Positions 1 to 64,000 of a stretch of DNA of 64,000 bases are shown here, piece after piece. Origin of the DNA: Mangrovibacterium diazotrophicum (GTDB lineage Bacteria > Bacteroidota > Bacteroidia > Bacteroidales > Prolixibacteraceae); contig NZ_RAPN01000001.1 in the NCBI RefSeq assembly GCF_003610535.1, positions 1,041,320 to 1,105,319 on the forward strand, written 5' to 3'. Below the pieces are notes generated by a model. The model was not told the origin of the DNA, did not search any database, and was given only the letters and a program-made list of their open reading frames with translations. The translations under genes and the position numbers were made by a program. Within the stretch, counting starts at the first letter, position 1. The number at the start of each line of letters is the position of its first letter.

Positions 1-42
1 TACTTTAACTCGCTGGTGACCATGAGTTATTTTGCGGAATAA
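1..42 (+). CDS. C-terminal end of an unidentified protein (partial)
   Basis: The first 42 bases read in frame 1 as thirteen sense codons (YFNSLVTMSYFAE) followed by TAA. The gene begins outside the window, so no function can be given. It would converge on the ferredoxin gene, and the hairpin at 71-100 lies between them. With so few codons the reading is a plausible inference only. Confidence 0.35.
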   Translation, partial: YFNSLVTMSYFAE

Positions 43-70
43 GGCGAAAAAAGTTTCAATTTAAAAGGCA

Positions 71-100
71 TAAAAAAACCTGCCAACTAAGGTTGGCAGG
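71..100 (-). terminator. Intrinsic terminator of the ferredoxin gene
   Basis: A perfect 9-bp stem, CCTGCCAAC and GTTGGCAGG with a four-base loop (79-100), is followed on the minus strand by seven U (72-78). It lies 24 bp past the ferredoxin stop codon, in the right place and direction. Confidence 0.8.
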
Positions 101-123
101 CGTAAGTTTTATGCTGTCCGATA

Positions 124-306
<183 letters not shown>

Positions 307-326
307 TTATAGTTAAAGATTACGAG

Positions 327-356
327 CAAATGTACGAGTTTTGAAAAAAATTCAAA
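327..356 (-). promoter_or_regulatory. Promoter of the ferredoxin gene
   Basis: On the minus strand TTTG (353-356) and TACATTTG (327-334) are separated by 18 bases. This fits the Bacteroidota housekeeping promoter TTTG-N19-TAnnTTTG. It leaves a leader of about 25-30 nt before the ferredoxin ATG. Confidence 0.7.
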
Positions 357-444
357 GGGCAAGTACCTAATTTTTTATGAATCCAAATAAGCACATTTAA
401 ACTGCACTTAACACGCATGGTACAAACATCCGAAAAATCAGTAT

Positions 445-1104
445 TTATTGAGCTTTCAGAGCCTTTTTCTGATTCGTTTCATAGTATTTGCAGCATTCCT
501 TTAAACCGCACTTGCTGCATTTGGGCGACCTCGCCAGACAAGTGTATCGCCCATGCAGGATGAGCCAGTGGTGAGCCAGCGGAACGATTTCCTCCGGAAA
601 GTATTTCATCAGTTGTTTTTCGGTGTCCAGCGGCGTTTTGGAATTTGTTGCCAACCCGATGCGGGCCGACACGCGAAACACGTGGGTATCGACAGCAAAG
701 GCCGGCTTTTCGTAAACCACCGAAGCAATTACATTGGCGGTCTTCCGGCCAACACCGGGCAACTTCTGCAGTTCGTTCACATCATCGGGAACGACACCCT
801 TAAAATCGTGTACCAACATTTTGGCCATGCCCACCAGGTGCTTTGCTTTGTTGTTGGGGTACGAGCACGAACGGATATAATCAAACACCTCCGCCGAGTC
901 AACTTCCGCCATCAGCTCGGGTTGCGGGAAACGCTTGAATAGTTCCGGCGTAATTTGATTCACCCGCTTATCGGTGCATTGAGCCGACAGAATTACGGCT
1001 ACCAGCAACTCATAGGGGTTTGTGTAATGCAGTTCAGTCTCGGCAATCGGCATTTCTTTCTGGAAATAGGCGATTACCTTTTCATATCGTTCTTTCTTGA
1101 GCAT
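445..1104 (-). CDS. nth: Endonuclease III (DNA glycosylase/AP lyase)
   Basis: Base-excision repair enzyme that removes oxidised pyrimidines and cleaves the abasic site. The 219-residue length is typical of Nth. The helix-hairpin-helix LPGVGRKTA is at residues 115-123, with the catalytic lysine K121 and the conserved aspartate D139 in VDTHVFRVS. The C-terminal [4Fe-4S] loop is intact: C189, C196, C199 and C205 in the standard CX6CX2CX5C spacing. It begins at ATG 1102-1104 behind a very good promoter (1128-1158) and is divergent from the ABC-F gene. No co-transcribed neighbour is evident. Confidence 0.97.
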   Translation of the reverse strand: MLKKERYEKVIAYFQKEMPIAETELHYTNPYELLVAVILSAQCTDKRVNQITPELFKRFPQPELMAEVDSAEVFDYIRSCSYPNNKAKHLVGMAKMLVHDFKGVVPDDVNELQKLPGVGRKTANVIASVVYEKPAFAVDTHVFRVSARIGLATNSKTPLDTEKQLMKYFPEEIVPLAHHWLILHGRYTCLARSPKCSKCGLKECCKYYETNQKKALKAQ

Positions 1105-1127
1105 CTGTCTGTTTTTTCTGAATAAAA

Positions 1128-1158
1128 CAAAAATACGGCATCCGGCTTACTATACAAA
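1128..1158 (-). promoter_or_regulatory. Promoter of nth
   Basis: Minus-strand TTTG (1155-1158), exactly 19 bases, then TATTTTTG (1128-1135) match the Bacteroidota consensus TTTG-N19-TAnnTTTG. The predicted start of transcription is about 15-20 nt upstream of the nth ATG. Confidence 0.75.
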
Positions 1159-1190
1159 TTATTCCTATTTTAGCGCAAAATTTTTTGCTG

Positions 1191-3068
1191 ATGATTCCCT
1201 ATTTACAGGCCGAACAAATTTCCAAACGATTTGCCGATTCCATGCTTTTTGAAGGTATTTCGTTTACCATTTTCAAAGACCAGAAAGTTGCCCTGATCGC
1301 CAAGAACGGCGCAGGAAAAACAACAATGATGGAAATTCTGGCCGGAAACGATGAGCCCGATAGCGGAACCATCACCAAAACCAAAGACACAAAAATCGGC
1401 TACCTGCGTCAGAACCCGGATTTGGATGTCAATCTAACTGTACTCGAGCAGGCATTGAAATCCGACAATCCGGCGTTGCAAGTGGTGCGTGAGTTTGAAA
1501 ACGCGCTGAAGCACAACGACCAGAAAGCGATTGAGGAGCTATCGGTAAAAATGGACGAACTGCATGCCTGGGATTTTGATGTGAAAGTGAAGCAAATCCT
1601 CAGCCAGCTGAAAATTGACAACTTCGATCAGCGTGTTGGCGAACTCTCCGGAGGACAGCAAAAGCGCCTGGCACTCGCCAACGTTCTGGTAAATAATCCG
1701 GATTTACTGTTGCTGGACGAGCCAACCAACCACCTCGACCTGGAAATGATTGAGTGGCTGGAAATGTACCTCGAAAAGACCAATTGTACCCTGTTCATGG
1801 TGACGCACGACCGCTACTTCCTGGATCGGGTTTGCAATGAAATCATTGAAATTGACCAGAACCAGGTTTACGGTTACTCCGGAAATTACAGCTACTACCT
1901 AGAAAAACGACAGGAACGGATCGAGCAGCAACAAGCTTCTACCGAGAAAGCACAAAACCTGCTGCGCACCGAGTTGGACTGGATGCGGCGCATGCCGAAA
2001 GCCCGCAGTCACAAAGCCAAGTACCGCATTGATGCATTTTACGACTTGAAAGAAAAGGCGAGCTTCCGCCGTCGCGAGGACAACCTGGAACTGAGCATAG
2101 CATCATCGCGCATGGGAAGTAAAATTCTGGAGCTCGATCACATCTCAAAAGCCTACGGAGATCTGAAACTCATCGACGATTTCAGTTATAAATTCTCCCG
2201 TTTCGAGAAAGTCGGCATCGTTGGTAAAAACGGAACCGGAAAATCGACTTTTCTGAATGTAATTACCGAATCGCTTAGCGCCGACACCGGTACTGTTGAT
2301 TGGGGCCAAACCATCAAAATCGGCTACTACCGGCAGGACGGCATGGACTTTAAACCAACCGACAAGGTTATCGACGTGGTAAAAGCCATTGCCGAGGTGG
2401 TGACGTTTGAAGACGGTAACCGGATGACTGCCACGCAGCTTCTCACCCGCTTCCTGTTTCCACCCGAAAGCCAATACGGATTGATTGAAAAGCTGAGTGG
2501 TGGCGAGAAACGGCGCTTGTACCTTTGCACCATCCTGATGCAAAACCCGAACTTCCTGATTTTGGATGAGCCCACCAACGATTTGGACATCATGACGCTG
2601 AACGTGCTCGAAGATTACCTGGCCGCTTTCGATGGCTGTGTCATTGTTGTATCGCACGACCGCTATTTCATGGATAAAATCGTCGACCATTTATTCGTGT
2701 TTGAAGGTGCAGGCAAAATCAAAGACTTCCCCGGAAACTACACGATTTACCGCAACAGCGTTGAAGAGGAAGAAGAAAAGGCGAAGGAAAAAGAAAAAGC
2801 TCAGGCACAGGCAAAAGAACAAAAAACGCCCGCTCAGAAACCAAAGCAACAATCGCAAAAACTGACGTTCAACGAGAAACGCGAATTCGAGCAACTGGAG
2901 AAAGACATCGCTTCACTTGAAGAAGAAAAAGAAACGCTGGAAGAACAGATGAACTCAGGAGAACTGTCTCCGGATGAGTTGGTTGAAAAAAGCCAGCGTT
3001 ACGCTGACCTGAAAGACGAACTCGATGAAAAAGAATTGCGTTGGCTGGAGTTAAGTGAAAAAGCTTAA
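1191..3068 (+). CDS. uup: ABC-F family ATPase, Uup-like
   Basis: A 625-residue soluble protein with two ABC ATPase domains and no membrane segment, the hallmark of the ABC-F translation/ribosome-associated family. Domain 1 has Walker A AKNGAGKTT (about 37-45), signature LSGGQQKRLALA and Walker B LLLLDEPTNHLD. Domain 2 has GKNGTGKST, LSGGEKRRLYL and FLILDEPTNDLD. A charged linker rich in Glu, Lys and Gln and a C-terminal coiled coil follow (about 530-625), as in Uup of E. coli. The start was set at ATG 1191 because the longer frame would need a TTG. It is single and divergent from nth. Uup-type proteins act on ribosomes or nucleic-acid branches; the exact substrate here is not shown. Confidence 0.9.
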   Translation: MIPYLQAEQISKRFADSMLFEGISFTIFKDQKVALIAKNGAGKTTMMEILAGNDEPDSGTITKTKDTKIGYLRQNPDLDVNLTVLEQALKSDNPALQVVREFENALKHNDQKAIEELSVKMDELHAWDFDVKVKQILSQLKIDNFDQRVGELSGGQQKRLALANVLVNNPDLLLLDEPTNHLDLEMIEWLEMYLEKTNCTLFMVTHDRYFLDRVCNEIIEIDQNQVYGYSGNYSYYLEKRQERIEQQQASTEKAQNLLRTELDWMRRMPKARSHKAKYRIDAFYDLKEKASFRRREDNLELSIASSRMGSKILELDHISKAYGDLKLIDDFSYKFSRFEKVGIVGKNGTGKSTFLNVITESLSADTGTVDWGQTIKIGYYRQDGMDFKPTDKVIDVVKAIAEVVTFEDGNRMTATQLLTRFLFPPESQYGLIEKLSGGEKRRLYLCTILMQNPNFLILDEPTNDLDIMTLNVLEDYLAAFDGCVIVVSHDRYFMDKIVDHLFVFEGAGKIKDFPGNYTIYRNSVEEEEEKAKEKEKAQAQAKEQKTPAQKPKQQSQKLTFNEKREFEQLEKDIASLEEEKETLEEQMNSGELSPDELVEKSQRYADLKDELDEKELRWLELSEKA

Positions 3069-3105
3069 AATCAATCAGTAGAACAGTTCACATTCCCCCT
3101 TAAAC

Positions 3106-3127
3106 AAAAAAAGAGGCCATTGGCCTC
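3106..3127 (-). terminator. Terminator of the DUF3298-type lipoprotein gene
   Basis: GAGGCC-ATT-GGCCTC (3113-3127) forms a short GC-rich hairpin. On the minus strand it is followed by seven U (3106-3112), so it terminates the leftward gene ending at 3259. On the plus side the U tract is poor, so use by the ABC-F gene is less likely. Confidence 0.55.
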
Positions 3128-3258
3128 ATATAAAAAAGAAGTGTTTGAATCTTGATCTTTAACTAATCTTGTGTGGTACAAACATAGGCAACTGTTTTGT
3201 ACTACGCCATCCCTATTTGTTGGGATATTTTAGTTCTCCCCAAAAACGTCGATGAAAG

Positions 3259-3990
3259 CTATTTTGCCACGTTTAGCAAAAAACTTTCACCTAAATCCTT
3301 CAGAGAAACAGTCACTTCAGCTGGCCCGCAAGCGTAAGGTCCCAAAGAATAGTGACCAAAGGTAAAATAGGCTGCTGAAGCTGAAAAGTTGATGGACGAT
3401 ACCAAATCCAGTGTCGGGTCAATATCAAAACATTGTTCCGGATTTTCAAAATTTTCTTTTAGCAGATTATTTATAGCAACCGTTTTCTCAAAGTCCAGCA
3501 AATCGGTTGTCTCCAAAAACTTTTGATTTTCAACATCATAATTAAAGGCTACAAAATTGGTCATCCCGTGAGCTCCGCCGGTAAACTGGTAAACGGCCAA
3601 CCGAACACTGACATATTCACTGGTAGCCATGTAAACGGTGTCCGTTACATTCAGCGCATATCCCCATGAAGGACGTGGTAAGCTGTCGGCCTCAAAACTT
3701 TTGAATATTTCCTCCGCATCAACCTTTAATGAATCGGACATGGCAGATACATAGCGTTCAAGCTGTACGTTCAAATTTTCAAGGCTCGCATTCACAGCTT
3801 CATCTGACGAAGCGAAAACCCGGTATTGAACATCCACTGTCCAAGCATCCGTTTTACTAGCAACAGTCCGTTCCTCAACAGTTACTTTCGGAGCTGCCGT
3901 GTGACAAGCTGATAGAAACATGACATAAACAAACATGCTTAAAATCGAGCATTTGAAAATAAGCTCTGGAAAAATGAATTTTGATTTCAT
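3259..3990 (-). CDS. Lipoprotein with DUF4163/DUF3298-type domain
   Basis: A 243-residue protein with an N-terminal hydrophobic stretch ending in the lipobox LSAC (Cys about 29), so it is probably lipid-anchored. The body resembles the DUF4163/DUF3298 region of PdaC- and RsiV-type extracytoplasmic proteins. It has the FTGGAHGM motif around residues 116-123 and the C-terminal FTFGHYSLGPYACGP stretch, where members of this family have a Tyr/Pro-Tyr-Ala-Gly signature. Those domains bind polysaccharide or lysozyme in characterised proteins; the ligand here is unknown. It is a single gene between terminators, and a TAATTTTG -7 box lies at 4015-4022 on its strand without a clear -33 box. Confidence 0.75.
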   Translation of the reverse strand: MKSKFIFPELIFKCSILSMFVYVMFLSACHTAAPKVTVEERTVASKTDAWTVDVQYRVFASSDEAVNASLENLNVQLERYVSAMSDSLKVDAEEIFKSFEADSLPRPSWGYALNVTDTVYMATSEYVSVRLAVYQFTGGAHGMTNFVAFNYDVENQKFLETTDLLDFEKTVAINNLLKENFENPEQCFDIDPTLDLVSSINFSASAAYFTFGHYSLGPYACGPAEVTVSLKDLGESFLLNVAK

Positions 3991-4233
3991 CGTCCGTTGA
4001 ATAGATTAGATAACCAAAATTAACCAATTCCAGGGAGACCATTTCCACTCAAATCTTCATTTTCAACGGATTCCCCAAAAAAAATCTAAACTTCTATCGT
4101 TCTATTTTCGCTGATCTGTGTGAATCTTTGTTTTCTCAAATCTTGGAATAAAAATTGATAAGAAAACTTCCGAAAAAAATAAAGAACTCAACATCAAATC
4201 AATCGTACAGATAAAAATTCTAACATATTGCGA

Positions 4234-5139
4234 ATGAAAACAAAACAAGTACTCCTGCTAATTTGCGCTGTTGCTTTGGGCGCTGCTTCGTGTAAACCTT
4301 TCTACAAATGTGGGGAAACCAAACCCGACAACCAGTATTTCTTATCCAAGCGGGTGATGCTGTTGCTCGACGAACGCGATGACCTTTGTGTGACCGTAGA
4401 AATGAGGGAAAACGAAATTGCGAAACTGAATGACGACATCCAGGTGCTGAACAAGGATATCAGCGATTTGGAAACTTCGTTGGATGACGTTGACAAAAAA
4501 TACAATGCGCTGATGGGTGAAAAACTCTCCCAATCAGAACAATTCAACCTGGCTCTTCAACAGAAAACAAAAGAGTTGAATGAAAAAGAGCGTCTTTTGG
4601 AGGAACGCGAAAAGGCACTGAACGATCTCCGCAGCGTCATCGCACGCCAGGACTCAGTTACCCAACGTCTGAACGACCTCATCCGAAATGCACTGTTGAG
4701 CTTCCCTTCCGACGAATTATCGGTTGAGATTAAAAATGGCAAAGTCTATGTTTCGATGTCCGACAAGTTGCTCTTTAAGTCAGGAAGCGCTGCGGTAGAA
4801 GCCAAAGGGAAGGAAGCAATTAAAATGCTGGCCGGTGTTCTGGATAAAAACCGCGATATCGATATCCTGGTTGAAGGACACACCGACAGCATCCCTATTC
4901 ACACTGCAGTTTATCGTGACAACTGGGATCTGAGTGTTGCGCGGGCTACATCGATTGTACGAATCCTGACGAACGAATACAAGATCGCTCCTACCCGCCT
5001 AACTGCATCCGGGAAAGGTGAATTTTCACCGAAAGCCAGCAACTCAACGCCCGAAGGACGGGCCTTGAACCGTCGAACCGAAATCGTTCTTTCGCCCAAA
5101 CTGGAAGAAATTATGCAACTGCTGAAAATGGACAAATAA
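4234..5139 (+). CDS. OmpA family peptidoglycan-binding lipoprotein with coiled coil
   Basis: A 301-residue lipoprotein. The signal peptide ends in the lipobox GAASC (Cys about 20). A long charged heptad-like region at about residues 45-150 is predicted to form a coiled coil. The OmpA C-terminal domain follows at about 165-285, with LLFKSGSAAVEAKG, VEGHTDSIPIH and RATSIVRIL and the closing RALNRRTEIVL motif that contacts diaminopimelate in peptidoglycan. It therefore probably tethers the outer membrane to the cell wall. ATG 4234 is preferred over the upstream TTG at 4228 because it gives a normal signal peptide. It is monocistronic and ends in a strong terminator. Confidence 0.9.
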   Translation: MKTKQVLLLICAVALGAASCKPFYKCGETKPDNQYFLSKRVMLLLDERDDLCVTVEMRENEIAKLNDDIQVLNKDISDLETSLDDVDKKYNALMGEKLSQSEQFNLALQQKTKELNEKERLLEEREKALNDLRSVIARQDSVTQRLNDLIRNALLSFPSDELSVEIKNGKVYVSMSDKLLFKSGSAAVEAKGKEAIKMLAGVLDKNRDIDILVEGHTDSIPIHTAVYRDNWDLSVARATSIVRILTNEYKIAPTRLTASGKGEFSPKASNSTPEGRALNRRTEIVLSPKLEEIMQLLKMDK

Positions 5140-5156
5140 TACAAATATCACTGCTA

Positions 5157-5205
5157 AAAAACGCAGATCCGTCTACTTCGAATAGATTGGGTCTGCGTTT
5201 TTTTA
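5157..5205 (+). terminator. Terminator after the OmpA-like lipoprotein gene
   Basis: AAAACGCAGA and TCTGCGTTTT form the base of a long imperfect hairpin with a run of seven T after the 3' arm. It begins 18 bp after the stop codon. The A-run on the other side would also allow leftward termination. Confidence 0.8.
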
Positions 5206-5640
5206 TTTCCGGTCACGGTCGGTAATTCCGATTTTTAGTCTCCGTTAGAACAACTCAAGTGCGCTACTTGTATGACCAATATATCGACTAAAAAACTTCG
5301 ATAATCAGACAAATTGTTTGGTTCAAATGTTGTAAATTGCCTCTAAACAGGACAAAATTACGCTCTCAATTAACGTTTAATGTATGAACTATCTGCCTAA
5401 ATTAGGGGAACCAATCTTCCATGTTCCCGCGGTAACCATTTTACTTACAGCGATCGAGAACCAAACACAATTCACCGGAAAATTTAGAATTTGCCATAGT
5501 CATTTTTCCTACTGCCAGATTTAGGTCAAGTGAATAGCCCTACAGCAAAAACTTGACCGGAGACCAAACTAAACATTCAACATTACGGGAAAAGGCGATG
5601 CAACCTATGCTATCGCCAGATCGATATTTGAAAATGAACT
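5206..5640. other. Intergenic stretch without a supported gene
   Basis: About 435 bp between the OmpA-like gene and the histidine kinase. The longest reading frame I find is a 46-codon plus-strand ORF (5384-5524) without recognisable features. No tRNA, hairpin array or clear two-box promoter is visible. It probably holds the leader and promoter of the kinase gene. Confidence 0.5.
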
Positions 5641-6807
5641 ATGGATAAAAATTTAACATTTGAAAGCCTGCAAAACCGGGTAAAAGAGCTGGAACAGGAA
5701 TTAAAAATCAGATCGGAACTTTTAGATAAATCCATCGATATTATTTGGAAACTGGACTTAAAACTTCGTTTTACTTTCGTCAGTCCCTCCGTCTTCGAGA
5801 CTTTCGGATATACACAGGACGAATGGATCGGAAGCACCCTATCGTCACATGCCAGTCCTTCAGAGTTTATTCGGATGTCTCAAAAAGCACTTGATTCGAT
5901 TACCTATTACAGTGAAGATACTCCATTCGAGATGTTTGAAGCGGTTATGCTACGCAAAGACGGAACCCCCATTGATGTCGAAGTCGCTGCGAAACTCGTA
6001 TTCGACACTAACGGACTTCCCAAAGAACTTATTGGAAGTACTCGAGATATCACGCAACGCAAAAAAGCAGAACGGGAACTGCGGGAAAAAACCGACCAAT
6101 TAAAAGCCAGCAATGCAGCCAAGGACAAATTCTTTTCGATCGTGGCGCATGATCTTAAAAACCCATTCAGCGCACTAATTGGGTTTAGTAGTCTTTTGCA
6201 GGAAGAAGTTGAACACGTCGAGAACGAGAATATAGTGCAGTTCTCATCAATCATTAACAACACATTGCTACGAACATTTGATTATCTGAATAACTTGCTG
6301 GAATGGTCGCGCTTACAGCTCTCGCAAATCGATCTCTACCGCTCCACCTTCAATTTGTACAAACTGGTTCATTCAACGGTGGAAATGCTCTTCATTCAGG
6401 CACAAACCAAAAACCTGACCATCAGAATATCTATTCCGGAATACACTGAGATGTATGCTGATCGCAAAATGATCCAAACCGTACTAATGAATTTAATTTC
6501 CAACGCTATAAAATACAGCCATAAAAGAAGTGAAATAAAAATTGAAGTAGACTCAGACGACGAGGGCGTTTCCGTTTATGTGAAAGACAAGGGAATAGGC
6601 CTTTCGCCCAGGATGCAGGAAAACATGTTCAATATTGAAAAATCGGTCAGCACTCCGGGAACTGAGGCAGAAACCGGCACCGGCCTGGGATTGATCCTTT
6701 GTAAAGAGTTTATTGCGAAAAACGAAGGCTCGATCGGCGTTGAAAGTATGGAAGGCAAAGGATCTACATTCTGGTTTAAAATTCCACATAAAACAAAACA
6801 GGGGTAA
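5641..6807 (+). CDS. PAS-domain sensor histidine kinase (orphan)
   Basis: A 388-residue cytoplasmic kinase with no signal peptide or transmembrane segment. A short coiled coil (5-30) is followed by a PAS domain (about 25-140, ending in the PAC-like IGSTRDITQRKKAERE). Next come HisKA, with the phospho-acceptor H170 in FFSIVAHDLKNP, and the HATPase domain: N box MNLISNAIKYSH, G1 VKDKGIGL, G2 GTGLGLILCKEF. All catalytic motifs are intact. No response regulator lies next to it; the nearest is the lone receiver protein at 43183, and pairing with it is speculation. PAS without membrane spans implies sensing an internal cue such as redox state or a small ligand. Confidence 0.92.
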   Translation: MDKNLTFESLQNRVKELEQELKIRSELLDKSIDIIWKLDLKLRFTFVSPSVFETFGYTQDEWIGSTLSSHASPSEFIRMSQKALDSITYYSEDTPFEMFEAVMLRKDGTPIDVEVAAKLVFDTNGLPKELIGSTRDITQRKKAERELREKTDQLKASNAAKDKFFSIVAHDLKNPFSALIGFSSLLQEEVEHVENENIVQFSSIINNTLLRTFDYLNNLLEWSRLQLSQIDLYRSTFNLYKLVHSTVEMLFIQAQTKNLTIRISIPEYTEMYADRKMIQTVLMNLISNAIKYSHKRSEIKIEVDSDDEGVSVYVKDKGIGLSPRMQENMFNIEKSVSTPGTEAETGTGLGLILCKEFIAKNEGSIGVESMEGKGSTFWFKIPHKTKQG

Positions 6808-6953
6808 CATTAAAAAAATAACGGTCGCCCAAACATTGGGGTAATTTGTGTAAATTGCAAAAAATCAAAACCTTGACAAGTCGTTTTCTTCATTGCTCAA
6901 TAAACATTTGGTTGCAAACGACGCATGCAATAAATCAACTAAACCCAAATATC

Positions 6954-7433
6954 ATGAAAAACCGAAGCGCCATTTTGATTTCCTTCTTCCTCATTCTCAG
7001 TGTGGCAATTCCTGCCAGTGCGCAATCACTAACCGCACCAGAAGAATCCACGATTATTCGAGAAATAGACGCGAACTTTGCCCGGATGCTGGCTTACGGA
7101 GAAAAGTTAGACTACGATAAACTAAGTTCCGGAGTTGATGACAGTCGTGAGGCTGGATTTATCACCAATGGCAACTTTTATGCACAATATGCCACCTTGA
7201 TAGCCAATATGAAAACCGCGGCGAAAGGTATCGACCGGCAGGTATTTTCAATCAGAGAGAAAAAAATAACCCCACTTTCAGACCGGCTGGCTTTGATGAC
7301 CGTTAGCGGCTCAGCTACTATTTACCTGGCTGACGGGCGCGAGTTACCGGTGAATTTTCTTTGGTCATTTGTGTATGAAAAAGCCGGCGACGAGTGGAAA
7401 GTTATTCATTCACACCAGTCAAGTCGCAATTAA
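6954..7433 (+). CDS. Secreted NTF2-like (SnoaL/DUF4440-type) protein
   Basis: A 159-residue protein starting at ATG 6954 with a clear signal peptide (residues 1-22, cut after ASAQ). An earlier ATG at 6846 would add 36 residues and hide the signal peptide, so it was not used. The mature part has the size and pattern of the NTF2-like fold: an N-terminal helix with EIDANFARML, then strands ending in the VNFLWSFVYEKAGDEWKVIHSHQS signature typical of DUF4440/SnoaL-like proteins. Such domains bind small hydrophobic ligands or catalyse varied reactions; no specific activity can be assigned. It sits 146 bp downstream of the kinase and may be transcribed separately. Confidence 0.75.
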   Translation: MKNRSAILISFFLILSVAIPASAQSLTAPEESTIIREIDANFARMLAYGEKLDYDKLSSGVDDSREAGFITNGNFYAQYATLIANMKTAAKGIDRQVFSIREKKITPLSDRLALMTVSGSATIYLADGRELPVNFLWSFVYEKAGDEWKVIHSHQSSRN

Positions 7434-7447
7434 AAAAATCGATTAAG

Positions 7448-7477
7448 ACAGAATCGTTCATTAAACCTATTCTGTTT
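7448..7477 (+). terminator. Weak terminator-like hairpin after the NTF2-like gene
   Basis: ACAGAAT (7448-7454) and ATTCTGT (7469-7475) form a 7-bp stem with a 14-base loop followed by TTT. It is AT-rich with a large loop, so termination here is only possible, not strong. Confidence 0.35.
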
Positions 7478-7540
7478 CAAATCACCGATTGCCCTTTGCA
7501 TGTTTAATTGTCTAAATTCGGAAAACAAAAAAAAACAAAT

Positions 7541-8509
7541 ATGAAACGACTCAAAACACTACTAACGATTTGTATCACGATCACCACCATGGCTGTTTTC
7601 GCTCAAAATCCGTTGGATTTTGGCAGCAATATTCGCACAGCCGATCCATCGGCCCATGTGTGGAATGACGGACGTTTATACATCTACGCATCGCACGACA
7701 TTGAATGTCAGGAAGATTTCTGGATGAAGGATTGGCACATTTTCTCGACTGACGACCTCATCCACTGGACAGATCACGGACCGTGCCTTTCGGTTGATGA
7801 TTTGTCTTGGGCCGACAACTTTGCCTGGGCTCCTGACTGTGCCTATAAAAATGGCAAATACTACTTTTGTTTTCCGGCAGGAACAGGCTTCAAGGATCGG
7901 GTAAACCCGAAAAACAGCACCAAATGGATGGGGATTGGCATTGCCGTTAGTAACTCGCCAACAGGTCCGTTCAAAGATGCCATCGGTGCTCCACTCTGGA
8001 GAGAACCCTATGCGAATGATCCCTGTATTTTTGTAGATGACGACGGGACCGGTTACATCTACTTCAACGGAGGTGGCGACTACATGGTAGCAGTATTGAA
8101 TGATGATTTTCTGAGCGTGAAAGGCGAACTGAAAACAATGGACATGGGCGGCTACAAACCGAAACGGGAAGGCCCCTGGGTATTCAAACGAAACAATCTG
8201 TACTACTATACCATGCCTGAAGATAACCGGGTACTCACCTACTACACTTCCAACACTCCATTGGGTCCATGGAAATACCACGGAGTAATTATGGAGGACG
8301 AGCACGAAAGCAACAACCACCATTCCATTGTCGAATACAATGGTCAGTGGCTCCTTTTTTATCACCGCTGGATTGATACAGGGGATGCCTGTCCAAACCG
8401 TAAACGACAACGCGAAATTTGCGCTGAGTACCTCTATTTCAACGAGGATGGCACTATTCAACCTGTAAAACGAACAGCTGAAGGATTAGCTCTAAAACCG
8501 AAACAATAA
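7541..8509 (+). CDS. Glycoside hydrolase family 43 enzyme
   Basis: A 322-residue protein starting at ATG 7541 with a signal peptide (about 1-22). It has the five-bladed beta-propeller pattern of GH43 (arabinanase / beta-xylosidase / arabinofuranosidase). TADPSAHVW carries the general-base Asp, DPCIFVDDDGTGYIYFNG carries the pKa-modulating Asp region, and KREGPWVFKRNNLYYYTMP carries the general-acid Glu. NNHHSIVEYNGQWLLFYHR holds the central His typical of this clan. It is predicted to hydrolyse arabinose- or xylose-containing plant polysaccharide outside the cytoplasm. No SusC/SusD pair, regulator or other glycosidase is next to it, so this is an isolated enzyme rather than part of a polysaccharide utilisation locus. 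Exact substrate is not determined. Confidence 0.9.
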   Translation: MKRLKTLLTICITITTMAVFAQNPLDFGSNIRTADPSAHVWNDGRLYIYASHDIECQEDFWMKDWHIFSTDDLIHWTDHGPCLSVDDLSWADNFAWAPDCAYKNGKYYFCFPAGTGFKDRVNPKNSTKWMGIGIAVSNSPTGPFKDAIGAPLWREPYANDPCIFVDDDGTGYIYFNGGGDYMVAVLNDDFLSVKGELKTMDMGGYKPKREGPWVFKRNNLYYYTMPEDNRVLTYYTSNTPLGPWKYHGVIMEDEHESNNHHSIVEYNGQWLLFYHRWIDTGDACPNRKRQREICAEYLYFNEDGTIQPVKRTAEGLALKPKQ

Positions 8510-8514
8510 ATACC

Positions 8515-8550
8515 AGAACGCCCCTCTGAAATTCGAAAGCGGGGCGTTCT
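8515..8550 (+). terminator. Hairpin after the GH43 gene
   Basis: A perfect 10-bp stem, AGAACGCCCC and GGGGCGTTCT, begins 5 bp after the stop codon. The U tract is missing, so it may stabilise the 3' end or act as a weak terminator. Confidence 0.55.
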
Positions 8551-8656
8551 CAATTATCAACATTTTGAAAACTGCCGTTGTATAGCCAATCCCTTTGTCG
8601 TAACTTGATCGTGCTTTTAATGTGCGCTGTAAGAGGCTGACGATAAACAAACAGCT

Positions 8657-9907
8657 ATGCACAAAGGATTAATTACATTAATTGCTTTTTGTTGCCTATG
8701 TCAGGCAGCAGTTGCACAGGAAAGATTATTTAAAGTCCACTCCCCTGATTCTGTCAACGGAGAACCGCGGATCAATGCCTGGATCGGTGTGAACATGAAA
8801 ATGAATGGCTACTATAACATTCGCGGCGGTTTGCAAGACTACGACACCTTTAAACTGGATCGCATAAATGTTTTCGACGACGACAACCGTCAAAACCTGG
8901 CCATCGATTTATACCAAACACAAATTCGATTCAGCACAACTTACATTCATCCTGAATGGGGTAAAATTCAAGCCTTTGTTGAATCGGACTTTTGGGGCGA
9001 GAACGGGCAAATGCGCCTCCGTAAAGCTTACATTATTTTCCGCCATTGGCAGTTTGGCCAGGATTACGAAGCTTTTGGCGATCAGGAACTCTGGCCCAAT
9101 GTACTGGACTCTGATGGCCCTCCTTCCGGGATTTGGGTACGCGTTCCGTTCATCAAATATTTTAATGAGCTGAAAAATCCAAAATGGCGATATGAAATCG
9201 CTCTGCAGGCGCCCATTGTCGACTATCGGGAGTTTCCCGATCTGGCGACAACGATCGAGTACAACTATCCAACACTTCCGGAATTTGCAGCTGCCATGAG
9301 ATACGCCCTCAACAAGGGCCATTTGCGCCTATCCGGGATTCTCCGTGCAATTAACTACCTCGAAAACGGTGATGAAAATAAGTTGATGGGCTACGGCGGA
9401 GCTTTCTCCGGCTTGCTGGGCAACTCGGGCGAATCCAATTGGCAGTTTCAATACGCTGCCGGTAAAGGTATTTCGGCCTATTTGGTTGCTCATGGAGGAG
9501 CCGGCTACGATGCCTTTCCCGCTGCAGATGGGTTTCAAACAACTTTTGCACATGGTGGGTGGGCTGCTTACGAGTATTATCTGTCAAAACAGGTTCACTT
9601 CAATGCCGTTTGGGGTCTCACCCAACTTAAAATGACAGACATCACCGAGTTCACGATTAACGACTTGGAGACTAATACACAAATCTCAATCAAAAACGGA
9701 AATGCTTCTGTCTTTCACAAATACCTGATCGTAAACGCCCTTTGGGATCCGTACCCCAATTTTACAGTCGGCATCGAACTCGATTTGGGCAACAAGCGCA
9801 TCAAAACTAACGGAACTGAAACAATCGGCACAGAAGATGTCGCGTTTAAGAATGACAATGATCGATCAGCCTCCCGAATTAGCTTCGGATTTATGTTCAG
9901 TTTTTAA
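8657..9907 (+). CDS. DcaP-like outer membrane porin
   Basis: A 416-residue protein with a signal peptide (about 1-20, AVAQ) and a long alternating beta-strand pattern ending in a C-terminal aromatic residue (GFMFSF), typical of outer membrane barrels. The order of segments resembles the DcaP/porin-like family: RINAWIGVNMKMNGYYN near the N-terminus, DLYQTQIRFSTTY, then the conserved strand pair with FVESDFWGENGQMRLRKAYIIF. It probably lets small solutes across the outer membrane; the substrate is unknown. The kinase gene dgkA starts only 10 bp after its stop codon, so the two are likely co-transcribed. Confidence 0.82.
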   Translation: MHKGLITLIAFCCLCQAAVAQERLFKVHSPDSVNGEPRINAWIGVNMKMNGYYNIRGGLQDYDTFKLDRINVFDDDNRQNLAIDLYQTQIRFSTTYIHPEWGKIQAFVESDFWGENGQMRLRKAYIIFRHWQFGQDYEAFGDQELWPNVLDSDGPPSGIWVRVPFIKYFNELKNPKWRYEIALQAPIVDYREFPDLATTIEYNYPTLPEFAAAMRYALNKGHLRLSGILRAINYLENGDENKLMGYGGAFSGLLGNSGESNWQFQYAAGKGISAYLVAHGGAGYDAFPAADGFQTTFAHGGWAAYEYYLSKQVHFNAVWGLTQLKMTDITEFTINDLETNTQISIKNGNASVFHKYLIVNALWDPYPNFTVGIELDLGNKRIKTNGTETIGTEDVAFKNDNDRSASRISFGFMFSF

Positions 9908-9917
9908 AAAAGATGGC

Positions 9918-10298
9918 ATGAAAGAGAAAGTCCCCTTTTCGCTCAAACACAGAATGAGAGCTTTTAAGTATGCCCTCAACGGGTTAAAGATATTAATCGG
10001 GGAAGAACACAACGCCCGCATTCATCTGTCAGTAACCGTCGTGGTTATTCTCGCTGCTATTGCCTTGAGAGTTTCGTCTGGCGAGTGGCTGGCACTGATC
10101 CTGGTTATCGCACTTGTTTTCTCCCTCGAAGCAATCAACAGTGCTTTGGAGAACCTCTGCAATTTTGTGCAACCGGATCTCCACGAAAGCATCAAACGAA
10201 TCAAAGATCTTTCGGCAGGTGCCGTGTTTATAGCTGCCGCTGCGGCTGTAGCCGTCGGCCTCATCATATTCGTTCCGAAAGTGATTGAGCATCTCTGA
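9918..10298 (+). CDS. dgkA: Diacylglycerol / undecaprenol kinase
   Basis: A 126-residue integral membrane kinase of the DgkA family, which phosphorylates diacylglycerol or undecaprenol with ATP at the inner membrane and so recycles lipid carrier. The protein has an N-terminal amphipathic segment (FKYALNGLKILIGEEHNARIHL), two to three transmembrane helices, and the family signature EAINSALENLCN...KRIKDLSAGAV, which holds the catalytic glutamate and the ATP-binding Lys-Asp. ATG 9918 is chosen because it avoids overlap with the porin gene and gives the normal family length. A bacterium of this type more often uses undecaprenol, which would fit uppS at 59169 and the carrier transporter at 43883. 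Confidence 0.92.
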   Translation: MKEKVPFSLKHRMRAFKYALNGLKILIGEEHNARIHLSVTVVVILAAIALRVSSGEWLALILVIALVFSLEAINSALENLCNFVQPDLHESIKRIKDLSAGAVFIAAAAAVAVGLIIFVPKVIEHL

Positions 10299-10400
10299 AT
10301 ATTACAAAAAAATCCAGGAAAGTCTTCAATCCTACATTGTTGCTGAATTTTACGTAATTTGCCTTCTTTAATCCAATATCCGCAAGACCTTTAAATTGAA

Positions 10401-10961
10401 ATGAGAGAAACACTTCTACTTACGGTGAGAACCGAGCGATTATCATTGATTGAAGTATCGCCGGACGATCTCGAAGCCATTCACCAATTACATTCTATTC
10501 CCGAGGTTGACGAATTCAACACACTCGGCCTACCCAACTCGATTGCCGATACTGCGCAATTGATGAAACCGGTGTTTGAAGCCCAGTTGAAAGTTTCCAG
10601 AACTTCGTATACCTGGAAAATCATGCTAAACGAAACGAATCAATTTATCGGTCTAGCCGGATTTATCCTCTCGAATGACAAGTTCAGGCTGGGCGAAATC
10701 TACTACAAACTCAATCCCGCCTTTTGGGGTAACGGTTACGCAACCGAGGTCGCCAAACGCTTGATAAAACTGGGCTTCGAAGATTTCAACTTACATAAGG
10801 TTGAAGCCGGAGTTGCAACTGAAAACAGCAAATCAATCCGGGTGTTGGAGAAATCGGGAATGACAAGGGAAGGCCTGCGCCGCAAGATTCTCCCGATTCG
10901 TGGCCAATGGATCGACAACTTCCACTACGCCATCGTAGAAGATGACCCGCGCGATTATTAG
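10401..10961 (+). CDS. GNAT acetyltransferase, RimJ/RimL type
   Basis: A 186-residue GNAT-fold protein. It starts with the RimJ/RimL-like LLTVRTERLSLIEVSPDDLEAIHQL and has the acetyl-CoA-binding segment YYKLNPAFWGNGYATEVAKRLIKLGFEDFNLHKVEAGVATENSKSIRVLEKSGM, with the pyrophosphate-binding GNGYA loop. It probably transfers acetyl groups from acetyl-CoA to an amine, for example a protein N-terminus or a small molecule; the target is unknown. It is preceded by about 100 bp and followed by inverted repeats (10969-11003), so it is likely transcribed alone. Confidence 0.9.
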   Translation: MRETLLLTVRTERLSLIEVSPDDLEAIHQLHSIPEVDEFNTLGLPNSIADTAQLMKPVFEAQLKVSRTSYTWKIMLNETNQFIGLAGFILSNDKFRLGEIYYKLNPAFWGNGYATEVAKRLIKLGFEDFNLHKVEAGVATENSKSIRVLEKSGMTREGLRRKILPIRGQWIDNFHYAIVEDDPRDY

Positions 10962-10985
10962 CAAGATTATTCTAAACTTAACAGA

Positions 10986-11003
10986 ATAATTCTGCAGAAT
11001 TAT
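10986..11003. repeat. Perfect 18-bp palindrome
   Basis: ATAATTCTGCAGAATTAT is its own reverse complement. An additional ATTATTCT/AGAATAAT pair just upstream (10969-10988) shares part of it. It lies between the acetyltransferase and the thioredoxin-like gene, about 57 bp before the latter. It could be a protein binding site; without a loop it is a poor terminator. Confidence 0.6.
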
Positions 11004-11059
11004 CGTTTTCTTCGGAAAGCTACTATTTTAGTTCCCGAAATGCGTAAACGAAATTGCTG

Positions 11060-12187
11060 ATGCCAACGATCCGTCTATTCATATTTCTCCTGCTCATTGG
11101 GATTCGTTTTCCAAGCCAGGCAGCCGACTTTCCGCTTACGATCGCCGAAATCTATTCTCCCAATACCATCACGGATTTCAATCAACAAAAGCTCATTTTA
11201 ATCGACTTTTGGGCGACCTGGTGTGCACCGTGCCGGCCCGCGACCGAGCAACTGGAAGTTCTGCAGCAGCAAGTTGCCGAGCAGGTTTTTATGGTTTCGG
11301 TAACCGATGAAAGTCGATCTAAGGTTGAAGCCCATCTGGCCAAACATCCCATCCAACTCATGGTGATGCGCGATTACAACGGTAATCTTATTCGGCAGTT
11401 CAATGTTCGGCAATGGCCTTACGCTGTGCTTTTAACGACCGACGGAAAGCTGGTTTGGGAAGGACATCCGGCTAATTTATCCTATGCGGCAATCCAAAAT
11501 TTTGCGCGCAAGTACCAATCGGAACCAAATCGCAAAATCGCCGATATTTTTTTACAGGTTGAACAGGCCAACTTGCCAATGACTGCAGCACCGGAGATTA
11601 GCCCCATATCTTTGTCGGTATCGCAAATACACGGCCCGGCTTCACAATTTTTGAAAAACGACCAATTGGTGCATTACCGCGGTTCTGTGGCTGATTTGGT
11701 TGCAAAACTTTACCGGGTACCGCGACAGCAAATCATTCCCAACCAATGGGCAAACACCTATCTCGACCTGCAAAGTCCAAGCAATTTATGGGAAGCTGAA
11801 CCAGATTCACTGATTCGATACGTTAGCAAACGATTCAATTTGAAGATTTCGGCATCGAGCGCGCCCGAGGATGTTTACCTGCTGGAAATAGCAAATCCCT
11901 CGAAACTTTGGAACACCGATCAGTTTAGTTGGGGCAACGGCGCCTCTTCCAATTACCTGATCGGAGAAGACCGGGTGAAAGCCGACAACCTGACCATTTC
12001 GGAAATCTGTGTTCTTTTGAGTAACGAGAAACAACAACTGTTTCAGTACGAAGGAACTGAAGTCGCCCCACACGACTGGGATTTTCATTTTCAATACAAT
12101 GAATTTATGAAGGAAGAATTGCTCGATGAATTCGGAATCAGTATTCGTCCGGTGCGAAAAGAAGTGACTCTGTTCAACCTGAACTAA
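11060..12187 (+). CDS. TlpA-like thioredoxin-fold protein with extra C-terminal region
   Basis: A 375-residue exported protein starting at ATG 11060 with a signal peptide (about 1-22). Residues 25-150 form a thioredoxin domain of the TlpA/ResA type. WATWCAPCRP contains the redox pair C55 and C58, followed later by the WPYAVLL cis-proline segment. This part should reduce or form disulfides in the periplasm. The remaining roughly 200 residues match no domain I recognise, although Bacteroidota TlpA-like proteins often carry such extra regions. It is an isolated gene converging on the OmpA-like gene; no cytochrome biogenesis or DsbD partner is adjacent. Confidence 0.82.
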   Translation: MPTIRLFIFLLLIGIRFPSQAADFPLTIAEIYSPNTITDFNQQKLILIDFWATWCAPCRPATEQLEVLQQQVAEQVFMVSVTDESRSKVEAHLAKHPIQLMVMRDYNGNLIRQFNVRQWPYAVLLTTDGKLVWEGHPANLSYAAIQNFARKYQSEPNRKIADIFLQVEQANLPMTAAPEISPISLSVSQIHGPASQFLKNDQLVHYRGSVADLVAKLYRVPRQQIIPNQWANTYLDLQSPSNLWEAEPDSLIRYVSKRFNLKISASSAPEDVYLLEIANPSKLWNTDQFSWGNGASSNYLIGEDRVKADNLTISEICVLLSNEKQQLFQYEGTEVAPHDWDFHFQYNEFMKEELLDEFGISIRPVRKEVTLFNLN

Positions 12188-12198
12188 GCCCAAAGGCA

Positions 12199-12234
12199 CA
12201 AAAAAAGAGGTAGTTGTTTAAATCAACCACCTCT
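12199..12234 (-). terminator. Terminator of the repeat-containing OmpA gene
   Basis: AGAGGTAGTTG and CAACCACCTCT pair with one mismatch (12206-12234). On the minus strand the hairpin is followed by seven or more U. It lies 21 bp past the stop codon of the leftward gene. Confidence 0.75.
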
Positions 12235-12255
12235 ATTACATCTATATAATCCTGC

Positions 12256-13362
12256 TTATCGAATGATTCGGAATTCAGTCCGACGGTTTTGTTGGTGTTC
12301 CTCTTCGGTACAATCTACGCCGTTGGCGCAACGGTTAACCAAACGAGTTTCGCCATAACCTTTGGCAACCAACCGGCTGCGGTTAATACCACGACTAACC
12401 AAATAGTTTACAACCGACTGTGCACGTTGTTGCGACAAAGCCATGTTGTAATCGTCGTCTCCGCGCGAGTCGGTGTGCGACATGATTTCAACCCGGATAT
12501 TCGGTTTTTCAGTCATCAGGCTAAGCAAGTGCTCGTCGATAATTTTTTTGGAATCTTCTGTCAATCGAGCGCTGGCCAATTCGTAATAAATAGGCAGCAA
12601 ATTGGGTGTTCCTGACACCAGGTTACAATCAACTTCTTCCCAAACGGTCATACCACCTTTTTTAACCAAAACTGTTTTGGTGATGGTTTTGGTAACAGCC
12701 GGAACGACTTCGCTCTCAGTACGGGCAGGTTGGTCAACAACCTGACGTTTGATGGTGGCATATTCTGCAGGGATTTCGACTTCTTCGACCCGAGCCGGCG
12801 TTTTAACCACCTGTTTTTTATAGGTTGCCGGGACTTCAGCAACGGGGACGGGGGTGGTCGTCGCGTCTGAAGTCAATGTTTGAAAAGGAACGACCTGGTT
12901 TTTAGCCGGGTATTCCACAAAACAGGCAACCATACAATCTTCCTTGTTAGCGGAAGGACAATCTTCTAACTCGGTATACTCCCAACGACCAATTTTGGGA
13001 TAGGTTTCAATGACCTTGCTATCATTCCCGAATACAGCCGGCACAACTTCCAAATTCGTTGCCTTTTCCTTTTTCACATAAGGAACCTCAACTGTTTCAT
13101 AAACGGCCGGTACATAAACCAACTTTTTCGAAGCTTCTTTCACCAAAACTCGCTCCTCTACTGTTTTAAACGTTGCCGGATAAGTCACCAACTTTTTGTA
13201 CTCAGGCGACACAACCACCGTTTCTGTTACATCTTCAAATTCGTCTGGAGTGATACATTTGATGTAGCACTTGCCGGGCTCGGCATCGGGGGGCAACTCC
13301 TGCGCAAATGTCTGCACCGCAAACAGACAAGCAGAGGCCATTAATAAATAAACCTTTTTCAT
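12256..13362 (-). CDS. OmpA family protein with tandem Pro-Ala/Val repeats
   Basis: A 368-residue exported protein (signal peptide 1-20, TFAQ). After a Cys-containing region it has a repeat of about 15-17 residues around a core P-A-x-[YFR]-x-x-V-E, seen as YPATFKTVEERV, VPAVYETVEVPY, VPATYKKQVVKT, TPARVEEVEIPA, IPAEYATIKRQV and QPARTESEVV (about residues 60-230). The C-terminal third is an OmpA domain: LPIYYELASARLTEDSKK, IMSHTDSRGDDDYN, and NRRTEFRIIR at the very end. It should bind peptidoglycan from the outer membrane, with the repeats perhaps as an extended spacer. The 5' leader has a small hairpin (13390-13406). It is monocistronic. Confidence 0.85.
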   Translation of the reverse strand: MKKVYLLMASACLFAVQTFAQELPPDAEPGKCYIKCITPDEFEDVTETVVVSPEYKKLVTYPATFKTVEERVLVKEASKKLVYVPAVYETVEVPYVKKEKATNLEVVPAVFGNDSKVIETYPKIGRWEYTELEDCPSANKEDCMVACFVEYPAKNQVVPFQTLTSDATTTPVPVAEVPATYKKQVVKTPARVEEVEIPAEYATIKRQVVDQPARTESEVVPAVTKTITKTVLVKKGGMTVWEEVDCNLVSGTPNLLPIYYELASARLTEDSKKIIDEHLLSLMTEKPNIRVEIMSHTDSRGDDDYNMALSQQRAQSVVNYLVSRGINRSRLVAKGYGETRLVNRCANGVDCTEEEHQQNRRTEFRIIR

Positions 13363-13716
13363 AGCGTAATAATTAGATTAATACTAAGCTGAACCAGAAG
13401 GGTTCACCTGTTATCGAATGCAATTTCCTTATCAAGTTACAAGCATTTACAAATCAAAACATTATGATGATTGTTAAGACATTATTAACACTCATTTGAT
13501 TTGATTAACATTTAGATAACATTGACCCTGCTGTAAGAATACCGAAAACAAATGCCGAAATACCTGAAAACTGACTGACGTTCCGGAAAATCCAAAACCG
13601 CAGTTAATACAGAAGAAACAAATACGCGTATAAAATTAACATTCAACCTGTTAACAGAAGATGAAATAGTTCTGACTGAAGGAGAAAAAAAAGAGTAAAA
13701 AATCGGGTGTTTGCCG
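13363..13716. other. Intergenic stretch upstream of the OmpA gene
   Basis: About 354 AT-rich bases between two leftward genes. It contains the OmpA-gene leader with a 6-bp stem hairpin (TGAACC/GGTTCA, 13390-13406) and, upstream, a TAACTTGA box resembling a -7 element. The rest shows no ORF, repeat or RNA gene. Confidence 0.5.
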
Positions 13717-15039
13717 CTAACCTAAAGAGATGTGGAAAACCTGTTGTGTGTCGCGGGTAATTTTAAAGCGGTCATCAATGCGGCGCCCAAGAACCCAAAC
13801 CACTTTTTTACCGCTGTAAAGAATCCAGGCGGACTCTTTTTCGGGGATTGAAAGTTTCACGTCGATGAAGAAGTCGCTCAGTTTTTTCATGCCGCTCATG
13901 CCCAGCGGAACAAAGTATTCGCCTTGCTCCCACTTCTTCAAAATCAATGGGAATTGCAGTTTGCCAAAATCAAGATCGGCAACCATCGGATTGGTCGAAA
14001 ATCGAAATGCCGGACTTTTCGCGATTGTTTCAAATTGCATTGAAACGGGCTCATTCATCGACTTACAATCTTCGTCGATATAATAACGTTGCGCCTTGGG
14101 TAAATCCAACTTTGTTATCAGCAATTCTGTCCGATCTTTTACCAGCCGGTGTGTTTTGCTGAAAAAGTTTTTCCCCGTTTCACCATCCAGCGCGCCGGCT
14201 ATTTCCTGCACCTGTTCTGCATTAAAACCGTATGGATGCAGCAATTCAAACAACAAGCTCTGTTGGGGTTGAAGGGCTTTCAACTGCCCGATATTTAAAC
14301 GGCAAATCCCCTCGCCTTCCACTTTCAAACCGGTAAAAATTCCGTTGAGCTGCTGCTGGTAAACTGCTGCTGTTTCTTTTAAAATTGAAGCTGTTTTGGC
14401 CGCGTTTTTCCGAAAGGCAGGATTGATTGATTCGAAGAGCGGAATAATCTGATGACGAATGATATTGCGCTGATAAATCAGCTCATCGTTACTGGAATCG
14501 TGTTTATACGGGAGTTTGCTGCTCTCGGCATAAGCCAGGATTTCCTCGCGCGAAGCAAACAACAATGGCCTAACCACAAAACCGTTTTTAGCCTGAATGC
14601 CGCTTAAACCGCGAATTCCGGTACCGCGACTCAGGTTGATGAGCATCGTCTCAATCAGGTCGTCGCGATGATGTGCTGTAACAAGATAATCGAAGTTCAA
14701 CTGCTGCCGAAGTTCCTCGAACCAATTGTAGCGAAGCTCCCGGGCCGCCATCTCAATCGAAATACCTTCGAGCTGAGCATATTCACGGGTATCAAATTGA
14801 TTCACGAACAGCTCAATTCCCTGCTCTCCACAATAATCCCGGATGAAAACCTCCTCGCCGTCCGACTCGGCCCCGCGCAACTTGAAGTTGCAATGAGCGA
14901 CACAAAACTCGTAATTGCATTGCTGAAAAAGCTTCAACAAAACCATCGAGTCGGCACCACCGCTGACTGCCAGAACGAGTTTGTCGGTTTCGGCAAAAAG
15001 ATTTTCATCCCGGATATATGTTTGGAAAGCCTCGAGCAT
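13717..15039 (-). CDS. tilS: tRNA(Ile)-lysidine synthase
   Basis: This 440-residue enzyme attaches lysine to C34 of the CAU-anticodon tRNA-Ile with ATP, changing codon recognition from AUG to AUA. The N-terminal PP-loop motif LAVSGGADSMVLL (SGGADS at 26-31) and the following HCNFKLRG and TAHHRDDLIETMLINL segments are diagnostic. Middle and C-terminal TilS domains are present and the length is normal. Its start lies 6 bp after the pepT stop, and pepT follows the unknown gene at 16265 by 1 bp, so the three form a tight leftward operon. Confidence 0.95.
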   Translation of the reverse strand: MLEAFQTYIRDENLFAETDKLVLAVSGGADSMVLLKLFQQCNYEFCVAHCNFKLRGAESDGEEVFIRDYCGEQGIELFVNQFDTREYAQLEGISIEMAARELRYNWFEELRQQLNFDYLVTAHHRDDLIETMLINLSRGTGIRGLSGIQAKNGFVVRPLLFASREEILAYAESSKLPYKHDSSNDELIYQRNIIRHQIIPLFESINPAFRKNAAKTASILKETAAVYQQQLNGIFTGLKVEGEGICRLNIGQLKALQPQQSLLFELLHPYGFNAEQVQEIAGALDGETGKNFFSKTHRLVKDRTELLITKLDLPKAQRYYIDEDCKSMNEPVSMQFETIAKSPAFRFSTNPMVADLDFGKLQFPLILKKWEQGEYFVPLGMSGMKKLSDFFIDVKLSIPEKESAWILYSGKKVVWVLGRRIDDRFKITRDTQQVFHISLG

Positions 15040-15045
15040 GTATTA

Positions 15046-16263
15046 TCAGCCTACTACTTTTTCTGCGATTTTTACGATCACTTCAACCGCTTTTACCATC
15101 GACGCCACCGGCACATATTCGTAAGGCCCATGGAAATTGTGGCCGCCTGCAAAAATGTTCGGACACGGCAAGCCCATGAACGACAAACGAGAACCATCAG
15201 TACCTCCGCGAATTGCACGAATGATTGGCTCCACACCAACTTCTTTCATGGCTTCTTCGGCCAGGTCAACGATGTGTTTTACCGGCTCAACTTTTTCGCG
15301 CATGTTGTAGTACTGATCTTCCATTTCCAGCGAAACGGTTCCTTCGCCGTACTCGTCGTTCAGGAAGATGCAGGCCTGCGTGATCATCTCTTTGCGCTTA
15401 TTGAATAACGTGCGATCGTGATCGCGAATGATGTACATCATTTTGGTTTGCTCCACTTTTCCCTCAAATGAAAGCAAGTGGAAGAAACCTTCGTAGTTTG
15501 TCGTGTATTCCGGACGTTGTTCCGACGGCAACATGCTGTCGAGTTTGTGAGCAACGTGAATGGCATTGATCATCTTGTTTTTCGCCGCTCCCGGGTGCAC
15601 GCTGCGTCCCTGAACGGTGATGACCGCCATTGCGGCATTGAAGTTCTCGTATTCCAGTTCGCCCCGTTCGCCGCCATCCAATGTGTAAGCGAATTCAGCA
15701 CCAAATTTTTCCACATCGAAGTGGTCGGCACCTTTCCCAATTTCTTCGTCCGGAGTGAAACAAACCCGAATTTTACCGTGCTTGATCTCCGGATGTTGGA
15801 TCAGGTATTCCATTGCCGACACGATTTCGGTTACACCCGCTTTGTCGTCGGCACCAAGCAGGGTGCTTCCGTCGGTAGTGATGATTTCTTCGCCGATGTA
15901 ATTTAATAAGTCAGGAAACTGCTCCGGAGACAGCGAAACCTTGTCGTTCAATTTGATGGTGCCTCCATCGTATTTACGAATGATCGGATTCACATTTTCG
16001 CCCGAGAAATCGGGGCTTGTATCTACGTGAGCAACAAAACCTACAACCGGTGCTTTTTCGTCAGTCGTAGCAGGCACGGTAGCCATCACGTACCCAAATT
16101 CGTCCTTTTCAACATCACTCAGCCCGATCTGTTTCAGTTCTTCAACCAGCTTGTCCATAAAAACTAGCTGACGCGCTGTACTCGGAAAGGTTTTACTTGT
16201 TGGATCGGATGTGGTGTACTCTTTCGCGTATCCAATGAAACGCTTAACAATTGTCTCCTTCAT
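15046..16263 (-). CDS. pepT: Peptidase T (tripeptide aminopeptidase)
   Basis: A 405-residue M20-family zinc peptidase that removes the N-terminal residue from tripeptides in the cytoplasm. Zinc-ligand motifs are visible: VAHVDTSPD (H79, D81), [10 protein letters not shown] (metal-bridging Asp near 142), [14 protein letters not shown] (catalytic Glu-Glu) and the C-terminal [12 protein letters not shown] with the last His. The dimerisation (lid) domain lies between. Length and motifs match PepT closely. It is in an operon with tilS and an unknown gene. Confidence 0.95.
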
Positions 16264-16264
16264 A

Positions 16265-16951
16265 TTAAATATCGTCTGAATTAAATTTAAAACCGACCCG
16301 CTTGCCGGTTTTCATTTTTGCATGGAAAATTTCTTCCTTCATCTGCTCAACCGAAGCAATTTTTACCTGGTCATAAGGTGGAACCAACAAATCGAACTCA
16401 ATCGCATATTTGATTGAAGTATCCAAAATCTGCTTGATGTTTTCCTTCGACATGATGTCGTTTTTAAAATCCTTAACCAGTTCGCCCGATTGTCGTTTTC
16501 CTTCAACAAAGAAATGACTCTCGCGGTTGATAAAAATCCGGGCAATCAGATAGCCCAGATCCTGCATCCGGTTGTATTTAAATGAATCAGAAAGAAAATT
16601 ATAGATGTTGATAATACCGCAATATGAATTCAGGGGTTCTTCTTTCACATAGTCCGTCTTCCAAACCGGGTGCTCCCGGTTGAACACAAAAACATTGGAG
16701 TGCATACTGAACAGCAACATGTCGGCCGCCAGCCGGAACTCAGCTTCGAAAGGCCCCTTTTCGTGAAAAGTCGGTAATGCTTCATCGATGACTTTGCCCT
16801 TTAGTTTGGCCGAATATTCTTCAACCAACTCGCGAAGCGCTTCTTTTAATAAATTAAATGCTTCGAGCGTGTTTTTATAAACTGCTTGCTTGACATTGGA
16901 CTTAATGACAATGGATTCCAGCTGGTTTGGCTTTTCATCGGGAGCATTCAT
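16265..16951 (-). CDS. Conserved hypothetical protein, first gene of the pepT-tilS operon
   Basis: A 228-residue soluble protein that I do not recognise. It has no signal peptide or membrane segment. It is helix-rich at the N-terminus ([17 protein letters not shown]) and has several aromatic patches, such as [20 protein letters not shown] and [43 protein letters not shown]. The N-terminal methionine is followed by a typical soluble start, and the pepT start codon is 1 bp after its stop, so the genes are translationally linked. Nothing visible suggests a catalytic motif. Confidence 0.7.
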
Positions 16952-16970
16952 ACGCGGTATTTTTGTTAAA

Positions 16971-17002
16971 AATAAGAAAAGCAGCCAAAATTGACTGCTT
17001 TT
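16971..17002 (-). terminator. Terminator of proS
   Basis: AAAAGCAG and CTGCTTTT, extended by CAA/TTG across a mismatch, form a hairpin (16977-17002) about 20 bp beyond the proS stop. On the minus strand it is followed by a T-rich run. Confidence 0.65.
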
Positions 17003-17022
17003 ATATGAATGTAAAAATCATG

Positions 17023-18498
17023 TTAGTAAGCAATAGCGAACAGCACGCGCTGGCTCGAAGGCTTTCCGCTGTAAATACATTTGCCTTCTTCCTTTTCTCC
17101 CTCAAAAGGGATACAACGAATTGTCGCTTTGGTTTCTTCCTTAATTTTTTGCTCAGTTTCCGGTGTACCGTCCCAGTGGGCTAAAACAAAGCCACCTTTG
17201 CCTTTCAGCACGTTCTTGAACTCCTCGTAGTTGTCAACTTTCGTAGTGTGCTCGGTGCGGTAATCGAATGCTTTTTTGTAGATATTCGCTTGAATGTCTT
17301 CCAACAAATCAGCCACAAACTGATCGATATTTTCCAGTTGAGCAACTTCTTTGGTGAGGGTATCACGACGGGCAACTTCCACGGTCCCGTTTTCCAGGTC
17401 ACGAGGTCCTACCGCCAAACGTACCGGAACACCTTTCAGCTCATACTCTGCAAATTTCCATCCTGGTTTTTTCGTGTCCGAGTTATCGTATTTCACCGAA
17501 ATACCGCGAGCTTTCAACTTGGCAACAACTTCATTCACTTTTTCGTTGATTGCACTCAATTGCTCGTCGCTTCTGTAGATTGGCACAATTACCACCTGGT
17601 AAGGAGCCAATCTCGGAGGCAATACCAAACCATTATCGTCAGAGTGAGCCATAATCAATGCTCCCATCAAGCGGGTTGAAACCCCCCAGCTGGTTGCCCA
17701 AACGTAATCTTCCTTACCCTCGCGGGTAGCAAAACGCACATCGAACGCTTTCGCAAAGTTTTGCCCCAGGAAGTGTGAAGTTCCCGACTGAAGCGCTTTT
17801 CCATCCTGCATCAATGCTTCGATGGTATAAGTTTCCAACGCACCTGCAAAACGTTCGTTCTCTGATTTCGCACCTTTAATTACAGGCACAGCCATGAAGT
17901 TTTCAGCAAAATCAGCATAAACGTTCACCATACGTTCTGTCTCTTCCAACGCCTCTTCTTTCGTGGCATGCGCGGTGTGTCCTTCTTGCCACAGAAACTC
18001 TGCCGTACGCAGGAACAAACGAGTACGCATTTCCCAACGAACAACATTGGCCCATTGGTTACACAAAATAGGTAGGTCACGGTATGACTGAATCCAGTTT
18101 TTATAAGTGTTCCAAATAATCGTTTCTGAAGTCGGACGAACAATTAATTCTTCTTCCAGTTTGGCATCCGGGTCAACAACAACACCTTTTCCATCCGGGC
18201 TATTTTTTAAGCGATAATGTGTGACTACGGCACACTCTTTGGCAAAGCCTTCAACGTGATCGGCTTCTTTACTGAAAAATGATTTGGGAATGAACAGCGG
18301 AAAGTAGGCATTCACGTGCCCGGTTTCCTTGAACATGCGGTCCAGTTCGGCCTGCATTTTTTCCCATATTGCGTATCCGTAAGGTTTGATTACCATGCAT
18401 CCCCGAACGGCTGAGTTTTCGGCCAAATCTGCCTTCACAACCAGCTCGTTGTACCACTGCGAGTAATTCTCACCTCGAAGAGTTAATTCTTTCGCCAT
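17023..18498 (-). CDS. proS: Prolyl-tRNA synthetase (archaeal/eukaryal type)
   Basis: A class II aminoacyl-tRNA synthetase of 491 residues that charges tRNA-Pro. It is the short, archaeal/eukaryal-type enzyme without the bacterial insertion (editing) domain. It has motif 2-like [27 protein letters not shown], the RPTSETIIW signature and class II motif 3 near [36 protein letters not shown]. The anticodon-binding domain and a zinc-like C-terminal domain with [18 protein letters not shown] complete it. This type is usual in Bacteroidota. It is divergent from the lipoprotein gene at 18597. Confidence 0.96.
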
Positions 18499-18596
18499 TT
18501 CTTTTGATTTGGTATGGTATTTGCTTTATTTGTATTGCTATATCGAGGCTACAAAGTAAATAAAATTTATTCTTAAAAGTTACAGGAGGGATAGTT

Positions 18597-20066
18597 ATGA
18601 AAGCAAAAGTTACAATCATCTCGGCATTAGCACTGTTACTGGGTGCTTGTACCACCGGGAACTATGTAACCGATCGGTACGACGATATCTACTTTACTCC
18701 CGGAGATGTACCTCCACCGGTCGTTGTTGACCAGGTTCCTGTTGACCAAAGCATGCAGAATTCAAAATCCGCGCCACTTGTGATGCAGGAGCAAAGTACG
18801 TCCGAATCCGGAGATCAAAGATACACCAATCATGTGTTTACCACTGAAGATCCAAATGCCGATGTGCACTATTACGACATGTCGGGTATGGAGTTGGTGG
18901 AATCCGACACTACCGCTTTGACAGATGATGGAAGTACTAATTATATCATCAATAATTATTACGAAGGTGAAGACCTCGATTTTGCCTATCGCATAAACCG
19001 TTTCCACCGATATGGCTACTACTCTCCTTATAGCTGGTATTACGATTCTTACTATTATGACCCGTTCTACTGGGATTACTGGTATTCTCCGGGCTGGAGC
19101 TTTAGCATTGGCTGGGGATGGGGTTATCCATATTACGGCTACTGGGGTAGTTCCTGGTACTGGGGCAGTCCCTGGTATTATGGCGGTGGCTACTGGGGTG
19201 GCGGCTATTACGGAGGAGGATATTGGGGCGGCGGCTACGGGCCTTCTTATCCGATCTATGACAACGACAGATACAGTTATGGACATCGTCGTTCAAATTA
19301 CGGCACCGTAAGTGGTGGTCGTTATGACAGTGGAAATTCCGTAGCCAGTGGAAGAAGATCGACTACAACTGTTGGCACATCAACTAGAGGAACCGTGGCC
19401 GGTGCTACGGCAACATCCCGAAGATCAGTCGCAGGCACGACCACGCGTACAGCCGCAACAACAACGAAAAGTGCCACAATCATGGATAAAAGAAGAGATT
19501 CATCCGGAGAAGGTGTAAGCTCAACCGGAAGAAGAAGTATTTCTTCGACAACGGGAACTTACAGCGGAACCACCAGGTCTACTCAAAGCACAACAACCGG
19601 AACTGTTAGAAGTAGCTCTAGCGGTACTTCAAGATACAGCGTTCCGACACAAACAAGACAATACACACCAAGTTACACCAAACCAAGAACGGTAACCAGA
19701 TCGACATACAATAATAATACCTACAACTCGACACGTTCGTCGTCCTACTCAAAACCATCGTCAACGAGTAGCTCACAAACCAGATCGACTTACCGAAGCA
19801 CCTACAGCAATGGTACGACCTACCAACGGGGATCAAGCCAGAGCAACACAACCAGAAGCTCGTCAAGCTACAGTACACCGAGCAGAAGTAGCTCGTCAAG
19901 TTACAGCACACCGAGCAGTAGCAGTAGCAGTGGCTCTACTTATCGTTCTTCGAGTAGTAGCGGTTCATCCAGCCGGTCATCATACTCTTCCGGTTCATCA
20001 GGCAGTAGCTCCAGAAGTTCGGGTAGTAGCAGCGGCTCATCCAGCAGAGGCAGCGGTCGCAGATAA
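18597..20066 (+). CDS. Low-complexity lipoprotein (Gly/Tyr/Trp-rich and Ser/Thr/Arg-rich)
   Basis: A 489-residue lipoprotein with signal peptide and lipobox LGAC (Cys about 18). Residues about 130-230 are extremely rich in Tyr, Trp and Gly, with repeated GGYWGGGYYGGGYWGGGYG-like units. Residues about 245-489 are almost wholly Ser, Thr, Arg and Gly with SSS, SGSS and RSS runs and no folded-domain signature. Such composition suggests an extended, possibly sticky or cell-surface filament-forming protein; function unknown. An exceptionally strong Shine-Dalgarno, AGGAGGG, lies 7 bases before the ATG, unusual for Bacteroidota and suggesting high expression. It is followed after 58 bp by the outer membrane barrel gene and may share its transcript. 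Confidence 0.85.
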   Translation: MKAKVTIISALALLLGACTTGNYVTDRYDDIYFTPGDVPPPVVVDQVPVDQSMQNSKSAPLVMQEQSTSESGDQRYTNHVFTTEDPNADVHYYDMSGMELVESDTTALTDDGSTNYIINNYYEGEDLDFAYRINRFHRYGYYSPYSWYYDSYYYDPFYWDYWYSPGWSFSIGWGWGYPYYGYWGSSWYWGSPWYYGGGYWGGGYYGGGYWGGGYGPSYPIYDNDRYSYGHRRSNYGTVSGGRYDSGNSVASGRRSTTTVGTSTRGTVAGATATSRRSVAGTTTRTAATTTKSATIMDKRRDSSGEGVSSTGRRSISSTTGTYSGTTRSTQSTTTGTVRSSSSGTSRYSVPTQTRQYTPSYTKPRTVTRSTYNNNTYNSTRSSSYSKPSSTSSSQTRSTYRSTYSNGTTYQRGSSQSNTTRSSSSYSTPSRSSSSSYSTPSSSSSSGSTYRSSSSSGSSSRSSYSSGSSGSSSRSSGSSSGSSSRGSGRR

Positions 20067-20124
20067 GAAACTGAAAAACGAAAACACAAGCCATAAAATG
20101 ATTAGCTAATTAATTCAGATAGTT

Positions 20125-21702
20125 ATGAAAAAAATACTTTATACCACACTTATCATTCTGGCCGCTGGATCAACAGTATTTGCACAGAATATGGTAGATG
20201 CTTTGCGATTATCTGACGTGAGATTACAGGGAACGGCCCGCGCAACTGCGATGGGAAATGCCTTTGGAGCACTCGGTGGTGACTTTACTTCAGCCAGTAT
20301 AAACCCCGCCGGCTTGGGCTTATACCGAAGCAATGAATTCGTATTTACAACACAATTTGGCGAAGCTAAATATGATGCCAGTTATTTAGGAGCAAGTGCA
20401 TCTGACTCGAAATTCAATGTAAGTGTACCCAGTATTGGTTACGTTGTCAACTTCCCGTCTGCATCCAATAGCACCAGTTCGCTGGTTAGCTTTAGCCTGG
20501 GACTTGGCTACAACCGGATGAACAACTTCAATGTGAAAAAACTGGTCATGGGCCGTGGTGCAACATCTTCAATGCTTGATCAATTTGTGGTAAATGCAGA
20601 CGGATCGACGGTCGGCAACCTGGATCCTTTTTATGAAGCACTGGCAGCCTACGATCCCAGTGATGACTACGGCACGGATCTTATTTACTACTATGATAGT
20701 GATCCGAATAAAATATACTATCACGACATGTTAGTATATCAGGCAGACGATCCCAGCAACCTGGAAAATTTTGCTCACGACCAACGAAAATCATTTTCAC
20801 AAAAAGGAAGCGTGGACGAATACACCATATCATTCGCAGCCAACTTCAACCACAAAGTTTACTTAGGTGCAACTATTGGTATTCATGATGTTTATTTTAA
20901 AGAAACAACCACTTTAAACGAGTACAACATCGATTACGAAGGCAACAATGACTTTAACCGTTACCTGAATGAATACTCGTTCAACTCATACCTGAGAACA
21001 ACCGGCTCGGGCTTTAACTTCAAAATTGGTGCGATTTTCAAACCAGTCGACCAATTGAGAATCGGCCTTGCGTTCCATTCTCCCACATTCTATGATTTGC
21101 ACGACAGCTACGACAACAGCATGTACTCAGATATTGATTACATAACTGATGATGGAAGCTACATCAATTATAAAACGACAGCCTACTCTCCTTACGGTGA
21201 TTACGACTACCAAATGGAGACACCAATGAAAGGGATTGTCAGTGCAGCCTACGTAATCGGAAAATCAGGATTGATTAGCGTGGATTATGAATACGTAGAC
21301 TACGGCTCAATGAAATTAAGAGATGGTGGCGATGGCTACGATTTCTACGACGAAAACCAAGATATCAAAGAGGCGTTTAAATCAGTCGGCAACCTGCGAG
21401 TTGGCGGTGAATACCGGGTGAATAATTTCTTCAGTTTAAGAGGTGGTTATGAGTATTTCCCAAGTCCGTACAAAAGCGTTGCTTTTGGCACCGATCAAAT
21501 GAACAGCGATGCAAACACCTCAACTTATTCTGCAGGTTTTGGTCTTAAATCTGGTGGGTTCTTCTTTGATGCTGCTTACAAATACATGACCAGCACAAGC
21601 TACATGGAACTTTACCAGGTTCCCGACGGAGTAAGCTCTCCGATGGCCAAGATGGATTACACAAACAACAATATCACATTTACATTAGGGTTTAGATTTT
21701 AA
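20125..21702 (+). CDS. OmpP1/FadL-type outer membrane beta-barrel protein
   Basis: A 525-residue protein with a signal peptide (about 1-20, VFAQ). The stretch GTARATAMGNAFGALGGDFTSASINPAGLGLYRSNEF near the mature N-terminus is the signature of the OmpP1/FadL/TodX and hemin-receptor-like barrel family in Bacteroidota. It continues as Tyr/Gly/Asn-rich strands to a C-terminal Phe (FTLGFRF). The family forms barrels for hydrophobic compounds; here the ligand is unknown. It follows the low-complexity lipoprotein by 58 bp and ends in a strong terminator. Confidence 0.88.
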   Translation: MKKILYTTLIILAAGSTVFAQNMVDALRLSDVRLQGTARATAMGNAFGALGGDFTSASINPAGLGLYRSNEFVFTTQFGEAKYDASYLGASASDSKFNVSVPSIGYVVNFPSASNSTSSLVSFSLGLGYNRMNNFNVKKLVMGRGATSSMLDQFVVNADGSTVGNLDPFYEALAAYDPSDDYGTDLIYYYDSDPNKIYYHDMLVYQADDPSNLENFAHDQRKSFSQKGSVDEYTISFAANFNHKVYLGATIGIHDVYFKETTTLNEYNIDYEGNNDFNRYLNEYSFNSYLRTTGSGFNFKIGAIFKPVDQLRIGLAFHSPTFYDLHDSYDNSMYSDIDYITDDGSYINYKTTAYSPYGDYDYQMETPMKGIVSAAYVIGKSGLISVDYEYVDYGSMKLRDGGDGYDFYDENQDIKEAFKSVGNLRVGGEYRVNNFFSLRGGYEYFPSPYKSVAFGTDQMNSDANTSTYSAGFGLKSGGFFFDAAYKYMTSTSYMELYQVPDGVSSPMAKMDYTNNNITFTLGFRF

Positions 21703-21707
21703 ACTGG

Positions 21708-21735
21708 AAAACGCTCCTTAATCGGAGCGTTTTTC
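21708..21735 (+). terminator. Terminator after the OmpP1/FadL-like gene
   Basis: AAACGCTCC and GGAGCGTTT with a short loop are followed by TTT; the hairpin begins 5 bp after the stop codon. Confidence 0.8.
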
Positions 21736-21855
21736 GTTTATCGGGTGAAAACGGGTGTTCACACCGTCGTTTATATTTGTTCATAAAAATTTTCAATTTT
21801 TAGTTTTTTCTCCAAGGCTTTTGCCGTAACTTGTATACTCGTGAAGGAACTTTTT

Positions 21856-22131
21856 ATGGATCAATTTAAGCATATTGACTACCTGATGTCGCTTGAGATT
21901 TTCAGAAAAGCTGAAGTTTTGGGCCGACGTTTAAAGCTGGGGGAGTTTAGGACTTCGTGCTGGCTTCAAAAGGAAAATATTAAATTGGACGATATCAAGT
22001 CCGCATCCCGCAACTTTCCCGACCTGCGTATTTTCATTATTGGTGAGGGCGAGTTCGAAGGATTCTACATTTATTCCCAAAAGAAAGAAAGTTGTTTTAA
22101 ATTTGAGGCGCCAGTATTGAATTACAAATAA
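21856..22131 (+). CDS. Small hypothetical protein
   Basis: A 91-residue protein if read from ATG 21856, which has AAGGAA about 6 bases upstream; a GTG at 21841 would add five residues. I do not recognise a domain. It is soluble, with a helical N-terminus (FKHIDYLMSLEIFRKAEVLGRRLKLGE), a tryptophan-containing middle and a strand-rich end (LRIFIIGEGEFEGFYIYSQ). A TATATTTG -7 box at 21772-21779 could drive it. It is 18 bp upstream of the methyltransferase gene, so it is probably the first gene of the operon running to nagB. Confidence 0.65.
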   Translation: MDQFKHIDYLMSLEIFRKAEVLGRRLKLGEFRTSCWLQKENIKLDDIKSASRNFPDLRIFIIGEGEFEGFYIYSQKKESCFKFEAPVLNYK

Positions 22132-22149
22132 GCCCTCATTCTTAAAAAC

Positions 22150-22863
22150 ATGCTATCATACGACGCTATTGGACAAGCTGTTCACAACTACCACTTCAAA
22201 CGTATCGACAAACCTATAACCATTCATTCCGAAGGTTTTGATGAAGATTTCGTAGATCCCTCCTATTTTTTCAGATCATTCAAACAAATGCCGAAGCTGG
22301 AGCAAATTGCGCTGCAAAAAGCCAGCGGAACAGTTTTGGATGTTGGTGCATGCGCGGGATGTCATAGTTTGTTTTTACAGCAGAAGGGCGTTGCTGTTAC
22401 CGCACTGGAACAATCGGCTTTATGCTGCGAAGTTTTAAAAGACAGGGGCGTTGATCAAGTGATTCATGCCGACCTGATGAATTTCAGTTCTCAGAAATTC
22501 GACACCCTTCTGCTTTTAATGAATGGCACCGGTATTGCTGGTAGACTCGGGAACTTGAAAACATTTCTGGCACAGCTAAAAAATCTCCTCAATCCAAACG
22601 GTCAAATTCTCATTGATTCATCCGACTTAATCTATTTATACATGGATGAAGATGGCGCTGCGGAAATAGACATCAATGCAGAAAACTACTACGGAGAACT
22701 CGTTTACCAGGCAGAATATAATGGGATAAAAGGCAGACCTTTTCCCTGGTTGTATATCGACAGTGAGAATCTGGCAGAATATGCAGAAGAAGTCGGTTTA
22801 AAGATCGAAAACATCGAATTTGGAGATCATTTTGACTACCTTGCAACCATCAAATTAGCCTAG
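22150..22863 (+). CDS. Class I SAM-dependent methyltransferase
   Basis: A 237-residue soluble protein. Residues about 58-75 (TVLDVGACAGCHSLFLQQKG) form motif I with the glycine loop that binds S-adenosylmethionine. VTALEQS provides the acidic motif II and LLLLMNGTGIAGRLGNL motif IV, followed by a typical LNPNGQILIDSS motif. The methyl acceptor is unknown. It lies in an operon: 18 bp after a small unknown gene and 2 bp before the DUF4954 gene. That context, with nagB further on, could point to a sugar or cell-envelope substrate, but this is inference. Confidence 0.85.
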   Translation: MLSYDAIGQAVHNYHFKRIDKPITIHSEGFDEDFVDPSYFFRSFKQMPKLEQIALQKASGTVLDVGACAGCHSLFLQQKGVAVTALEQSALCCEVLKDRGVDQVIHADLMNFSSQKFDTLLLLMNGTGIAGRLGNLKTFLAQLKNLLNPNGQILIDSSDLIYLYMDEDGAAEIDINAENYYGELVYQAEYNGIKGRPFPWLYIDSENLAEYAEEVGLKIENIEFGDHFDYLATIKLA

Positions 22864-22865
22864 TT

Positions 22866-24881
22866 ATGAATAAACAACAATACCGTTCGCTCAGCCCGGA
22901 TGAAATAGAATCCCTGAAAATGCAGGGGTGCGCAGCCGACAATTGGGAGACCATCCGAATTGCAGAGGGGTTTGAGTCCGAACGATTCTTTAACGTTCAG
23001 TTCAGCGGGAATGTGCGCATCGGAATCCAGAACCAGAATATTGAACTTTACGGAGGAGTAAAAAAGAAGTGCGGCGTTTATCATGCGCATCTGCATAATT
23101 GTATCGTTGGAAACAACGTTTACATCAACCATATCAAAAACTACATTGCCAACTACGAAATTCACGACCATGTAATTATTGACAATTCCGACATCTGTGC
23201 CGTAGAAGGCATCAGTCGGTTTGGCAATGGTACCGGGGTCGAAGTCTTAGACGAGACAGGTGGGCGCAAAGTGGTAATTTACGATGAACTTTCTGCGCAC
23301 CTGGCCTATATCATGGCATTCTACAAACACCGCCGCGACGTGATAGTCAATCTCGACAAGATGATTCAGGATTATTGTCACAAGGTGAAATCCGACATGG
23401 GCGTAATCGGTGAGCATTCTCGTATCTTTAACTGTCGCGAAATCCGGAATGTGAAAATCGGCCCTTATACACATATCAACGGAGCCAGTGTACTGCAGAA
23501 TGGCTCGATCAACTCCAACCATTCGGCACCCGTTTTAGTCGGGCACGATGCTAACCTGAAAAACTTCATCGTTTCTTCCGGTTCTGAAGTATCCGACGGG
23601 GCTATCATTGCCAACTGCTTTATTGGACAAGGATGCACGCTTGGCGCCCAATATTCGGCCCAAAACTCACTCTTCTTTGCCAACTGTCAGGGATTTCATG
23701 GTGAGGCTTGCGCCGTTTTTGGAGGACCATACACCGTTACCCACCACAAATCGACTTTGCTGATCGCAGGTATGTTTTCGTTTTGCAACGCGGGCAGTGG
23801 ATCCAACCAAAGTAACCACATGTATAAACTTGGGCCAATCCACCATGGGATTGCTGAGCGGGGCACCAAAACGACCAGCGATTCGTACCTGTTGTGGCCA
23901 GCCCGGATAGGCGCTTTCACCCTCGTTATGGGCCGTCATTACAAAAACTCGGATACCTCGGACATGCCCTTCTCCTATCTCATTGAAAACGACGACGAAA
24001 GCTGGCTGGTTCCGGGCGTCAACCTGAGAAGCGTGGGAACAATTCGCGACGTGTTGAAATGGCCGAAGCGCGATAAACGCACCGATAAACACAAGTTGGA
24101 TTACATCAACTTCAACCTGCTAAGTCCGTTCACCATTCAGAAAATGGACCACGCGATCCGGATTTTACACCAAATACAAAAAATATCGGGCGAGACGACA
24201 GAAGTATTCTCGTACAACAATACCAAAATTAAGCGCGATGCGCTTCAGCGAGGCCTGAAGCTTTACCACATGGCCATTATGAAGTTTATCGGTAACTCGA
24301 TCATTACCCGGCTGAACAAAGGCCAGCTGCACTCCCCTCACGAAGTGACTGACTGTTTGCTGCCTACCAGTGCGATTGGCTTGGGGGATTGGATCGATTT
24401 ATCAGGTTTGATTGCTCCCAAGGAGGAAGTTATCAAACTCATGGAAGCCATCGAACGTCATGAAATTACAACGCTGACTGAGATCGATCAAAAATTTCGG
24501 GAGTTTCATGCCAATTACTACGAGTATGAATGGAACTGGACCGTTGAATTCATTCAGAAATACTTGGGCAAACCAATTACCGAGTTCGCGATTGAAGAGA
24601 TTATCGATATCGTCAAACAATGGCGCGAGAGCGTTGTCGAATTGGATCAAATGCTTTATGACGATGCCCGCAAAGAATTCCGGATTGACGTGATGACCGG
24701 CTTTGGGATCGATGGTGACCAGCAGATTAAGCAACGTGACTTTGAAAGCGTTCGGGGACGATTTGAAGAAAATGATTTTGTGAAAGAGATTTTACTGCAT
24801 ATCGAGCGGAAAACAAAACTCGGAGAGCGTGTAATCAATCAATTACAATTAACAACCAAGAAATTAGAAAAGGAAAAATGA
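22866..24881 (+). CDS. DUF4954 family protein (left-handed beta-helix)
   Basis: A 671-residue protein of the DUF4954 family as I recognise it. It has many hexapeptide-like turns ([96 protein letters not shown]) that form a left-handed beta-helix as in acyl- and nucleotidyl-transferases. A central conserved block reads [36 protein letters not shown], and the C-terminus is helical. It is likely a cytoplasmic sugar-linked transferase-like protein, but no activity is known to me. Its stop overlaps the nagB start codon by 4 bp (ATGA at 24878-24881), a strong sign of coupled translation and a linked role in amino-sugar metabolism. Confidence 0.8.
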
Positions 24882-25705
24882 GACTGATTATCCAGGAGAA
24901 TTACGAACAGCTGTCGAAATGGGCAGCCAATTATATTGCACGAAAAATCCAGTTAGCTGCACCAACAGCCGAAAAACCTTTTGTACTTGGACTGCCAACC
25001 GGCTCGTCGCCCCTGGGGGTTTACAAAGAACTGATCAAACTGCATCAATGCGGCAAGGTTAGCTTTAAACACGTCATCACCTTCAATATGGACGAATACG
25101 TGGGCATTCCGAAAGAACACCCGCAAAGCTACTATACCTTCATGTGGGACAATTTCTTTAGCCATATCGATATTCCGGCTGAAAATGTCAACATTCTGAA
25201 CGGAAACCCAACGAATCTAAAGGAAGAATGCGCCCGATACGAAGCCAAAATGAAGGAAGTGGGTGGCATCGATTTATTCCTGGGAGGTATCGGTCCAGAT
25301 GGCCATATTGCCTTCAATGAGCCAGGTTCATCGCTGGCCTCGCGCACACGCGACAAGGAATTGAATTACGATACCATTGTTGCCAACTCGCGTTTCTTCG
25401 AAAACGACGTGAATAAAGTGCCCAAATTGGCTCTGACTGTCGGTGTAGCAACCGTAATGGATGCCAAAGAAGTGTTGATCATCGTTAACGGACTAAACAA
25501 AGCCCGCGCGCTGAAACATACTGTTGAAGAGGGTGTTAACCACATGTGGACGATCAGTGCCCTGCAGCTACACCCCAAAGGTATGATCGTTTGTGATGAA
25601 CACGCTACTTACGAGTTGAAGGTGGGAACTTACAAACATTTCAAATCAATAGAAGATGCCAACCTGGATGCCTCAAAACTGTTGGGCAGTGACTTGGTTT
25701 GGTAA
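24878..25705 (+). CDS. nagB: Glucosamine-6-phosphate deaminase
   Basis: A 275-residue enzyme that converts glucosamine-6-phosphate to fructose-6-phosphate plus ammonia in amino-sugar catabolism. Characteristic segments are [15 protein letters not shown] (phosphate binding), [22 protein letters not shown] with the catalytic aspartate, [23 protein letters not shown] with the ring-opening His, and the closing [13 protein letters not shown]. Length is standard. It begins inside the last codon of the DUF4954 gene, so both are made from one message. A strong terminator follows. Confidence 0.96.
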
Positions 25706-25724
25706 ACTTCACCAGACAAAAAAG

Positions 25725-25760
25725 CAAAAGCCACAATCGAAAAATTGTGGCTTTTGTTTT
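25725..25760 (+). terminator. Terminator after nagB
   Basis: A 13-bp perfect stem, CAAAAGCCACAAT and ATTGTGGCTTTTG, with a short loop and TTTT after it, starts 19 bp past the nagB stop. It closes the operon 21856-25705. Confidence 0.85.
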
Positions 25761-25861
25761 AGGCTTTTTCTAAGTTATTGCAGAGGCCTTTCCACTCAAT
25801 CCAGACGAAGTACCGGAATACTAACTCCAATAAGCAACGCTAAACAGCGAGTGAAATAGTC

Positions 25862-26080
25862 CTATACCCAAATTCCTTTTTTAGGTGGGTTGCCATACGA
25901 ATCAAACGAATCACCGTTCTCACGTAAAACCTGCTTCAATTCTTCTACTGTAAACTCAAAACCATCTTCTTTGGCTAGTTCTACAAATTTTTCTTCCGAA
26001 AAGGTGTTATCGTATTTTACACGAAATTGTCTGTCGTCGGCACCTTTGTCCAGCAAATCTAAAACGGCTTTTTTTGACAT
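25862..26080 (-). CDS. Nif11-like leader-type small protein
   Basis: A 72-residue protein whose first 53 residues match the Nif11 / nitrile-hydratase-like leader pattern used by many ribosomally made, modified peptides (RiPPs). The visible pattern is MSKKAVLDLLDKGADDRQFR, then an EEKFVELAKEDGFEFTVEEL block with the conserved A-K-E-x-G-F-x-F-T. The remaining C-terminal 19 residues (ENGDSFDSYGNPPKKGIWV) would be the core or tail; there is no Gly-Gly cleavage site and no Cys. It has a good Bacteroidota promoter (26112-26140). No lanthionine synthetase, YcaO, radical SAM enzyme or exporter is nearby, so it is either an orphan precursor or a Nif11-fold protein with another role. The nagB terminator lies downstream. 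Confidence 0.75.
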   Translation of the reverse strand: MSKKAVLDLLDKGADDRQFRVKYDNTFSEEKFVELAKEDGFEFTVEELKQVLRENGDSFDSYGNPPKKGIWV

Positions 26081-26111
26081 CTTCTTTGAAGTTTAAAAGT
26101 TAGTATGATCG

Positions 26112-26140
26112 CAAATATAGCCATAATTCCATTTTAACAA
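26112..26140 (-). promoter_or_regulatory. Promoter of the Nif11-like gene
   Basis: Minus-strand TTG (26138-26140), 18 bases, then TATATTTG (26112-26119) fit the Bacteroidota promoter form. The start codon is about 30 nt downstream of the -7 box. Confidence 0.6.
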
Positions 26141-26447
26141 TTATCACTAAAATCAAAATTAATCTACCAATACGTAAATTTAATAACGCTTTTAGCACCA
26201 CTATACTCACCAAATACAAATATTAAAAACAAATAGATCTCTAAATCCTCTCAGACGACAGCTAACGAAAGTCCGCGAATCAGGAATTTTTCTCATCGGT
26301 TATCGCTACCTGAATAAGCTTTTTGCATTTACAAGTTGCCTGGCAAATTATACCTGGGCAACTAAGCCAATACGGATATCACAGCGACACAGATTGCTTG
26401 GTAAAAGCCAAAATCTCGTGCCCGATTTCAAACTCGCTGATGGCGTA
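26141..26447. other. Intergenic stretch without a supported gene
   Basis: About 300 bp between the Nif11-like gene promoter and the end of the propeller gene. There is an imperfect inverted repeat (GTTGCC at about 26335 and GGCAAC at about 26357), too weak to call a terminator. I see no ORF or RNA gene. Confidence 0.45.
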
Positions 26448-28715
26448 TCATTCTTTCTTTACAACCTTGAATTGATGAACTCCGCTTTCGCCCGATATTT
26501 TGAGTAAATAAATACCATTTACGTATTGGGAAATGTCGATTTGCTTTTCCGACCCGCTGACCATTGCTCGGAGCAATTTCTGCCCAGTCAGGGTAAATAC
26601 TTCCACCCAATCGAGTTGATCACCGGAAATAGTCAGAATTCCTGTAGTTGGATTTGGATAGATACTAAGCTCAGTATTTTCTGGTTCAAGGCTTTGAACT
26701 GAATAGTTTATTGTAAGTGTATCATAAGCATTGGTAATTGCAAACGTATAATCTCCAACTTCCAAATCACCGATAACACCATCATTCTTGACAAATTCGG
26801 ATCCATTTACCGAAAACTGAAATGGTTTCGTGATCCCCTGTGTATCGATTGTAACAGATTGGCTAAGTTGCGCCGATTTAGTTGAACGGACTTCCGCATC
26901 AATAACTGGTACCAACTTTGAAACACCATTACTGGTAGACAGCCAGAATATGCCGGTGTCTTCTTCCCTGTAGATTCCTTGAACAACATCACCCACCAGG
27001 CCATCATCGGTTGAATAAAGTTTGAAAGTGCTTCCATCGTATTTATACAACCCGACAATTGAAGCAAACCAAAGCAGGTTATTCTTATCCTTATAGCTGT
27101 CGAAAAACCATACAGTAGGAGCACCATCCAATAAATCCCATTTTCCATCTTTATAAATCAGCAAGCCCTCCATTGTGGAAGCTATCAGGTTATTGTCTGA
27201 GTCCTCGACAAAAGAATAAACAACCAGCTCACTAAAACCTCTAATATCGACGATATCATGCGTGAATTCTACCCCATCCCAATAACTGATGCCACCTCTT
27301 GTTCCAAACCAAATTTTATGATTAGAATCCTCGTAAACAGCATCGACGTAATTTGAAAGAAAACCATCTTCGGTGGTGTAATAAGTCCAACTGGTACCAT
27401 CGTATTTTAGCAAACCATTTAATGTTCCATACCAGAGATTATTTTCATGATCCTCAACAATAGACTGTCCCCATCCAGTAAACATTTCATCTTTTTTATA
27501 ATCGAAAATTGTCCATCCTGTGGAGTCATACTTGTAAATACCATTTACAGTTGTAAACCAATAATTTCCTCGACTGTCCTGCAGTCCTTTGGAAACCCAC
27601 TCAACATCATCGCCGTCCGGTGTCTTAAAGAAACTCTCCCATTCATCGCCGTCAAGAATACTTATTCCACCATGCGTACAAAACCAAATTTTCCCCTCAG
27701 TATCCTTAAAAACGTCAGATACATCACTATTTATAAGTCCCTCGGTTGTTGTTACCCCCCAAGCTTCTCCATCAAATATCGCATAACCTCTTTCGGAACC
27801 ACTGTAAACAATGTTGGACGAATCCACGAACAACGACAAATTCTGATTGTCTGCCAGACCGTCGTCCACTGTAAAATATCTCCATCCGGAATCACTATAC
27901 ATAGCTACCCCCTTGGTGTTCGCAAAGAAATAATTTCCATCATGGTCTTCGACTACTGACCGCATAACTCCAACAGAGCCGGATTTACTTGGACTCAATC
28001 TTACCCATTTGTCTCCATCAAAAACATATATTTTGGTCAAAGTAAGCGCCCAAACTTTGTTCTCGCTATCGACATAGACATCAACGATCATCTCTGTTGA
28101 ATTACTTTCCCACGAATTAGCGGAAAACGTTTCTCCATTGTACACCCAAACTCCTTTGTCCGCTGTTCCGATCCAGATATTCCCCAGCCTATCCTGCGCC
28201 ATACACCGAATATCGTTAGTTGGTAAACCGGTGATTGTTGTGTAAGATTTCCATTTCGAACCGTTAAATTTCGTTATTCCACCCCTAGTCGCAATCCACA
28301 CATTTCCCAGCGTATCAACCAATAGATCTTCAACTTTGTCATTAATCAGATGATCATTCGTAGAATAATGAGTAAAATTCCCATTTGAATAGACACTAAT
28401 TCCCGAATAATAACTACCGTAGCCTATCCAGATATTGTTATTATGATCCATTACGATATCACCAACTTCATTGACTCTTAGTCCGTCGCTTGTTGTAAAC
28501 GATTGCCAACCAGAACTGGATTTGATGCTTATCCCTCCTTCTGTTCCAATCCATAAACGATTTTGGTCATCTTCCATAAAGGTAAAAACCCACTGGCCAG
28601 CAAGCCCACTGTCCCCCGTAGTACCTGACTGATAATTAGTCCAGGAATCCTGTGCACCCGCCTTTTGACACATAACAAGACAACACAAAATACTGATAAG
28701 CACACTTCTAGTCAT
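26448..28715 (-). CDS. Secreted two-component-regulator-type beta-propeller protein with T9SS sorting domain
   Basis: A 755-residue protein with a signal peptide (1-21, AGAQ). Residues about 30-610 are tandem propeller repeats of the reg_prop type with cores such as NRLWIGTEGGISI, NNIWIGYGS, GNVWIATRGGI, GNIWIGTADKGVW and KIWFGTRGGISYWDG. In hybrid two-component sensors these form the periplasmic sensor. Here no kinase follows: the C-terminus is a T9SS type-A sorting domain (ELSIYPNPTTGILTISG ... QKLLRA ... ISQYVNGIYLLKISG ... HQFKVVKK), so the protein should be moved across the outer membrane and probably anchored or released at the surface. Its ligand is unknown. Confidence 0.9.
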   Translation of the reverse strand: MTRSVLISILCCLVMCQKAGAQDSWTNYQSGTTGDSGLAGQWVFTFMEDDQNRLWIGTEGGISIKSSSGWQSFTTSDGLRVNEVGDIVMDHNNNIWIGYGSYYSGISVYSNGNFTHYSTNDHLINDKVEDLLVDTLGNVWIATRGGITKFNGSKWKSYTTITGLPTNDIRCMAQDRLGNIWIGTADKGVWVYNGETFSANSWESNSTEMIVDVYVDSENKVWALTLTKIYVFDGDKWVRLSPSKSGSVGVMRSVVEDHDGNYFFANTKGVAMYSDSGWRYFTVDDGLADNQNLSLFVDSSNIVYSGSERGYAIFDGEAWGVTTTEGLINSDVSDVFKDTEGKIWFCTHGGISILDGDEWESFFKTPDGDDVEWVSKGLQDSRGNYWFTTVNGIYKYDSTGWTIFDYKKDEMFTGWGQSIVEDHENNLWYGTLNGLLKYDGTSWTYYTTEDGFLSNYVDAVYEDSNHKIWFGTRGGISYWDGVEFTHDIVDIRGFSELVVYSFVEDSDNNLIASTMEGLLIYKDGKWDLLDGAPTVWFFDSYKDKNNLLWFASIVGLYKYDGSTFKLYSTDDGLVGDVVQGIYREEDTGIFWLSTSNGVSKLVPVIDAEVRSTKSAQLSQSVTIDTQGITKPFQFSVNGSEFVKNDGVIGDLEVGDYTFAITNAYDTLTINYSVQSLEPENTELSIYPNPTTGILTISGDQLDWVEVFTLTGQKLLRAMVSGSEKQIDISQYVNGIYLLKISGESGVHQFKVVKKE

Positions 28716-28915
28716 GAGATAAGTTTTATTCTATTTTTAATTCATTCCGCCACTTCGCTCCCAAACCAGACAAATCAGCTCGGTTTGAAGCCATGCTAAT
28801 TTACAAAAAATAAAATACGAAATTATTCATTTACTATAATTTAAGCTTAATCTAAACAAAATATTTTATCATAAAAAAAAGATTTAAACCCATTCATTTT
28901 ACCGATAAGGGATAT

Positions 28916-28955
28916 AAATGAAAAAAGCCACCATCCTTTCGGACAGTGGCTTTTG
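28916..28955 (-). terminator. Terminator of the PFOR gene
   Basis: AAAAGCCAC (28923-28931) and GTGGCTTTT (28946-28954) form a stem, with six A/U after it in the minus direction. It lies about 25 bp beyond the stop codon at 28980. Confidence 0.8.
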
Positions 28956-28979
28956 CTATATAATAAACGGTCTTTTTTT

Positions 28980-31900
28980 TTATTCTGCAGATGCTTCTTC
29001 TTTAGCAGCTGAGAAATCCATAGCAGCCAAACGTTTGTAACCAGCCAAACGCCATTTTGCATTTTCTTCAGCAGCCGCGAACAATTCAGCAGCTTGTTCC
29101 GGGAATGATTTCATCAATGAAGTGTAACGAACCTCACCTTTCAGGAAGTCTTGGAACTTGCTCCAATCAGGTTCCTTAGAATCCAAAACAAATGGGTTTT
29201 TACCTTCAGCTTCCAACATTGGGTTGTAACGGTACATTGACCAGTAACCAGCGTCAACAGCTTTTTTCTCTTCATCTTGTGATTTACCCATGCTTGCACG
29301 CAAACCGTGGTTGATACAAGGAGAATAAGCGATGATCAATGATGGTCCTGGGTAAGCTTCAGCTTCACGCAATGCTTTCAGGTATTGAGCCTGGTTAGCG
29401 CCCATAGCAACCTGTGCTACATAAACGTAACCGTAAGACATTGCCATCATACCCAAGTCTTTTTTGCGGATTTTCTTACCTGAAGCGGCGAATTTAGCAA
29501 CAGCACCAACCGGAGTTGATTTAGACGCCTGACCACCAGTGTTTGAGTAAACTTCGGTATCCATTACCAATACGTTTACGTCTTCACCTGAAGCCAACAC
29601 GTGATCCAAACCACCGTAACCGATGTCGTATGCCCAACCGTCGCCACCGAATACCCAAACTGATTTTTTAGCCAGGTATTTTTTCAGGCTCAGGATTGTT
29701 TTTGCATATTCAGCATCGTTGCCTTCCAATACTGCGATAACAGCTTTTGAAACTTCAGCTGTTTTGTCGCCGTCTTGTTTTGCTTCGATCCATGCGTTGA
29801 AAGCAGCAGCAACTTCTTCGCTAACACCGGCAGCAATAGCTTCTTTCATTACAACTTCGATGCGGTCTCGTTGAGCGCTTACACCTTCAGCCATACCGAA
29901 ACCATATTCTGCGTTGTCTTCGAACAGTGAGTTAGCCCATGCCGGACCGTGACCACTTTGGTTGTGTTTACAGTAAGGAGTTGCAGGAGCTGAACCACCA
30001 TAGATTGAAGAACAACCTGTAGCGTTGGCAATCATCATGCGCTCACCGTACAATTGAGTGATCAATTTCACATATGGAGTTTCACCACAACCTGCACAAG
30101 CACCAGAGAACTCGAACAATGGTTGAGCGAACTGAGAGTTTTTAACTGATTTGTTTTTGTCAACAACAGTTTCTTTGTAAGTAACGTTTTTCGCCATGTA
30201 TTCCCAACGAGTAGCTTCGGCTTCTTGAGTACCAAGAGGTTTCATTTCCAAAGCTTTTGTTTTCGCAGGACAAACATCAGCACAGTTACCACAACCAGTA
30301 CAGTCGTTTACAGAAACCTGGATGCGGAAGCTTAATCCGTCGAATTGTTTCGTAGGAGTAGCTACGCGAGTTTCAGTACCGGCAGGTGCACCTTCAACTT
30401 CAGCTTTGTCCATCAGGAACGGACGGATAGCAGCGTGAGGACAAACGTAAGCACATTGGTTACATTGGATACAGTTGTCAGCTTGCCATTCAGGAACGTT
30501 AACAGCGATACCGCGTTTTTCGAAAGCAGAAGTACCTTGTTCGAAAGTACCGTCTTCGTAACCTACGAAAGTAGAAACAGGAAGGTCGTTACCTTTTTGA
30601 GCGTTGATTACATCAACAAATTTGCTGATATATTCAGGACGGTCAGTTGCAGCAACTTCTTCTGCCAATTTGATGCCTTTCCATTCAGTAGGAACAGCTA
30701 CTTCGATTACGTTAACACCACCTGCGTCAACAGCAGCGTAGTTCATGTTAACGATTTTCTCACCTTTTTTACCGTAAGATTTTACGATCGCTTTCTTCAT
30801 TTCTTCAACGGCTTTTTCGTAAGGAATTACGCCGGTAATTTTGAAGAATGCAGATTGCATGATGGTGTTGGTACGAGTTCCCAAACCTAAGTCTTCACCC
30901 AGTTTAGTACCGTTGATGATATAGAATTTGATTTCGTTTTCAGCCAGATAACGTTTCATGGTATCCGGTAAACGTTTTTTAGTTTCTTCTTCGTCCCAGA
31001 TTGAGTTCAACAGGAATGAACCGCCTTTTTTCAGACCTTTCAGTACGTCGTAAAGGTGAATGTAAGCAGGAACGTGGCAAGCAACGAAGTCAGGAGTTGT
31101 TACCAAATAGGTTGAACGGATTGGGCTGTCGCCGAAACGCAAGTGAGAACAAGTGAAACCACCTGATTTCTTAGAGTCGTACTCGAAGTAACCTTGACAA
31201 GATTTGTCAGTAGATCCACCGATGATTTTGATTGAGTTTTTGTTCGCACCTACAGTACCGTCAGAACCTAAACCGTAGAATTTAGCTTCGTAGATATTTT
31301 CAGGAGAAATTTTGATTTCAGCTTTCAACGGAAGTGATTTGAAAGTCACGTCGTCAACGATACCCAGGGTGAAACCGTTTTTAGGTTCAGCCATTTCCAG
31401 GTTTTCGTATACTGCCAAAATTTGAGACGGAGTAGTGTCTTTTGATCCTAAACCGTAACGACCACCAACGATTACCGGAGCATTTTCTTTTCCGTAGAAC
31501 AAGTCTTTTACATCCAGGTACAATGGTTCACCGTTTGCGCCAGGTTCTTTACTGCGATCCAAAACAGCGATACGTTTCACTGATTTAGGCAGTGCGTTCA
31601 TGAAATATTTAGCGCTGAACGGACGATACAGGTGAACTGACATCAAACCAACTTTTTTACCTTGGCTAGCCAGGTAGTCAATTGTTTCTTTGATGGTTTC
31701 AGTTACTGAACCCATAGCGATGATGATGTTTTCTGCATCTTCAGCACCGTAGTAAGTAAATGGGTGATATTCACGACCAGTCAATTTGCTGATTTCAGCC
31801 ATGTAACCTTCAACGATATCAGGAACTGCATCGTAGAATGGGTTTGAAGCTTCGCGAGCCTGGAAGAAAATATCCGGGTTTTGAGCTGTACCACGAGTTA

Positions 31901-32546
31901 CAGGAGTTTCAGGGTTCAACGCGCGATCGCGGAAAGCCTGGATCAAGTCCATGTCAACCAATGGACGAATATCTTCAATATCCAGGTAATCGATTTTTTG
32001 AATCTCGTGAGAAGTACGGAATCCGTCGAAGAACGACAAGAAAGGTACGCGAGATTTCAAAGTTGCCAGGTGAGAAACACCTGCCAAGTCCATTTCTTCC
32101 TGTACTGAACCGGCAGCCAACAAAGCGAAACCAGTTTGACGGGCAGCGTACACGTCAGAGTGGTCGCCGAAGATAGACAAAGCGTGAGATGCCAATGCAC
32201 GGGCACTTACGTGGAATACTGTAGGTAATAATTCACCTGCAATTTTATACATGTTAGGGATCATCAACAACAACCCCTGAGAAGCCGTGTAAGTAGATGT
32301 TAAAGCACCTGATTGCAAAGAACCGTGTACCGCACCGGCAGCACCAGCTTCTGATTGCATTTCAGCCAAACGTACAGGACGTCCGAACAGGTTTTTCATT
32401 CCTTTTGCAGCCCATTCATCCACATACTCAGCCATTGTTGAAGACGGAGTGATTGGATAAATACAGGCAACTTCACTGAACATGTAACTCATGTACGCTG
32501 CTGCGTAGTTACCGTCACATGTAACAAACTTCTTTTGTTTTGCCAT
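28980..32546 (-). CDS. nifJ: Pyruvate:ferredoxin (flavodoxin) oxidoreductase
   Basis: A 1188-residue single-chain PFOR, which oxidises pyruvate with coenzyme A to acetyl-CoA and CO2 while reducing ferredoxin. The fused domain order is standard. The N-terminal pyrimidine-binding domain contains YPITPSSTMAEYVDEW. The gamma domain is around 430-620 with FYGLGSDGTVGANKNSIKIIG. Two [4Fe-4S] clusters are carried by CIQCNQCAYVCPHA and CTGCGNCADVCPAK (about 690-760). The C-terminal thiamine diphosphate domain has FSGACAGCGETPYVKLI and GGDGWAYDIGYGGLDHVLASGEDVNVLVMDTEVYSNTGGQ. It indicates anaerobic pyruvate metabolism. The start lies 47 bp after the AAA ATPase gene, so read-through from it is possible. 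Confidence 0.97.
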   Translation of the reverse strand: MAKQKKFVTCDGNYAAAYMSYMFSEVACIYPITPSSTMAEYVDEWAAKGMKNLFGRPVRLAEMQSEAGAAGAVHGSLQSGALTSTYTASQGLLLMIPNMYKIAGELLPTVFHVSARALASHALSIFGDHSDVYAARQTGFALLAAGSVQEEMDLAGVSHLATLKSRVPFLSFFDGFRTSHEIQKIDYLDIEDIRPLVDMDLIQAFRDRALNPETPVTRGTAQNPDIFFQAREASNPFYDAVPDIVEGYMAEISKLTGREYHPFTYYGAEDAENIIIAMGSVTETIKETIDYLASQGKKVGLMSVHLYRPFSAKYFMNALPKSVKRIAVLDRSKEPGANGEPLYLDVKDLFYGKENAPVIVGGRYGLGSKDTTPSQILAVYENLEMAEPKNGFTLGIVDDVTFKSLPLKAEIKISPENIYEAKFYGLGSDGTVGANKNSIKIIGGSTDKSCQGYFEYDSKKSGGFTCSHLRFGDSPIRSTYLVTTPDFVACHVPAYIHLYDVLKGLKKGGSFLLNSIWDEEETKKRLPDTMKRYLAENEIKFYIINGTKLGEDLGLGTRTNTIMQSAFFKITGVIPYEKAVEEMKKAIVKSYGKKGEKIVNMNYAAVDAGGVNVIEVAVPTEWKGIKLAEEVAATDRPEYISKFVDVINAQKGNDLPVSTFVGYEDGTFEQGTSAFEKRGIAVNVPEWQADNCIQCNQCAYVCPHAAIRPFLMDKAEVEGAPAGTETRVATPTKQFDGLSFRIQVSVNDCTGCGNCADVCPAKTKALEMKPLGTQEAEATRWEYMAKNVTYKETVVDKNKSVKNSQFAQPLFEFSGACAGCGETPYVKLITQLYGERMMIANATGCSSIYGGSAPATPYCKHNQSGHGPAWANSLFEDNAEYGFGMAEGVSAQRDRIEVVMKEAIAAGVSEEVAAAFNAWIEAKQDGDKTAEVSKAVIAVLEGNDAEYAKTILSLKKYLAKKSVWVFGGDGWAYDIGYGGLDHVLASGEDVNVLVMDTEVYSNTGGQASKSTPVGAVAKFAASGKKIRKKDLGMMAMSYGYVYVAQVAMGANQAQYLKALREAEAYPGPSLIIAYSPCINHGLRASMGKSQDEEKKAVDAGYWSMYRYNPMLEAEGKNPFVLDSKEPDWSKFQDFLKGEVRYTSLMKSFPEQAAELFAAAEENAKWRLAGYKRLAAMDFSAAKEEASAE

Positions 32547-32593
32547 TTTTATTCAAGTTAAATTTTAGATATGTTATTTTCAATTCTCAATTT

Positions 32594-33772
32594 CTAATAC
32601 AAAAAACCGAACAGCCAGAGCGGAATCACATTCCCTCTACCCTCTTCGATCATATCGGCAGCAGCGTAACTCTGAGCATCTACCGGCTCGGTGTATTTGC
32701 CACCCACAATAAAGTCGTATTTATTTTCAACTTTGAAATCTGCCTTCTCCGAACTCTTCACCAGGTGATTGACATTTAACTGGTTATAGAAGAATGTTGT
32801 GCGAAGCGTCCGGTTGTTAATATTGTCCGGATCAACAGCATATAAAATATTGGTGTTATGCGCGTAAACCCAATCCGGCTTTTTCAGCTGATCTTCGTCA
32901 CCGTTTGAATACAACAGGTTGATCAAACGCGCATTTTTCAAGTATCGCAGGTAATTCATGATAGTCGCCCGCGATGTTTCCACATCAGCGCTCAACTTAC
33001 TCACATTGGGCGAAAAAGGAACCTGGCTGCAAATAATCTGCAGCAACTTGCGGAGCTTTGGCAAATATTTCAACTCAATCTGGTTCAGATACGTTACATC
33101 GATCTCCAGCGCCAGGTTAACGTGCTTCAACAGCGACTCGCGGTAAAACGATTTGCTGTTCAGGAAATACGGATAATAACCTGTTTCGAGATACTCGTTA
33201 AAATAAGCCAAAGGTTTTACCTCATTGGTAACCTCCGCTGCGATCTCCCGATGATTGGTCAGAATTTCGTCTAACGAATATGTTTTAAAGTTGAAATTTC
33301 CTTTGTAATTCAGGTACTCGCGGAACGACAAACCTACCAAATGGTAAACACGAACAATGCCTTTCAGCTCGTCGTGACCTTCGATAACCCGCAGCACAGG
33401 CGATGAAGAAAAAATAATCTGAAGTCCGGGGAAATTGTAGTAACAATCGCGGATTTCCGAATCCCAGTCCGGGTACTTGTGAATCTGATCCAGGATCAGA
33501 ACCTTTCCACCCTTTTTATAGAATTCGTCTGCGAAATTGTAGATCTTCCGCTTGGTGAAATAAAAGTTATTCAGGTTGACATACAAACAAGATTTGTCGT
33601 CGCTGAATTTTTCTTTGACAATGTCTAAAAGGAAAGTCGTTTTACCTACCCCACGGAAGCCCTTAATACAAATCAGGCGCTCCGTCCAATCGATCTGATC
33701 CATCAAGCCTCTGCGAAGAAACTCTTTTGGAGTGTCGGTCAATGATTGGTGTATCTGAAGTAGGTTTTCCAT
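32594..33772 (-). CDS. AAA_14 ATPase with DUF4143-type C-terminus
   Basis: A 392-residue protein of the prokaryotic ATPase family with an AAA_14 domain and DUF4143. Walker A CIKGFRGVGKTTFLLDI and Walker B VLILDQIHKY are followed by the IIFSSSP sensor segment. The C-terminal half carries the RATIMNYLRYLKNARLINLLY winged-helix-like region and the KVENKYDFIVGGKYTE segment of a nuclease-like fold. Many such proteins occur in mobile or accessory DNA, sometimes as toxin-antitoxin-like modules, but function is unknown. ATG 33772 is used because the earlier TTG would overlap the promoter box TACTTTTG (33795-33802). It lies 47 bp upstream of the PFOR gene; nothing suggests a shared pathway. Confidence 0.85.
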   Translation of the reverse strand: MENLLQIHQSLTDTPKEFLRRGLMDQIDWTERLICIKGFRGVGKTTFLLDIVKEKFSDDKSCLYVNLNNFYFTKRKIYNFADEFYKKGGKVLILDQIHKYPDWDSEIRDCYYNFPGLQIIFSSSPVLRVIEGHDELKGIVRVYHLVGLSFREYLNYKGNFNFKTYSLDEILTNHREIAAEVTNEVKPLAYFNEYLETGYYPYFLNSKSFYRESLLKHVNLALEIDVTYLNQIELKYLPKLRKLLQIICSQVPFSPNVSKLSADVETSRATIMNYLRYLKNARLINLLYSNGDEDQLKKPDWVYAHNTNILYAVDPDNINNRTLRTTFFYNQLNVNHLVKSSEKADFKVENKYDFIVGGKYTEPVDAQSYAAADMIEEGRGNVIPLWLFGFLY

Positions 33773-33912
33773 CTGGCTAACTTTTATATGCAAACAAAAG
33801 TAGACAGAAAATTCACACTTTTGCTACCCAGAGATAGCAAAATACTCACGTAAGTGTAATTTATAATTATTAAAAATAAGGAAAAACTGCAAATAAGACA
33901 AAGCAGTCCGAA

Positions 33913-34707
33913 TTAATCGACCTGTATTTCAGAAACATAATCAACCCTTGAGCCTTTTTTTCCGTTATCGCAAACGGGAATTGCGTGGCTTCCCATCACA
34001 ATAACAGCAGGCATCGGAATATCATTTTCGGTTAAGAAAATCGTAAGATTGGACAACTTTGTGGAAAAGATCTGTTGATCGGGGTGCCCTACCCGACTTA
34101 CAATTTGCATCGGCAAGTCGGACGAAACCTGACGAGCATCCAATTCTGAAGCCAGTGCTTCCATATTCTTCAACCCCATGTAAAGCATTACAGGAGCCTG
34201 GGCTTTTAAAACCGAAGCTACGGTATCGATATCTTCGAAACCACCGTCTCTTTTATGACCGGTATAAAATAGCGCCATACTATTCACTCCACGCAGCGTT
34301 ACCGGGATATGGAAAGTAGTAGCCGCCGCCAGCCCGGCAGTAATGCCCGGCACAACTTCAACATTTAACCCTTCATTCAAGCAAAATTCCAGCTCTTCAG
34401 CTCCGCGTCCGAATATAAAAGGGTCTCCCGCCTTCAAGCGCACCACCCGTTTACCTTCTATGGCAAACTGCTTCAGCTGTTGATGAATTTTGTCCTGTCG
34501 CTCCGTTTGGTGCTGTCCGTCCTGGTAATGCTTACCCGCGTAGACTTTCGTCGCTCCTTCCGATGCCAAGTGAAGAATTTCCTCACCGTGCAACGCATCG
34601 TATAAAATAACATCTGCCTGCTCAATTCGCTTCAACGCGCGCAGAGTAAGCAACTCCGGATCGCCGGGTCCTGCCCCAACAATCGATATCAAATGATCTT
34701 TCCACAT
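33913..34707 (-). CDS. cobA: Uroporphyrinogen-III C-methyltransferase
   Basis: A 264-residue SAM-dependent enzyme that methylates uroporphyrinogen III twice to precorrin-2, the branch to siroheme. Clear motifs are ISIVGAGPGDPELLTLRAL at the N-terminus, VVRLKAGDPFIFGRGAEEL and VPGITAGLAAATTFHIPVTLRG. Siroheme is the cofactor of the sulfite reductase encoded upstream in the same leftward operon, and hemD is there as well. It is the last gene of the run starting at 40333. No precorrin-2 dehydrogenase or ferrochelatase gene is adjacent. Confidence 0.96.
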   Translation of the reverse strand: MWKDHLISIVGAGPGDPELLTLRALKRIEQADVILYDALHGEEILHLASEGATKVYAGKHYQDGQHQTERQDKIHQQLKQFAIEGKRVVRLKAGDPFIFGRGAEELEFCLNEGLNVEVVPGITAGLAAATTFHIPVTLRGVNSMALFYTGHKRDGGFEDIDTVASVLKAQAPVMLYMGLKNMEALASELDARQVSSDLPMQIVSRVGHPDQQIFSTKLSNLTIFLTENDIPMPAVIVMGSHAIPVCDNGKKGSRVDYVSEIQVD

Positions 34708-34761
34708 AATAATATATAGAAGGAAAATAGAGCTCGCCGGATGAATTCCGGCAGCGCTGTT

Positions 34762-35586
34762 TTAGAATTCGGCCCCAAGATAACTCATGGGGCTGGGATA
34801 TTTAAATTTGTAATCCAAAAACCGAATCAGTTTTCGACTGTCAACAATTTTATAAGGTTCTTTCTCGTCGGAAAAATGAGGAGCAGGAATTCCGGAAACC
34901 GCCGATGCTTTCAGGTAAAATTCCTTGCGTGAAGGATGCTCCGGGCAACAAGCATTGAAGGTTTCACCCCACATGTTTTGTCGGATGATCTCCATGATGA
35001 TCGCAATGCAGTCGTCCTGATGAATGAGATTAACAGGTTTACTGCCGCCAACAGCCTCCGTTCTCCGACTCAAAAAGCGAGCGGGATTCCGATCAGCGCC
35101 AATCAATCCCCCAAAGCGAATAATGGTTGTTTGAAAATGAGGATTCAACCGGAATTGATTTTCAGCATCCAGCAGCGCTCTACCCGACGGCTTCTCCGGT
35201 AACAAAACATCCGTTTCCTTGGCAACTCCCCACGATTCGGGATAAACCGAAGTAGAGGAAATGAAAATGATTTTACGAATCGTCGTTTTTTCCAAATAGG
35301 CAATCAAATGGCGAATTTGAGCCGGAAAAATATCTTCAACATCGGCCGTACGACGCGGAGGAATCGATATAATTAATACATCCGTGTCGAAAAACTTCGG
35401 ATCATTCACCTGCAAACCAACCGAACTTGCCACCACCCGAAAGGGCCAGATCGCTGTTTGCTGCAACAGCTCCATCTTCTCTTCAGACGTTACAGAGCCT
35501 TTTACTTTGTAGCCTCTGCCAATCAACTTTCGGGCTAAGGGCAAGCCCAGCCAACCGACACCTAATATGGAAACTGTTCGCATCAT
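34762..35586 (-). CDS. SDR-type NAD(P)-binding protein in the siroheme/sulfite reductase operon
   Basis: A 274-residue protein with an N-terminal Rossmann fold (VSILGVGWLGLPLARKL, glycine-rich GxGxxG). Further on it looks like an atypical extended short-chain dehydrogenase of the YeeZ kind: IIFISSTSVYPESWG, IIRFGGLIGADRNPARFL, VNLIHQDDCIAIIMEII. The usual Tyr-X3-Lys active site of SDRs is not evident. Its place between hemD and cobA suggests a role in siroheme or tetrapyrrole chemistry, possibly as substitute for the missing precorrin-2 dehydrogenase, but this is inference only. It starts 94 bp after hemD and ends 54 bp before cobA. Confidence 0.75.
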   Translation of the reverse strand: MMRTVSILGVGWLGLPLARKLIGRGYKVKGSVTSEEKMELLQQTAIWPFRVVASSVGLQVNDPKFFDTDVLIISIPPRRTADVEDIFPAQIRHLIAYLEKTTIRKIIFISSTSVYPESWGVAKETDVLLPEKPSGRALLDAENQFRLNPHFQTTIIRFGGLIGADRNPARFLSRRTEAVGGSKPVNLIHQDDCIAIIMEIIRQNMWGETFNACCPEHPSRKEFYLKASAVSGIPAPHFSDEKEPYKIVDSRKLIRFLDYKFKYPSPMSYLGAEF

Positions 35587-35680
35587 TCAAGTTATAACAA
35601 AACAGATGTCGGCTGGTTGTGCCAATTATGAAAAACATCCGAACTATTTATGAATTTAGTCGACGCCCTCTGCCCACTCA

Positions 35681-36445
35681 TCAATCGGTTACCATTCCCT
35701 TAAACTCGGGCTCGCTCAATTTCTTTTGAAGCCGATCAATCGAGAACTGCACGAATGACAACTCTTCTTCCTCGCTTGAGACATTCACCTCATTCGGGAA
35801 AACTTTCCAGGCCATCATCGCTGTTTGGTCGCCAACTGCCATAATTTGGCCATTTGGTGCCGGGAAATTACCTGATGCCTTGTAGGTTTCAATCGATTTT
35901 GGATTGAAAAACAGGTAGGCATCAAAGGTTTGATTCAGCCATTTTTCGATCGGTGTATTTTTATAAACTTCCATCTCAACAGGTTGAATTCCGTGCGAAA
36001 ACAATTGCTCGTACAAATCGTTCAACGGCTTGTCTCCGCGCAAGTAAACCACTTTTTGCCCCGTATTGTGGCGAGCAATTAATTCGCTTAACGAGAAAAT
36101 ATTCGGTTCAGCCGAACGATGTATTTTCATCCGGGTTTTCTTCAGGATAGCTACTTGCTTCGAGCTAATGCAGAAGATCTCGTGCTGCGAGCGCAAGCCA
36201 AAATGATGGCGGAAACGTGCCAGCCAATGTGCGGCATAACTGCTTGTTACCACCAGACTTACTTTCTGATCGCGAATACTGTTTAAAAATTCAACTTTCG
36301 GTTTACGAAACTGGATGCGAAAAAGTGGTTGTTCAATAAACCGAACCGGCTGATTACGGAGCCACTGCCGGGTTTTTTCCGACAGGCTCCTTCCTATAAA
36401 TACTGAGGGTAGTTCCATTGTATCAATGTTTAAATTCTTTTCCAT
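35681..36445 (-). CDS. hemD: Uroporphyrinogen-III synthase
   Basis: A 254-residue enzyme of the HemD family that closes hydroxymethylbilane to uroporphyrinogen III. The sequence is divergent as always in HemD, but the two-domain pattern is recognisable: VSLVVTSSYAAHWLARF (about 60-76), IFCISSKQVAILKK, KVVYLRGDKPLNDLYEQLFSHGIQPVEMEVYKNTP, FDAYLFFNPKSIETY and QIMAVGDQTAMMAW. The start is uncertain: ATG 36445 overlaps the end of cysI by 23 bp, while ATG 36418 lies directly after the cysI stop and gives a more usual N-terminus (MELPSVFIGRS). Either way translation is probably coupled to cysI. It supplies the precursor for siroheme made by cobA. Confidence 0.85.
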   Translation of the reverse strand: MEKNLNIDTMELPSVFIGRSLSEKTRQWLRNQPVRFIEQPLFRIQFRKPKVEFLNSIRDQKVSLVVTSSYAAHWLARFRHHFGLRSQHEIFCISSKQVAILKKTRMKIHRSAEPNIFSLSELIARHNTGQKVVYLRGDKPLNDLYEQLFSHGIQPVEMEVYKNTPIEKWLNQTFDAYLFFNPKSIETYKASGNFPAPNGQIMAVGDQTAMMAWKVFPNEVNVSSEEEELSFVQFSIDRLQKKLSEPEFKGMVTD

Positions 36446-38117
36446 GGATAATTTCTTTCACATAAGCTTTCCGAACCACAAAATCTCCAAATCCTTCGCC
36501 TTCGTTACGGTTCTGCGCGTAATCAGCAATAATAGGTTTCAACTCTGCTAAAATTTCCTCTTCGGAAAGTGTTTCTTTATAGAGTGCATTCAAGCGGGTT
36601 CCGTTGCGGTTACCTCCAAGGTACAAGTTGTACCGACCGGCCGACTTGCCAATAAAACCGATTTCGGCCAGGTATGGGCGACCGCAACCATTCGGGCAAC
36701 CAGTCATGCGGATTACAATCTCTTCCTTTAACAGACCATGCTCATCCAAAATGACTTCGATCTTACTCATCAAATCGGGCAGGTAGCGCTCTGCTTCTGC
36801 AAAAGCCAAACTACAAGTATTCAGCGCCACACAGGCAATCGAATTCTGGCGGAGGCCGGAAAGCTGAATTGGCCACACACCATATTCTTTCAGGATTTTG
36901 GCCACTTTCTCCTTGTCATCCAAATTGGCCAAAATCAGGTTTTGATTACCTGTCAGGATAAATTGTGCATCAACTTGTTCTGCGATCTCACGCAAGGCTG
37001 TTTTCAATTTCAGGTTTCCGGTATCCTTCACACGGCCACCTTCGATAAACAGGTTCAGATTCCATTTGCCATTGGTACCTTTTACCCAACCGTAACGATC
37101 GCCGTTGCGGCTAAAACTGTACGGGCGGGCAGGCTCCAATTTGTATCCGAGGTATTTATTCAGCTCTGCTTTAAACCAATCCAATCCCTTGTGATCGATC
37201 GTGTATTTCAAACGAGCTTGCTTCCGGTTCTGGCGATTCCCATTGTCTTTTTGTACGAGGACAACTTTTTCGGCAACATCTACTGCCTGCGACGGCGTAC
37301 AAAATCCGATCACATCTCCCAAGCGTGGGTATGTTTCAGGCACACCGAAGGTTGAACCAAAACCACCACCGACAACAACGTTGTAACCAACCAGTTTGCC
37401 TTTTTCCTGGATCGCGATGTAGCCCAAATCCTGCGAAAACACATCAACATCATTATAAGGAGGAACAGCAACGCCTATTTTAAATTTACGCGGTAGGTAG
37501 CGATCACCGTAAATTGGTTCAACGTCTTTTTTACCGTCAACCAACAGGTGCTCATCCAACCAAATTTCGTGGTAGGCAGTCGTCTGCGGAGTCAAATGCG
37601 CCGAAATATCTCCGGCTAATTTGTAGGCTTGTGCGTGAATCTCAGATTCTTCCGGGTTAGCCAATGACATCACATTTCGGTTTACATCGCCACAGGCTGC
37701 AATGGTATCCATCAATGCAGAATTAATTCCCTGAATGGTTGCTTTCAGTTTACTCTTAATAACGCCGTGCAACTGAAAAGCCTGGCGTGTTGTCAATTTC
37801 AAAGTGCCGTTTGCATGCGTGTCAGCCAACGAGTCCATTTGCAACCATTGCTCTCTCGAAGCAACCCCTCCCGGCAACCGGACACGAATCAAAAAGGACC
37901 AGGCTGGTTCCAGTTTTTGCAATTTGCGCTCTTTCTCCAGGTCGCGGTCGTGCTGCTGATAAATTCCGTGAAATTTAGACATCTGGGTGTCACCATCGGC
38001 AATGGCCCCGGTAACCGGGTCTGCCAAACTTTCAACCAAGGTTCCACGCAGATAGTTGCTATCGTATTTTAATTTTTCTACTTCTGACAATTTACTCCAA
38101 TCAATTTGCTCGCTCAT
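36423..38117 (-). CDS. cysI: Assimilatory sulfite reductase, hemoprotein (beta) subunit
   Basis: A 564-residue siroheme-[4Fe-4S] protein that reduces sulfite to sulfide with six electrons. It has two sulfite/nitrite reductase ferredoxin-like repeats. The cluster/siroheme ligands are at about residues 428-434 (CVALNTC, CX5C) and 470-474 (CPNGC, CX3C), followed by GRPYLAEIGFIG. The N-terminal KLTTRQAFQLHGV segment binds siroheme. It works with the flavoprotein encoded just upstream (cysJ). The 143-bp gap before it holds a probable second promoter with two operator-like boxes (38138-38184). The downstream hemD overlaps its end. Confidence 0.96.
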   Translation of the reverse strand: MSEQIDWSKLSEVEKLKYDSNYLRGTLVESLADPVTGAIADGDTQMSKFHGIYQQHDRDLEKERKLQKLEPAWSFLIRVRLPGGVASREQWLQMDSLADTHANGTLKLTTRQAFQLHGVIKSKLKATIQGINSALMDTIAACGDVNRNVMSLANPEESEIHAQAYKLAGDISAHLTPQTTAYHEIWLDEHLLVDGKKDVEPIYGDRYLPRKFKIGVAVPPYNDVDVFSQDLGYIAIQEKGKLVGYNVVVGGGFGSTFGVPETYPRLGDVIGFCTPSQAVDVAEKVVLVQKDNGNRQNRKQARLKYTIDHKGLDWFKAELNKYLGYKLEPARPYSFSRNGDRYGWVKGTNGKWNLNLFIEGGRVKDTGNLKLKTALREIAEQVDAQFILTGNQNLILANLDDKEKVAKILKEYGVWPIQLSGLRQNSIACVALNTCSLAFAEAERYLPDLMSKIEVILDEHGLLKEEIVIRMTGCPNGCGRPYLAEIGFIGKSAGRYNLYLGGNRNGTRLNALYKETLSEEEILAELKPIIADYAQNRNEGEGFGDFVVRKAYVKEIIHGKEFKH

Positions 38118-38137
38118 GATTTCTTTATTTTAGTCAG

Positions 38138-38177
38138 ATAAGTATTAATACCACCAAAATAAGTATTTATACTTATC
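38138..38177 (-). promoter_or_regulatory. Two operator-like boxes before cysI
   Basis: GTATTAATAC (38142-38151, a perfect palindrome) and GTATTTATAC (38163-38172) lie exactly 21 bp apart, two helical turns, inside 14-bp direct repeats ATAAGTATTAATAC and ATAAGTATTTATAC. GATAAGTAT and ATACTTATC at the outer ends also make a 9-bp inverted repeat. They flank the -7 box of the candidate cysI promoter, a position suited to a repressor. Confidence 0.55.
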
Positions 38178-38184
38178 GAGTCAA
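38155..38184 (-). promoter_or_regulatory. Candidate internal promoter of cysI
   Basis: On the minus strand TTG (38182-38184), 19 bases and TTATTTTG (38155-38162) resemble TTTG-N19-TAnnTTTG with one change in the -7 box. It would give cysI a start of its own, about 35 nt upstream of the ATG, separate from the attenuated operon promoter. Confidence 0.45.
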
Positions 38185-38260
38185 GATTAAGTTCTGTTTT
38201 TTACTTTCTGTTAAGAATTTTTATCGATTCATTCATCTTTCTGTCCAAGCGCGGCAGCGA

Positions 38261-40060
38261 TTAATATACATCAGTCTGGAATCGCTTGTCCTTTTTCAGC
38301 TTTTTGAAGTAATCGCGGGCTTGATCTTCGCTCATTCCACCTTGTGTTTGAATAATCTCCAACAAGGTTTTCTGAACGTCTTTTGCCATGTGCTTCATAT
38401 CGCCGCAGAGGTAGAAACTCGCTCCGCTTTGCAACCAATCGAACACTTCTTTTTGTTGTTGCGCCAAACGATGTTGAACGTAGATTTTTTCTTCCTGATC
38501 GCGTGAGAAAGCCAAATCGATTTTTCCGAGTACACCTTTCTTCAGGGCTTTCTGCCATTCAATTTGATAGAGGAAATCGGAGTAAAAACGACGCTCGCCG
38601 AAGAACAACCAGGTTTTTCCTTTTCTCTTTTGAACCTCGCTTTGCTGAATGAATGCGCGGAATGGAGCAATTCCGGTTCCCGCACCAACCATGATGATCG
38701 GCGTTTCCTCACTCTCCGGAAGACGGAAGCCAGGATTGCGCTCAATGTAAACCGGTACTTCTTCGTCAATCTCAATACGATCAGCCAGGTAAGTCGATGC
38801 AGCGCCTTCGCGGTTACGGCCTTTGTTTTCGTAACGTACTGTTGCCACTGTGATGTGAACCTCATCACCAACGGCATCCTGGCTCGAAGAAATGCTGTAC
38901 AAACGAGCTGGTAACGGACGAAGCAAATCGATCAATTCCTGGGCCGTCAATTCAGCAGGAAACTCAACCAGCAAATCCAGAATATCGTTACCCCACAAGT
39001 AGCTATCCAACAGCTCGTCGTTTTCCAAGATTTTTGCCACTTCCGGATTACCTGTCTTTTCAGCATATTTCTGAATCACATCTCTTGTCAGCAAGGTAAT
39101 TTCAACCTGGTGACGCAAAGCAACATTCAATGAGTATTCAGTTTTCTTTAAAACAACCGGAGCATCAGTGTCTAATTTTAAACGCTCGATAATTTGCTCA
39201 ACCAAAACAGGTGGGTTATCAGTTAAAATGCCAACCGAATCTCCAGGCTGATATGAAATACCTGATCCATTTAAATCCAATTCGACATGATATACTTCCT
39301 TATCAGAATCACGACCGGTAATTTTCACCTTGTCAATCACCGTTGCCCGGAATGGATTCTTTTGATTATACACAACCGCTTCTTCTTGCACTGAACTTGT
39401 CGCAGACGTTGAAACCGCTGCAGGTTGCAATGCTGCCAATTTCTCCAGAATGGCATTCATCCAGGTATTGGCATCTTCTTCATAGTCCACATCGCAGGTT
39501 ACAATCGGGAAAAGCTCTTTAGCTCCGGCTTGTTTCAATGCATGATCGATATCAAGCCCGGTTTGACAGAAAAGTTTGTAGCTCTTATCACCCAAAGCCA
39601 ATACCGAGAAATTCAGATTCGGCAATTTGGGAGCGCGTTTACCGGTAATGAAGCGGTGGAAATCTTCAGCCATTTCAGGCGGCTCACCTTCTCCGTGGGT
39701 GCTCACAATTACCAGCAGGTTTTCTTCGTCGGTCAGCTGTTTTGGATTGTAATCATCCATAGCCAGCACACTGGCCGAAATTGATTTTTCACCCAACAAC
39801 CCACCGAGTTTTTTGGCAATGCCCTCGCTACGGCCTGTGTGAGAACCATACAAAATAGTCAATTTCAAATGCGAAGCCGCAACAACCGCAGCTGCAGTTT
39901 GCGCTTGCTGTCCAATGGCAACGGCCGGTTTGTTGTAGCTGGCAGTCAATCCTTGAAAATAACCGTTCAACCAGATTAACTGCTCAGGCACTGCTCCTTC
40001 CAGTAATACTTCCAGTGCTTTCGCCTGGGCCTCGCTTAAGGGATTCAATTTAATGCTCAT
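38261..40060 (-). CDS. cysJ: Assimilatory sulfite reductase, flavoprotein (alpha) subunit
   Basis: A 599-residue diflavin reductase that passes electrons from NADPH through FAD and FMN to the CysI hemoprotein. The N-terminal flavodoxin domain (about 65-205) shows TILYGSHTGRSEGIAKKL and STHGEGEPPEMAEDF. The connecting FAD domain has RLYSISSS and the GAASTYLADRI segment. The NADPH domain has MVGAGTGIAPFRAFIQQ and FYLCGDMKHMAKDV and ends in RFQTDVY, the usual aromatic C-terminus. Length is normal. It follows the DUF2061 gene by 42 bp and precedes cysI by 143 bp. Confidence 0.96.
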   Translation of the reverse strand: MSIKLNPLSEAQAKALEVLLEGAVPEQLIWLNGYFQGLTASYNKPAVAIGQQAQTAAAVVAASHLKLTILYGSHTGRSEGIAKKLGGLLGEKSISASVLAMDDYNPKQLTDEENLLVIVSTHGEGEPPEMAEDFHRFITGKRAPKLPNLNFSVLALGDKSYKLFCQTGLDIDHALKQAGAKELFPIVTCDVDYEEDANTWMNAILEKLAALQPAAVSTSATSSVQEEAVVYNQKNPFRATVIDKVKITGRDSDKEVYHVELDLNGSGISYQPGDSVGILTDNPPVLVEQIIERLKLDTDAPVVLKKTEYSLNVALRHQVEITLLTRDVIQKYAEKTGNPEVAKILENDELLDSYLWGNDILDLLVEFPAELTAQELIDLLRPLPARLYSISSSQDAVGDEVHITVATVRYENKGRNREGAASTYLADRIEIDEEVPVYIERNPGFRLPESEETPIIMVGAGTGIAPFRAFIQQSEVQKRKGKTWLFFGERRFYSDFLYQIEWQKALKKGVLGKIDLAFSRDQEEKIYVQHRLAQQQKEVFDWLQSGASFYLCGDMKHMAKDVQKTLLEIIQTQGGMSEDQARDYFKKLKKDKRFQTDVY

Positions 40061-40102
40061 TTGTTTCTATTGTTTTTTATGAAATTACTGATGAATAGGT
40101 CG

Positions 40103-40333
40103 TTAAATTTGGTACTCGATGTCAGACTGATCAATCCGTCCAAACTTGATACGGTTCCAGGTCCGTTCGTGCATGTAGTAGAGAAACATCTTCGTAAACA
40201 GCTCCACACCACCAATTGTAACTGCAAAATCCAACTTCCCTGTAACCAACCAGGCAATCATCATCGTGTCAATCGTACCGACGGTTCTCCACGATATTGA
40301 CTTCACTACGCTGCGATAAGGTTTTTCTCTCAT
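40103..40333 (-). CDS. DUF2061 small membrane protein
   Basis: A 76-residue protein of the DUF2061 family: ISWRTVGTIDTMMIAWLVTGKLDFAVTIGGVELFTKMFLYYMHERTWNRI, with two short hydrophobic segments and the ending H-E-R-x-W found in the family. In other bacteria this family often sits with sulfate-assimilation genes, so a membrane role in sulfur metabolism is likely but unproven. It is the first structural gene of the operon, 46 bp downstream of the attenuator-like terminator, so its expression depends on read-through. Confidence 0.88.
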   Translation of the reverse strand: MREKPYRSVVKSISWRTVGTIDTMMIAWLVTGKLDFAVTIGGVELFTKMFLYYMHERTWNRIKFGRIDQSDIEYQI

Positions 40334-40378
40334 GATCGATATTTATTTTGTTTTTATTTTTTCTGAAAATTGAAGCAT

Positions 40379-40413
40379 AAAAAAAGCCCTTCTGCGTCTG
40401 CAGAAGGGCTTTT
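40379..40413 (-). terminator. Attenuator terminator in the sulfite reductase leader
   Basis: A perfect 14-bp stem, AAAAGCCCTTCTGC (minus 40413-40400) and GCAGAAGGGCTTTT (40395-40382), with a four-base loop is followed by seven U. It lies between the leader ORF (stop at 40446) and the first operon gene (40333), so it can only act by stopping transcription before the operon. Segment CCTTCTGC of its 5' arm can instead pair with GCAGAAGG inside the leader ORF (40457-40464). Confidence 0.85.
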
Positions 40414-40445
40414 TGTTTTTATCGTTTCGTTATCCTATAACAATA

Positions 40446-40502
40446 TCAACTTCTTTCCTTCTGCAAAAAAGAACCACAACACATACACATACACATACAC
40501 AT
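40446..40502 (-). CDS. Cys/Met leader peptide of the sulfite reductase operon
   Basis: An 18-codon ORF on the minus strand reads MCMCMCMCCGSFLQKERS and stops at TGA. Five of its first nine codons are Cys (all TGT) and four are Met. It starts about 45 nt into the predicted transcript. Codons 13-16 contain GCAGAAGG, which can pair with the 5' arm of the terminator that follows. A ribosome stalled at the Cys codons would leave this segment free to form the antiterminator; one reaching the stop codon would cover it and allow termination. This matches the design of trp, his and leu leaders. Function is inferred from sequence; there is no obvious Shine-Dalgarno, which is usual in this phylum. Confidence 0.8.
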   Translation of the reverse strand: MCMCMCMCCGSFLQKERS

Positions 40503-40554
40503 GTTTGCACTTGAAGAAGGGTTAATATTTACAGAAGTTATCTTTGTCATTTTT

Positions 40555-40585
40555 TCAATATAAAAGGAGACTTACCTGACTCAAA
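40555..40585 (-). promoter_or_regulatory. Promoter of the sulfite reductase operon leader
   Basis: On the minus strand TTTG (40582-40585) is followed after exactly 19 bases by TATATTGA (40555-40562), close to the Bacteroidota form TTTG-N19-TAnnTTTG. Transcription would begin near 40547, giving a leader RNA of about 210 nt that includes the Cys/Met ORF and the terminator. Confidence 0.55.
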
Positions 40586-40620
40586 CATCGCTCGTTTGCG
40601 AGATGTTTTTATTTTTGTTT
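40584..40620 (+). terminator. Plus-strand terminator-like hairpin
   Basis: AAACAT-CG-CTCG-TTTG-CGAG-ATGTTT forms a bulged hairpin (40583-40608) followed by a T-rich run on the plus strand. No rightward gene precedes it; a short non-coding transcript starting near 40550 is the only candidate. It overlaps the promoter of the leftward operon. Confidence 0.4.
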
Positions 40621-40832
40621 TGAAATCAGATATAGAACTCTTTTTGTGATTTATTTGGCAAATATAGAGGTAAAATCGACATTTCGAAATATTTCGATGT
40701 AAAAAAATTATTAATTCAAGAATCACATTTTCTTAAAAATCTAAAATACATCAAATTATCAGGTGATGAATTGTAAATAATTACACCAACTTATTTTCAT
40801 TTTATTATTTTTGTGACAAAAATCAGAAAATA
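40613..40832. other. AT-rich divergent intergenic region
   Basis: About 220 bp between the sulfite reductase leader promoter and the chorismate mutase-like gene. A -7 box TATTTTTG (40806-40813) precedes the latter but has no clear -33 partner. A short inverted repeat ATTTCGAAATATTTCGAT occurs near 40681. No other gene is seen. Confidence 0.4.
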
Positions 40833-41135
40833 ATGAAAGACGCAAAATCCTGCAAGACCATTGAGGAGGTTCGACAAGAAATTGATCGGATTGACAGAGA
40901 GGTAATGGAACTACTGGCCAGACGACAGGACTATGTGTGCGAAATTATCCGGTTTAAAAAAGATGAAGAAAGTATTGTAGCGCAAGGTAGACAAGACCAG
41001 CTTTATCAACAGCGACGTGAATGGGCCGAAGAACTCCGCTTGTCGCCTGAAATGATTGAGGAGGTTTATAAAACGATGGTACGACATAACATCCAAAAAG
41101 AACTGGAGCTGCACAAACAAACTAAAAACAGTTAA
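40833..41135 (+). CDS. Chorismate mutase type II / isochorismate-pyruvate lyase-like protein
   Basis: A 100-residue all-helical AroQ-fold protein. Residues matching the chorismate mutase active site are R14, R31, K42 or K43, R53 and Q88. The glutamate that follows Arg in E. coli chorismate mutase is Gln here (R53-Q54), and the segment IVAQGRQDQLYQQRREWAEELRL resembles PchB (isochorismate pyruvate lyase), which shares the fold. So it may rearrange chorismate to prephenate or split isochorismate; the sequence alone does not decide. It is not fused to prephenate dehydratase and no other aromatic pathway gene is beside it. It is 8 bp upstream of a DRE-TIM aldolase and surely co-transcribed with it. 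Confidence 0.8.
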   Translation: MKDAKSCKTIEEVRQEIDRIDREVMELLARRQDYVCEIIRFKKDEESIVAQGRQDQLYQQRREWAEELRLSPEMIEEVYKTMVRHNIQKELELHKQTKNS

Positions 41136-41143
41136 TCTCTAAG

Positions 41144-42085
41144 ATGTACAAATCAGATATCAAAGTAGTGGATTGCACCGTTCGCGATGGCGGATTGATG
41201 AATAAATGGCAATTCGATGACAAGTTTGTAAAAGGAGTTTATGACGCCTGCGTTGAAGCGGGTGTTGATTATATGGAAATTGGCTACATCAGTAGCGAAA
41301 AATCATTTAACAGAAACGAAGTAGGTCCGTGGAAATTTTGCGCAGATAATGATCTTCGCCGAATTATGGGCAACAACGATACCAGCCTTAAAATATCAGC
41401 CATGGCCGATATCGGCCGGATTGATTTCGACGATATTCCGCCTGCCAGCGAAAGCCTGATCGACATGATGCGTGTGGCTTGTTACGCACATCAAACCGAC
41501 AAAGCCATTGAACTGGCACATCACTGCATGGACAAAGGCTACGAAACCACCATTAACCTGATGGCCGTTTCGAAAGTTAACGAACGCGATTTGGATGAAG
41601 CGTTGACGGATGTAGCTCAATCGCGCGTGCCTGTTTTCTACCTGGTTGACAGTTTCGGAAGCATGTACTGCGAAACGATCGAGCACCTGCTGAAAAAATA
41701 CAAAGCTGCTCTTCCTGAAAAAGAGATCGGCATTCACGCGCATAATAATATGCAGCTGGCCATGAGCAACACCATCACAGCATTGATGGGTGGCGCGACT
41801 TATCTTGACGCAACCCTGTTGGGAATGGGCCGCGGAGCTGGTAATTGCCCAATTGAAATTTTAACAGCATTCTTGAAAAACCCAAAATACAGATTACTGC
41901 CCCTGCTGAAAGCAATCCAGGAAGAAATTCTTCCCTGGCAACAAAAAATCGACTGGGGCTACCATATTCCATACCTGGTTACCGGCGCATTGAATGAACA
42001 TCCGCGCAGCGCAATGGCCTGGATGGATTCGGACCGCAAAACCGATTTCGTAGCGTTCATGAAAGAAATGCACGACTACGAATAA
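41144..42085 (+). CDS. DRE-TIM metallolyase (HMGL-like aldolase)
   Basis: A 313-residue TIM-barrel aldolase related to 4-hydroxy-2-oxovalerate aldolase, HMG-CoA lyase and homocitrate synthase. The metal-binding motif is at the N-terminus (VVDCTVRDGGLMNKW, residues about 8-22), with VDYMEIGY on strand 2. Later HAHNNMQLAMSNT supplies the metal-binding histidines and LLGMGRGAGNCPIE the C-terminal conserved loop. It has no leucine-regulatory domain, so it is not an isopropylmalate synthase. The substrate is unknown; co-transcription with the chorismate mutase/PchB-like gene suggests that a pyruvate- or oxoacid-forming step is linked to chorismate metabolism. A terminator follows. Confidence 0.82.
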   Translation: MYKSDIKVVDCTVRDGGLMNKWQFDDKFVKGVYDACVEAGVDYMEIGYISSEKSFNRNEVGPWKFCADNDLRRIMGNNDTSLKISAMADIGRIDFDDIPPASESLIDMMRVACYAHQTDKAIELAHHCMDKGYETTINLMAVSKVNERDLDEALTDVAQSRVPVFYLVDSFGSMYCETIEHLLKKYKAALPEKEIGIHAHNNMQLAMSNTITALMGGATYLDATLLGMGRGAGNCPIEILTAFLKNPKYRLLPLLKAIQEEILPWQQKIDWGYHIPYLVTGALNEHPRSAMAWMDSDRKTDFVAFMKEMHDYE

Positions 42086-42150
42086 GTCTCAAAATCCTTT
42101 TTTGAACCTTTTCTCACATCTCACAATAAACCAAAAACTGAGTATCTCGA

Positions 42151-42181
42151 AAAACCCTCTCCTAACCCAGAGGGTTTTTCC
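42151..42181 (+). terminator. Terminator after the aldolase gene
   Basis: AAAACCCTCT and AGAGGGTTTT form a 10-bp stem with an 8-base loop and a T run. Confidence 0.8.
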
Positions 42182-42299
42182 TTTGTATACCGGTTGAACA
42201 TTTGAAGCACGATTGTTGTCATATGCATGAAAAAGAAAAACCGCATCAAAATTTAATGACCCTTGGTGCGTTTCCTATAGTAAATAAACAAAAGAGAAA

Positions 42300-43064
42300 A
42301 TGAAAAAGACCGGATTACTATTCGTCGCAGCTTTATTGCTGTTTAGCTGCAAGTCCGAAGCACAGTTGCTGAAGCAACTGAAATCAATTATCGAACCGGA
42401 AACCTCCACCGATTCAACCCAAACCACAACCAGCACAAGTTCGAGTACTTCGCAGACTTTGAGTTTAACGGAGAGTGAAGCCAGCTCAGGCATCAAAGAG
42501 GCTCTGATCAACGGGGTTACGAAGGGTGTGGAACTGGTATCGCAGGAAGATGGCTACTACGCCGACCCAATTATTAAAATCCCTTTCCCGGAGGAAGTAG
42601 ACTTTGTAGCAAGTAAACTGAAAGCCATCGGCATGGGTAGTTTGGTAGACAAAGCAGTACTTTCGATGAACCGTGCAGCCGAAGACGCCGCCGGTACAGC
42701 CACCGATATTTTCGTTGGCGCAATTAAAGAAATGACTGTTACCGATGCGGTAAATATTGTAGCCGGTGAAGACGATGCAGCTACGCAATACCTGGAAACA
42801 CATACCACAGAGAAACTAACTTCGGAATTCAGCCCGATCATCACCAGTTCGCTCGAAAAAGTAGACGCCACCAAATACTGGAGCGATGTGATGAATGCAT
42901 ACAATCAAATTCCGATGGTGAAAAAAGTGAATCCTGATTTGGGTGAATATGTAACCGAAAAAGCAATCGAAGGGTTATTTGTAAAAATAGCCGACGAAGA
43001 AAAAGCGATTCGCGAGGATCCGGTTAGCCGGACAACAGACCTACTGAAAAAGGTTTTCAACTAA
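42300..43064 (+). CDS. DUF4197 lipoprotein
   Basis: A 254-residue lipoprotein with lipobox LFSC (Cys about 17). A Ser/Thr-rich linker (about 33-60) leads into a DUF4197 domain: SSGIKEALINGVTKGVELVSQEDGYYADPIIKIPFPEEVDFVASKLKAIGMGSLVDKAVLSMNRAAEDAA is the typical opening, and VTEKAIEGLFVKIADEEKAIREDPVSRTTDLLKKVF the typical end. The family is widespread in Bacteroidota and Proteobacteria with unknown function. It is monocistronic, between terminators. Confidence 0.92.
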   Translation: MKKTGLLFVAALLLFSCKSEAQLLKQLKSIIEPETSTDSTQTTTSTSSSTSQTLSLTESEASSGIKEALINGVTKGVELVSQEDGYYADPIIKIPFPEEVDFVASKLKAIGMGSLVDKAVLSMNRAAEDAAGTATDIFVGAIKEMTVTDAVNIVAGEDDAATQYLETHTTEKLTSEFSPIITSSLEKVDATKYWSDVMNAYNQIPMVKKVNPDLGEYVTEKAIEGLFVKIADEEKAIREDPVSRTTDLLKKVFN

Positions 43065-43078
43065 AATAAAAACAACAA

Positions 43079-43108
43079 AAAAGCGGATAATTTATCCGCT
43101 TTTTTTCC
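43079..43108 (+). terminator. Terminator after the DUF4197 gene
   Basis: AAGCGGATA and TATCCGCTT (43081-43101) with a three-base loop are followed by six T. It begins about 15 bp after the stop codon. Confidence 0.85.
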
Positions 43109-43182
43109 CTAATCGCAATTCTCTCGAATTGTCTTTTCTCTCTTTAAACCACACTTAAGCCGGACATTCCTCCCGGGCTTAC

Positions 43183-43563
43183 TTACTCAAAAACATATCG
43201 TTGTTCCCTCTTCAGGATGATCTCGTAAACAAATCGCTTCACATCGCACACACGAACCGGTTTAGGCAGAAACTGTTGAGCTGCGTAACTAAACGCCGTC
43301 TCGCTGTAAGCAGTTTCGCTGCTCACCATGGCCAGTTTAAAGCGTCTCCCCTCTAAGCTGTCCAACAAATCGAAACCGGTTCCGTCGGGCATTTCAACAT
43401 CCAGAAACACCAGGTCCGGATCATGTTTTTCGATCATTTCTTTACCATTCGTTATATTCTCCGCACTCCCCACAATGGCAATATTTTCGAAGTTTTGTTT
43501 CAAAATCGAAATCATCAATTTTCGGGCAACAGGATCGTCATCAATAATTACAGTAGATATCAT
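43183..43563 (-). CDS. Single-domain response regulator (receiver only)
   Basis: A 126-residue CheY-like receiver domain with the acidic pocket IIDDDP (D8-D10), the phospho-acceptor D55 in LVFLDVEMPDG, S82 in MVSSET and K101 in FLPKPV. There is no output domain. The sequence is most like receivers that precede LytTR DNA-binding domains, so it may have lost, or act without, its output. No kinase is adjacent; the orphan PAS kinase at 5641 could be a partner, but this is only a guess. It may act in phosphorelay or protein-protein control. Confidence 0.9.
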   Translation of the reverse strand: MISTVIIDDDPVARKLMISILKQNFENIAIVGSAENITNGKEMIEKHDPDLVFLDVEMPDGTGFDLLDSLEGRRFKLAMVSSETAYSETAFSYAAQQFLPKPVRVCDVKRFVYEIILKREQRYVFE

Positions 43564-43882
43564 TTAGTTTTCAGGATTAATGCTCTAGAAAGACCAAATG
43601 ATGTGCCACCTGCCGTCAAGGCCCCTTTAATTAACACACGGTTATTGCAGATTCGTTAAAATTTCGTTGCCGCACACGACTTTTACGCGATTGAAATATT
43701 CTGTAAAAACATAATATGTAATTATCACAGTTTGGCACTTTTGAAAAATATTTCCCAATTTGGTTTGCATTTAATCAAATTGATAAATCTTTTTCTGTCT
43801 TTCAGATATATTAATCTCGAAAGCTTATTTTTGGCAGGTATCCGGGAGCGAAAAAATGCCCCCTGGAAAAACCTCATTTTAC
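43564..43882. other. Divergent intergenic region with a -7 box
   Basis: About 320 AT-rich bases between the receiver gene and the DUF368 gene. TATTTTTG at 43826-43833 on the plus strand is a good -7 element about 50 bp before the DUF368 start, with no clear -33 box. No ORF or RNA gene is apparent. Confidence 0.45.
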
Positions 43883-44821
43883 ATGAAACGAACATTGAAA
43901 GATTACCTGCTGATTACGCTTAAGGGGATGGGCATGGGAGCAGCCGACGTTGTTCCCGGAGTATCCGGCGGAACTATCGCATTTATTACAGGCATCTATG
44001 AGGAGTTAATTGACTCGATCAAATCTGTCAATTTCAAAACATTGAAACTGCTGCTTAGCGGACAAATCAAAGCCTTTTGGGAAGCCATTAACGGTACTTT
44101 TCTAGTCAGCTTGCTTTTGGGAATTGGCATTAGCGTACTCTCATTGGCCAAAGGGTTGAAATACCTGCTCGAGCATCATCCGATTTTGGTATGGTCTTTC
44201 TTCTTTGGGCTCATTGTTGCCTCGGCCATCTACGTTGCTAAGGACATTAAAGAGTGGAAAATCGGAACTTTTATATCACTAATTTGTGGCGTGGTTATCG
44301 CCTATTTCATAACGGTGGTTACACCCGCTGAAGCAAACACCACTTACCCGTTCATTTTTCTCTCGGGAGCCATTGCCATTTGCGCCATGATTTTGCCGGG
44401 CATTTCCGGTAGTTTCATCTTGGTATTGCTGGGTATGTACAAATTTATCCTCGGCTCATTGTCCGAATTAAATTTACCGGTTATTGCTGTCTTTTTGGCT
44501 GGTGCTGCTATCGGAATTGTGAGTTTCTCAAACATCCTTTCGTGGCTGTTAAAAAAATACTACAACCTCACCATCGCATTGCTTTCCGGCTTTATGATTG
44601 GGTCATTGAACAAAGTGTGGCCATGGAAACATGTGCTGGAAACATTCACCGACCGCCACGGAGAAATTCGTCCTTTAATTGAAAAAAACGTTCTTCCTGG
44701 CAACTATTTTGAGCTGACCGGCAACGAGGCACAACTGGTTTATGCCCTTTTATTGGCAGCTGCCGGATTTGCTCTTATTTTTGTTGTTGAAGGATTGACC
44801 AAAAAACTGGTTAAAGCGTAA
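43883..44821 (+). CDS. DUF368 polyprenyl-phosphate transporter (PopT-like)
   Basis: A 312-residue membrane protein with about eight to ten transmembrane helices. Its N-terminal motif GMGMGAADVVPGVSGGTIAFITGIYEELI and the internal repeat GAIAICAMILPGISGSFILVLLGMYKFIL are the two inverted-repeat re-entrant motifs of the DUF368 family. A member of this family (PopT) has been reported to carry undecaprenyl phosphate across the membrane for reuse in cell-wall and polysaccharide synthesis. ATG 43883 is preferred because the longer frame adds a non-conserved hydrophilic stretch. It lies 33 bp upstream of aroE and is probably co-transcribed. Related envelope genes in the window are dgkA and uppS. Confidence 0.88.
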   Translation: MKRTLKDYLLITLKGMGMGAADVVPGVSGGTIAFITGIYEELIDSIKSVNFKTLKLLLSGQIKAFWEAINGTFLVSLLLGIGISVLSLAKGLKYLLEHHPILVWSFFFGLIVASAIYVAKDIKEWKIGTFISLICGVVIAYFITVVTPAEANTTYPFIFLSGAIAICAMILPGISGSFILVLLGMYKFILGSLSELNLPVIAVFLAGAAIGIVSFSNILSWLLKKYYNLTIALLSGFMIGSLNKVWPWKHVLETFTDRHGEIRPLIEKNVLPGNYFELTGNEAQLVYALLLAAAGFALIFVVEGLTKKLVKA

Positions 44822-44854
44822 ATAAAAAGTAAACTCAAGTAATTTAAATACAGA

Positions 44855-45604
44855 ATGAAAACCTACGGACTGATTGGCTACCGATTGGGCTACTCCTTTT
44901 CAAAAGGATTTTTCACAGAAAAGTTTGAAAAAGAAAACCTCCAGGAACACGAGTATGTAAACTTCGAGCTCGATACGATCGACGAGTTTCCGGGAATTTT
45001 TGAGAAGAATGACCACATTGCCGGCCTGAACTGCACCATTCCCTACAAGCAGCAAATTATGCCGTTTTTGGATGAAATTGACGAAGAAGCAGCCACTGTT
45101 GGAGCAATCAACACGGTCAAAATTATTCGCTCGGAAGCCGGCGTAAAGCTGAAAGGATTCAATACCGACATTTACGGTTTCGAGAATTCGCTGAAACCCA
45201 TGCTGAGCGAGAAACACAAAAAGGCGCTGATTTTGGGAACAGGCGGAGCTTCAAAAGCCATCAAATATATTTTGAAAAAACTGGGGCTGAGCTACGTTTC
45301 TGCTTCAATTGAAGAAACACTGAATGAAGGGGAGATTCGCTATGAAGAGATTAACGAAGATTTGCTGAAAGAATACCTGGTAGTTATAAACGCTACACCG
45401 CTTGGAACTTTCCCGAAGGTGGAAAACTGCGCCAACATTCCTTACGAATTTCTGACTTCCGATCACGTCTTGTTCGACCTGGTTTACAACCCGGAAGAAA
45501 CGCTGTTCATGAAAAAAGGCAAAGCACAGGGAGCGGCTGTGAAAAATGGGTTAGAGATGCTACATCTGCAAGCAATTAAAGCCTGGGAAATCTGGAATAT
45601 GTAA
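44855..45604 (+). CDS. aroE: Shikimate dehydrogenase
   Basis: A 249-residue NADPH-dependent enzyme that reduces 3-dehydroshikimate to shikimate in aromatic biosynthesis. The substrate-binding domain has YGLIGYRLGYSFSKGFF, where the usual P-L-x-H-S-x-S motif is changed to GYRLGYSFS. The catalytic lysine lies in NCTIPYKQQI and the acid base in FNTDIYGFENSL. The Rossmann domain has LILGTGGASKAIKYIL. It ends with NGLEMLHLQAIKAWEIW as in AroE. It follows the DUF368 gene and ends in a terminator. Confidence 0.94.
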   Translation: MKTYGLIGYRLGYSFSKGFFTEKFEKENLQEHEYVNFELDTIDEFPGIFEKNDHIAGLNCTIPYKQQIMPFLDEIDEEAATVGAINTVKIIRSEAGVKLKGFNTDIYGFENSLKPMLSEKHKKALILGTGGASKAIKYILKKLGLSYVSASIEETLNEGEIRYEEINEDLLKEYLVVINATPLGTFPKVENCANIPYEFLTSDHVLFDLVYNPEETLFMKKGKAQGAAVKNGLEMLHLQAIKAWEIWNM

Positions 45605-45636
45605 CTCCGAATTCACCTCAAAAATCATAAAAATAA

Positions 45637-45675
45637 AAGCCGGACAGTCTCTCACCTTGTCCGGCTTGATTTTTC
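45637..45675 (+). terminator. Terminator after aroE
   Basis: AAGCCGGACA and TGTCCGGCTT (45637-45667) pair over 10 bp and are followed by GATTTTTC. It lies between two convergent genes and may serve both. Confidence 0.75.
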
Positions 45676-45698
45676 TTGGTGTATAACAGTTACATTGT

Positions 45699-46013
45699 CT
45701 ATGAGGGAAAAAAGAGAATGTCAATTTCTTCTGAATCTTCTTTCTGCTTCAGCGTAAATTTACCGGCCGGCGTTAGCGTCATTTCGCGCTTTGTCGCGTA
45801 AGGCAGTAATTTACGTTGCTCCGAAGCAGCCTGCGAATCATCGATATCGGTATTGAAGTAAATTTTCAGATTGGCGCTGTTTTCATCGTCAAACTGCAGC
45901 AAAAAAGCCGTGTGTTCAACAAATACCAAATCATCGTAAGCATAGCTCACATCTGTTCCGGCTTCTTCCAACATCATCTTCACTTCCGAAAGGGGTCTGA
46001 ATGGTATGGTCAT
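45699..46013 (-). CDS. Hypothetical protein
   Basis: A 104-residue acidic soluble protein of unknown function. It has alternating strands (DDLVFVEHTAFLLQFDDENSANLKIYFNTDI) that look like a small beta-sheet domain, and a Lys/Glu-rich end (LTPAGKFTLKQKEDSEEIDILFF). No known domain, signal peptide or membrane segment. It is 50 bp downstream of the NifX-like gene on the same strand and may be co-transcribed with it. Confidence 0.65.
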   Translation of the reverse strand: MTIPFRPLSEVKMMLEEAGTDVSYAYDDLVFVEHTAFLLQFDDENSANLKIYFNTDIDDSQAASEQRKLLPYATKREMTLTPAGKFTLKQKEDSEEIDILFFPS

Positions 46014-46063
46014 AACTTGAGTTTTTTTGTGTGAATAAGGAATTTTGGTTTTGCGGGGAACGG

Positions 46064-46465
46064 CTATTTACATGTTTTTGAGGAACAACTACTGCAACTC
46101 AATCCGCACGAAGATGGATCTTCGACCGAGTAGATATCATGCTCTTCCAACACCGATTCTTTGTAAAACTGAATATTTTCGTCAACCAACTTGCTATTTG
46201 GCCGAAATACTTTAATGTCGTTGTCTTTTAATATTTTGAAAGCCATCGGGCGCACATTCGGACTAATGATAGCCTTTACGATATCGTCCTCTCCTCCTTT
46301 TCGCAAATCAAGTCCAAAACGGCTCATCAACTCGGGTTTGCTGAAAATCTCGTTATCGCCTTTGGCGACATCATGTACACAGTAAAAATTAGCTTTGTAG
46401 AAATCATCCGCTAAAATATTTACCAATGCGGCGTTCTTTCCAATGATAGGCATACAAATCTTCAT
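46064..46465 (-). CDS. NifX/NafY-like (dinitrogenase cofactor family) protein with Cys-rich tail
   Basis: A 133-residue protein. Residues 1-110 match the dinitrogenase iron-molybdenum cofactor domain shared by NifX, NifB C-terminus and small archaeal proteins, with MKICMPIIGKNA at the start and IISPNVRPMAFKILKDNDIKVFRPN as the core. The last 16 residues hold four cysteines spaced CX3CX2CX4C (SSCGLSCSSCSSKTC), a likely metal or Fe-S site not present in ordinary NifX. No nitrogenase gene is nearby, so the protein probably handles another metallocluster. It is monocistronic or linked to the small gene at 45699. Confidence 0.8.
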   Translation of the reverse strand: MKICMPIIGKNAALVNILADDFYKANFYCVHDVAKGDNEIFSKPELMSRFGLDLRKGGEDDIVKAIISPNVRPMAFKILKDNDIKVFRPNSKLVDENIQFYKESVLEEHDIYSVEDPSSCGLSCSSCSSKTCK

Positions 46466-46709
46466 AACGTTCTATTTTTGGGTTCAACATGAACTGCCCG
46501 CTGCAGCTATCTTGGCACAACATACGCAAAAGATATACCCCAATTAAGAAACGATTGAATAACAGCAGGATAGAATTAAAGAACAGTCAATTTTCTTACA
46601 TTTATGTAGGATAAATACACCAAACGAGACAAAAATGTGTTTTTCAGCATATAAAACATGGAAAATACTCATTTCTCCACCCTTTGCCCCATGCTCTCTG
46701 CACCACTCG

Positions 46710-49700
46710 TCACAAATGAATCAGTGCTTCGCGTTTGCGACCGTCCATCAGAATCGTCAAATTTTCGTCAAATTCGATTTGTTTCACATGGTTGGTTTCA
46801 TCAACGACTTTACCCCGACTGAGCACCTCTTCGTTTAGCCAAGCCTCTCTGCTCTTGCTCGGTATGGAAAAATACCCGACATTCATCGACGTAACATTGT
46901 GAAAGAAATGCGATCCCAAAGAACCATCAAGCGGGAAATCAGGCAGACCAACTTCTACGATGATACGGGCCCTCGAGATCTGCGCCCAGGTTACAGGGAT
47001 GCCGGTAAACGAATCACGGGTTCCCCAACGCCCCGGTCCTACCAAAATGTAGTCTTTGTTCAGGAAGTCCATTTTTCGGTTGAAACGACTGACTTCTTCA
47101 GCAATTTCTTTGGTTTTTAGCTTATCAAACGTATCACCCGGGACCACAATGACATCCCGAATTCCGTCGACACGGCCATTGCCCATTCCCCTTTTCGCGT
47201 ACAACAAAGCATTCTCTCGCTCAATCTCATCTAATTCAATATCCAGCTCTTCTTCGTGGCGAATCAGGGGCTTAATTTGTAGCAGATAGAAGGTTGGCGA
47301 ACCATCTTCCCCGTTTTCCAGATCGATGGCATATTCCATTTCGACCGGCGAGCCCATTGCTTCGCGAAATAAGCGCAGCAGAAAGTTGATTGTTTCGGCC
47401 ATCGGAATCATGCCGTATTTCAGTAGATTGGCAAAATTCACAACGCGCGTTCCCCGAACCGACAAGTCCGAAATCAGATCGTCATTTTCCGAATCATACA
47501 CCGAAGCACAGTGATCCAACATCCCGTCTTTTTCAGCCTCGCGGATGGATAGTTTCAGGATTCCGGCATCCTCTCCCACTTTCACCAGGTCGGTTTGACT
47601 GTTCGTCATATCCAAAGCATAAAACTGCCGCTGCGAATCTCGAATCTGGTCTTTCAGGCTACTCGGGTTGATTTGCGGATATTTCGGGCAAAAACGGTAA
47701 GCATTCTCGCCACCCACAACGTACATTCCCAATCCCACGGCAGCCACCGCAAAACCATCTTCGGGTTCCATGTACGAAACCGGGTAAAAATTGTATGATT
47801 GCGCAACTCCGCTAATGGTCGGGTAAAAGCGTCCGTCATGCTGATGCCCCACCAATTCCTGGATGACAATTCCCATCCGTTCTTCTTCAATTTTGTAGTT
47901 TACCGCATCAAAATACGAAACGGCAGAATCGGTAAAAATACTGGCGTAAACGAGCTTCACCGCCGTCTCAAGCTGTTTGTAGCGAACATTGACATCCGGA
48001 TCGTTATTGGGCAGCAGATAAGTAGCGTAAACGCCGGAGAACGGCTGCAACAGGGAATCTTCGAATAATCCGGACGACCGAACAGCCAAAGGACGTCGCA
48101 TCTTTTCAGCAAATTTGCGAAGCTTATTTTGCAGCGAATCACTCAGATGCGATTCAACAAAAACCTGCTTCAAACGCTCGTAGTCGTTGGAACTGTAAAC
48201 CTCTTCATACAGGTTATTGATCTCGATAAATTTCTCGAATTCGATGGTGCCGATAATGGCCGTTGCCGGAATTCGAATATTGATTTTAGGAATAATCTTT
48301 TTGAAATCGATGTTTTCGATGAAATTACACATGAAAGCAACACCACGGCCTTTCCCGCCAAGTGAGCCTTTTCCCATGCGAACAATGTATCGCTCGTTGC
48401 CCAGCAACTGCTGATCGAAATTGATAATCAGTCCGCGAAGCTTTTTAATGCGAACACGTTCGAACACGTCCAAACAGAAGTTCCGAAGCTCTTCCGAATC
48501 AGCAAAATCCTCTAACTGATAGGGCAACAGATGCTCGGCAATGTTGATCTCGCCGCGTGCCATCAGCCAGGTTGAAAACGAATTTCGCTTGCCATGATAA
48601 GCCAATGCTTCTGTTGGAATCACCTTGAACATCTCCTGAAACTCCTGCAGGTTCTGCGCAACCATGATCGGCTTTCCATCTTCATCCTTAAAAACAAAGC
48701 TACCGAAACCGAGTCGCTTGTAAATGAAGTTGTGAATATCCATCGACAGGCTTTCCGAGTTCTTGTTGATGAATTCCGCACCAATCTCCAGCGCACGCGC
48801 CGCATTCCGAATATCGTGACTTTGCAGCAACAACGGTATCGGAAAACGAAGAATTTGTTTCGCGTACTTCAACAGCTCGATGCCCGAATTTTCGTCGTCC
48901 TGCCCGTTTCTACTAAATTTCACATCCGAAATAACGGTCAGCAGGTAGTCGCGATACTTATTCATCATTTGGATCGCTTCCTCATAATTACTCACCAAAA
49001 TCACCTTCGGACGAGCCCGCATTTTCAAAATCATGTGCAACTCATCGGCAGCCTCATCCTGCACCAGGTTTTGCGTCTGCGTCATGATGTTGGTGTAAAG
49101 CATCGGTAAATAGCGCGAATAATATTGAATAGAATCCTCGACCAGCAAAACCACCCGCACATTACCATTCCGTGTATCAGCTTCAATATTCTTCTTGTCT
49201 TCAATATATTTCACCATCGCCAGGAAGACGTTGGAATTACCGTTCCAAACAAAGACCCGGTCGATCGAATCAAAATTTTCCGCCGTTTCCTGGAAATAAC
49301 GCAAATCGCCGTTGTTATTCACAAGCAACAGAATCGGCACATTTTGCCGCACTGCATGAATACTGTCGGCCATTTGTACGGGAATGTTCTTGTCGACCCC
49401 AACCATGATGATGACCAAATCGAAATCGCGCTGCTTGATCATCTCATGCGCCTGTTCCTCGGAATTGACACTGGTAAATCGTGGGTAGGTGTACAGATTC
49501 AGCTGTAGAAACTCGCCAAAAATCTTGTCGGTAAACTGCCCCTCGCGTACAATTGAATAACTGTCGTACAAGGTTGCAACCAGCAAAACCTCCTTCACTT
49601 TCGTCGGCATCAGCTCTTCAAAAATGTCGCGGTCATTCTTTTTGTGTTTGTAAATAGAGGAGAGGGTAATTTTATCGAGATCTTCCATAGCTTTCATTTT

Positions 49701-49721
49701 AAGAACAAGCGCCGAAACCAT
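46710..49721 (-). CDS. Receiver-like / PEP-pyruvate-binding (PPDK N-terminal type) multidomain protein
   Basis: A 1003-residue cytoplasmic protein. The N-terminal half contains two receiver-like alpha/beta domains: VKEVLLVATLYDSYSIV... and NVRVVLLVEDSIQYYSRYLP... with ISDVKFS at the expected phospho-acceptor site of the second. The C-terminal half (from about 445) is an ATP-grasp domain of the pyruvate phosphate dikinase / PEP synthase N-terminal type: VRMGKGSLGGKGRGVAFM, RPLAVRSSGLFEDSLLQPFSGVYATYL and GTRVVNFANLLKYGMIPMA. The central phospho-His domain and the C-terminal PEP-binding barrel of true PEP synthases are missing. The start could also be ATG 49697 or 49688. It lies downstream of korAB behind its own terminator. 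The reaction is unknown. Confidence 0.8.
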   Translation of the reverse strand: MVSALVLKMKAMEDLDKITLSSIYKHKKNDRDIFEELMPTKVKEVLLVATLYDSYSIVREGQFTDKIFGEFLQLNLYTYPRFTSVNSEEQAHEMIKQRDFDLVIIMVGVDKNIPVQMADSIHAVRQNVPILLLVNNNGDLRYFQETAENFDSIDRVFVWNGNSNVFLAMVKYIEDKKNIEADTRNGNVRVVLLVEDSIQYYSRYLPMLYTNIMTQTQNLVQDEAADELHMILKMRARPKVILVSNYEEAIQMMNKYRDYLLTVISDVKFSRNGQDDENSGIELLKYAKQILRFPIPLLLQSHDIRNAARALEIGAEFINKNSESLSMDIHNFIYKRLGFGSFVFKDEDGKPIMVAQNLQEFQEMFKVIPTEALAYHGKRNSFSTWLMARGEINIAEHLLPYQLEDFADSEELRNFCLDVFERVRIKKLRGLIINFDQQLLGNERYIVRMGKGSLGGKGRGVAFMCNFIENIDFKKIIPKINIRIPATAIIGTIEFEKFIEINNLYEEVYSSNDYERLKQVFVESHLSDSLQNKLRKFAEKMRRPLAVRSSGLFEDSLLQPFSGVYATYLLPNNDPDVNVRYKQLETAVKLVYASIFTDSAVSYFDAVNYKIEEERMGIVIQELVGHQHDGRFYPTISGVAQSYNFYPVSYMEPEDGFAVAAVGLGMYVVGGENAYRFCPKYPQINPSSLKDQIRDSQRQFYALDMTNSQTDLVKVGEDAGILKLSIREAEKDGMLDHCASVYDSENDDLISDLSVRGTRVVNFANLLKYGMIPMAETINFLLRLFREAMGSPVEMEYAIDLENGEDGSPTFYLLQIKPLIRHEEELDIELDEIERENALLYAKRGMGNGRVDGIRDVIVVPGDTFDKLKTKEIAEEVSRFNRKMDFLNKDYILVGPGRWGTRDSFTGIPVTWAQISRARIIVEVGLPDFPLDGSLGSHFFHNVTSMNVGYFSIPSKSREAWLNEEVLSRGKVVDETNHVKQIEFDENLTILMDGRKREALIHL

Positions 49722-49780
49722 ACAGTCAGCTTGCTCCTATTTGATTGATGAAATTAGGAAAAATCCATTTCCCGATAACA

Positions 49781-49806
49781 AAAAAAGGAGGCCGAAGCCT
49801 CCTTTT
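49781..49806 (-). terminator. Terminator of the kor operon
   Basis: AAAAGGAGGC and GCCTCCTTTT with loop CGAA (49783-49806) are followed by six U in the minus direction. It lies about 20 bp after the korB stop and before the 1003-residue protein gene. Confidence 0.85.
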
Positions 49807-49827
49807 ATGAAACATATACTAGTTGTA

Positions 49828-50901
49828 TTAATCCTGTTGCAACGTACATTTCTTTTGGAAGAACGGAATCGGATCGCTGCTGGTTGGTTCGTTTACCTCC
49901 CAGGTATTTCCTGAACGCAACAATTCGTCCACTTTCGAAATCTTACGGGTAGCCTGAACTTCCTCGATCTGGCGAACAACTTCCTGATCGTAAACTGGCG
50001 CTTCCACGCTACGAACAACCCCCATTGCTACCGGAAAATCTGGCAAGCACATGTTGATCAGCGCCAGATGCAAGGTAGGGTCAGCAGTTTTTGCATCATG
50101 TACCAGTACATCGTCCAACGTGTAACCGTCTTCTCCGATGGTAACAACTTTCATTTTACCCTTGTCGAACACCAAGCCTTTTTCGTTTTCATTTCCAAAA
50201 ACCATTGGCTTTCCGTGCTCCAGGAAAAGTTGACGTTCATTCCGGAATTTCGGATCAGCAATTTGCTCGTGAATTCCATCGTTGAAAATCACACAGTTTT
50301 GCAACACTTCAACAACCGAAGTTCCTTCATGCTGAGCAGCTTCTTTCAAAACCTGCTGGGTGTGCTTCACATTGCTATCTACCGCGCGGGCAAAGAATGT
50401 TCCGCTGGCCCCCAATACCAACTGGCCGGGGACAAAGGGATCTTCGACCGTACCAAAAGGAGAAGTTTTTGTAATAACTCCCCGATCCGAAGTTGGCGAA
50501 TATTGACCTTTTGTCAAACCGTAAATCTTGTTATTAAAAAGAATCAGGTTTAGATTGATATTACGACGAACCAGGTGAATGAAGTGGTTACCACCGATAG
50601 CCAGCGAGTCACCGTCACCGGTAATGACCCAAACATTCAAATCGGGGTTAGCGGTTTTCACACCCGAAGCAATTGCTGTTGCACGCCCGTGAATGGTGTG
50701 GAAACCAAAAGTACTCATATAGTACGGAAAACGGGATGAACAACCGATACCGGAGATCACCGCAAACTTTTCGTGCGGAATGCCCATTTCGGCCATCGTG
50801 CGCTGAACCGAGTTCATAATGGCATAATCGCCACAACCGGGACACCAGCGTACTTCGTTTTCACTCTTAAAATCTTTTGCTGTATAATTGAAATCGGCCA
50901 T
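49828..50901 (-). CDS. korB: 2-oxoacid:ferredoxin oxidoreductase, beta subunit
   Basis: A 357-residue thiamine diphosphate subunit. The TPP motif is GDGDSLAIGGNHFIHLVRRNINLNLILFNNKIYGLTKGQYSPTS, and cysteines for an Fe-S cluster occur in RWCPGCGDYAIM and GIGCSSR. With the alpha subunit it oxidises 2-oxoglutarate (or a similar 2-oxoacid) and CoA to the acyl-CoA while reducing ferredoxin; it replaces the NADH-linked dehydrogenase in anaerobes. The 2-oxoglutarate preference is inferred from subunit architecture. It starts 3 bp after korA. Confidence 0.92.
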   Translation of the reverse strand: MADFNYTAKDFKSENEVRWCPGCGDYAIMNSVQRTMAEMGIPHEKFAVISGIGCSSRFPYYMSTFGFHTIHGRATAIASGVKTANPDLNVWVITGDGDSLAIGGNHFIHLVRRNINLNLILFNNKIYGLTKGQYSPTSDRGVITKTSPFGTVEDPFVPGQLVLGASGTFFARAVDSNVKHTQQVLKEAAQHEGTSVVEVLQNCVIFNDGIHEQIADPKFRNERQLFLEHGKPMVFGNENEKGLVFDKGKMKVVTIGEDGYTLDDVLVHDAKTADPTLHLALINMCLPDFPVAMGVVRSVEAPVYDQEVVRQIEEVQATRKISKVDELLRSGNTWEVNEPTSSDPIPFFQKKCTLQQD

Positions 50902-50904
50902 TGA

Positions 50905-52743
50905 TTAGTCCTCCAGTAATTTGTTAAAGTTTTGTTTCAGCTCCAATACCGTGAATGGCAAACCTTTCACCTTGTTCACCTGGTGGTAAGTGAATCCGGG
51001 CAATTTATCGCGCAAGTAAGCGGAGAATTGTCCCATGTTCAGTTCACAAACCACGATCTTTTTAAATCGGCTGAAAACTTCTTCGGTATTCTTTGGAAGC
51101 GGTTTAATGAAGTTGAAATGAGCCAGTGAAACACTTTTTCCTTCCATCTTCATTTCGCGAACGGCACTTAAGGTGTGACCGTATGTTCCACCCCAGCTAA
51201 CCACCAGCAAATCGCCTGATTCGTCGCCACAAACTTCCAGTTTTGGCAACATCTCAACCACGCGCTCTACTTTCTCAGCACGGTAGATTGTATTAGCCTG
51301 GTGATTTTCCGGATCGTGACTAACACCACCGTTTATATTTTTTTCCAAACCTCCTACCCGATGCTGGAAGCCTTCCATTCCAGGAACAGCCCATTCTCTG
51401 GACAACGTTTCTTCGTCGCGTTTGTAAGGTTTGAATGTATCTTTACTTTTTGCTAAACGTGGCTTGATCTCGGGCAGCTCATCCATTGACGGCACACGCC
51501 AAGGTTCGCTACCATTACCCAAGAATCCATCTGTCAGCAATACAACAGGCACCATGCGCTCAACAGCGATTTTAGCCGAAAGGAAAGCATAGTAGAAACA
51601 GTCTGAAGGCGTGCTGGCTGCGATTACAACAACCGGGCTTTCGCCGTTACGACCATATAATGTTTGCAATAAATCCGACTGTTCAGTTTTGGTCGGCAAA
51701 CCGGTTGAAGGGCCACCACGCTGAACATTTACAACCACTAAGGGCAACTCGGCCATAACCGAAAGACCCAATGCTTCGGCTTTCAGTGCTAAACCTGGAC
51801 CAGAAGTAGTTGTGATTGCCAGATTACCGGCAAAAGCGGCACCAATAGCAGTACAAATACCGGCAATTTCGTCCTCGGCCTGGAACGTTTTAACGCCCAA
51901 ATCCTTGCGTGCTGCAAGAGCAGTCAAAATATCGGTTGCCGGAGTAATTGGGTATGATCCCTGAAACAGGTTCAAGCCCGATTTTTCGGCAGCGGCCAAA
52001 AATCCCCAGGCCGTAGCCTGGTTTCCGTTGATATTGCGGTAAGTTCCGCGTTCGATAGCGGCAGCATGAACCATGTAACGCGGTGTCATGTGCTGCATGT
52101 TCATGCCATAGTTATACCCGTCGTGCAAAACTTTCAGGTTGGTTTCAACAACCAATGGTTTCTTGGCAAATTTCTTTTTCAGGTAGCCTTCAATGTAATC
52201 CAGCGGACGACCAAACATCCAACATACAAGTCCAAGCGCGAACATATTTTTACTCCGCAAAACCGACTTGTTATCCATGCCATAATCCTTCAGGCTTTCA
52301 CGTGTCAGGCTGGTAATCGGAACCGGAATTTTTACGTAGTCAACCAAATCGCATTCAGTAAACGGATCTTCGGTTTTAAAGGCTGCTTTTTCAAGGTTTT
52401 TTTGGTTGAAAGAATCCACATCGAATATGATCGTTCCGCCCGGGTTCATAAACTTAGCGTTTGCTTTTACAGCGGCGGGATTCATAGCAATTAAAACATG
52501 GGCGTAATCGCCGGGGGTGTTGATTTGTTTCTGTCCAAACTGGACCTGGAACCCGGATACTCCTCCAACAGTACCCTGGGGGGCGCGAATCTCAGATGGA
52601 TAGTCCGGGAAGGTTGAAATATCATTCCCAAACAAGGCAGAAGCGTCCGAAAACAAAGTTCCGGTTAACTGCATACCATCCCCCGAATCGCCGGAGAACC
52701 TGATAGCTACTTCTTCAAGTTCAATAATTTTAGCGTCTTTCAT
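50905..52743 (-). CDS. korA: 2-oxoacid:ferredoxin oxidoreductase, alpha subunit (gamma-alpha fusion)
   Basis: A 612-residue subunit in which the gamma domain (about 1-190, AIRFSGDSGDGMQLTGTLFSDASALFG and FPSEIRAPQGTVGGVSGFQVQFG-like) is fused to the alpha pyrimidine-binding domain (from about 215). That domain contains YPITPATDILTALAARKDLGVKTFQAEDEIAGICTAIGAAFAGNLAITTTSGPGLALKAEALG. The C-terminal part has the VVSWGGTYGHTLSAVREM strand. Together with korB it forms the two-subunit 2-oxoacid:acceptor oxidoreductase usual for Bacteroidota. It is the first gene of the operon; the 210-bp upstream region is shared with the divergent carbonic anhydrase gene. Confidence 0.92.
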   Translation of the reverse strand: MKDAKIIELEEVAIRFSGDSGDGMQLTGTLFSDASALFGNDISTFPDYPSEIRAPQGTVGGVSGFQVQFGQKQINTPGDYAHVLIAMNPAAVKANAKFMNPGGTIIFDVDSFNQKNLEKAAFKTEDPFTECDLVDYVKIPVPITSLTRESLKDYGMDNKSVLRSKNMFALGLVCWMFGRPLDYIEGYLKKKFAKKPLVVETNLKVLHDGYNYGMNMQHMTPRYMVHAAAIERGTYRNINGNQATAWGFLAAAEKSGLNLFQGSYPITPATDILTALAARKDLGVKTFQAEDEIAGICTAIGAAFAGNLAITTTSGPGLALKAEALGLSVMAELPLVVVNVQRGGPSTGLPTKTEQSDLLQTLYGRNGESPVVVIAASTPSDCFYYAFLSAKIAVERMVPVVLLTDGFLGNGSEPWRVPSMDELPEIKPRLAKSKDTFKPYKRDEETLSREWAVPGMEGFQHRVGGLEKNINGGVSHDPENHQANTIYRAEKVERVVEMLPKLEVCGDESGDLLVVSWGGTYGHTLSAVREMKMEGKSVSLAHFNFIKPLPKNTEEVFSRFKKIVVCELNMGQFSAYLRDKLPGFTYHQVNKVKGLPFTVLELKQNFNKLLED

Positions 52744-52957
52744 TTGACAAATATTTAGATACCTACAATAAATCTTACAATTTCGAATGGAAGAAGCGTT
52801 AAAAGTAACAATTTAACACCTACCCTTCCAAACGCCTCTAGTCCCCCCTTTTTGGGTATGAGCAAAAATAACCATTTATTAATAAGGTGTTCCTGATCAT
52901 GTTAATAATTTGGAGGGTTTGCTATCTTTACAAATCAATTTAAAATGAGTACAGATA

Positions 52958-53494
52958 ATGGCTTTTATAAGAACACTTAGAGGAAAAACTCCGGCCTTTG
53001 GAGAGAACTGCTTTTTAGCTGAAAATGCGGCGATTATCGGAGACGTAGAGATGGGAAACGACTGCAGCGTATGGTATAGCGCAGTAATTCGCGGCGATGT
53101 TCATTCCATCCGTATTGGCAATAATACGAACGTACAGGACTGTGCGGTCATTCATGCAACTTACCAAAAGTCGCCAACCAATATTGGCAGCGATGTGATC
53201 ATTGCACACGGTGCAATCATCCACGGCTGTACGATCAAAAATCATGTTATGATTGGTATGAATGCCGTGGTTTTGGACGATGCTGTTGTCAACGACAATG
53301 TGATTATTGCAGCCGGATCGGTGGTTACCAAGGGAACTTTTGTTGAAAGCAACAGTGTTTATGCAGGTATTCCGGCTAAAAAAATCAAATCGCTTAGCCC
53401 TGAGTTGGCTGAAGGTGAATTGCACCGTATTGCAAAGGCCTACGCGATGTACGCCAGCTGGTACCAGGAAGATCAACCTGAAGAGGTAAAATAA
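52958..53494 (+). CDS. Gamma-class carbonic anhydrase family protein (YrdA-like)
   Basis: A 178-residue left-handed beta-helix protein. Hexapeptide repeats (DCSVWYSAVIRGDVHSIRIGNNTNVQDCAVIHA... VIIAHGAIIHGCTIKNHVMIGMNAVVLDDAVVNDNVIIAAGSVVTKG) build the trimer. Histidines in VIHA, IIAHGAII and IIHGC are at the positions of the zinc/iron ligands of gamma carbonic anhydrases. Such YrdA-like proteins are of uncertain activity. It is 27 bp upstream of the nucleotidyltransferase gene and probably co-transcribed with it. Confidence 0.9.
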   Translation: MAFIRTLRGKTPAFGENCFLAENAAIIGDVEMGNDCSVWYSAVIRGDVHSIRIGNNTNVQDCAVIHATYQKSPTNIGSDVIIAHGAIIHGCTIKNHVMIGMNAVVLDDAVVNDNVIIAAGSVVTKGTFVESNSVYAGIPAKKIKSLSPELAEGELHRIAKAYAMYASWYQEDQPEEVK

Positions 53495-53521
53495 TCGCTT
53501 ATTTGGAACTAAAAAACACCA

Positions 53522-54421
53522 ATGAAACCTACTTTATTAATTCTCGCTGCCGGAATGGGAAGCCGTTACGGAGGCCTGAAACAAATCGATCCGTTTGGAC
53601 CAAGCGGAGAAACTATCCTTGAATATTCCGTGTACGACGCTATTCGTGCTGGCTTTGGTAAAGTTGTCTTTGTAATCCGCGAAAGCTTTGCCGACGAATT
53701 CAAATCCCGTTTTGATGAAAAGCTGAAAGGCAAAATTCAGGTTGAATACGTTTTTCAGGAACTGGCAAAATTGCCCGAAGGCTACACCTGCCCGGCTGAC
53801 CGTGAGAAACCCTGGGGAACCGGCCACGCTATTCTGATGGCAAAAGATGTCATTAACGAGCCTTTTGCTGCCATCAACGCCGACGATTTCTACGGCGCAC
53901 CGGCCTTTCAAACAATCGCCGACTTTTTCAACACCGAAGTCTCGGAAAACAAATACTGCATGGTTGGGTATTTGCTGAAGAATACCCTATCGGAAAACGG
54001 AACCGTAAGCCGCGGAATATGCGGAACCGATGACAAGCAAAACCTGGTTGAAATCAACGAGCGCCACCAAATCAGAAGAGAAGGTGACGTGATTGTTTAC
54101 GAAGCTGAAAACAAGGAGTTGGTAGAACTTGGCGACGACACACCGGCTTCCATGAACTTCTGGGGATTCCATCCAAGCCTTTTCGAGCATTTGGAATCGC
54201 AATTTAAAGCCTTCCTGGACGAAAAAATGCTTTTACCAAAATCCGAATTCTATATCCCAAGTGTTGTGTTCGAACTGATCAAATCAGGCACCGTAAACAC
54301 TAAAGTTTTACAAGCCGATTCACCTTGGTTTGGTGTTACCTACACAGACGACAAGGCCCACGTAACTGAGCAGATCCAAAAACTCACAGCGGCGGGAATC
54401 TATCCTGAAAAACTTTGGTAA
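53522..54421 (+). CDS. Sugar-phosphate nucleotidyltransferase (GalU-like fold)
   Basis: A 299-residue protein with an N-terminal nucleotide-binding motif LLILAAGMGSRYGGLKQIDPFGPSGETILEYSVYDAI and the metal-binding segment FAAINADDFYGAPAF. These mark the NTP-transferase family that makes NDP-sugars from sugar 1-phosphates. The specific sugar and nucleotide are not clear: it differs from standard GalU and RmlA in its C-terminal part. It follows the carbonic-anhydrase-like gene by 27 bp; a strong terminator follows. Confidence 0.85.
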   Translation: MKPTLLILAAGMGSRYGGLKQIDPFGPSGETILEYSVYDAIRAGFGKVVFVIRESFADEFKSRFDEKLKGKIQVEYVFQELAKLPEGYTCPADREKPWGTGHAILMAKDVINEPFAAINADDFYGAPAFQTIADFFNTEVSENKYCMVGYLLKNTLSENGTVSRGICGTDDKQNLVEINERHQIRREGDVIVYEAENKELVELGDDTPASMNFWGFHPSLFEHLESQFKAFLDEKMLLPKSEFYIPSVVFELIKSGTVNTKVLQADSPWFGVTYTDDKAHVTEQIQKLTAAGIYPEKLW

Positions 54422-54458
54422 ACAACGTTCACGCAAAAGAACAACCGAATATAAATTG

Positions 54459-54492
54459 AAAGAAGGCAGCCTTAAGGCTGCCTTCTTTTTTA
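54459..54492 (+). terminator. Terminator after the nucleotidyltransferase gene
   Basis: AAAGAAGGCAGCC and GGCTGCCTTCTTT with loop TTAA form a 13-bp stem followed by T residues. It lies between two convergent genes. Confidence 0.9.
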
Positions 54493-54524
54493 TGTCTTCA
54501 TTGCAGTGTTTCCAGCGAAATAAG

Positions 54525-55361
54525 TTACAGGTGAATCTTGCTCGCCTTCACAGTTTGTCCCATAAACTGTTCTGCCCGGGTTTCGAATAATTCGACCTGC
54601 TCAGTGGTCAGGTAATTCACTGTTCCCTGTTTGGTACAAACAGCGTCTATTTCCGAGTGCCGTGACAAGTAATCTTTCAAACTTGCAGCAACGATTTTTC
54701 CTTGCTCCACCACTTCAATCCCATTAGCGGGTAAATAGCTTCGGATGCTGTCAATCAAAAGCGGATAGTGTGTGCAGCCTAAAATCAACGTGTCAATGGC
54801 ATCATCCTGCTCAAATAACTGTCTGAGGTTTTGCTCTACAAAATAGTTTGCCCCTGGTGTTCCAATTTCGTTATTCTCGACGATTGGCACCCACATCGGG
54901 CAAGCCTGCTGATTCGTTTGCTTCACTTGGCCGTTCGACCATTTCTGCAATTCAATCGGGTACGATTCAGAAGCAACTGTTCCCGAGGTTGCCAGAATAC
55001 CGACATGCCCTGTTTTAGTCGTTTTTGAGGCATATTCGACGCTGGGGCGAATAACACCGAGCACGCGTCGATCCGGTGCAATTAAAGGCAAATCTCGCTG
55101 CTGTATGGAACGCAACGCTTTTGCGGAAGCTGTATTGCAAGCAAGAATTACAAGGTGGCAGCCCCGGTCAAAAAGCTCCTTGACTGCTTCAAGCGTATAT
55201 TCATAAACCACATCGAACGAACGTGTGCCGTATGGAGTCCGAGCATTATCGCCCAAATACAAGAAATCGTATTCAGGCAGACTTGCTACGAATTCTTTCA
55301 AAACCGTCAAGCCACCGTAACCGGAATCAAATACACCAATAGGATGATAAGCGGGCGCCAT
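54525..55361 (-). CDS. murI: Glutamate racemase
   Basis: A 278-residue enzyme that makes D-glutamate for peptidoglycan. Both catalytic cysteines are present: ILACNTASAKALR (about residue 76) and ILGCTHYPLL (about 194). The N-terminal IGVFDSGYGGLTVL and YLGDNARTPYG are standard. Length is normal. It lies downstream of the ompH pair with a terminator between, so it has its own transcript or depends on read-through; it closes the envelope block. Confidence 0.95.
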   Translation of the reverse strand: MAPAYHPIGVFDSGYGGLTVLKEFVASLPEYDFLYLGDNARTPYGTRSFDVVYEYTLEAVKELFDRGCHLVILACNTASAKALRSIQQRDLPLIAPDRRVLGVIRPSVEYASKTTKTGHVGILATSGTVASESYPIELQKWSNGQVKQTNQQACPMWVPIVENNEIGTPGANYFVEQNLRQLFEQDDAIDTLILGCTHYPLLIDSIRSYLPANGIEVVEQGKIVAASLKDYLSRHSEIDAVCTKQGTVNYLTTEQVELFETRAEQFMGQTVKASKIHL

Positions 55362-55382
55362 TGCATTTGCTTTTTAACAAAA

Positions 55383-55414
55383 ATAAGAAAAGCCATCTGA
55401 AACAGATGGCTTTC
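55383..55414 (-). terminator. Terminator between ompH and murI
   Basis: GAAAAGCCATCTG and CAGATGGCTTTC pair around a three-base loop (55387-55413). Facing left, it ends in U-rich sequence, 20 bp past the end of the second ompH gene. Confidence 0.75.
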
Positions 55415-55433
55415 CCTGAAATATCGGATAAAA

Positions 55434-55940
55434 TTAAATTCCCAATTTTGCTTTTACCAAAGGCAACAAATCAACACTTTGGTTTGACTTGTAAAGCACA
55501 GCGTTACTATCGAAAACATAGATAACACCTTGTTCTTTGGCAACAGTTTCAATCGTTTGATTAGCCTTGTCGAAAATAGGCTGCATCAACTCCGCTTGCT
55601 TTTGTTGCAGTTTTTGTTGTGCGCTTTGGTTGAACGTTTGAATACGTTGTTGCAGGTTCTGCAAATCTTCTTCTTTCGCTGAACGAACCATGTCATCCAA
55701 TGAATCTGCTATTTGAGTATATTCTGCTAATTTGGTTTGAAATTCCTTTTGCATGCTTGCCAATTGATCTTCCATTCCTTTTGCTTGCTGTTCCAGCGTT
55801 TTTTGCGCAGCTGCTGTCTCAGGCATTGCCTGAATTAAAGCCTGTGAATCGATGTGAGCAAACTTCAATGTTTGCGCTTTTACCATTCCGGCTGAAAACA
55901 GCAAGATTGCTACCAAACAAATTTTGAAAACACTTTTCAT
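55434..55940 (-). CDS. OmpH/Skp family periplasmic chaperone (paralog 1)
   Basis: A 168-residue exported protein (signal peptide 1-22, VKAQ) with the Skp/OmpH pattern. A short N-terminal strand KFAHIDSQALIQAMPE is followed by a long amphipathic coiled coil (about 45-130, rich in Gln, Glu and Lys), and the C-terminal IYVFDSNAVLYKS closes the body domain. Skp-type trimers hold unfolded outer membrane proteins in the periplasm before BamA inserts them. It directly follows the second paralog and bamA in the same operon. Confidence 0.9.
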   Translation of the reverse strand: MKSVFKICLVAILLFSAGMVKAQTLKFAHIDSQALIQAMPETAAAQKTLEQQAKGMEDQLASMQKEFQTKLAEYTQIADSLDDMVRSAKEEDLQNLQQRIQTFNQSAQQKLQQKQAELMQPIFDKANQTIETVAKEQGVIYVFDSNAVLYKSNQSVDLLPLVKAKLGI

Positions 55941-55982
55941 GATCTTGTATCGATTTTAATTTTGGTTGACAAATATAGAATA

Positions 55983-56495
55983 TTAATTCTTATAACCAAG
56001 CTTTTGCAGCACTTGGTCGCTCAAATCAAACTTGGGATTTGTGTACAACATCGACATGCTTCCGGCCTTGTCAAATATGACTGCGTAACCGCCTTCATTG
56101 GCTAAATCCTGCACCGCATTAAAGATGTCGTCCTGTATCGGCTTTACCAATCCTTCGCGTTTTTTATACAGGTCACCTTCAGGGCCAAAATACTGGCGTT
56201 GTAGCGACTTGTAATCCTTTTCTTTCGAAATAATCACATCCTCGCGTTTCCGTTTCATATCATCCGAAAGCAATACTGCTTCCGACTGGTAATCAGTATA
56301 CATCTTTTCGAGCTCGGCATGCATGGTTTCCAATTCTTTTTGGTACTGCTGCGAGATTTGATCCAGTTGATCCTGGGCTGCCGTGTAGGCCGGTATATTT
56401 TCCAAAATATATTCGGTATCAACAAAAGCATATTTCTGCGCCATTGCTGCACCGGCAACAACCAAAAAGGCGACGATAAATAAAATCTTTTTCAT
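55983..56495 (-). CDS. OmpH/Skp family periplasmic chaperone (paralog 2)
   Basis: A 170-residue exported protein (signal peptide 1-19, AMAQ) with KYAFVDTEYILENIPAY, a long coiled coil (about 45-125) and the C-terminal YAVIFDKAGSMSMLYTNPKFDLSDQVLQKLGY. It is clearly homologous to the neighbouring OmpH protein, so the pair arose by tandem duplication. Such pairs next to bamA are common in Bacteroidota. It lies 43 bp before paralog 1 in the same operon, 65 bp after bamA. Confidence 0.9.
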   Translation of the reverse strand: MKKILFIVAFLVVAGAAMAQKYAFVDTEYILENIPAYTAAQDQLDQISQQYQKELETMHAELEKMYTDYQSEAVLLSDDMKRKREDVIISKEKDYKSLQRQYFGPEGDLYKKREGLVKPIQDDIFNAVQDLANEGGYAVIFDKAGSMSMLYTNPKFDLSDQVLQKLGYKN

Positions 56496-56560
56496 GCGTT
56501 ATTCATTTAGTGTTTCTACTGAATTGATGAAAAACAAATTCCAGGCCAAAGCCGCCGTCA

Positions 56561-59149
56561 TTAGAACTGCTGTCCAATCACGAAGTGGAACTGACTTCCT
56601 GAAACAGAGCTATCTCCGTTAACATCGTCAAACCCGTAACCCCAGTCGATACCCATCAAACCGAACATTGGCAGGAAGATGCGCACACCGACACCCGCTG
56701 AACGTTTCAGATTGAACGGGTTATAATCTTCAAAGTCCATAAATGCATTACCTCCCTCAAGGAAACTCAACACATAAATCGTTGCTGACGGTTTCAATGT
56801 AACAGGATAACGCAATTCCAACGTCACCTTATCGTAAATATTTGAACCTGTAGTCGGACTCAAACTATAATCCTGGTAACCACGCAATGCAACAATGTCT
56901 GCTCCATAGAAGTTGTAGCCGGACATCCCGGATCCACCGACACGGAAACGCTCGAAAGGCGAACGACGGTTTTTGTCGTAGTAACCAAGGAATCCATATT
57001 CAACTTGCGTGTGCAAAACCAGGTTTCTGTTCTTCGAGATTGGCGTATACCAAGCTCCTTTGAACTTCCACTTGTGATACTCGATCCATTTGTACCTTTC
57101 CTCACTCGTCAAATCGGTATTACTATAATCTACACCATTAATTAATGAGTATGGCGGAGTAAACTGCAACGAGAGCGAGAACTCGGAACCGGAACGAGGG
57201 AACAGAGGCTGGTCAATCGAGTTTCGACCAAATGTTGTCTTGAAACTCAGGTTGTTAAACTCACCACTACCATCACCATCATCATCATTCAGGAAGTAAT
57301 AGTAGTTGGCCATGTTCTTCAGGCTGTAATGCTGCAGCGAAACCTCGTGATACATGGTAAAGAAGTCATCCGGCCACTTCAAACGATAACCATAACCAAC
57401 AGCAATTGAAGAGGTTACCTGAATTTGATCATCCGACTCATCCGTATCGTATGTGTAATTATAGCCTGAACCATAATAAGATGATCCGTAATAACTACTG
57501 TAGCCTGTTCCGTATGGGCTGTACGCACTGCTGTAATAATTATTTGCCGAATAGTTCACTCTCGAACGCGAAAACGAAACTGACAATGAGTTTGGTTTTT
57601 TACCACCGAGCCATGGTTCCACAAACGAGAAGCTGTATGAGTTGTAAAACTTACCGCTGGTTTGCGCACGAATACTCAAGGTTTGACCATCACCCGTTGG
57701 CAGTGGTCTCCAGGCATCTTTATTAAAAATGTTACGAACCGAGAAGTTTGAGAAACGCAAACCAATGGTACCCACAAACATACGGGCACCCCAACCTCCT
57801 GACAATTCAATCTGGTCGTTGGCTTTTTCCTGAAGTTCGTATTTAATATCTACAGTACCATCTTCCGGGTGAGGAATCGGAACCGGGTTAATGGCTTCCG
57901 GATCGAAGTGTCCCAACTGCGAAAGTTCACGTACTGAACGAATAATCAATGCTTTACTAAACAAGTCGCCAGGATAGGTACGCAATTCACGACGAGCAAC
58001 GTGTTCGTGTGTTTTAGTATTACCTTCTATGATAACCCGGTTAATTGTAGCCTGGTTACCTTCGTAAATACGCATCTCAAAGTTGATTGTATCCTCTTTG
58101 ATGCTCGACTCAACCGGCTCGAGGTTGAAGAATAAGTAACCGTTGTCCAAATACAAGTTACTTACGGCATCCTCGTCCTCGTTCAGACGCTTATCCAATG
58201 TCTTTTGGTCGAAAACATCACCCTTCTGAACACCAAGCACAGCATTCAGATAATCAGAAGGATACACTGTATTTCCCATCCAGCGAATGTCACCGAAATA
58301 GTATTTATCACCTTCATCTATGTAAATATCCAGTTTCACGCGGCCATTCGCCAAAGGCGTAATTGTATCTGCAACGATTGTCGCATCACGATAACCTTTC
58401 TCGTTATATTTTGAAATGATGTTTCCTTTATCTTCTTTGTATTTATCTTCCAGGAATTTCTTCGTCTTGAAGAAGTTTTTGATTCCACGTTCATTGGTTT
58501 TCTTCATCGCCTTATTCAATGTACCGGCTTTCAAGTGGTCAATGCCATGATAATCAATCTTCTCAATTTTAACCTTTTCCTTTTTGTCAACATTGATATC
58601 CAGAATCACGCTGTTCTCCTGGGTTGTGTCGTCACGCTGTACAATATTAACTACTGTATTTAAATAACCTTTTTCGTGGAAAATGCTTGTGATAATCCTT
58701 TCAGCGTTATTCAGCTGGTTGTCGGTTACCTGGCTTCCTTTTAATAATAGTACACGTTCGGTGATATCGTCGCGTTCAGATTTTGAAACGCCGAAGAAGT
58801 TGACATCAGCCAGGCGCGGACGCTCCTGGAGATAGATGGTCAACCAAATATTACTGTCTACTACTTTTGTTGCTTCGATTCTTACATCGGAAAACATTTG
58901 ATTTCCCCAAAGCTTTTTAATTGCATTGGTCACTTCTTCTCCCGGAACAGTGATTTCCTGTCCAACAGAAAGCCCTGAAACCTGGATCAGCACGTTAGTG
59001 TCCAGGTAACGAATACCGGCAACATCAATACCGGCGATTGTATATTTTTTAGGGCTCGAATAGTAAATTGAAAAGTTTGTTCCTTCTTCCTGTGCAAACA
59101 CAGACAAGCTCACGATAAAGAGTACGAAGAAAATTTTGAGTTTACGCAT
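56561..59149 (-). CDS. bamA: Outer membrane protein assembly factor BamA
   Basis: The central subunit that folds and inserts outer membrane barrels. Read from ATG 59149 (862 residues) it has a signal peptide (1-18, SVFA); the longer frame upstream overlaps uppS and was not used. Five POTRA domains occupy about residues 25-430: IAGIDVAGIRYLDTNVLIQVSGL, LADVNFFGVSKSERDD, KIEKIDYHGIDHLKAG, YYFGDIRWMGNTVYPSDYL and INRVIIEGNTKTHEHVARREL. The barrel follows, with the VRGF-equivalent ALRGYQDY near the end and the C-terminal FHFVIGQQF with final Phe. It is in an operon with uppS upstream and the two Skp chaperones downstream. Confidence 0.95.
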   Translation of the reverse strand: MRKLKIFFVLFIVSLSVFAQEEGTNFSIYYSSPKKYTIAGIDVAGIRYLDTNVLIQVSGLSVGQEITVPGEEVTNAIKKLWGNQMFSDVRIEATKVVDSNIWLTIYLQERPRLADVNFFGVSKSERDDITERVLLLKGSQVTDNQLNNAERIITSIFHEKGYLNTVVNIVQRDDTTQENSVILDINVDKKEKVKIEKIDYHGIDHLKAGTLNKAMKKTNERGIKNFFKTKKFLEDKYKEDKGNIISKYNEKGYRDATIVADTITPLANGRVKLDIYIDEGDKYYFGDIRWMGNTVYPSDYLNAVLGVQKGDVFDQKTLDKRLNEDEDAVSNLYLDNGYLFFNLEPVESSIKEDTINFEMRIYEGNQATINRVIIEGNTKTHEHVARRELRTYPGDLFSKALIIRSVRELSQLGHFDPEAINPVPIPHPEDGTVDIKYELQEKANDQIELSGGWGARMFVGTIGLRFSNFSVRNIFNKDAWRPLPTGDGQTLSIRAQTSGKFYNSYSFSFVEPWLGGKKPNSLSVSFSRSRVNYSANNYYSSAYSPYGTGYSSYYGSSYYGSGYNYTYDTDESDDQIQVTSSIAVGYGYRLKWPDDFFTMYHEVSLQHYSLKNMANYYYFLNDDDGDGSGEFNNLSFKTTFGRNSIDQPLFPRSGSEFSLSLQFTPPYSLINGVDYSNTDLTSEERYKWIEYHKWKFKGAWYTPISKNRNLVLHTQVEYGFLGYYDKNRRSPFERFRVGGSGMSGYNFYGADIVALRGYQDYSLSPTTGSNIYDKVTLELRYPVTLKPSATIYVLSFLEGGNAFMDFEDYNPFNLKRSAGVGVRIFLPMFGLMGIDWGYGFDDVNGDSSVSGSQFHFVIGQQF

Positions 59150-59168
59150 TTTCTGGTTGTTGTTTAGC

Positions 59169-59909
59169 TCACAAAATTTGTTGACTGGTTTTTCCAAAGC
59201 GACGTTCTCTGTTCTGAAAGTCGTAGACGGCTTCAAAAAGATTTTCCTTCGTGAAGTCGGGCCAGAGAACCGGAGTAAAATAAAACTCAGCATAAGCAAT
59301 TTGCCAAAGCAAAAAGTTACTTATCCTGGTTTCACCACTGGTACGGATGAGTAATTCCGGATCAGGGATTCCTTTTGTGGCTAAATAATTATCGATTAGT
59401 TCCTTATTGATACTTTCGGGCTGAAGTTTCCCGTCTTTTACGTCCAATGCAATTTTGCGAACAGCTTCTGTAATTTCCCATTTAGAGCTGTAACTGAGCG
59501 CAAGAACCAGGTTTACACCGGTGCAATCCTGCAGTTCTTTTATCGACCAGTTTAGTTTTTCCTGAACTTCGGCTGGAAGACTATCAAAGTCGCCGATCAT
59601 ACTTAACCTGACGTTTTTCTCTTTCAGCGACTCAGTCTCGTTATTGATCGCATGAACCAGAAGGCCCATCAAAGCATCAACTTCAGATTTCGGTCGTGAC
59701 CAGTTCTCGGTAGAGAACGCGTACAATGTCAGGTATTTAATCCCGATGTCGCTAGCACCTTCCAAGACCGAGCGAACAGACTCTACACCTTGTTCGTGCC
59801 CGAAGAATCGTTCGTTTCCATGTTGTGCGGCCCAACGACCGTTTCCATCCATGATGATGGCTACATGTTCCGGAATCTTGCTAGCATTTAATTTTTCTTT
59901 CAGCGTCAT
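59169..59909 (-). CDS. uppS: Undecaprenyl diphosphate synthase
   Basis: A 246-residue cis-prenyltransferase that makes the C55 lipid carrier for peptidoglycan and polysaccharide. Motif I HVAIIMDGNGRWA holds the catalytic Asp, followed by FGHEQGVESVRSVLEGASDIGIKYLTLYAFSTENWSRP. The C-terminal DPELLIRTSGETRISNFLLWQIAYAEFYFTPVLWPDF is diagnostic. It lies 1 bp after the DUF6089 gene and 19 bp before bamA, the usual Bacteroidota order. Confidence 0.97.
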   Translation of the reverse strand: MTLKEKLNASKIPEHVAIIMDGNGRWAAQHGNERFFGHEQGVESVRSVLEGASDIGIKYLTLYAFSTENWSRPKSEVDALMGLLVHAINNETESLKEKNVRLSMIGDFDSLPAEVQEKLNWSIKELQDCTGVNLVLALSYSSKWEITEAVRKIALDVKDGKLQPESINKELIDNYLATKGIPDPELLIRTSGETRISNFLLWQIAYAEFYFTPVLWPDFTKENLFEAVYDFQNRERRFGKTSQQIL

Positions 59910-59910
59910 T

Positions 59911-60642
59911 CTAGTTTATATTATCATAGGCGGGACATTTTTTACCACCTTGATAAAACCGGTAGCAAACATGTACCCCCAAATGATAGGTCCAATCATT
60001 ATTATGCAGGGAACTTGTATACTCCGTCAAAACGCCGGTTGTTGGATTGACAAATGCTTTTGGATCGTCCAGGTTATCCAGTTTATCATCGAAATACTTG
60101 CGGAACTGACTTTCCAGTCCAACGCTCCATCTTTCGCCGATATTGAATTTAAACCCGAAGCCGAAAGGCATATTCAATGCAGCTACGTTTTTGTCATCAC
60201 CTGCCGGATCGACATAAGCGCCAACTGCATTTAAAGCAACAGGGTCAAATTCGTACGGATAGAAGCTAACACCCAAACCACCGATCAAATAGGTGGTAAT
60301 GGAATACTTGCTACTACCGATGATGTACTTGAAAAAATTGAACTCGAACATGCCCGATACATCAGTAACTGTTTTACTGAATTCCCAGGGCGATGATTCA
60401 AACTCACCGGTTGCTTTAATTCTCTCCAACATGAGGGTGCCACGAATTGAATAACGCGGGTTAAAATTGTACCGCAAAAATATTCCGCCCGCAGGCCCCA
60501 AAGAACTCTTTGTTTCGACTAAAGTCATATCTCCTGAGTACGTCCCCAGGCCTCCCCAAAGGCCTATATCAGCTGTTTGTTGTTGAGCTTGCGCAACCTG
60601 CAAAAATAAGATGCTTAGAGCAACCAAGAGCAATCTTTTCAT
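59911..60642 (-). CDS. DUF6089 outer membrane beta-barrel protein
   Basis: A 243-residue protein starting at ATG 60642 with a signal peptide (1-19, AQAQ). The longer frame begins in non-conserved sequence. The body is a small barrel with QQQTADIGLWGGLGTYSGDMT, PAGGIFLRYNFNPRYSIRGTL and the ending YHLGVHVCYRFYQGGKKCP, the DUF6089/PorT-like pattern found next to uppS and bamA throughout Bacteroidota. Function is unknown but envelope-related. A TACTTTTG -7 box (60743-60750) lies upstream on its strand. It is 1 bp before uppS, so translation is coupled. Confidence 0.88.
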   Translation of the reverse strand: MKRLLLVALSILFLQVAQAQQQTADIGLWGGLGTYSGDMTLVETKSSLGPAGGIFLRYNFNPRYSIRGTLMLERIKATGEFESSPWEFSKTVTDVSGMFEFNFFKYIIGSSKYSITTYLIGGLGVSFYPYEFDPVALNAVGAYVDPAGDDKNVAALNMPFGFGFKFNIGERWSVGLESQFRKYFDDKLDNLDDPKAFVNPTTGVLTEYTSSLHNNDWTYHLGVHVCYRFYQGGKKCPAYDNIN

Positions 60643-60826
60643 TTCCAATCTTTTAACGTGAAAGGGTTGATAAAAAAGACAGCATTGCAAGTTGTTTTCA
60701 GCCTTACGATTAACATCTGAACATAACACCTTTCAAAGGCTACAAAAGTAATATAATTCTGAAAACATCATGCTTGCCGCCTACTATAAAACCCAAATTG
60801 AGGTTAAAAATTGTTAAGTTGGAAAA

Positions 60827-61708
60827 TTAATTTCGGCGGTCGGTTCCCCACATCAGTTTGTTGCGCAAAGTGCTGAAAAAACCATGCCCCGGGAGCTTCA
60901 CAGTCTTCACGGAGAAATTGGCCTTACTCACAACGACTTTGCCCGGAAAGTTGACAGCTTCGGAACGCGAATCGAGAGAACAAAGGAACTGCTGTCCCCG
61001 TCCTTCTACCATCAAAGTAATTTTATTGTCGTCCGGAACGACGATGGGGCGCATGGTCAAATTATGCGGTGCAATAGGAGTAATAATAAAACTTTTCGAA
61101 TCGGGTGTCAGAATCGGCCCGCCCACGCTCAGCGAATAGGCAGTCGATCCGGTTGGTGTGCTGATGATAACTCCGTCGGCCCAATACGTGGTGAGGTATT
61201 CATCATTCAGGTAAGTATGGATATTAATCATCGATGAACTATCCATCTTTGTCACCGTGATTTCGTTCAACGCGTAATTGAAATCACCGAACAACTCTAC
61301 GCCGTCGTCAAACTGCAGAACCGAACGTTCTTCGATATCATACTGCTCGGTGAGAAGATAGCGAATGGCCTCATCGATATGATTGCGCGAAACTGCTGAC
61401 AAAAATCCCAAACGACCGGTGTTAATACCAATGACAGGCAGCGACTTATTCTTCAAAGTCAGCATCGACTTCAACAGTGTTCCGTCTCCACCAATACTAA
61501 TCAGAAACCGTGTCGATTCAGGCAACTCGTAACCAAAAGTGAAGAAACCTTCAATCTCGGGCATCTTATCACAACGATCCTTGATCGAGTTGAAAAACGG
61601 CTGGTAGAGGTAAATTTTTTCTCCCTGCGAATGGAGAAGTGAGAACAGCCTGCTCATGTCAGGCATAAAAGAAGAATCGACACTGAGTCCAAAAATGGCA
61701 ACGCTCAT
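60827..61708 (-). CDS. nadK: NAD kinase
   Basis: A 293-residue enzyme that phosphorylates NAD to NADP with ATP. It has the signature FLISIGGDGTLLKSM (GGDGT), NEITVTKMDSSSM and WADGVIISTPTGSTAYSLSVGGPI, and the C-terminal TMRPIVVPDDNKITL. Length is normal. It starts 15 bp after the CBS-domain gene, so the two are co-transcribed; the gap to the DUF6089 gene (185 bp) suggests a promoter between them. Confidence 0.96.
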   Translation of the reverse strand: MSVAIFGLSVDSSFMPDMSRLFSLLHSQGEKIYLYQPFFNSIKDRCDKMPEIEGFFTFGYELPESTRFLISIGGDGTLLKSMLTLKNKSLPVIGINTGRLGFLSAVSRNHIDEAIRYLLTEQYDIEERSVLQFDDGVELFGDFNYALNEITVTKMDSSSMINIHTYLNDEYLTTYWADGVIISTPTGSTAYSLSVGGPILTPDSKSFIITPIAPHNLTMRPIVVPDDNKITLMVEGRGQQFLCSLDSRSEAVNFPGKVVVSKANFSVKTVKLPGHGFFSTLRNKLMWGTDRRN

Positions 61709-61723
61709 AACAAATTAGCTAAG

Positions 61724-62416
61724 CTAAATATTCAGGTATTTCATTAACATCTCGAACCGGTCGTCATACATGTGCTTCAAAACGCTCTCATCCATAAAAA
61801 CCGATCGGATTGAATAATTGTAGCGTACAAAGGTTTGAATAATTCCCGACAAATCCATTTGGTTCACTTTCAGGGTAACCGTTATTTGTTGCGAGTTGTG
61901 AGCTTTCGACACATAAAAGCTTAAAATTTTGGCATCGTTGCCCTCCACAATCCGGGCGATCTCAGAAAGCGAATAATCGTACGGATTCAAATCCAGCACC
62001 AATACCCCACCCGGCTCTTTCACTGCGACCAGGTCGGCAAATTTCTGTGCCAGATCATTCACGGTAATCACGCCCATGTACTGATGATCGCTATCCAAAA
62101 CCGGCACAACCGACAATTTCAACTCCGACACGAGAGAAACCACCTCATAAATATGTTGGTTGGCGTGAACATGAGGAGTCAACATATGATCCCGACAGTT
62201 CTCCATTAACTCTTCATTCAAATTCAGGTCATAAATGGTCTTATCGGCAATCAATCCGGTATAAATATGATTATCCACCACCGGCAAATGCGATATGCGG
62301 AAAATCTCCATCCAGTTCAGTGCTTTCTGACCATTATCAGTCAGTCGCAATGATGGGATTACATCTGATATGAGTTCGCTTGCTAACAATTCTTTATTCT
62401 TAATTTTCCGGTTCAA
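61724..62416 (-). CDS. CBS-domain protein
   Basis: A 230-residue soluble protein with two CBS motifs in tandem (about 10-65 and 75-130): LASELISDVIPSLRLTDNGQKALNWMEIFRISHLPVVDN and DHMLTPHVHANQHIYEVVSLVSELKLSVVPVLDSDHQYMGVITVNDL. An ACT-like region follows (about 145-225, VLVLDLNPYDYSLSEIARIVEGNDAKILSFYVSKA). CBS pairs bind adenosine nucleotides. It probably senses a nucleotide to control something; the partner is unknown. The frame has no ATG at the start, so TTG 62416 is used; an internal start would remove part of the first CBS domain. It sits 15 bp upstream of nadK. Confidence 0.85.
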   Translation of the reverse strand: MNRKIKNKELLASELISDVIPSLRLTDNGQKALNWMEIFRISHLPVVDNHIYTGLIADKTIYDLNLNEELMENCRDHMLTPHVHANQHIYEVVSLVSELKLSVVPVLDSDHQYMGVITVNDLAQKFADLVAVKEPGGVLVLDLNPYDYSLSEIARIVEGNDAKILSFYVSKAHNSQQITVTLKVNQMDLSGIIQTFVRYNYSIRSVFMDESVLKHMYDDRFEMLMKYLNI

Positions 62417-62454
62417 ACAATTAAATCGTAACTTTGCTGCCCTATTAAATTATT

Positions 62455-63171
62455 ATGACCAGACTTAGTGTAAATATAAACAAAATAGCGACACTGAGAA
62501 ACTCCAGAGGAGGATCGGTGCCTAGTGTTGTAGAGGCAGCTATTAACTGTCAAAAATTTGGTGCAGAAGGAATTACAGTTCATCCAAGACCGGATGAAAG
62601 GCATATTCGCCGGCAGGATGTTTACGACATTAAGCCTCACATTTACACCGAATTAAATATCGAAGGTTATCCAAGTGAAGATTTTCTGAAATTAGTGATC
62701 GACGTAAAGGCCGACCAGGCCACGCTTGTACCGGATAAACCGGGGCAGCTCACTTCGGATCACGGCTGGAATACCATTGAAAATGAAGCTTTTTTGGTCG
62801 ATGTTATCAAAGAGTTAAAAAAGAATGGCATCCGGACTTCGATCTTCGTTGATCCTGATTTAAAAATGGTTGAAGGCGCCAAACGTGTCGGCACAGATCG
62901 TATTGAATTGTACACCGAGCCATACGCCAGTCTTTACATGAAAGACGCCGAAAAAGCAGTCGCTCCCTTTGTGGAAGCCGCCAAACTGGCCCACAACCTG
63001 GGCCTCGGCATTAACGCGGGTCACGACTTGAATTTGAAAAATCTGAAATATCTGGTCGACATGATTCCTTACATCGATGAAGTCTCAATTGGTCACGCGC
63101 TGGTTGCCGATGCGTTGTACCTCGGGCTTCACAATACCATTAAGGAATACCTCGAATGTCTTAAACCATAA
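62455..63171 (+). CDS. pdxJ: Pyridoxine 5'-phosphate synthase
   Basis: A 238-residue TIM-barrel enzyme that joins 1-deoxyxylulose 5-phosphate and 3-amino-2-oxopropyl phosphate to make pyridoxine 5'-phosphate. [27 protein letters not shown] opens the protein; [17 protein letters not shown] holds the phosphate and His site. [16 protein letters not shown] and the late [16 protein letters not shown] and [17 protein letters not shown] complete the family pattern. It is divergent from the CBS-domain gene, whose TTG start lies only 38 bp away. A TAACTTTG -7 box (62429-62436) is upstream. Confidence 0.96.
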
Positions 63172-63173
63172 TA

Positions 63174-63208
63174 CGGGTTGCGCGTTACGTGTTAAGAGTT
63201 GCGGGTTG
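63174..63208. repeat. Degenerate heptamer repeat
   Basis: Five consecutive 7-bp units: CGGGTTG, CGCGTTA, CGTGTTA, AGAGTTG and CGGGTTG. GTT recurs every 7 bases, and the block has no coding sense. It lies directly after the pdxJ stop. It resembles short G/T-rich heptameric repeats that I recall between genes in some Bacteroidota; copy number elsewhere in the genome is not visible here. Confidence 0.6.
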
Positions 63209-63302
63209 GGGCATTGCTTGTGAATGTCCCCATACAAAACCCACTGAATGAGCCGGGAATTGTTCCGGCTTCCTATTTTACCCTATTAACCACCCAAATC
63301 AT

Positions 63303-64000
63303 ATGGATTTATTTTTCAGAGAAGAAGGATCGCAGGGAAAGAATATCGTCATTGTGCACGGACTCTACGGATCGTCAGATAACTGGCTTACTGTTGGCAA
63401 AAAGTTGGGCAAAAATCACCATGTTTATTTGATAGATCAGCGCAATCACGGCCGTTCGCCAAATGCAGAAGAGCACACGTACGAGCTGATGAAAGAGGAT
63501 TTGGCTGAGTTTTTTGAAAAACACAACATTGACAAAGCTATTCTCATCGGCCACAGCATGGGTGGAAAAACGGCTATGTTTTTCGCCGCAGAGTATCCCG
63601 AAAAAGTCGAAAAACTCATTGTTGCCGACATCGCTCCGAAAGATTATCTCGAATTGGGTGAAAACAGCCAATACTACCAGCACCAGCTTATCCTGCAAAC
63701 ACTGATCGAATTGCAGAATAACTGCGAAGCATACCATTCGCGCGAAGAAATTTCCAATTTTCTGATGCTCAAACTGGGTAGCCAGGATTTGGTAATGTTC
63801 CTTCTGAAAAGCATCTATCTCGACAAAGAAACCCAGCAATTCCACTGCCGTGTGAATGTTGAAGTACTGAATGATTCGCTGGATGAAATTATTTCAGGGA
63901 TGAATTACCGCTGGATTGACGACCGAATCCCAATCGTGGCCTACCCGGTGCTGTTTATTCGCGGCGCAAAATCCAATTACCTGACCGAGGAAGATGTGAA
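63303..64000 (+). CDS. Alpha/beta hydrolase (truncated by the window end)
   Basis: An ORF from ATG 63303 runs open to the end of the window (232 codons). It starts MDLFFREEGSQGKNIVIVHGLYGSSDNW, has the oxyanion HG segment, LIDQRNHGRSP, and the nucleophile elbow LIGHSMGGKTAMFFA with Ser in GHSMG. This matches YbfF-like esterases of the alpha/beta-hydrolase fold. The catalytic Asp and His probably follow beyond or near the end. It follows pdxJ by 131 bp that include the heptamer repeat. Function beyond esterase-like hydrolysis cannot be assigned. Confidence 0.88.
   Translation, partial: MDLFFREEGSQGKNIVIVHGLYGSSDNWLTVGKKLGKNHHVYLIDQRNHGRSPNAEEHTYELMKEDLAEFFEKHNIDKAILIGHSMGGKTAMFFAAEYPEKVEKLIVADIAPKDYLELGENSQYYQHQLILQTLIELQNNCEAYHSREEISNFLMLKLGSQDLVMFLLKSIYLDKETQQFHCRVNVEVLNDSLDEIISGMNYRWIDDRIPIVAYPVLFIRGAKSNYLTEEDV

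Follow-up and report, generated by a model that had tools for sequence, protein, structure and literature searches.

The trp, his, leu, ilv and thr attenuators of Proteobacteria share a leader ORF carrying codons for the amino acid of the pathway, an intrinsic terminator, and alternative 1:2, 2:3 and 3:4 pairings in which segment 2 can be reached by a ribosome at the leader stop codon. In mycobacteria, polycysteine leader ORFs lie before cys operons, and these are reportedly leaderless, going by the title of a 2020 paper of Canestrari et al. An earlier account describes Cys leader ORFs in mycobacteria and other Actinobacteria with no obvious terminators (Seliverstov et al. 2005, PMC1262725). 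Until the Firmicutes case that they describe, Naville and Gautheret (2010, PMC2965389) were aware of no leader peptide system demonstrated beyond the Proteobacteria and Actinobacteria. Within Bacteroidota, a Bacteroides thetaiotaomicron study mentions sORFs reminiscent of leader peptides (PMC7366714), and the Bacteroid-trp RNA (RF01692), a predicted cis-regulatory RNA that is a trp leader by name, is listed for Bacteroidetes in a table of PMC2864571. Cys T-boxes and SAM riboswitches are likewise RNA leaders of sulfur amino acid genes. Among the papers listed by searches of the open-licence literature we found no Cys attenuator from Bacteroidota, in agreement with an initial annotation of the locus described here, which knew of none for cysJI in this phylum.

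Here we describe a leader in Mangrovibacterium diazotrophicum (Prolixibacteraceae) that has all of these proteobacterial features, but its codons are for Cys and Met, its promoter box is TAnnTTTG, its genes are those of sulfite reductase and siroheme synthesis, and its host belongs to Bacteroidota. It resembles the mycobacterial leaders in its Cys-codon ORF and differs from them by its antiterminator and intrinsic terminator, and probably by a 5′ UTR. Judged by comparison of sequences, the leader is very probably a ribosome-mediated transcription attenuator of the trp/his type, with Cys as the regulatory codons, interleaved with Met; the initial annotation had proposed such a reading, and comparison supports it with the amendments given below.

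A leader ORF and terminator upstream of the sulfite reductase operon

The window, the whole 64,000-nucleotide stretch of DNA that we analyzed, contains a divergent ORF starting at 40833 and a DUF2061 gene starting at 40333, with a leader ORF and a terminator between them on the minus strand. The features of the locus, in window positions, are as follows.

40659..40666, minus strand: TATATTTG, a match to the Bacteroidota −7 box TAnnTTTG, conserved upstream of the leaders of relatives
40446..40550, minus strand: leader ORF MTKITSVNINPSSSANMCMCMCMCCGSFLQKERS, 34 aa, with its ATG at 40550 and its stop codon at 40448-40446
40532..40538, minus strand: segment 1, ACTTCTG, leader codons 5-7, able to pair with segment 2 (motif and 1:2 duplex)
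40476..40502, minus strand: regulatory codon block MCMCMCMCC of Cys and Met codons (sequence and relatives)
40457..40467, minus strand: segment 2, TTTGCAGAAGG, the last leader codons and the antiterminator arm (11-pair duplex with segment 3)
40397..40407, minus strand: segment 3, CCTTCTGCAGA, pairing with segment 2 or, through its CCTTCTGC part, with segment 4 (duplex folding)
40378..40414, minus strand: intrinsic terminator with a 15-pair stem (40381-40414), a 4-nt loop AGAC and a T run; its 3′ arm is segment 4
40103..40333, minus strand: DUF2061 membrane protein, with whose gene the controlled operon begins (PF09834, E 2.1e-21)
38261..40060, minus strand: cysJ, sulfite reductase flavoprotein (Pfam Flavodoxin_1, FAD_binding_1, NAD_binding_1)
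36423..38117, minus strand: cysI, sulfite reductase hemoprotein (Pfam NIR_SIR, NIR_SIR_ferr)
35681..36445, minus strand: hemD, uroporphyrinogen-III synthase of the siroheme branch (HEM4, E 6.6e-12)
34762..35586, minus strand: operon-encoded NAD(P)-binding protein (all matches weak, NAD_binding_10 at E 5.5e-5, under the Pfam cut-off)
33913..34707, minus strand: TP_methylase family protein (PF00590, E 5.2e-47), putatively cobA/sumT-type from its position

The terminator that the initial annotation placed before the DUF2061-cysJ-cysI-hemD operon is thus present, between the leader and the structural genes as in an attenuator, and it is this feature that the mycobacterial type reportedly lacks. 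A 286-nt region spanning the leader folds more stably than all 200 of 200 dinucleotide shuffles (z −4.46). The sequence ATGTGYATGTGYTGY occurs three times in the 5.8-Mb genome, and its reverse, used as a control, not at all. Of these copies, two are leaders in front of cys genes; the third (L023) shows no leader anatomy, and we took it as a chance occurrence.

An Rfam scan of the window returned nothing at gathering score, T-box, SAM and known leaders included, and the below-threshold hits on the leader were taken as resting on its hairpin. Bacteroid-trp had no gathering-score match, either in the window or across 18 loci that carry leaders. There is no Cys T-box or SAM riboswitch in the window, and among the same 18 loci there is a single SAM riboswitch, opposite cysK in L219.

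Conservation of the leader in relatives

A DUF2061 search of 61 genomes, M. diazotrophicum among them, gave 20 loci, 13 of which (L001-L011, L013 and L014) have the same arrangement directly upstream: an ORF with an early Ser, a block of Cys and Met (MMMCMCC, for example) and segment 2 in the last codons, followed by a terminator carrying CCTTCTGC or a close form of it. The leader is not directly upstream of DUF2061 in L012, from another family, or in L015, and none was seen for the five remote DUF2061 members L016-L020; in the genome of L015 a leader lies upstream of cysD, which heads the same gene cluster (G009:C12:90162). The DUF2061 membrane protein (40103-40333 in the window) recurs beside cysJ or cysDN under such leaders.

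We built a covariance model, R1, from the 13 orthologous leaders, giving it no structure but the terminator. Of 18 named CysJ loci, R1 finds the leader in 15, which include two from Marinilabilia, and finds none in the other three (L038, L039 and L040); the leader is kept in loci of two named families. Among 140 genomes of the family, 68 have a match at E 1e-10 or better, 96 at 1e-3, and 44 have none at 1e-3, the weaker matches down to that level including ilvD leaders and chance terminators. The share of R1 matches that keep the Cys block and terminator is partly circular, as the model was built from such leaders. A weak match elsewhere in the window (55384-55531, E 0.08) covers the end of a 168-aa ORF and its terminator and was taken as chance. 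The 74 strong matches (L042-L110, L114 and the four named loci L027, L031, L032 and L037), in which some sequences occur twice, make up alignment A3.

Promoter box and leader codons

The initial annotation put a promoter at 40555-40585, where sigma-70-like sites are no more frequent than chance predicts (7 in the region against 6.8 expected); the TAnnTTTG box at 40659-40666 takes its place. TAnnTTTG is the Bacteroidota −7 consensus given in PMC7366714. It is found within 220 nt upstream of 72 of the 74 aligned leaders, against 11.2 expected from mononucleotide shuffles. Its commonest distance to the ATG among the 74 is 46 nt, and in the four same-genus leaders (L042-L045) it is 111-134 nt; in the window the box starts 116 nt before the ATG. 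These spacings, counted from a predicted box, would speak against a leaderless ORF of the mycobacterial kind, and the putative transcription start lies a few bases past the box, at about 40651.

Judging by the sequence, a short leader ORF thus lies between the promoter and the first structural gene. It had been annotated at 40446-40502: the Cys codons are indeed in frame on the minus strand, but the start at 40502 is replaced by the ATG at 40550, so that the Cys stretch is the 3′ half of a 34-codon ORF whose in-frame upstream start is kept in relatives. The window Cys codons span 40499 to 40476 in a near-perfect TGTATG repeat. Against Pfam and NCBIfam, leader families included, the peptide matches no model.

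Codons were counted in 69 leaders (70 distinct rows of the alignment minus L107, whose core the script read in another frame). They average 3.8 Cys and 5.2 internal Met per leader, and with Met at 17% and Cys at 12% of residues, Met is as enriched as Cys. The Cys codons are TGT (223) and TGC (37). Codons for the amino acid that the operon produces are clustered, with at least one Cys in each of the 69 leaders, although a few leaders have only one or two. The core MCMC is well kept and the peptide outside the block varies. In 20 of the 69, the codon nearest segment 2 is a Met codon following the last Cys codon. The description of the locus as a Cys-codon leader stands, insofar as most orthologues keep the Cys codons, and is amended in that Met is equally enriched and the leader belongs to a cys/met/ilv set.

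Alternative pairings and covariation

A MAFFT alignment (A1) misplaced segment 2 in two rows, and an RNAalifold consensus recovered the terminator, along with a small hairpin within the Cys block, and neither 1:2 nor 2:3; we therefore scored pairings by duplex folding. Segments 2 and 3 had been annotated as GCAGAAGG at 40457-40464 and CCTTCTGC at 40400-40407, and both are present as described. The segment 1 proposed with them, CCTTCT at 40513-40521, occurs in only one of the 74 aligned leaders, that of the window itself, and is replaced by the better-kept ACTTCTG at 40532-40538: CTTCTG occurs in 39 of 74 leaders and close forms in 50 of 74 (first 36 alignment columns), with the motif not kept in about a third.

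A T run of at least five follows the stem in 74 of 74 matches, and the weakest 3:4 duplex is −12.8 kcal/mol (the search model contains this stem). The 2:3 duplex passes at the 5% level in 72 of 74 leaders with 100 shuffles and in 71 of 74 with 300, L047, L048 and L082 being the failures, and 1:2 passes the same 5% test in 69 of 74; the shuffles for these pairing tests preserve base content, not dinucleotides. The 2:3 pairing is exclusive with 3:4, and a protector 1:2 is available, with the exact segment 1 motif in about half of the leaders. Relatives that retain the terminator and lack the Cys codons or the 2:3 pairing, which the initial annotation had named as evidence against its reading, are exceptions (the few leaders with 1-2 Cys codons and the 2-3 of 74 that fail the 2:3 test); most orthologues keep the Cys codons, segment 2 and the terminator.

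The initial annotation also suggested looking for covariation, and this is found: in the 70 distinct rows, segments 2 and 3 paired with their own partners sum to −987.7 kcal/mol, against −840 (sd 15) for permuted partners, with 0 of 5,000 permutations as good. The 2:3 pairing is absent from the R1 structure, and the segment 2 sequence was in R1. Permuting among 30 cluster representatives gave 0 of 2,000 as good, and permuting within those clusters 7 of 2,000; with fewer representatives the counts rise to 1 of 2,000 (10 representatives) and 37 of 2,000 (six). Relatedness inflates the 2:3 covariation, which is partly tied to lineage. Pair switches are seen in AGCCCTTCTGCAAA, counted from 0, at index 3 (G-C 37, A-U 21, G-U 5), index 8 (A-U 60, G-U 6, G-C 3) and index 10 (G-C 27, G-U 21, U-G 9, U-A 7, C-G 1), counts that lean toward pairing since duplex folding selects the best pairs.

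The positions of the segments also fit. From the end of the last Cys codon to the first paired base of segment 2 the median is 12 nt (range 1-19, 69 leaders), agreeing with the spacing of about 12 nt first noted in the window, and segment 2 starts 9-25 nt ahead of the stop codon in 69 of 69 leaders. Going by the usual ribosome footprint, a ribosome at the stop codon would cover segment 2 and one stalled on the first Cys codons would leave it free; if it stalls only at the final Cys codon, it may reach over the 5′ end of segment 2. By geometry, then, segment 2 would be covered at the stop yet free upon stalling in the block.

Leaders upstream of other genes

We fetched 119 loci: the best 150 R1 matches listed, minus L042-L071 (30) and the match at the cysK gene of M. 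diazotrophicum itself. The first recognized gene codes for CysK in 28, DUF2061 in 25, an OsmC-type protein in 16, IlvD in 11, a siroheme synthase N-terminal protein in six, HemA (glutamyl-tRNA reductase) in five, MetY in three, CysD in two, carbonic anhydrase in two and LeuA in one, with names taken from NCBIfam scans of representatives and the carbonic anhydrase and OsmC matches lying under NCBIfam cut-offs. The downstream gene was not recognized in 20 of the 119; four of these (L110, L112, L115 and L136) have Cys/Met-bearing leaders, and most of the remainder look like chance terminators. In L112, a Met/Cys-rich ORF, MMIQLFENRIMMCMMPCRMKNMCMMACCMKFYCRRMKH, scores 66 bits with R1 and the contig ends before any downstream gene is seen. 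The OsmC-type protein comes first behind Cys/Met leaders in L113, L116, L122, L129 and 12 more of the 119, and in some of these loci cysK or a PLP sulfhydrylase-like gene is next; a link between OsmC-type proteins and Cys synthesis is possible.

Leader composition, computed without the first Met and with a picker that favors the ORF with most Cys, tracks the pathway: leaders of cysJI, siroheme, cysD and cysK genes are rich in Cys and Met, those of metY in Met, and those of ilvD in Ile/Leu/Val. Leaders of DUF2061 have 13.5% Cys and 16.5% Met, and the 28 of CysK 15.1% and 10.6%; the three MetY leaders have 33.7% Met and 5.6% Cys. In the 11 IlvD leaders Ile, Leu and Val together make up 55.7%, with 0.9% Cys and 0.5% Met, and in the one LeuA leader they make up 54.5%. 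Because the picker took the most-Cys ORF, the ilvD and metY compositions run against its bias. The ORF picked in L176 does not look like an ilv leader. One ilvD leader has a weak ilv leader match in NCBIfam, and likewise in Pfam. Met-rich leader ORFs precede metY in L111, L118 and L125, with metX next in L111 and terminators in L111 and L118.

The M. diazotrophicum genome itself has further examples. Its cysK has a Cys/Met leader, MNKYFFYMCMCCCMKMQKEEGMCLLQ, followed by a terminator (L022/L198, C1:2181786-2181949; R1 40 bits), and its ilvD has two tandem Ile/Leu/Val leaders, MKLSAIISNVVILLVVVISQAK and MKHYSTYFPVVRLLVILRKT, each with its own intrinsic terminator (L248, C3, upstream of 218926-219912, minus strand). 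No Met- or Cys-rich leader was found within 350 nt upstream of its three MetY-like genes, nor an R1 match, and upstream of a second cysK (L245) no ORF with three Cys was found within 1.6 kb. The script found terminators in 16 of 17 hand-picked other leaders, and for 13 of these 16 the 2:3 pairing was equaled in no more than 25 of 500 shuffles; beyond that level were the cysK leader of M. diazotrophicum (41), one ilvD leader (76) and a carbonic anhydrase leader (32). On these comparisons of sequence composition, the window leader is one of a family set before cysK, cysD, siroheme, metY, ilvD and leuA genes, with codons matched to the pathway.

Cysteine-codon ORFs beyond the family

Among 247 genomes of the order, R1 matched eight at 1e-4, M. 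diazotrophicum included; searches of more than 40 genomes ran with stricter filters and 11 candidates scored per genome, so that misses are likely. One match outside the family, L193, has a Cys leader and terminator before cysE- and cysK-like genes (both named by eye), and the others have no Cys ORF and look like chance terminators.

A CysK search of 218 genomes of the phylum supplied 48 loci, the 30 best and 20 chosen ones, each set less a locus of M. diazotrophicum; both of its loci are left out of the counts. We scored Cys-cluster ORFs, short ORFs with at least three Cys in six residues, in the 1.5-1.6 kb upstream. They occur in sense in 19 of 48 loci and in antisense in six of 48, with 2.6 expected from block shuffles; 19 of 48 is not a phylum frequency, as the sample favors close CysK relatives, and not all 19 are at the gene start. 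Many lie immediately ahead of a cysE or cysK gene (MKTFASISHSSFSLQLNCCRSNNCACCCC and MKQHILSGSPFCLCCCCGLPSPII are examples; cysE named by NCBIfam in L199), and these have Cys runs and few Met. Terminators are present in L202, L217 and L219, and none was seen behind the Cys ORF in L199, L201, L209, L212, L216, L223 or L227; the terminator finder left an imperfect hairpin in L208 unreported and flagged a weak one over the stop codon of the L222 ORF. L210, L211 and L215 also have Cys-run short ORFs before cysE- or cysK-type genes, likewise with no terminator seen. A match under the NCBIfam cut-off between the L212 Cys-run ORF and a Cys-rich peptide family was taken as a matter of composition. The SAM riboswitch of L219 (2721-2836, 81 bits) is on the strand opposite a cysK gene that has a Cys leader, and the two may be RNA sensors of sulfur amino acids placed back to back.

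A model for attenuation, and other explanations

In the attenuation model, scarce charged tRNA-Cys, and possibly tRNA-Met, would stall the leading ribosome in the Cys/Met block; segment 2 would then be free, 2:3 would form, and RNA polymerase would read into DUF2061-cysJI and the siroheme genes. With ample Cys, the ribosome would reach the stop codon and cover segment 2, 3:4 would form, and transcription would end; without translation, 1:2 would form, and the terminator would also be left to form. The anatomy, its conservation, the alternative pairings and the match of codons to pathway are seen in the sequences; transcription start, translation, stalling, coupling and response are steps that we infer. 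Met supply is probably sensed as well; this is suggested because enrichment of Met codons equals that of Cys codons in the sulfur leaders, and the ilvD leaders have almost no Met.

How far Met matters is the point on which the closest competing explanation turns, namely that the leader senses a shortage of Met or of sulfur amino acids generally, with Met codons acting and Cys codons adding to them. Sulfide from the operon goes into the synthesis of Cys and of Met alike, the 69 leaders have 17% Met against 12% Cys, in 20 of the 69 the last Cys codon is separated from segment 2 by a Met codon, and metY leaders are Met-rich. However, the Cys-cluster ORFs before cysE and cysK elsewhere in the phylum have few Met, and the shift of metY leaders to Met, with Cys at 5.6%, separates two kinds of leader by pathway; we consider this explanation unlikely. 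Less probable again is a mode like the one proposed for the Cys leaders of mycobacteria, in which translating the leader would affect either Rho-dependent termination or how the following gene is translated, and the hairpin would be incidental. Several cysE and cysK Cys ORFs of other families do lack a visible terminator, and a terminator-free mode may exist, but the stem and T run are present in 74 of 74 matches (found with a stem-containing model), and covariation ties the terminator arm to the competing 2:3 helix.

Two further explanations were considered. Met/Cys-rich peptides are often metal-binding, and the well-kept MCMC core would suit a metal- or thiol-binding micropeptide (MCMCC) encoded in the 5′ UTR ahead of a fixed terminator; this is improbable in the extreme, given that the family's ilvD and metY leaders have the same anatomy with other residues, that the peptide varies outside the block, and that segment 2 is constrained as RNA. 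That the near-perfect TGTATG block in the window is only a short (TGTATG)n repeat that happens to adjoin an ordinary terminator, with no regulation, is scarcely credible. Sequence comparison already contradicts it: the block is kept in two named families and many genomes of the family with synonymous TGT/TGC variation, the terminator lies between a promoter box and the first gene, and the upstream ORF is divergent.

Implications for Bacteroidota

Returning to the attenuation model, the leader is a concrete and apparently widespread candidate for the control of sulfur assimilation in Bacteroidota, a phylum for which we found little on ribosome-mediated attenuation in the open-licence literature. 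A broader proposal, which we regard as evenly balanced, is that Cys or Cys/Met leaders control cysE, cysK, cysJI, cysD, siroheme, OsmC, carbonic anhydrase and metY genes in cis throughout the phylum, in a terminator form, as in the window, and in a second, terminator-free form. If true, it would also imply coupling between RNA polymerase and the leading ribosome in Bacteroidota. Since attenuation of this kind requires the leading ribosome to keep up behind RNA polymerase, the leader offers a probe of transcription-translation coupling in these bacteria, and within one family the leaders rich in Cys/Met, Met or Ile/Leu/Val are a codon-swap series supplied by nature. Such leaders may also help in predicting the amino acid sensed by poorly annotated operons and in annotating unlisted short ORFs.
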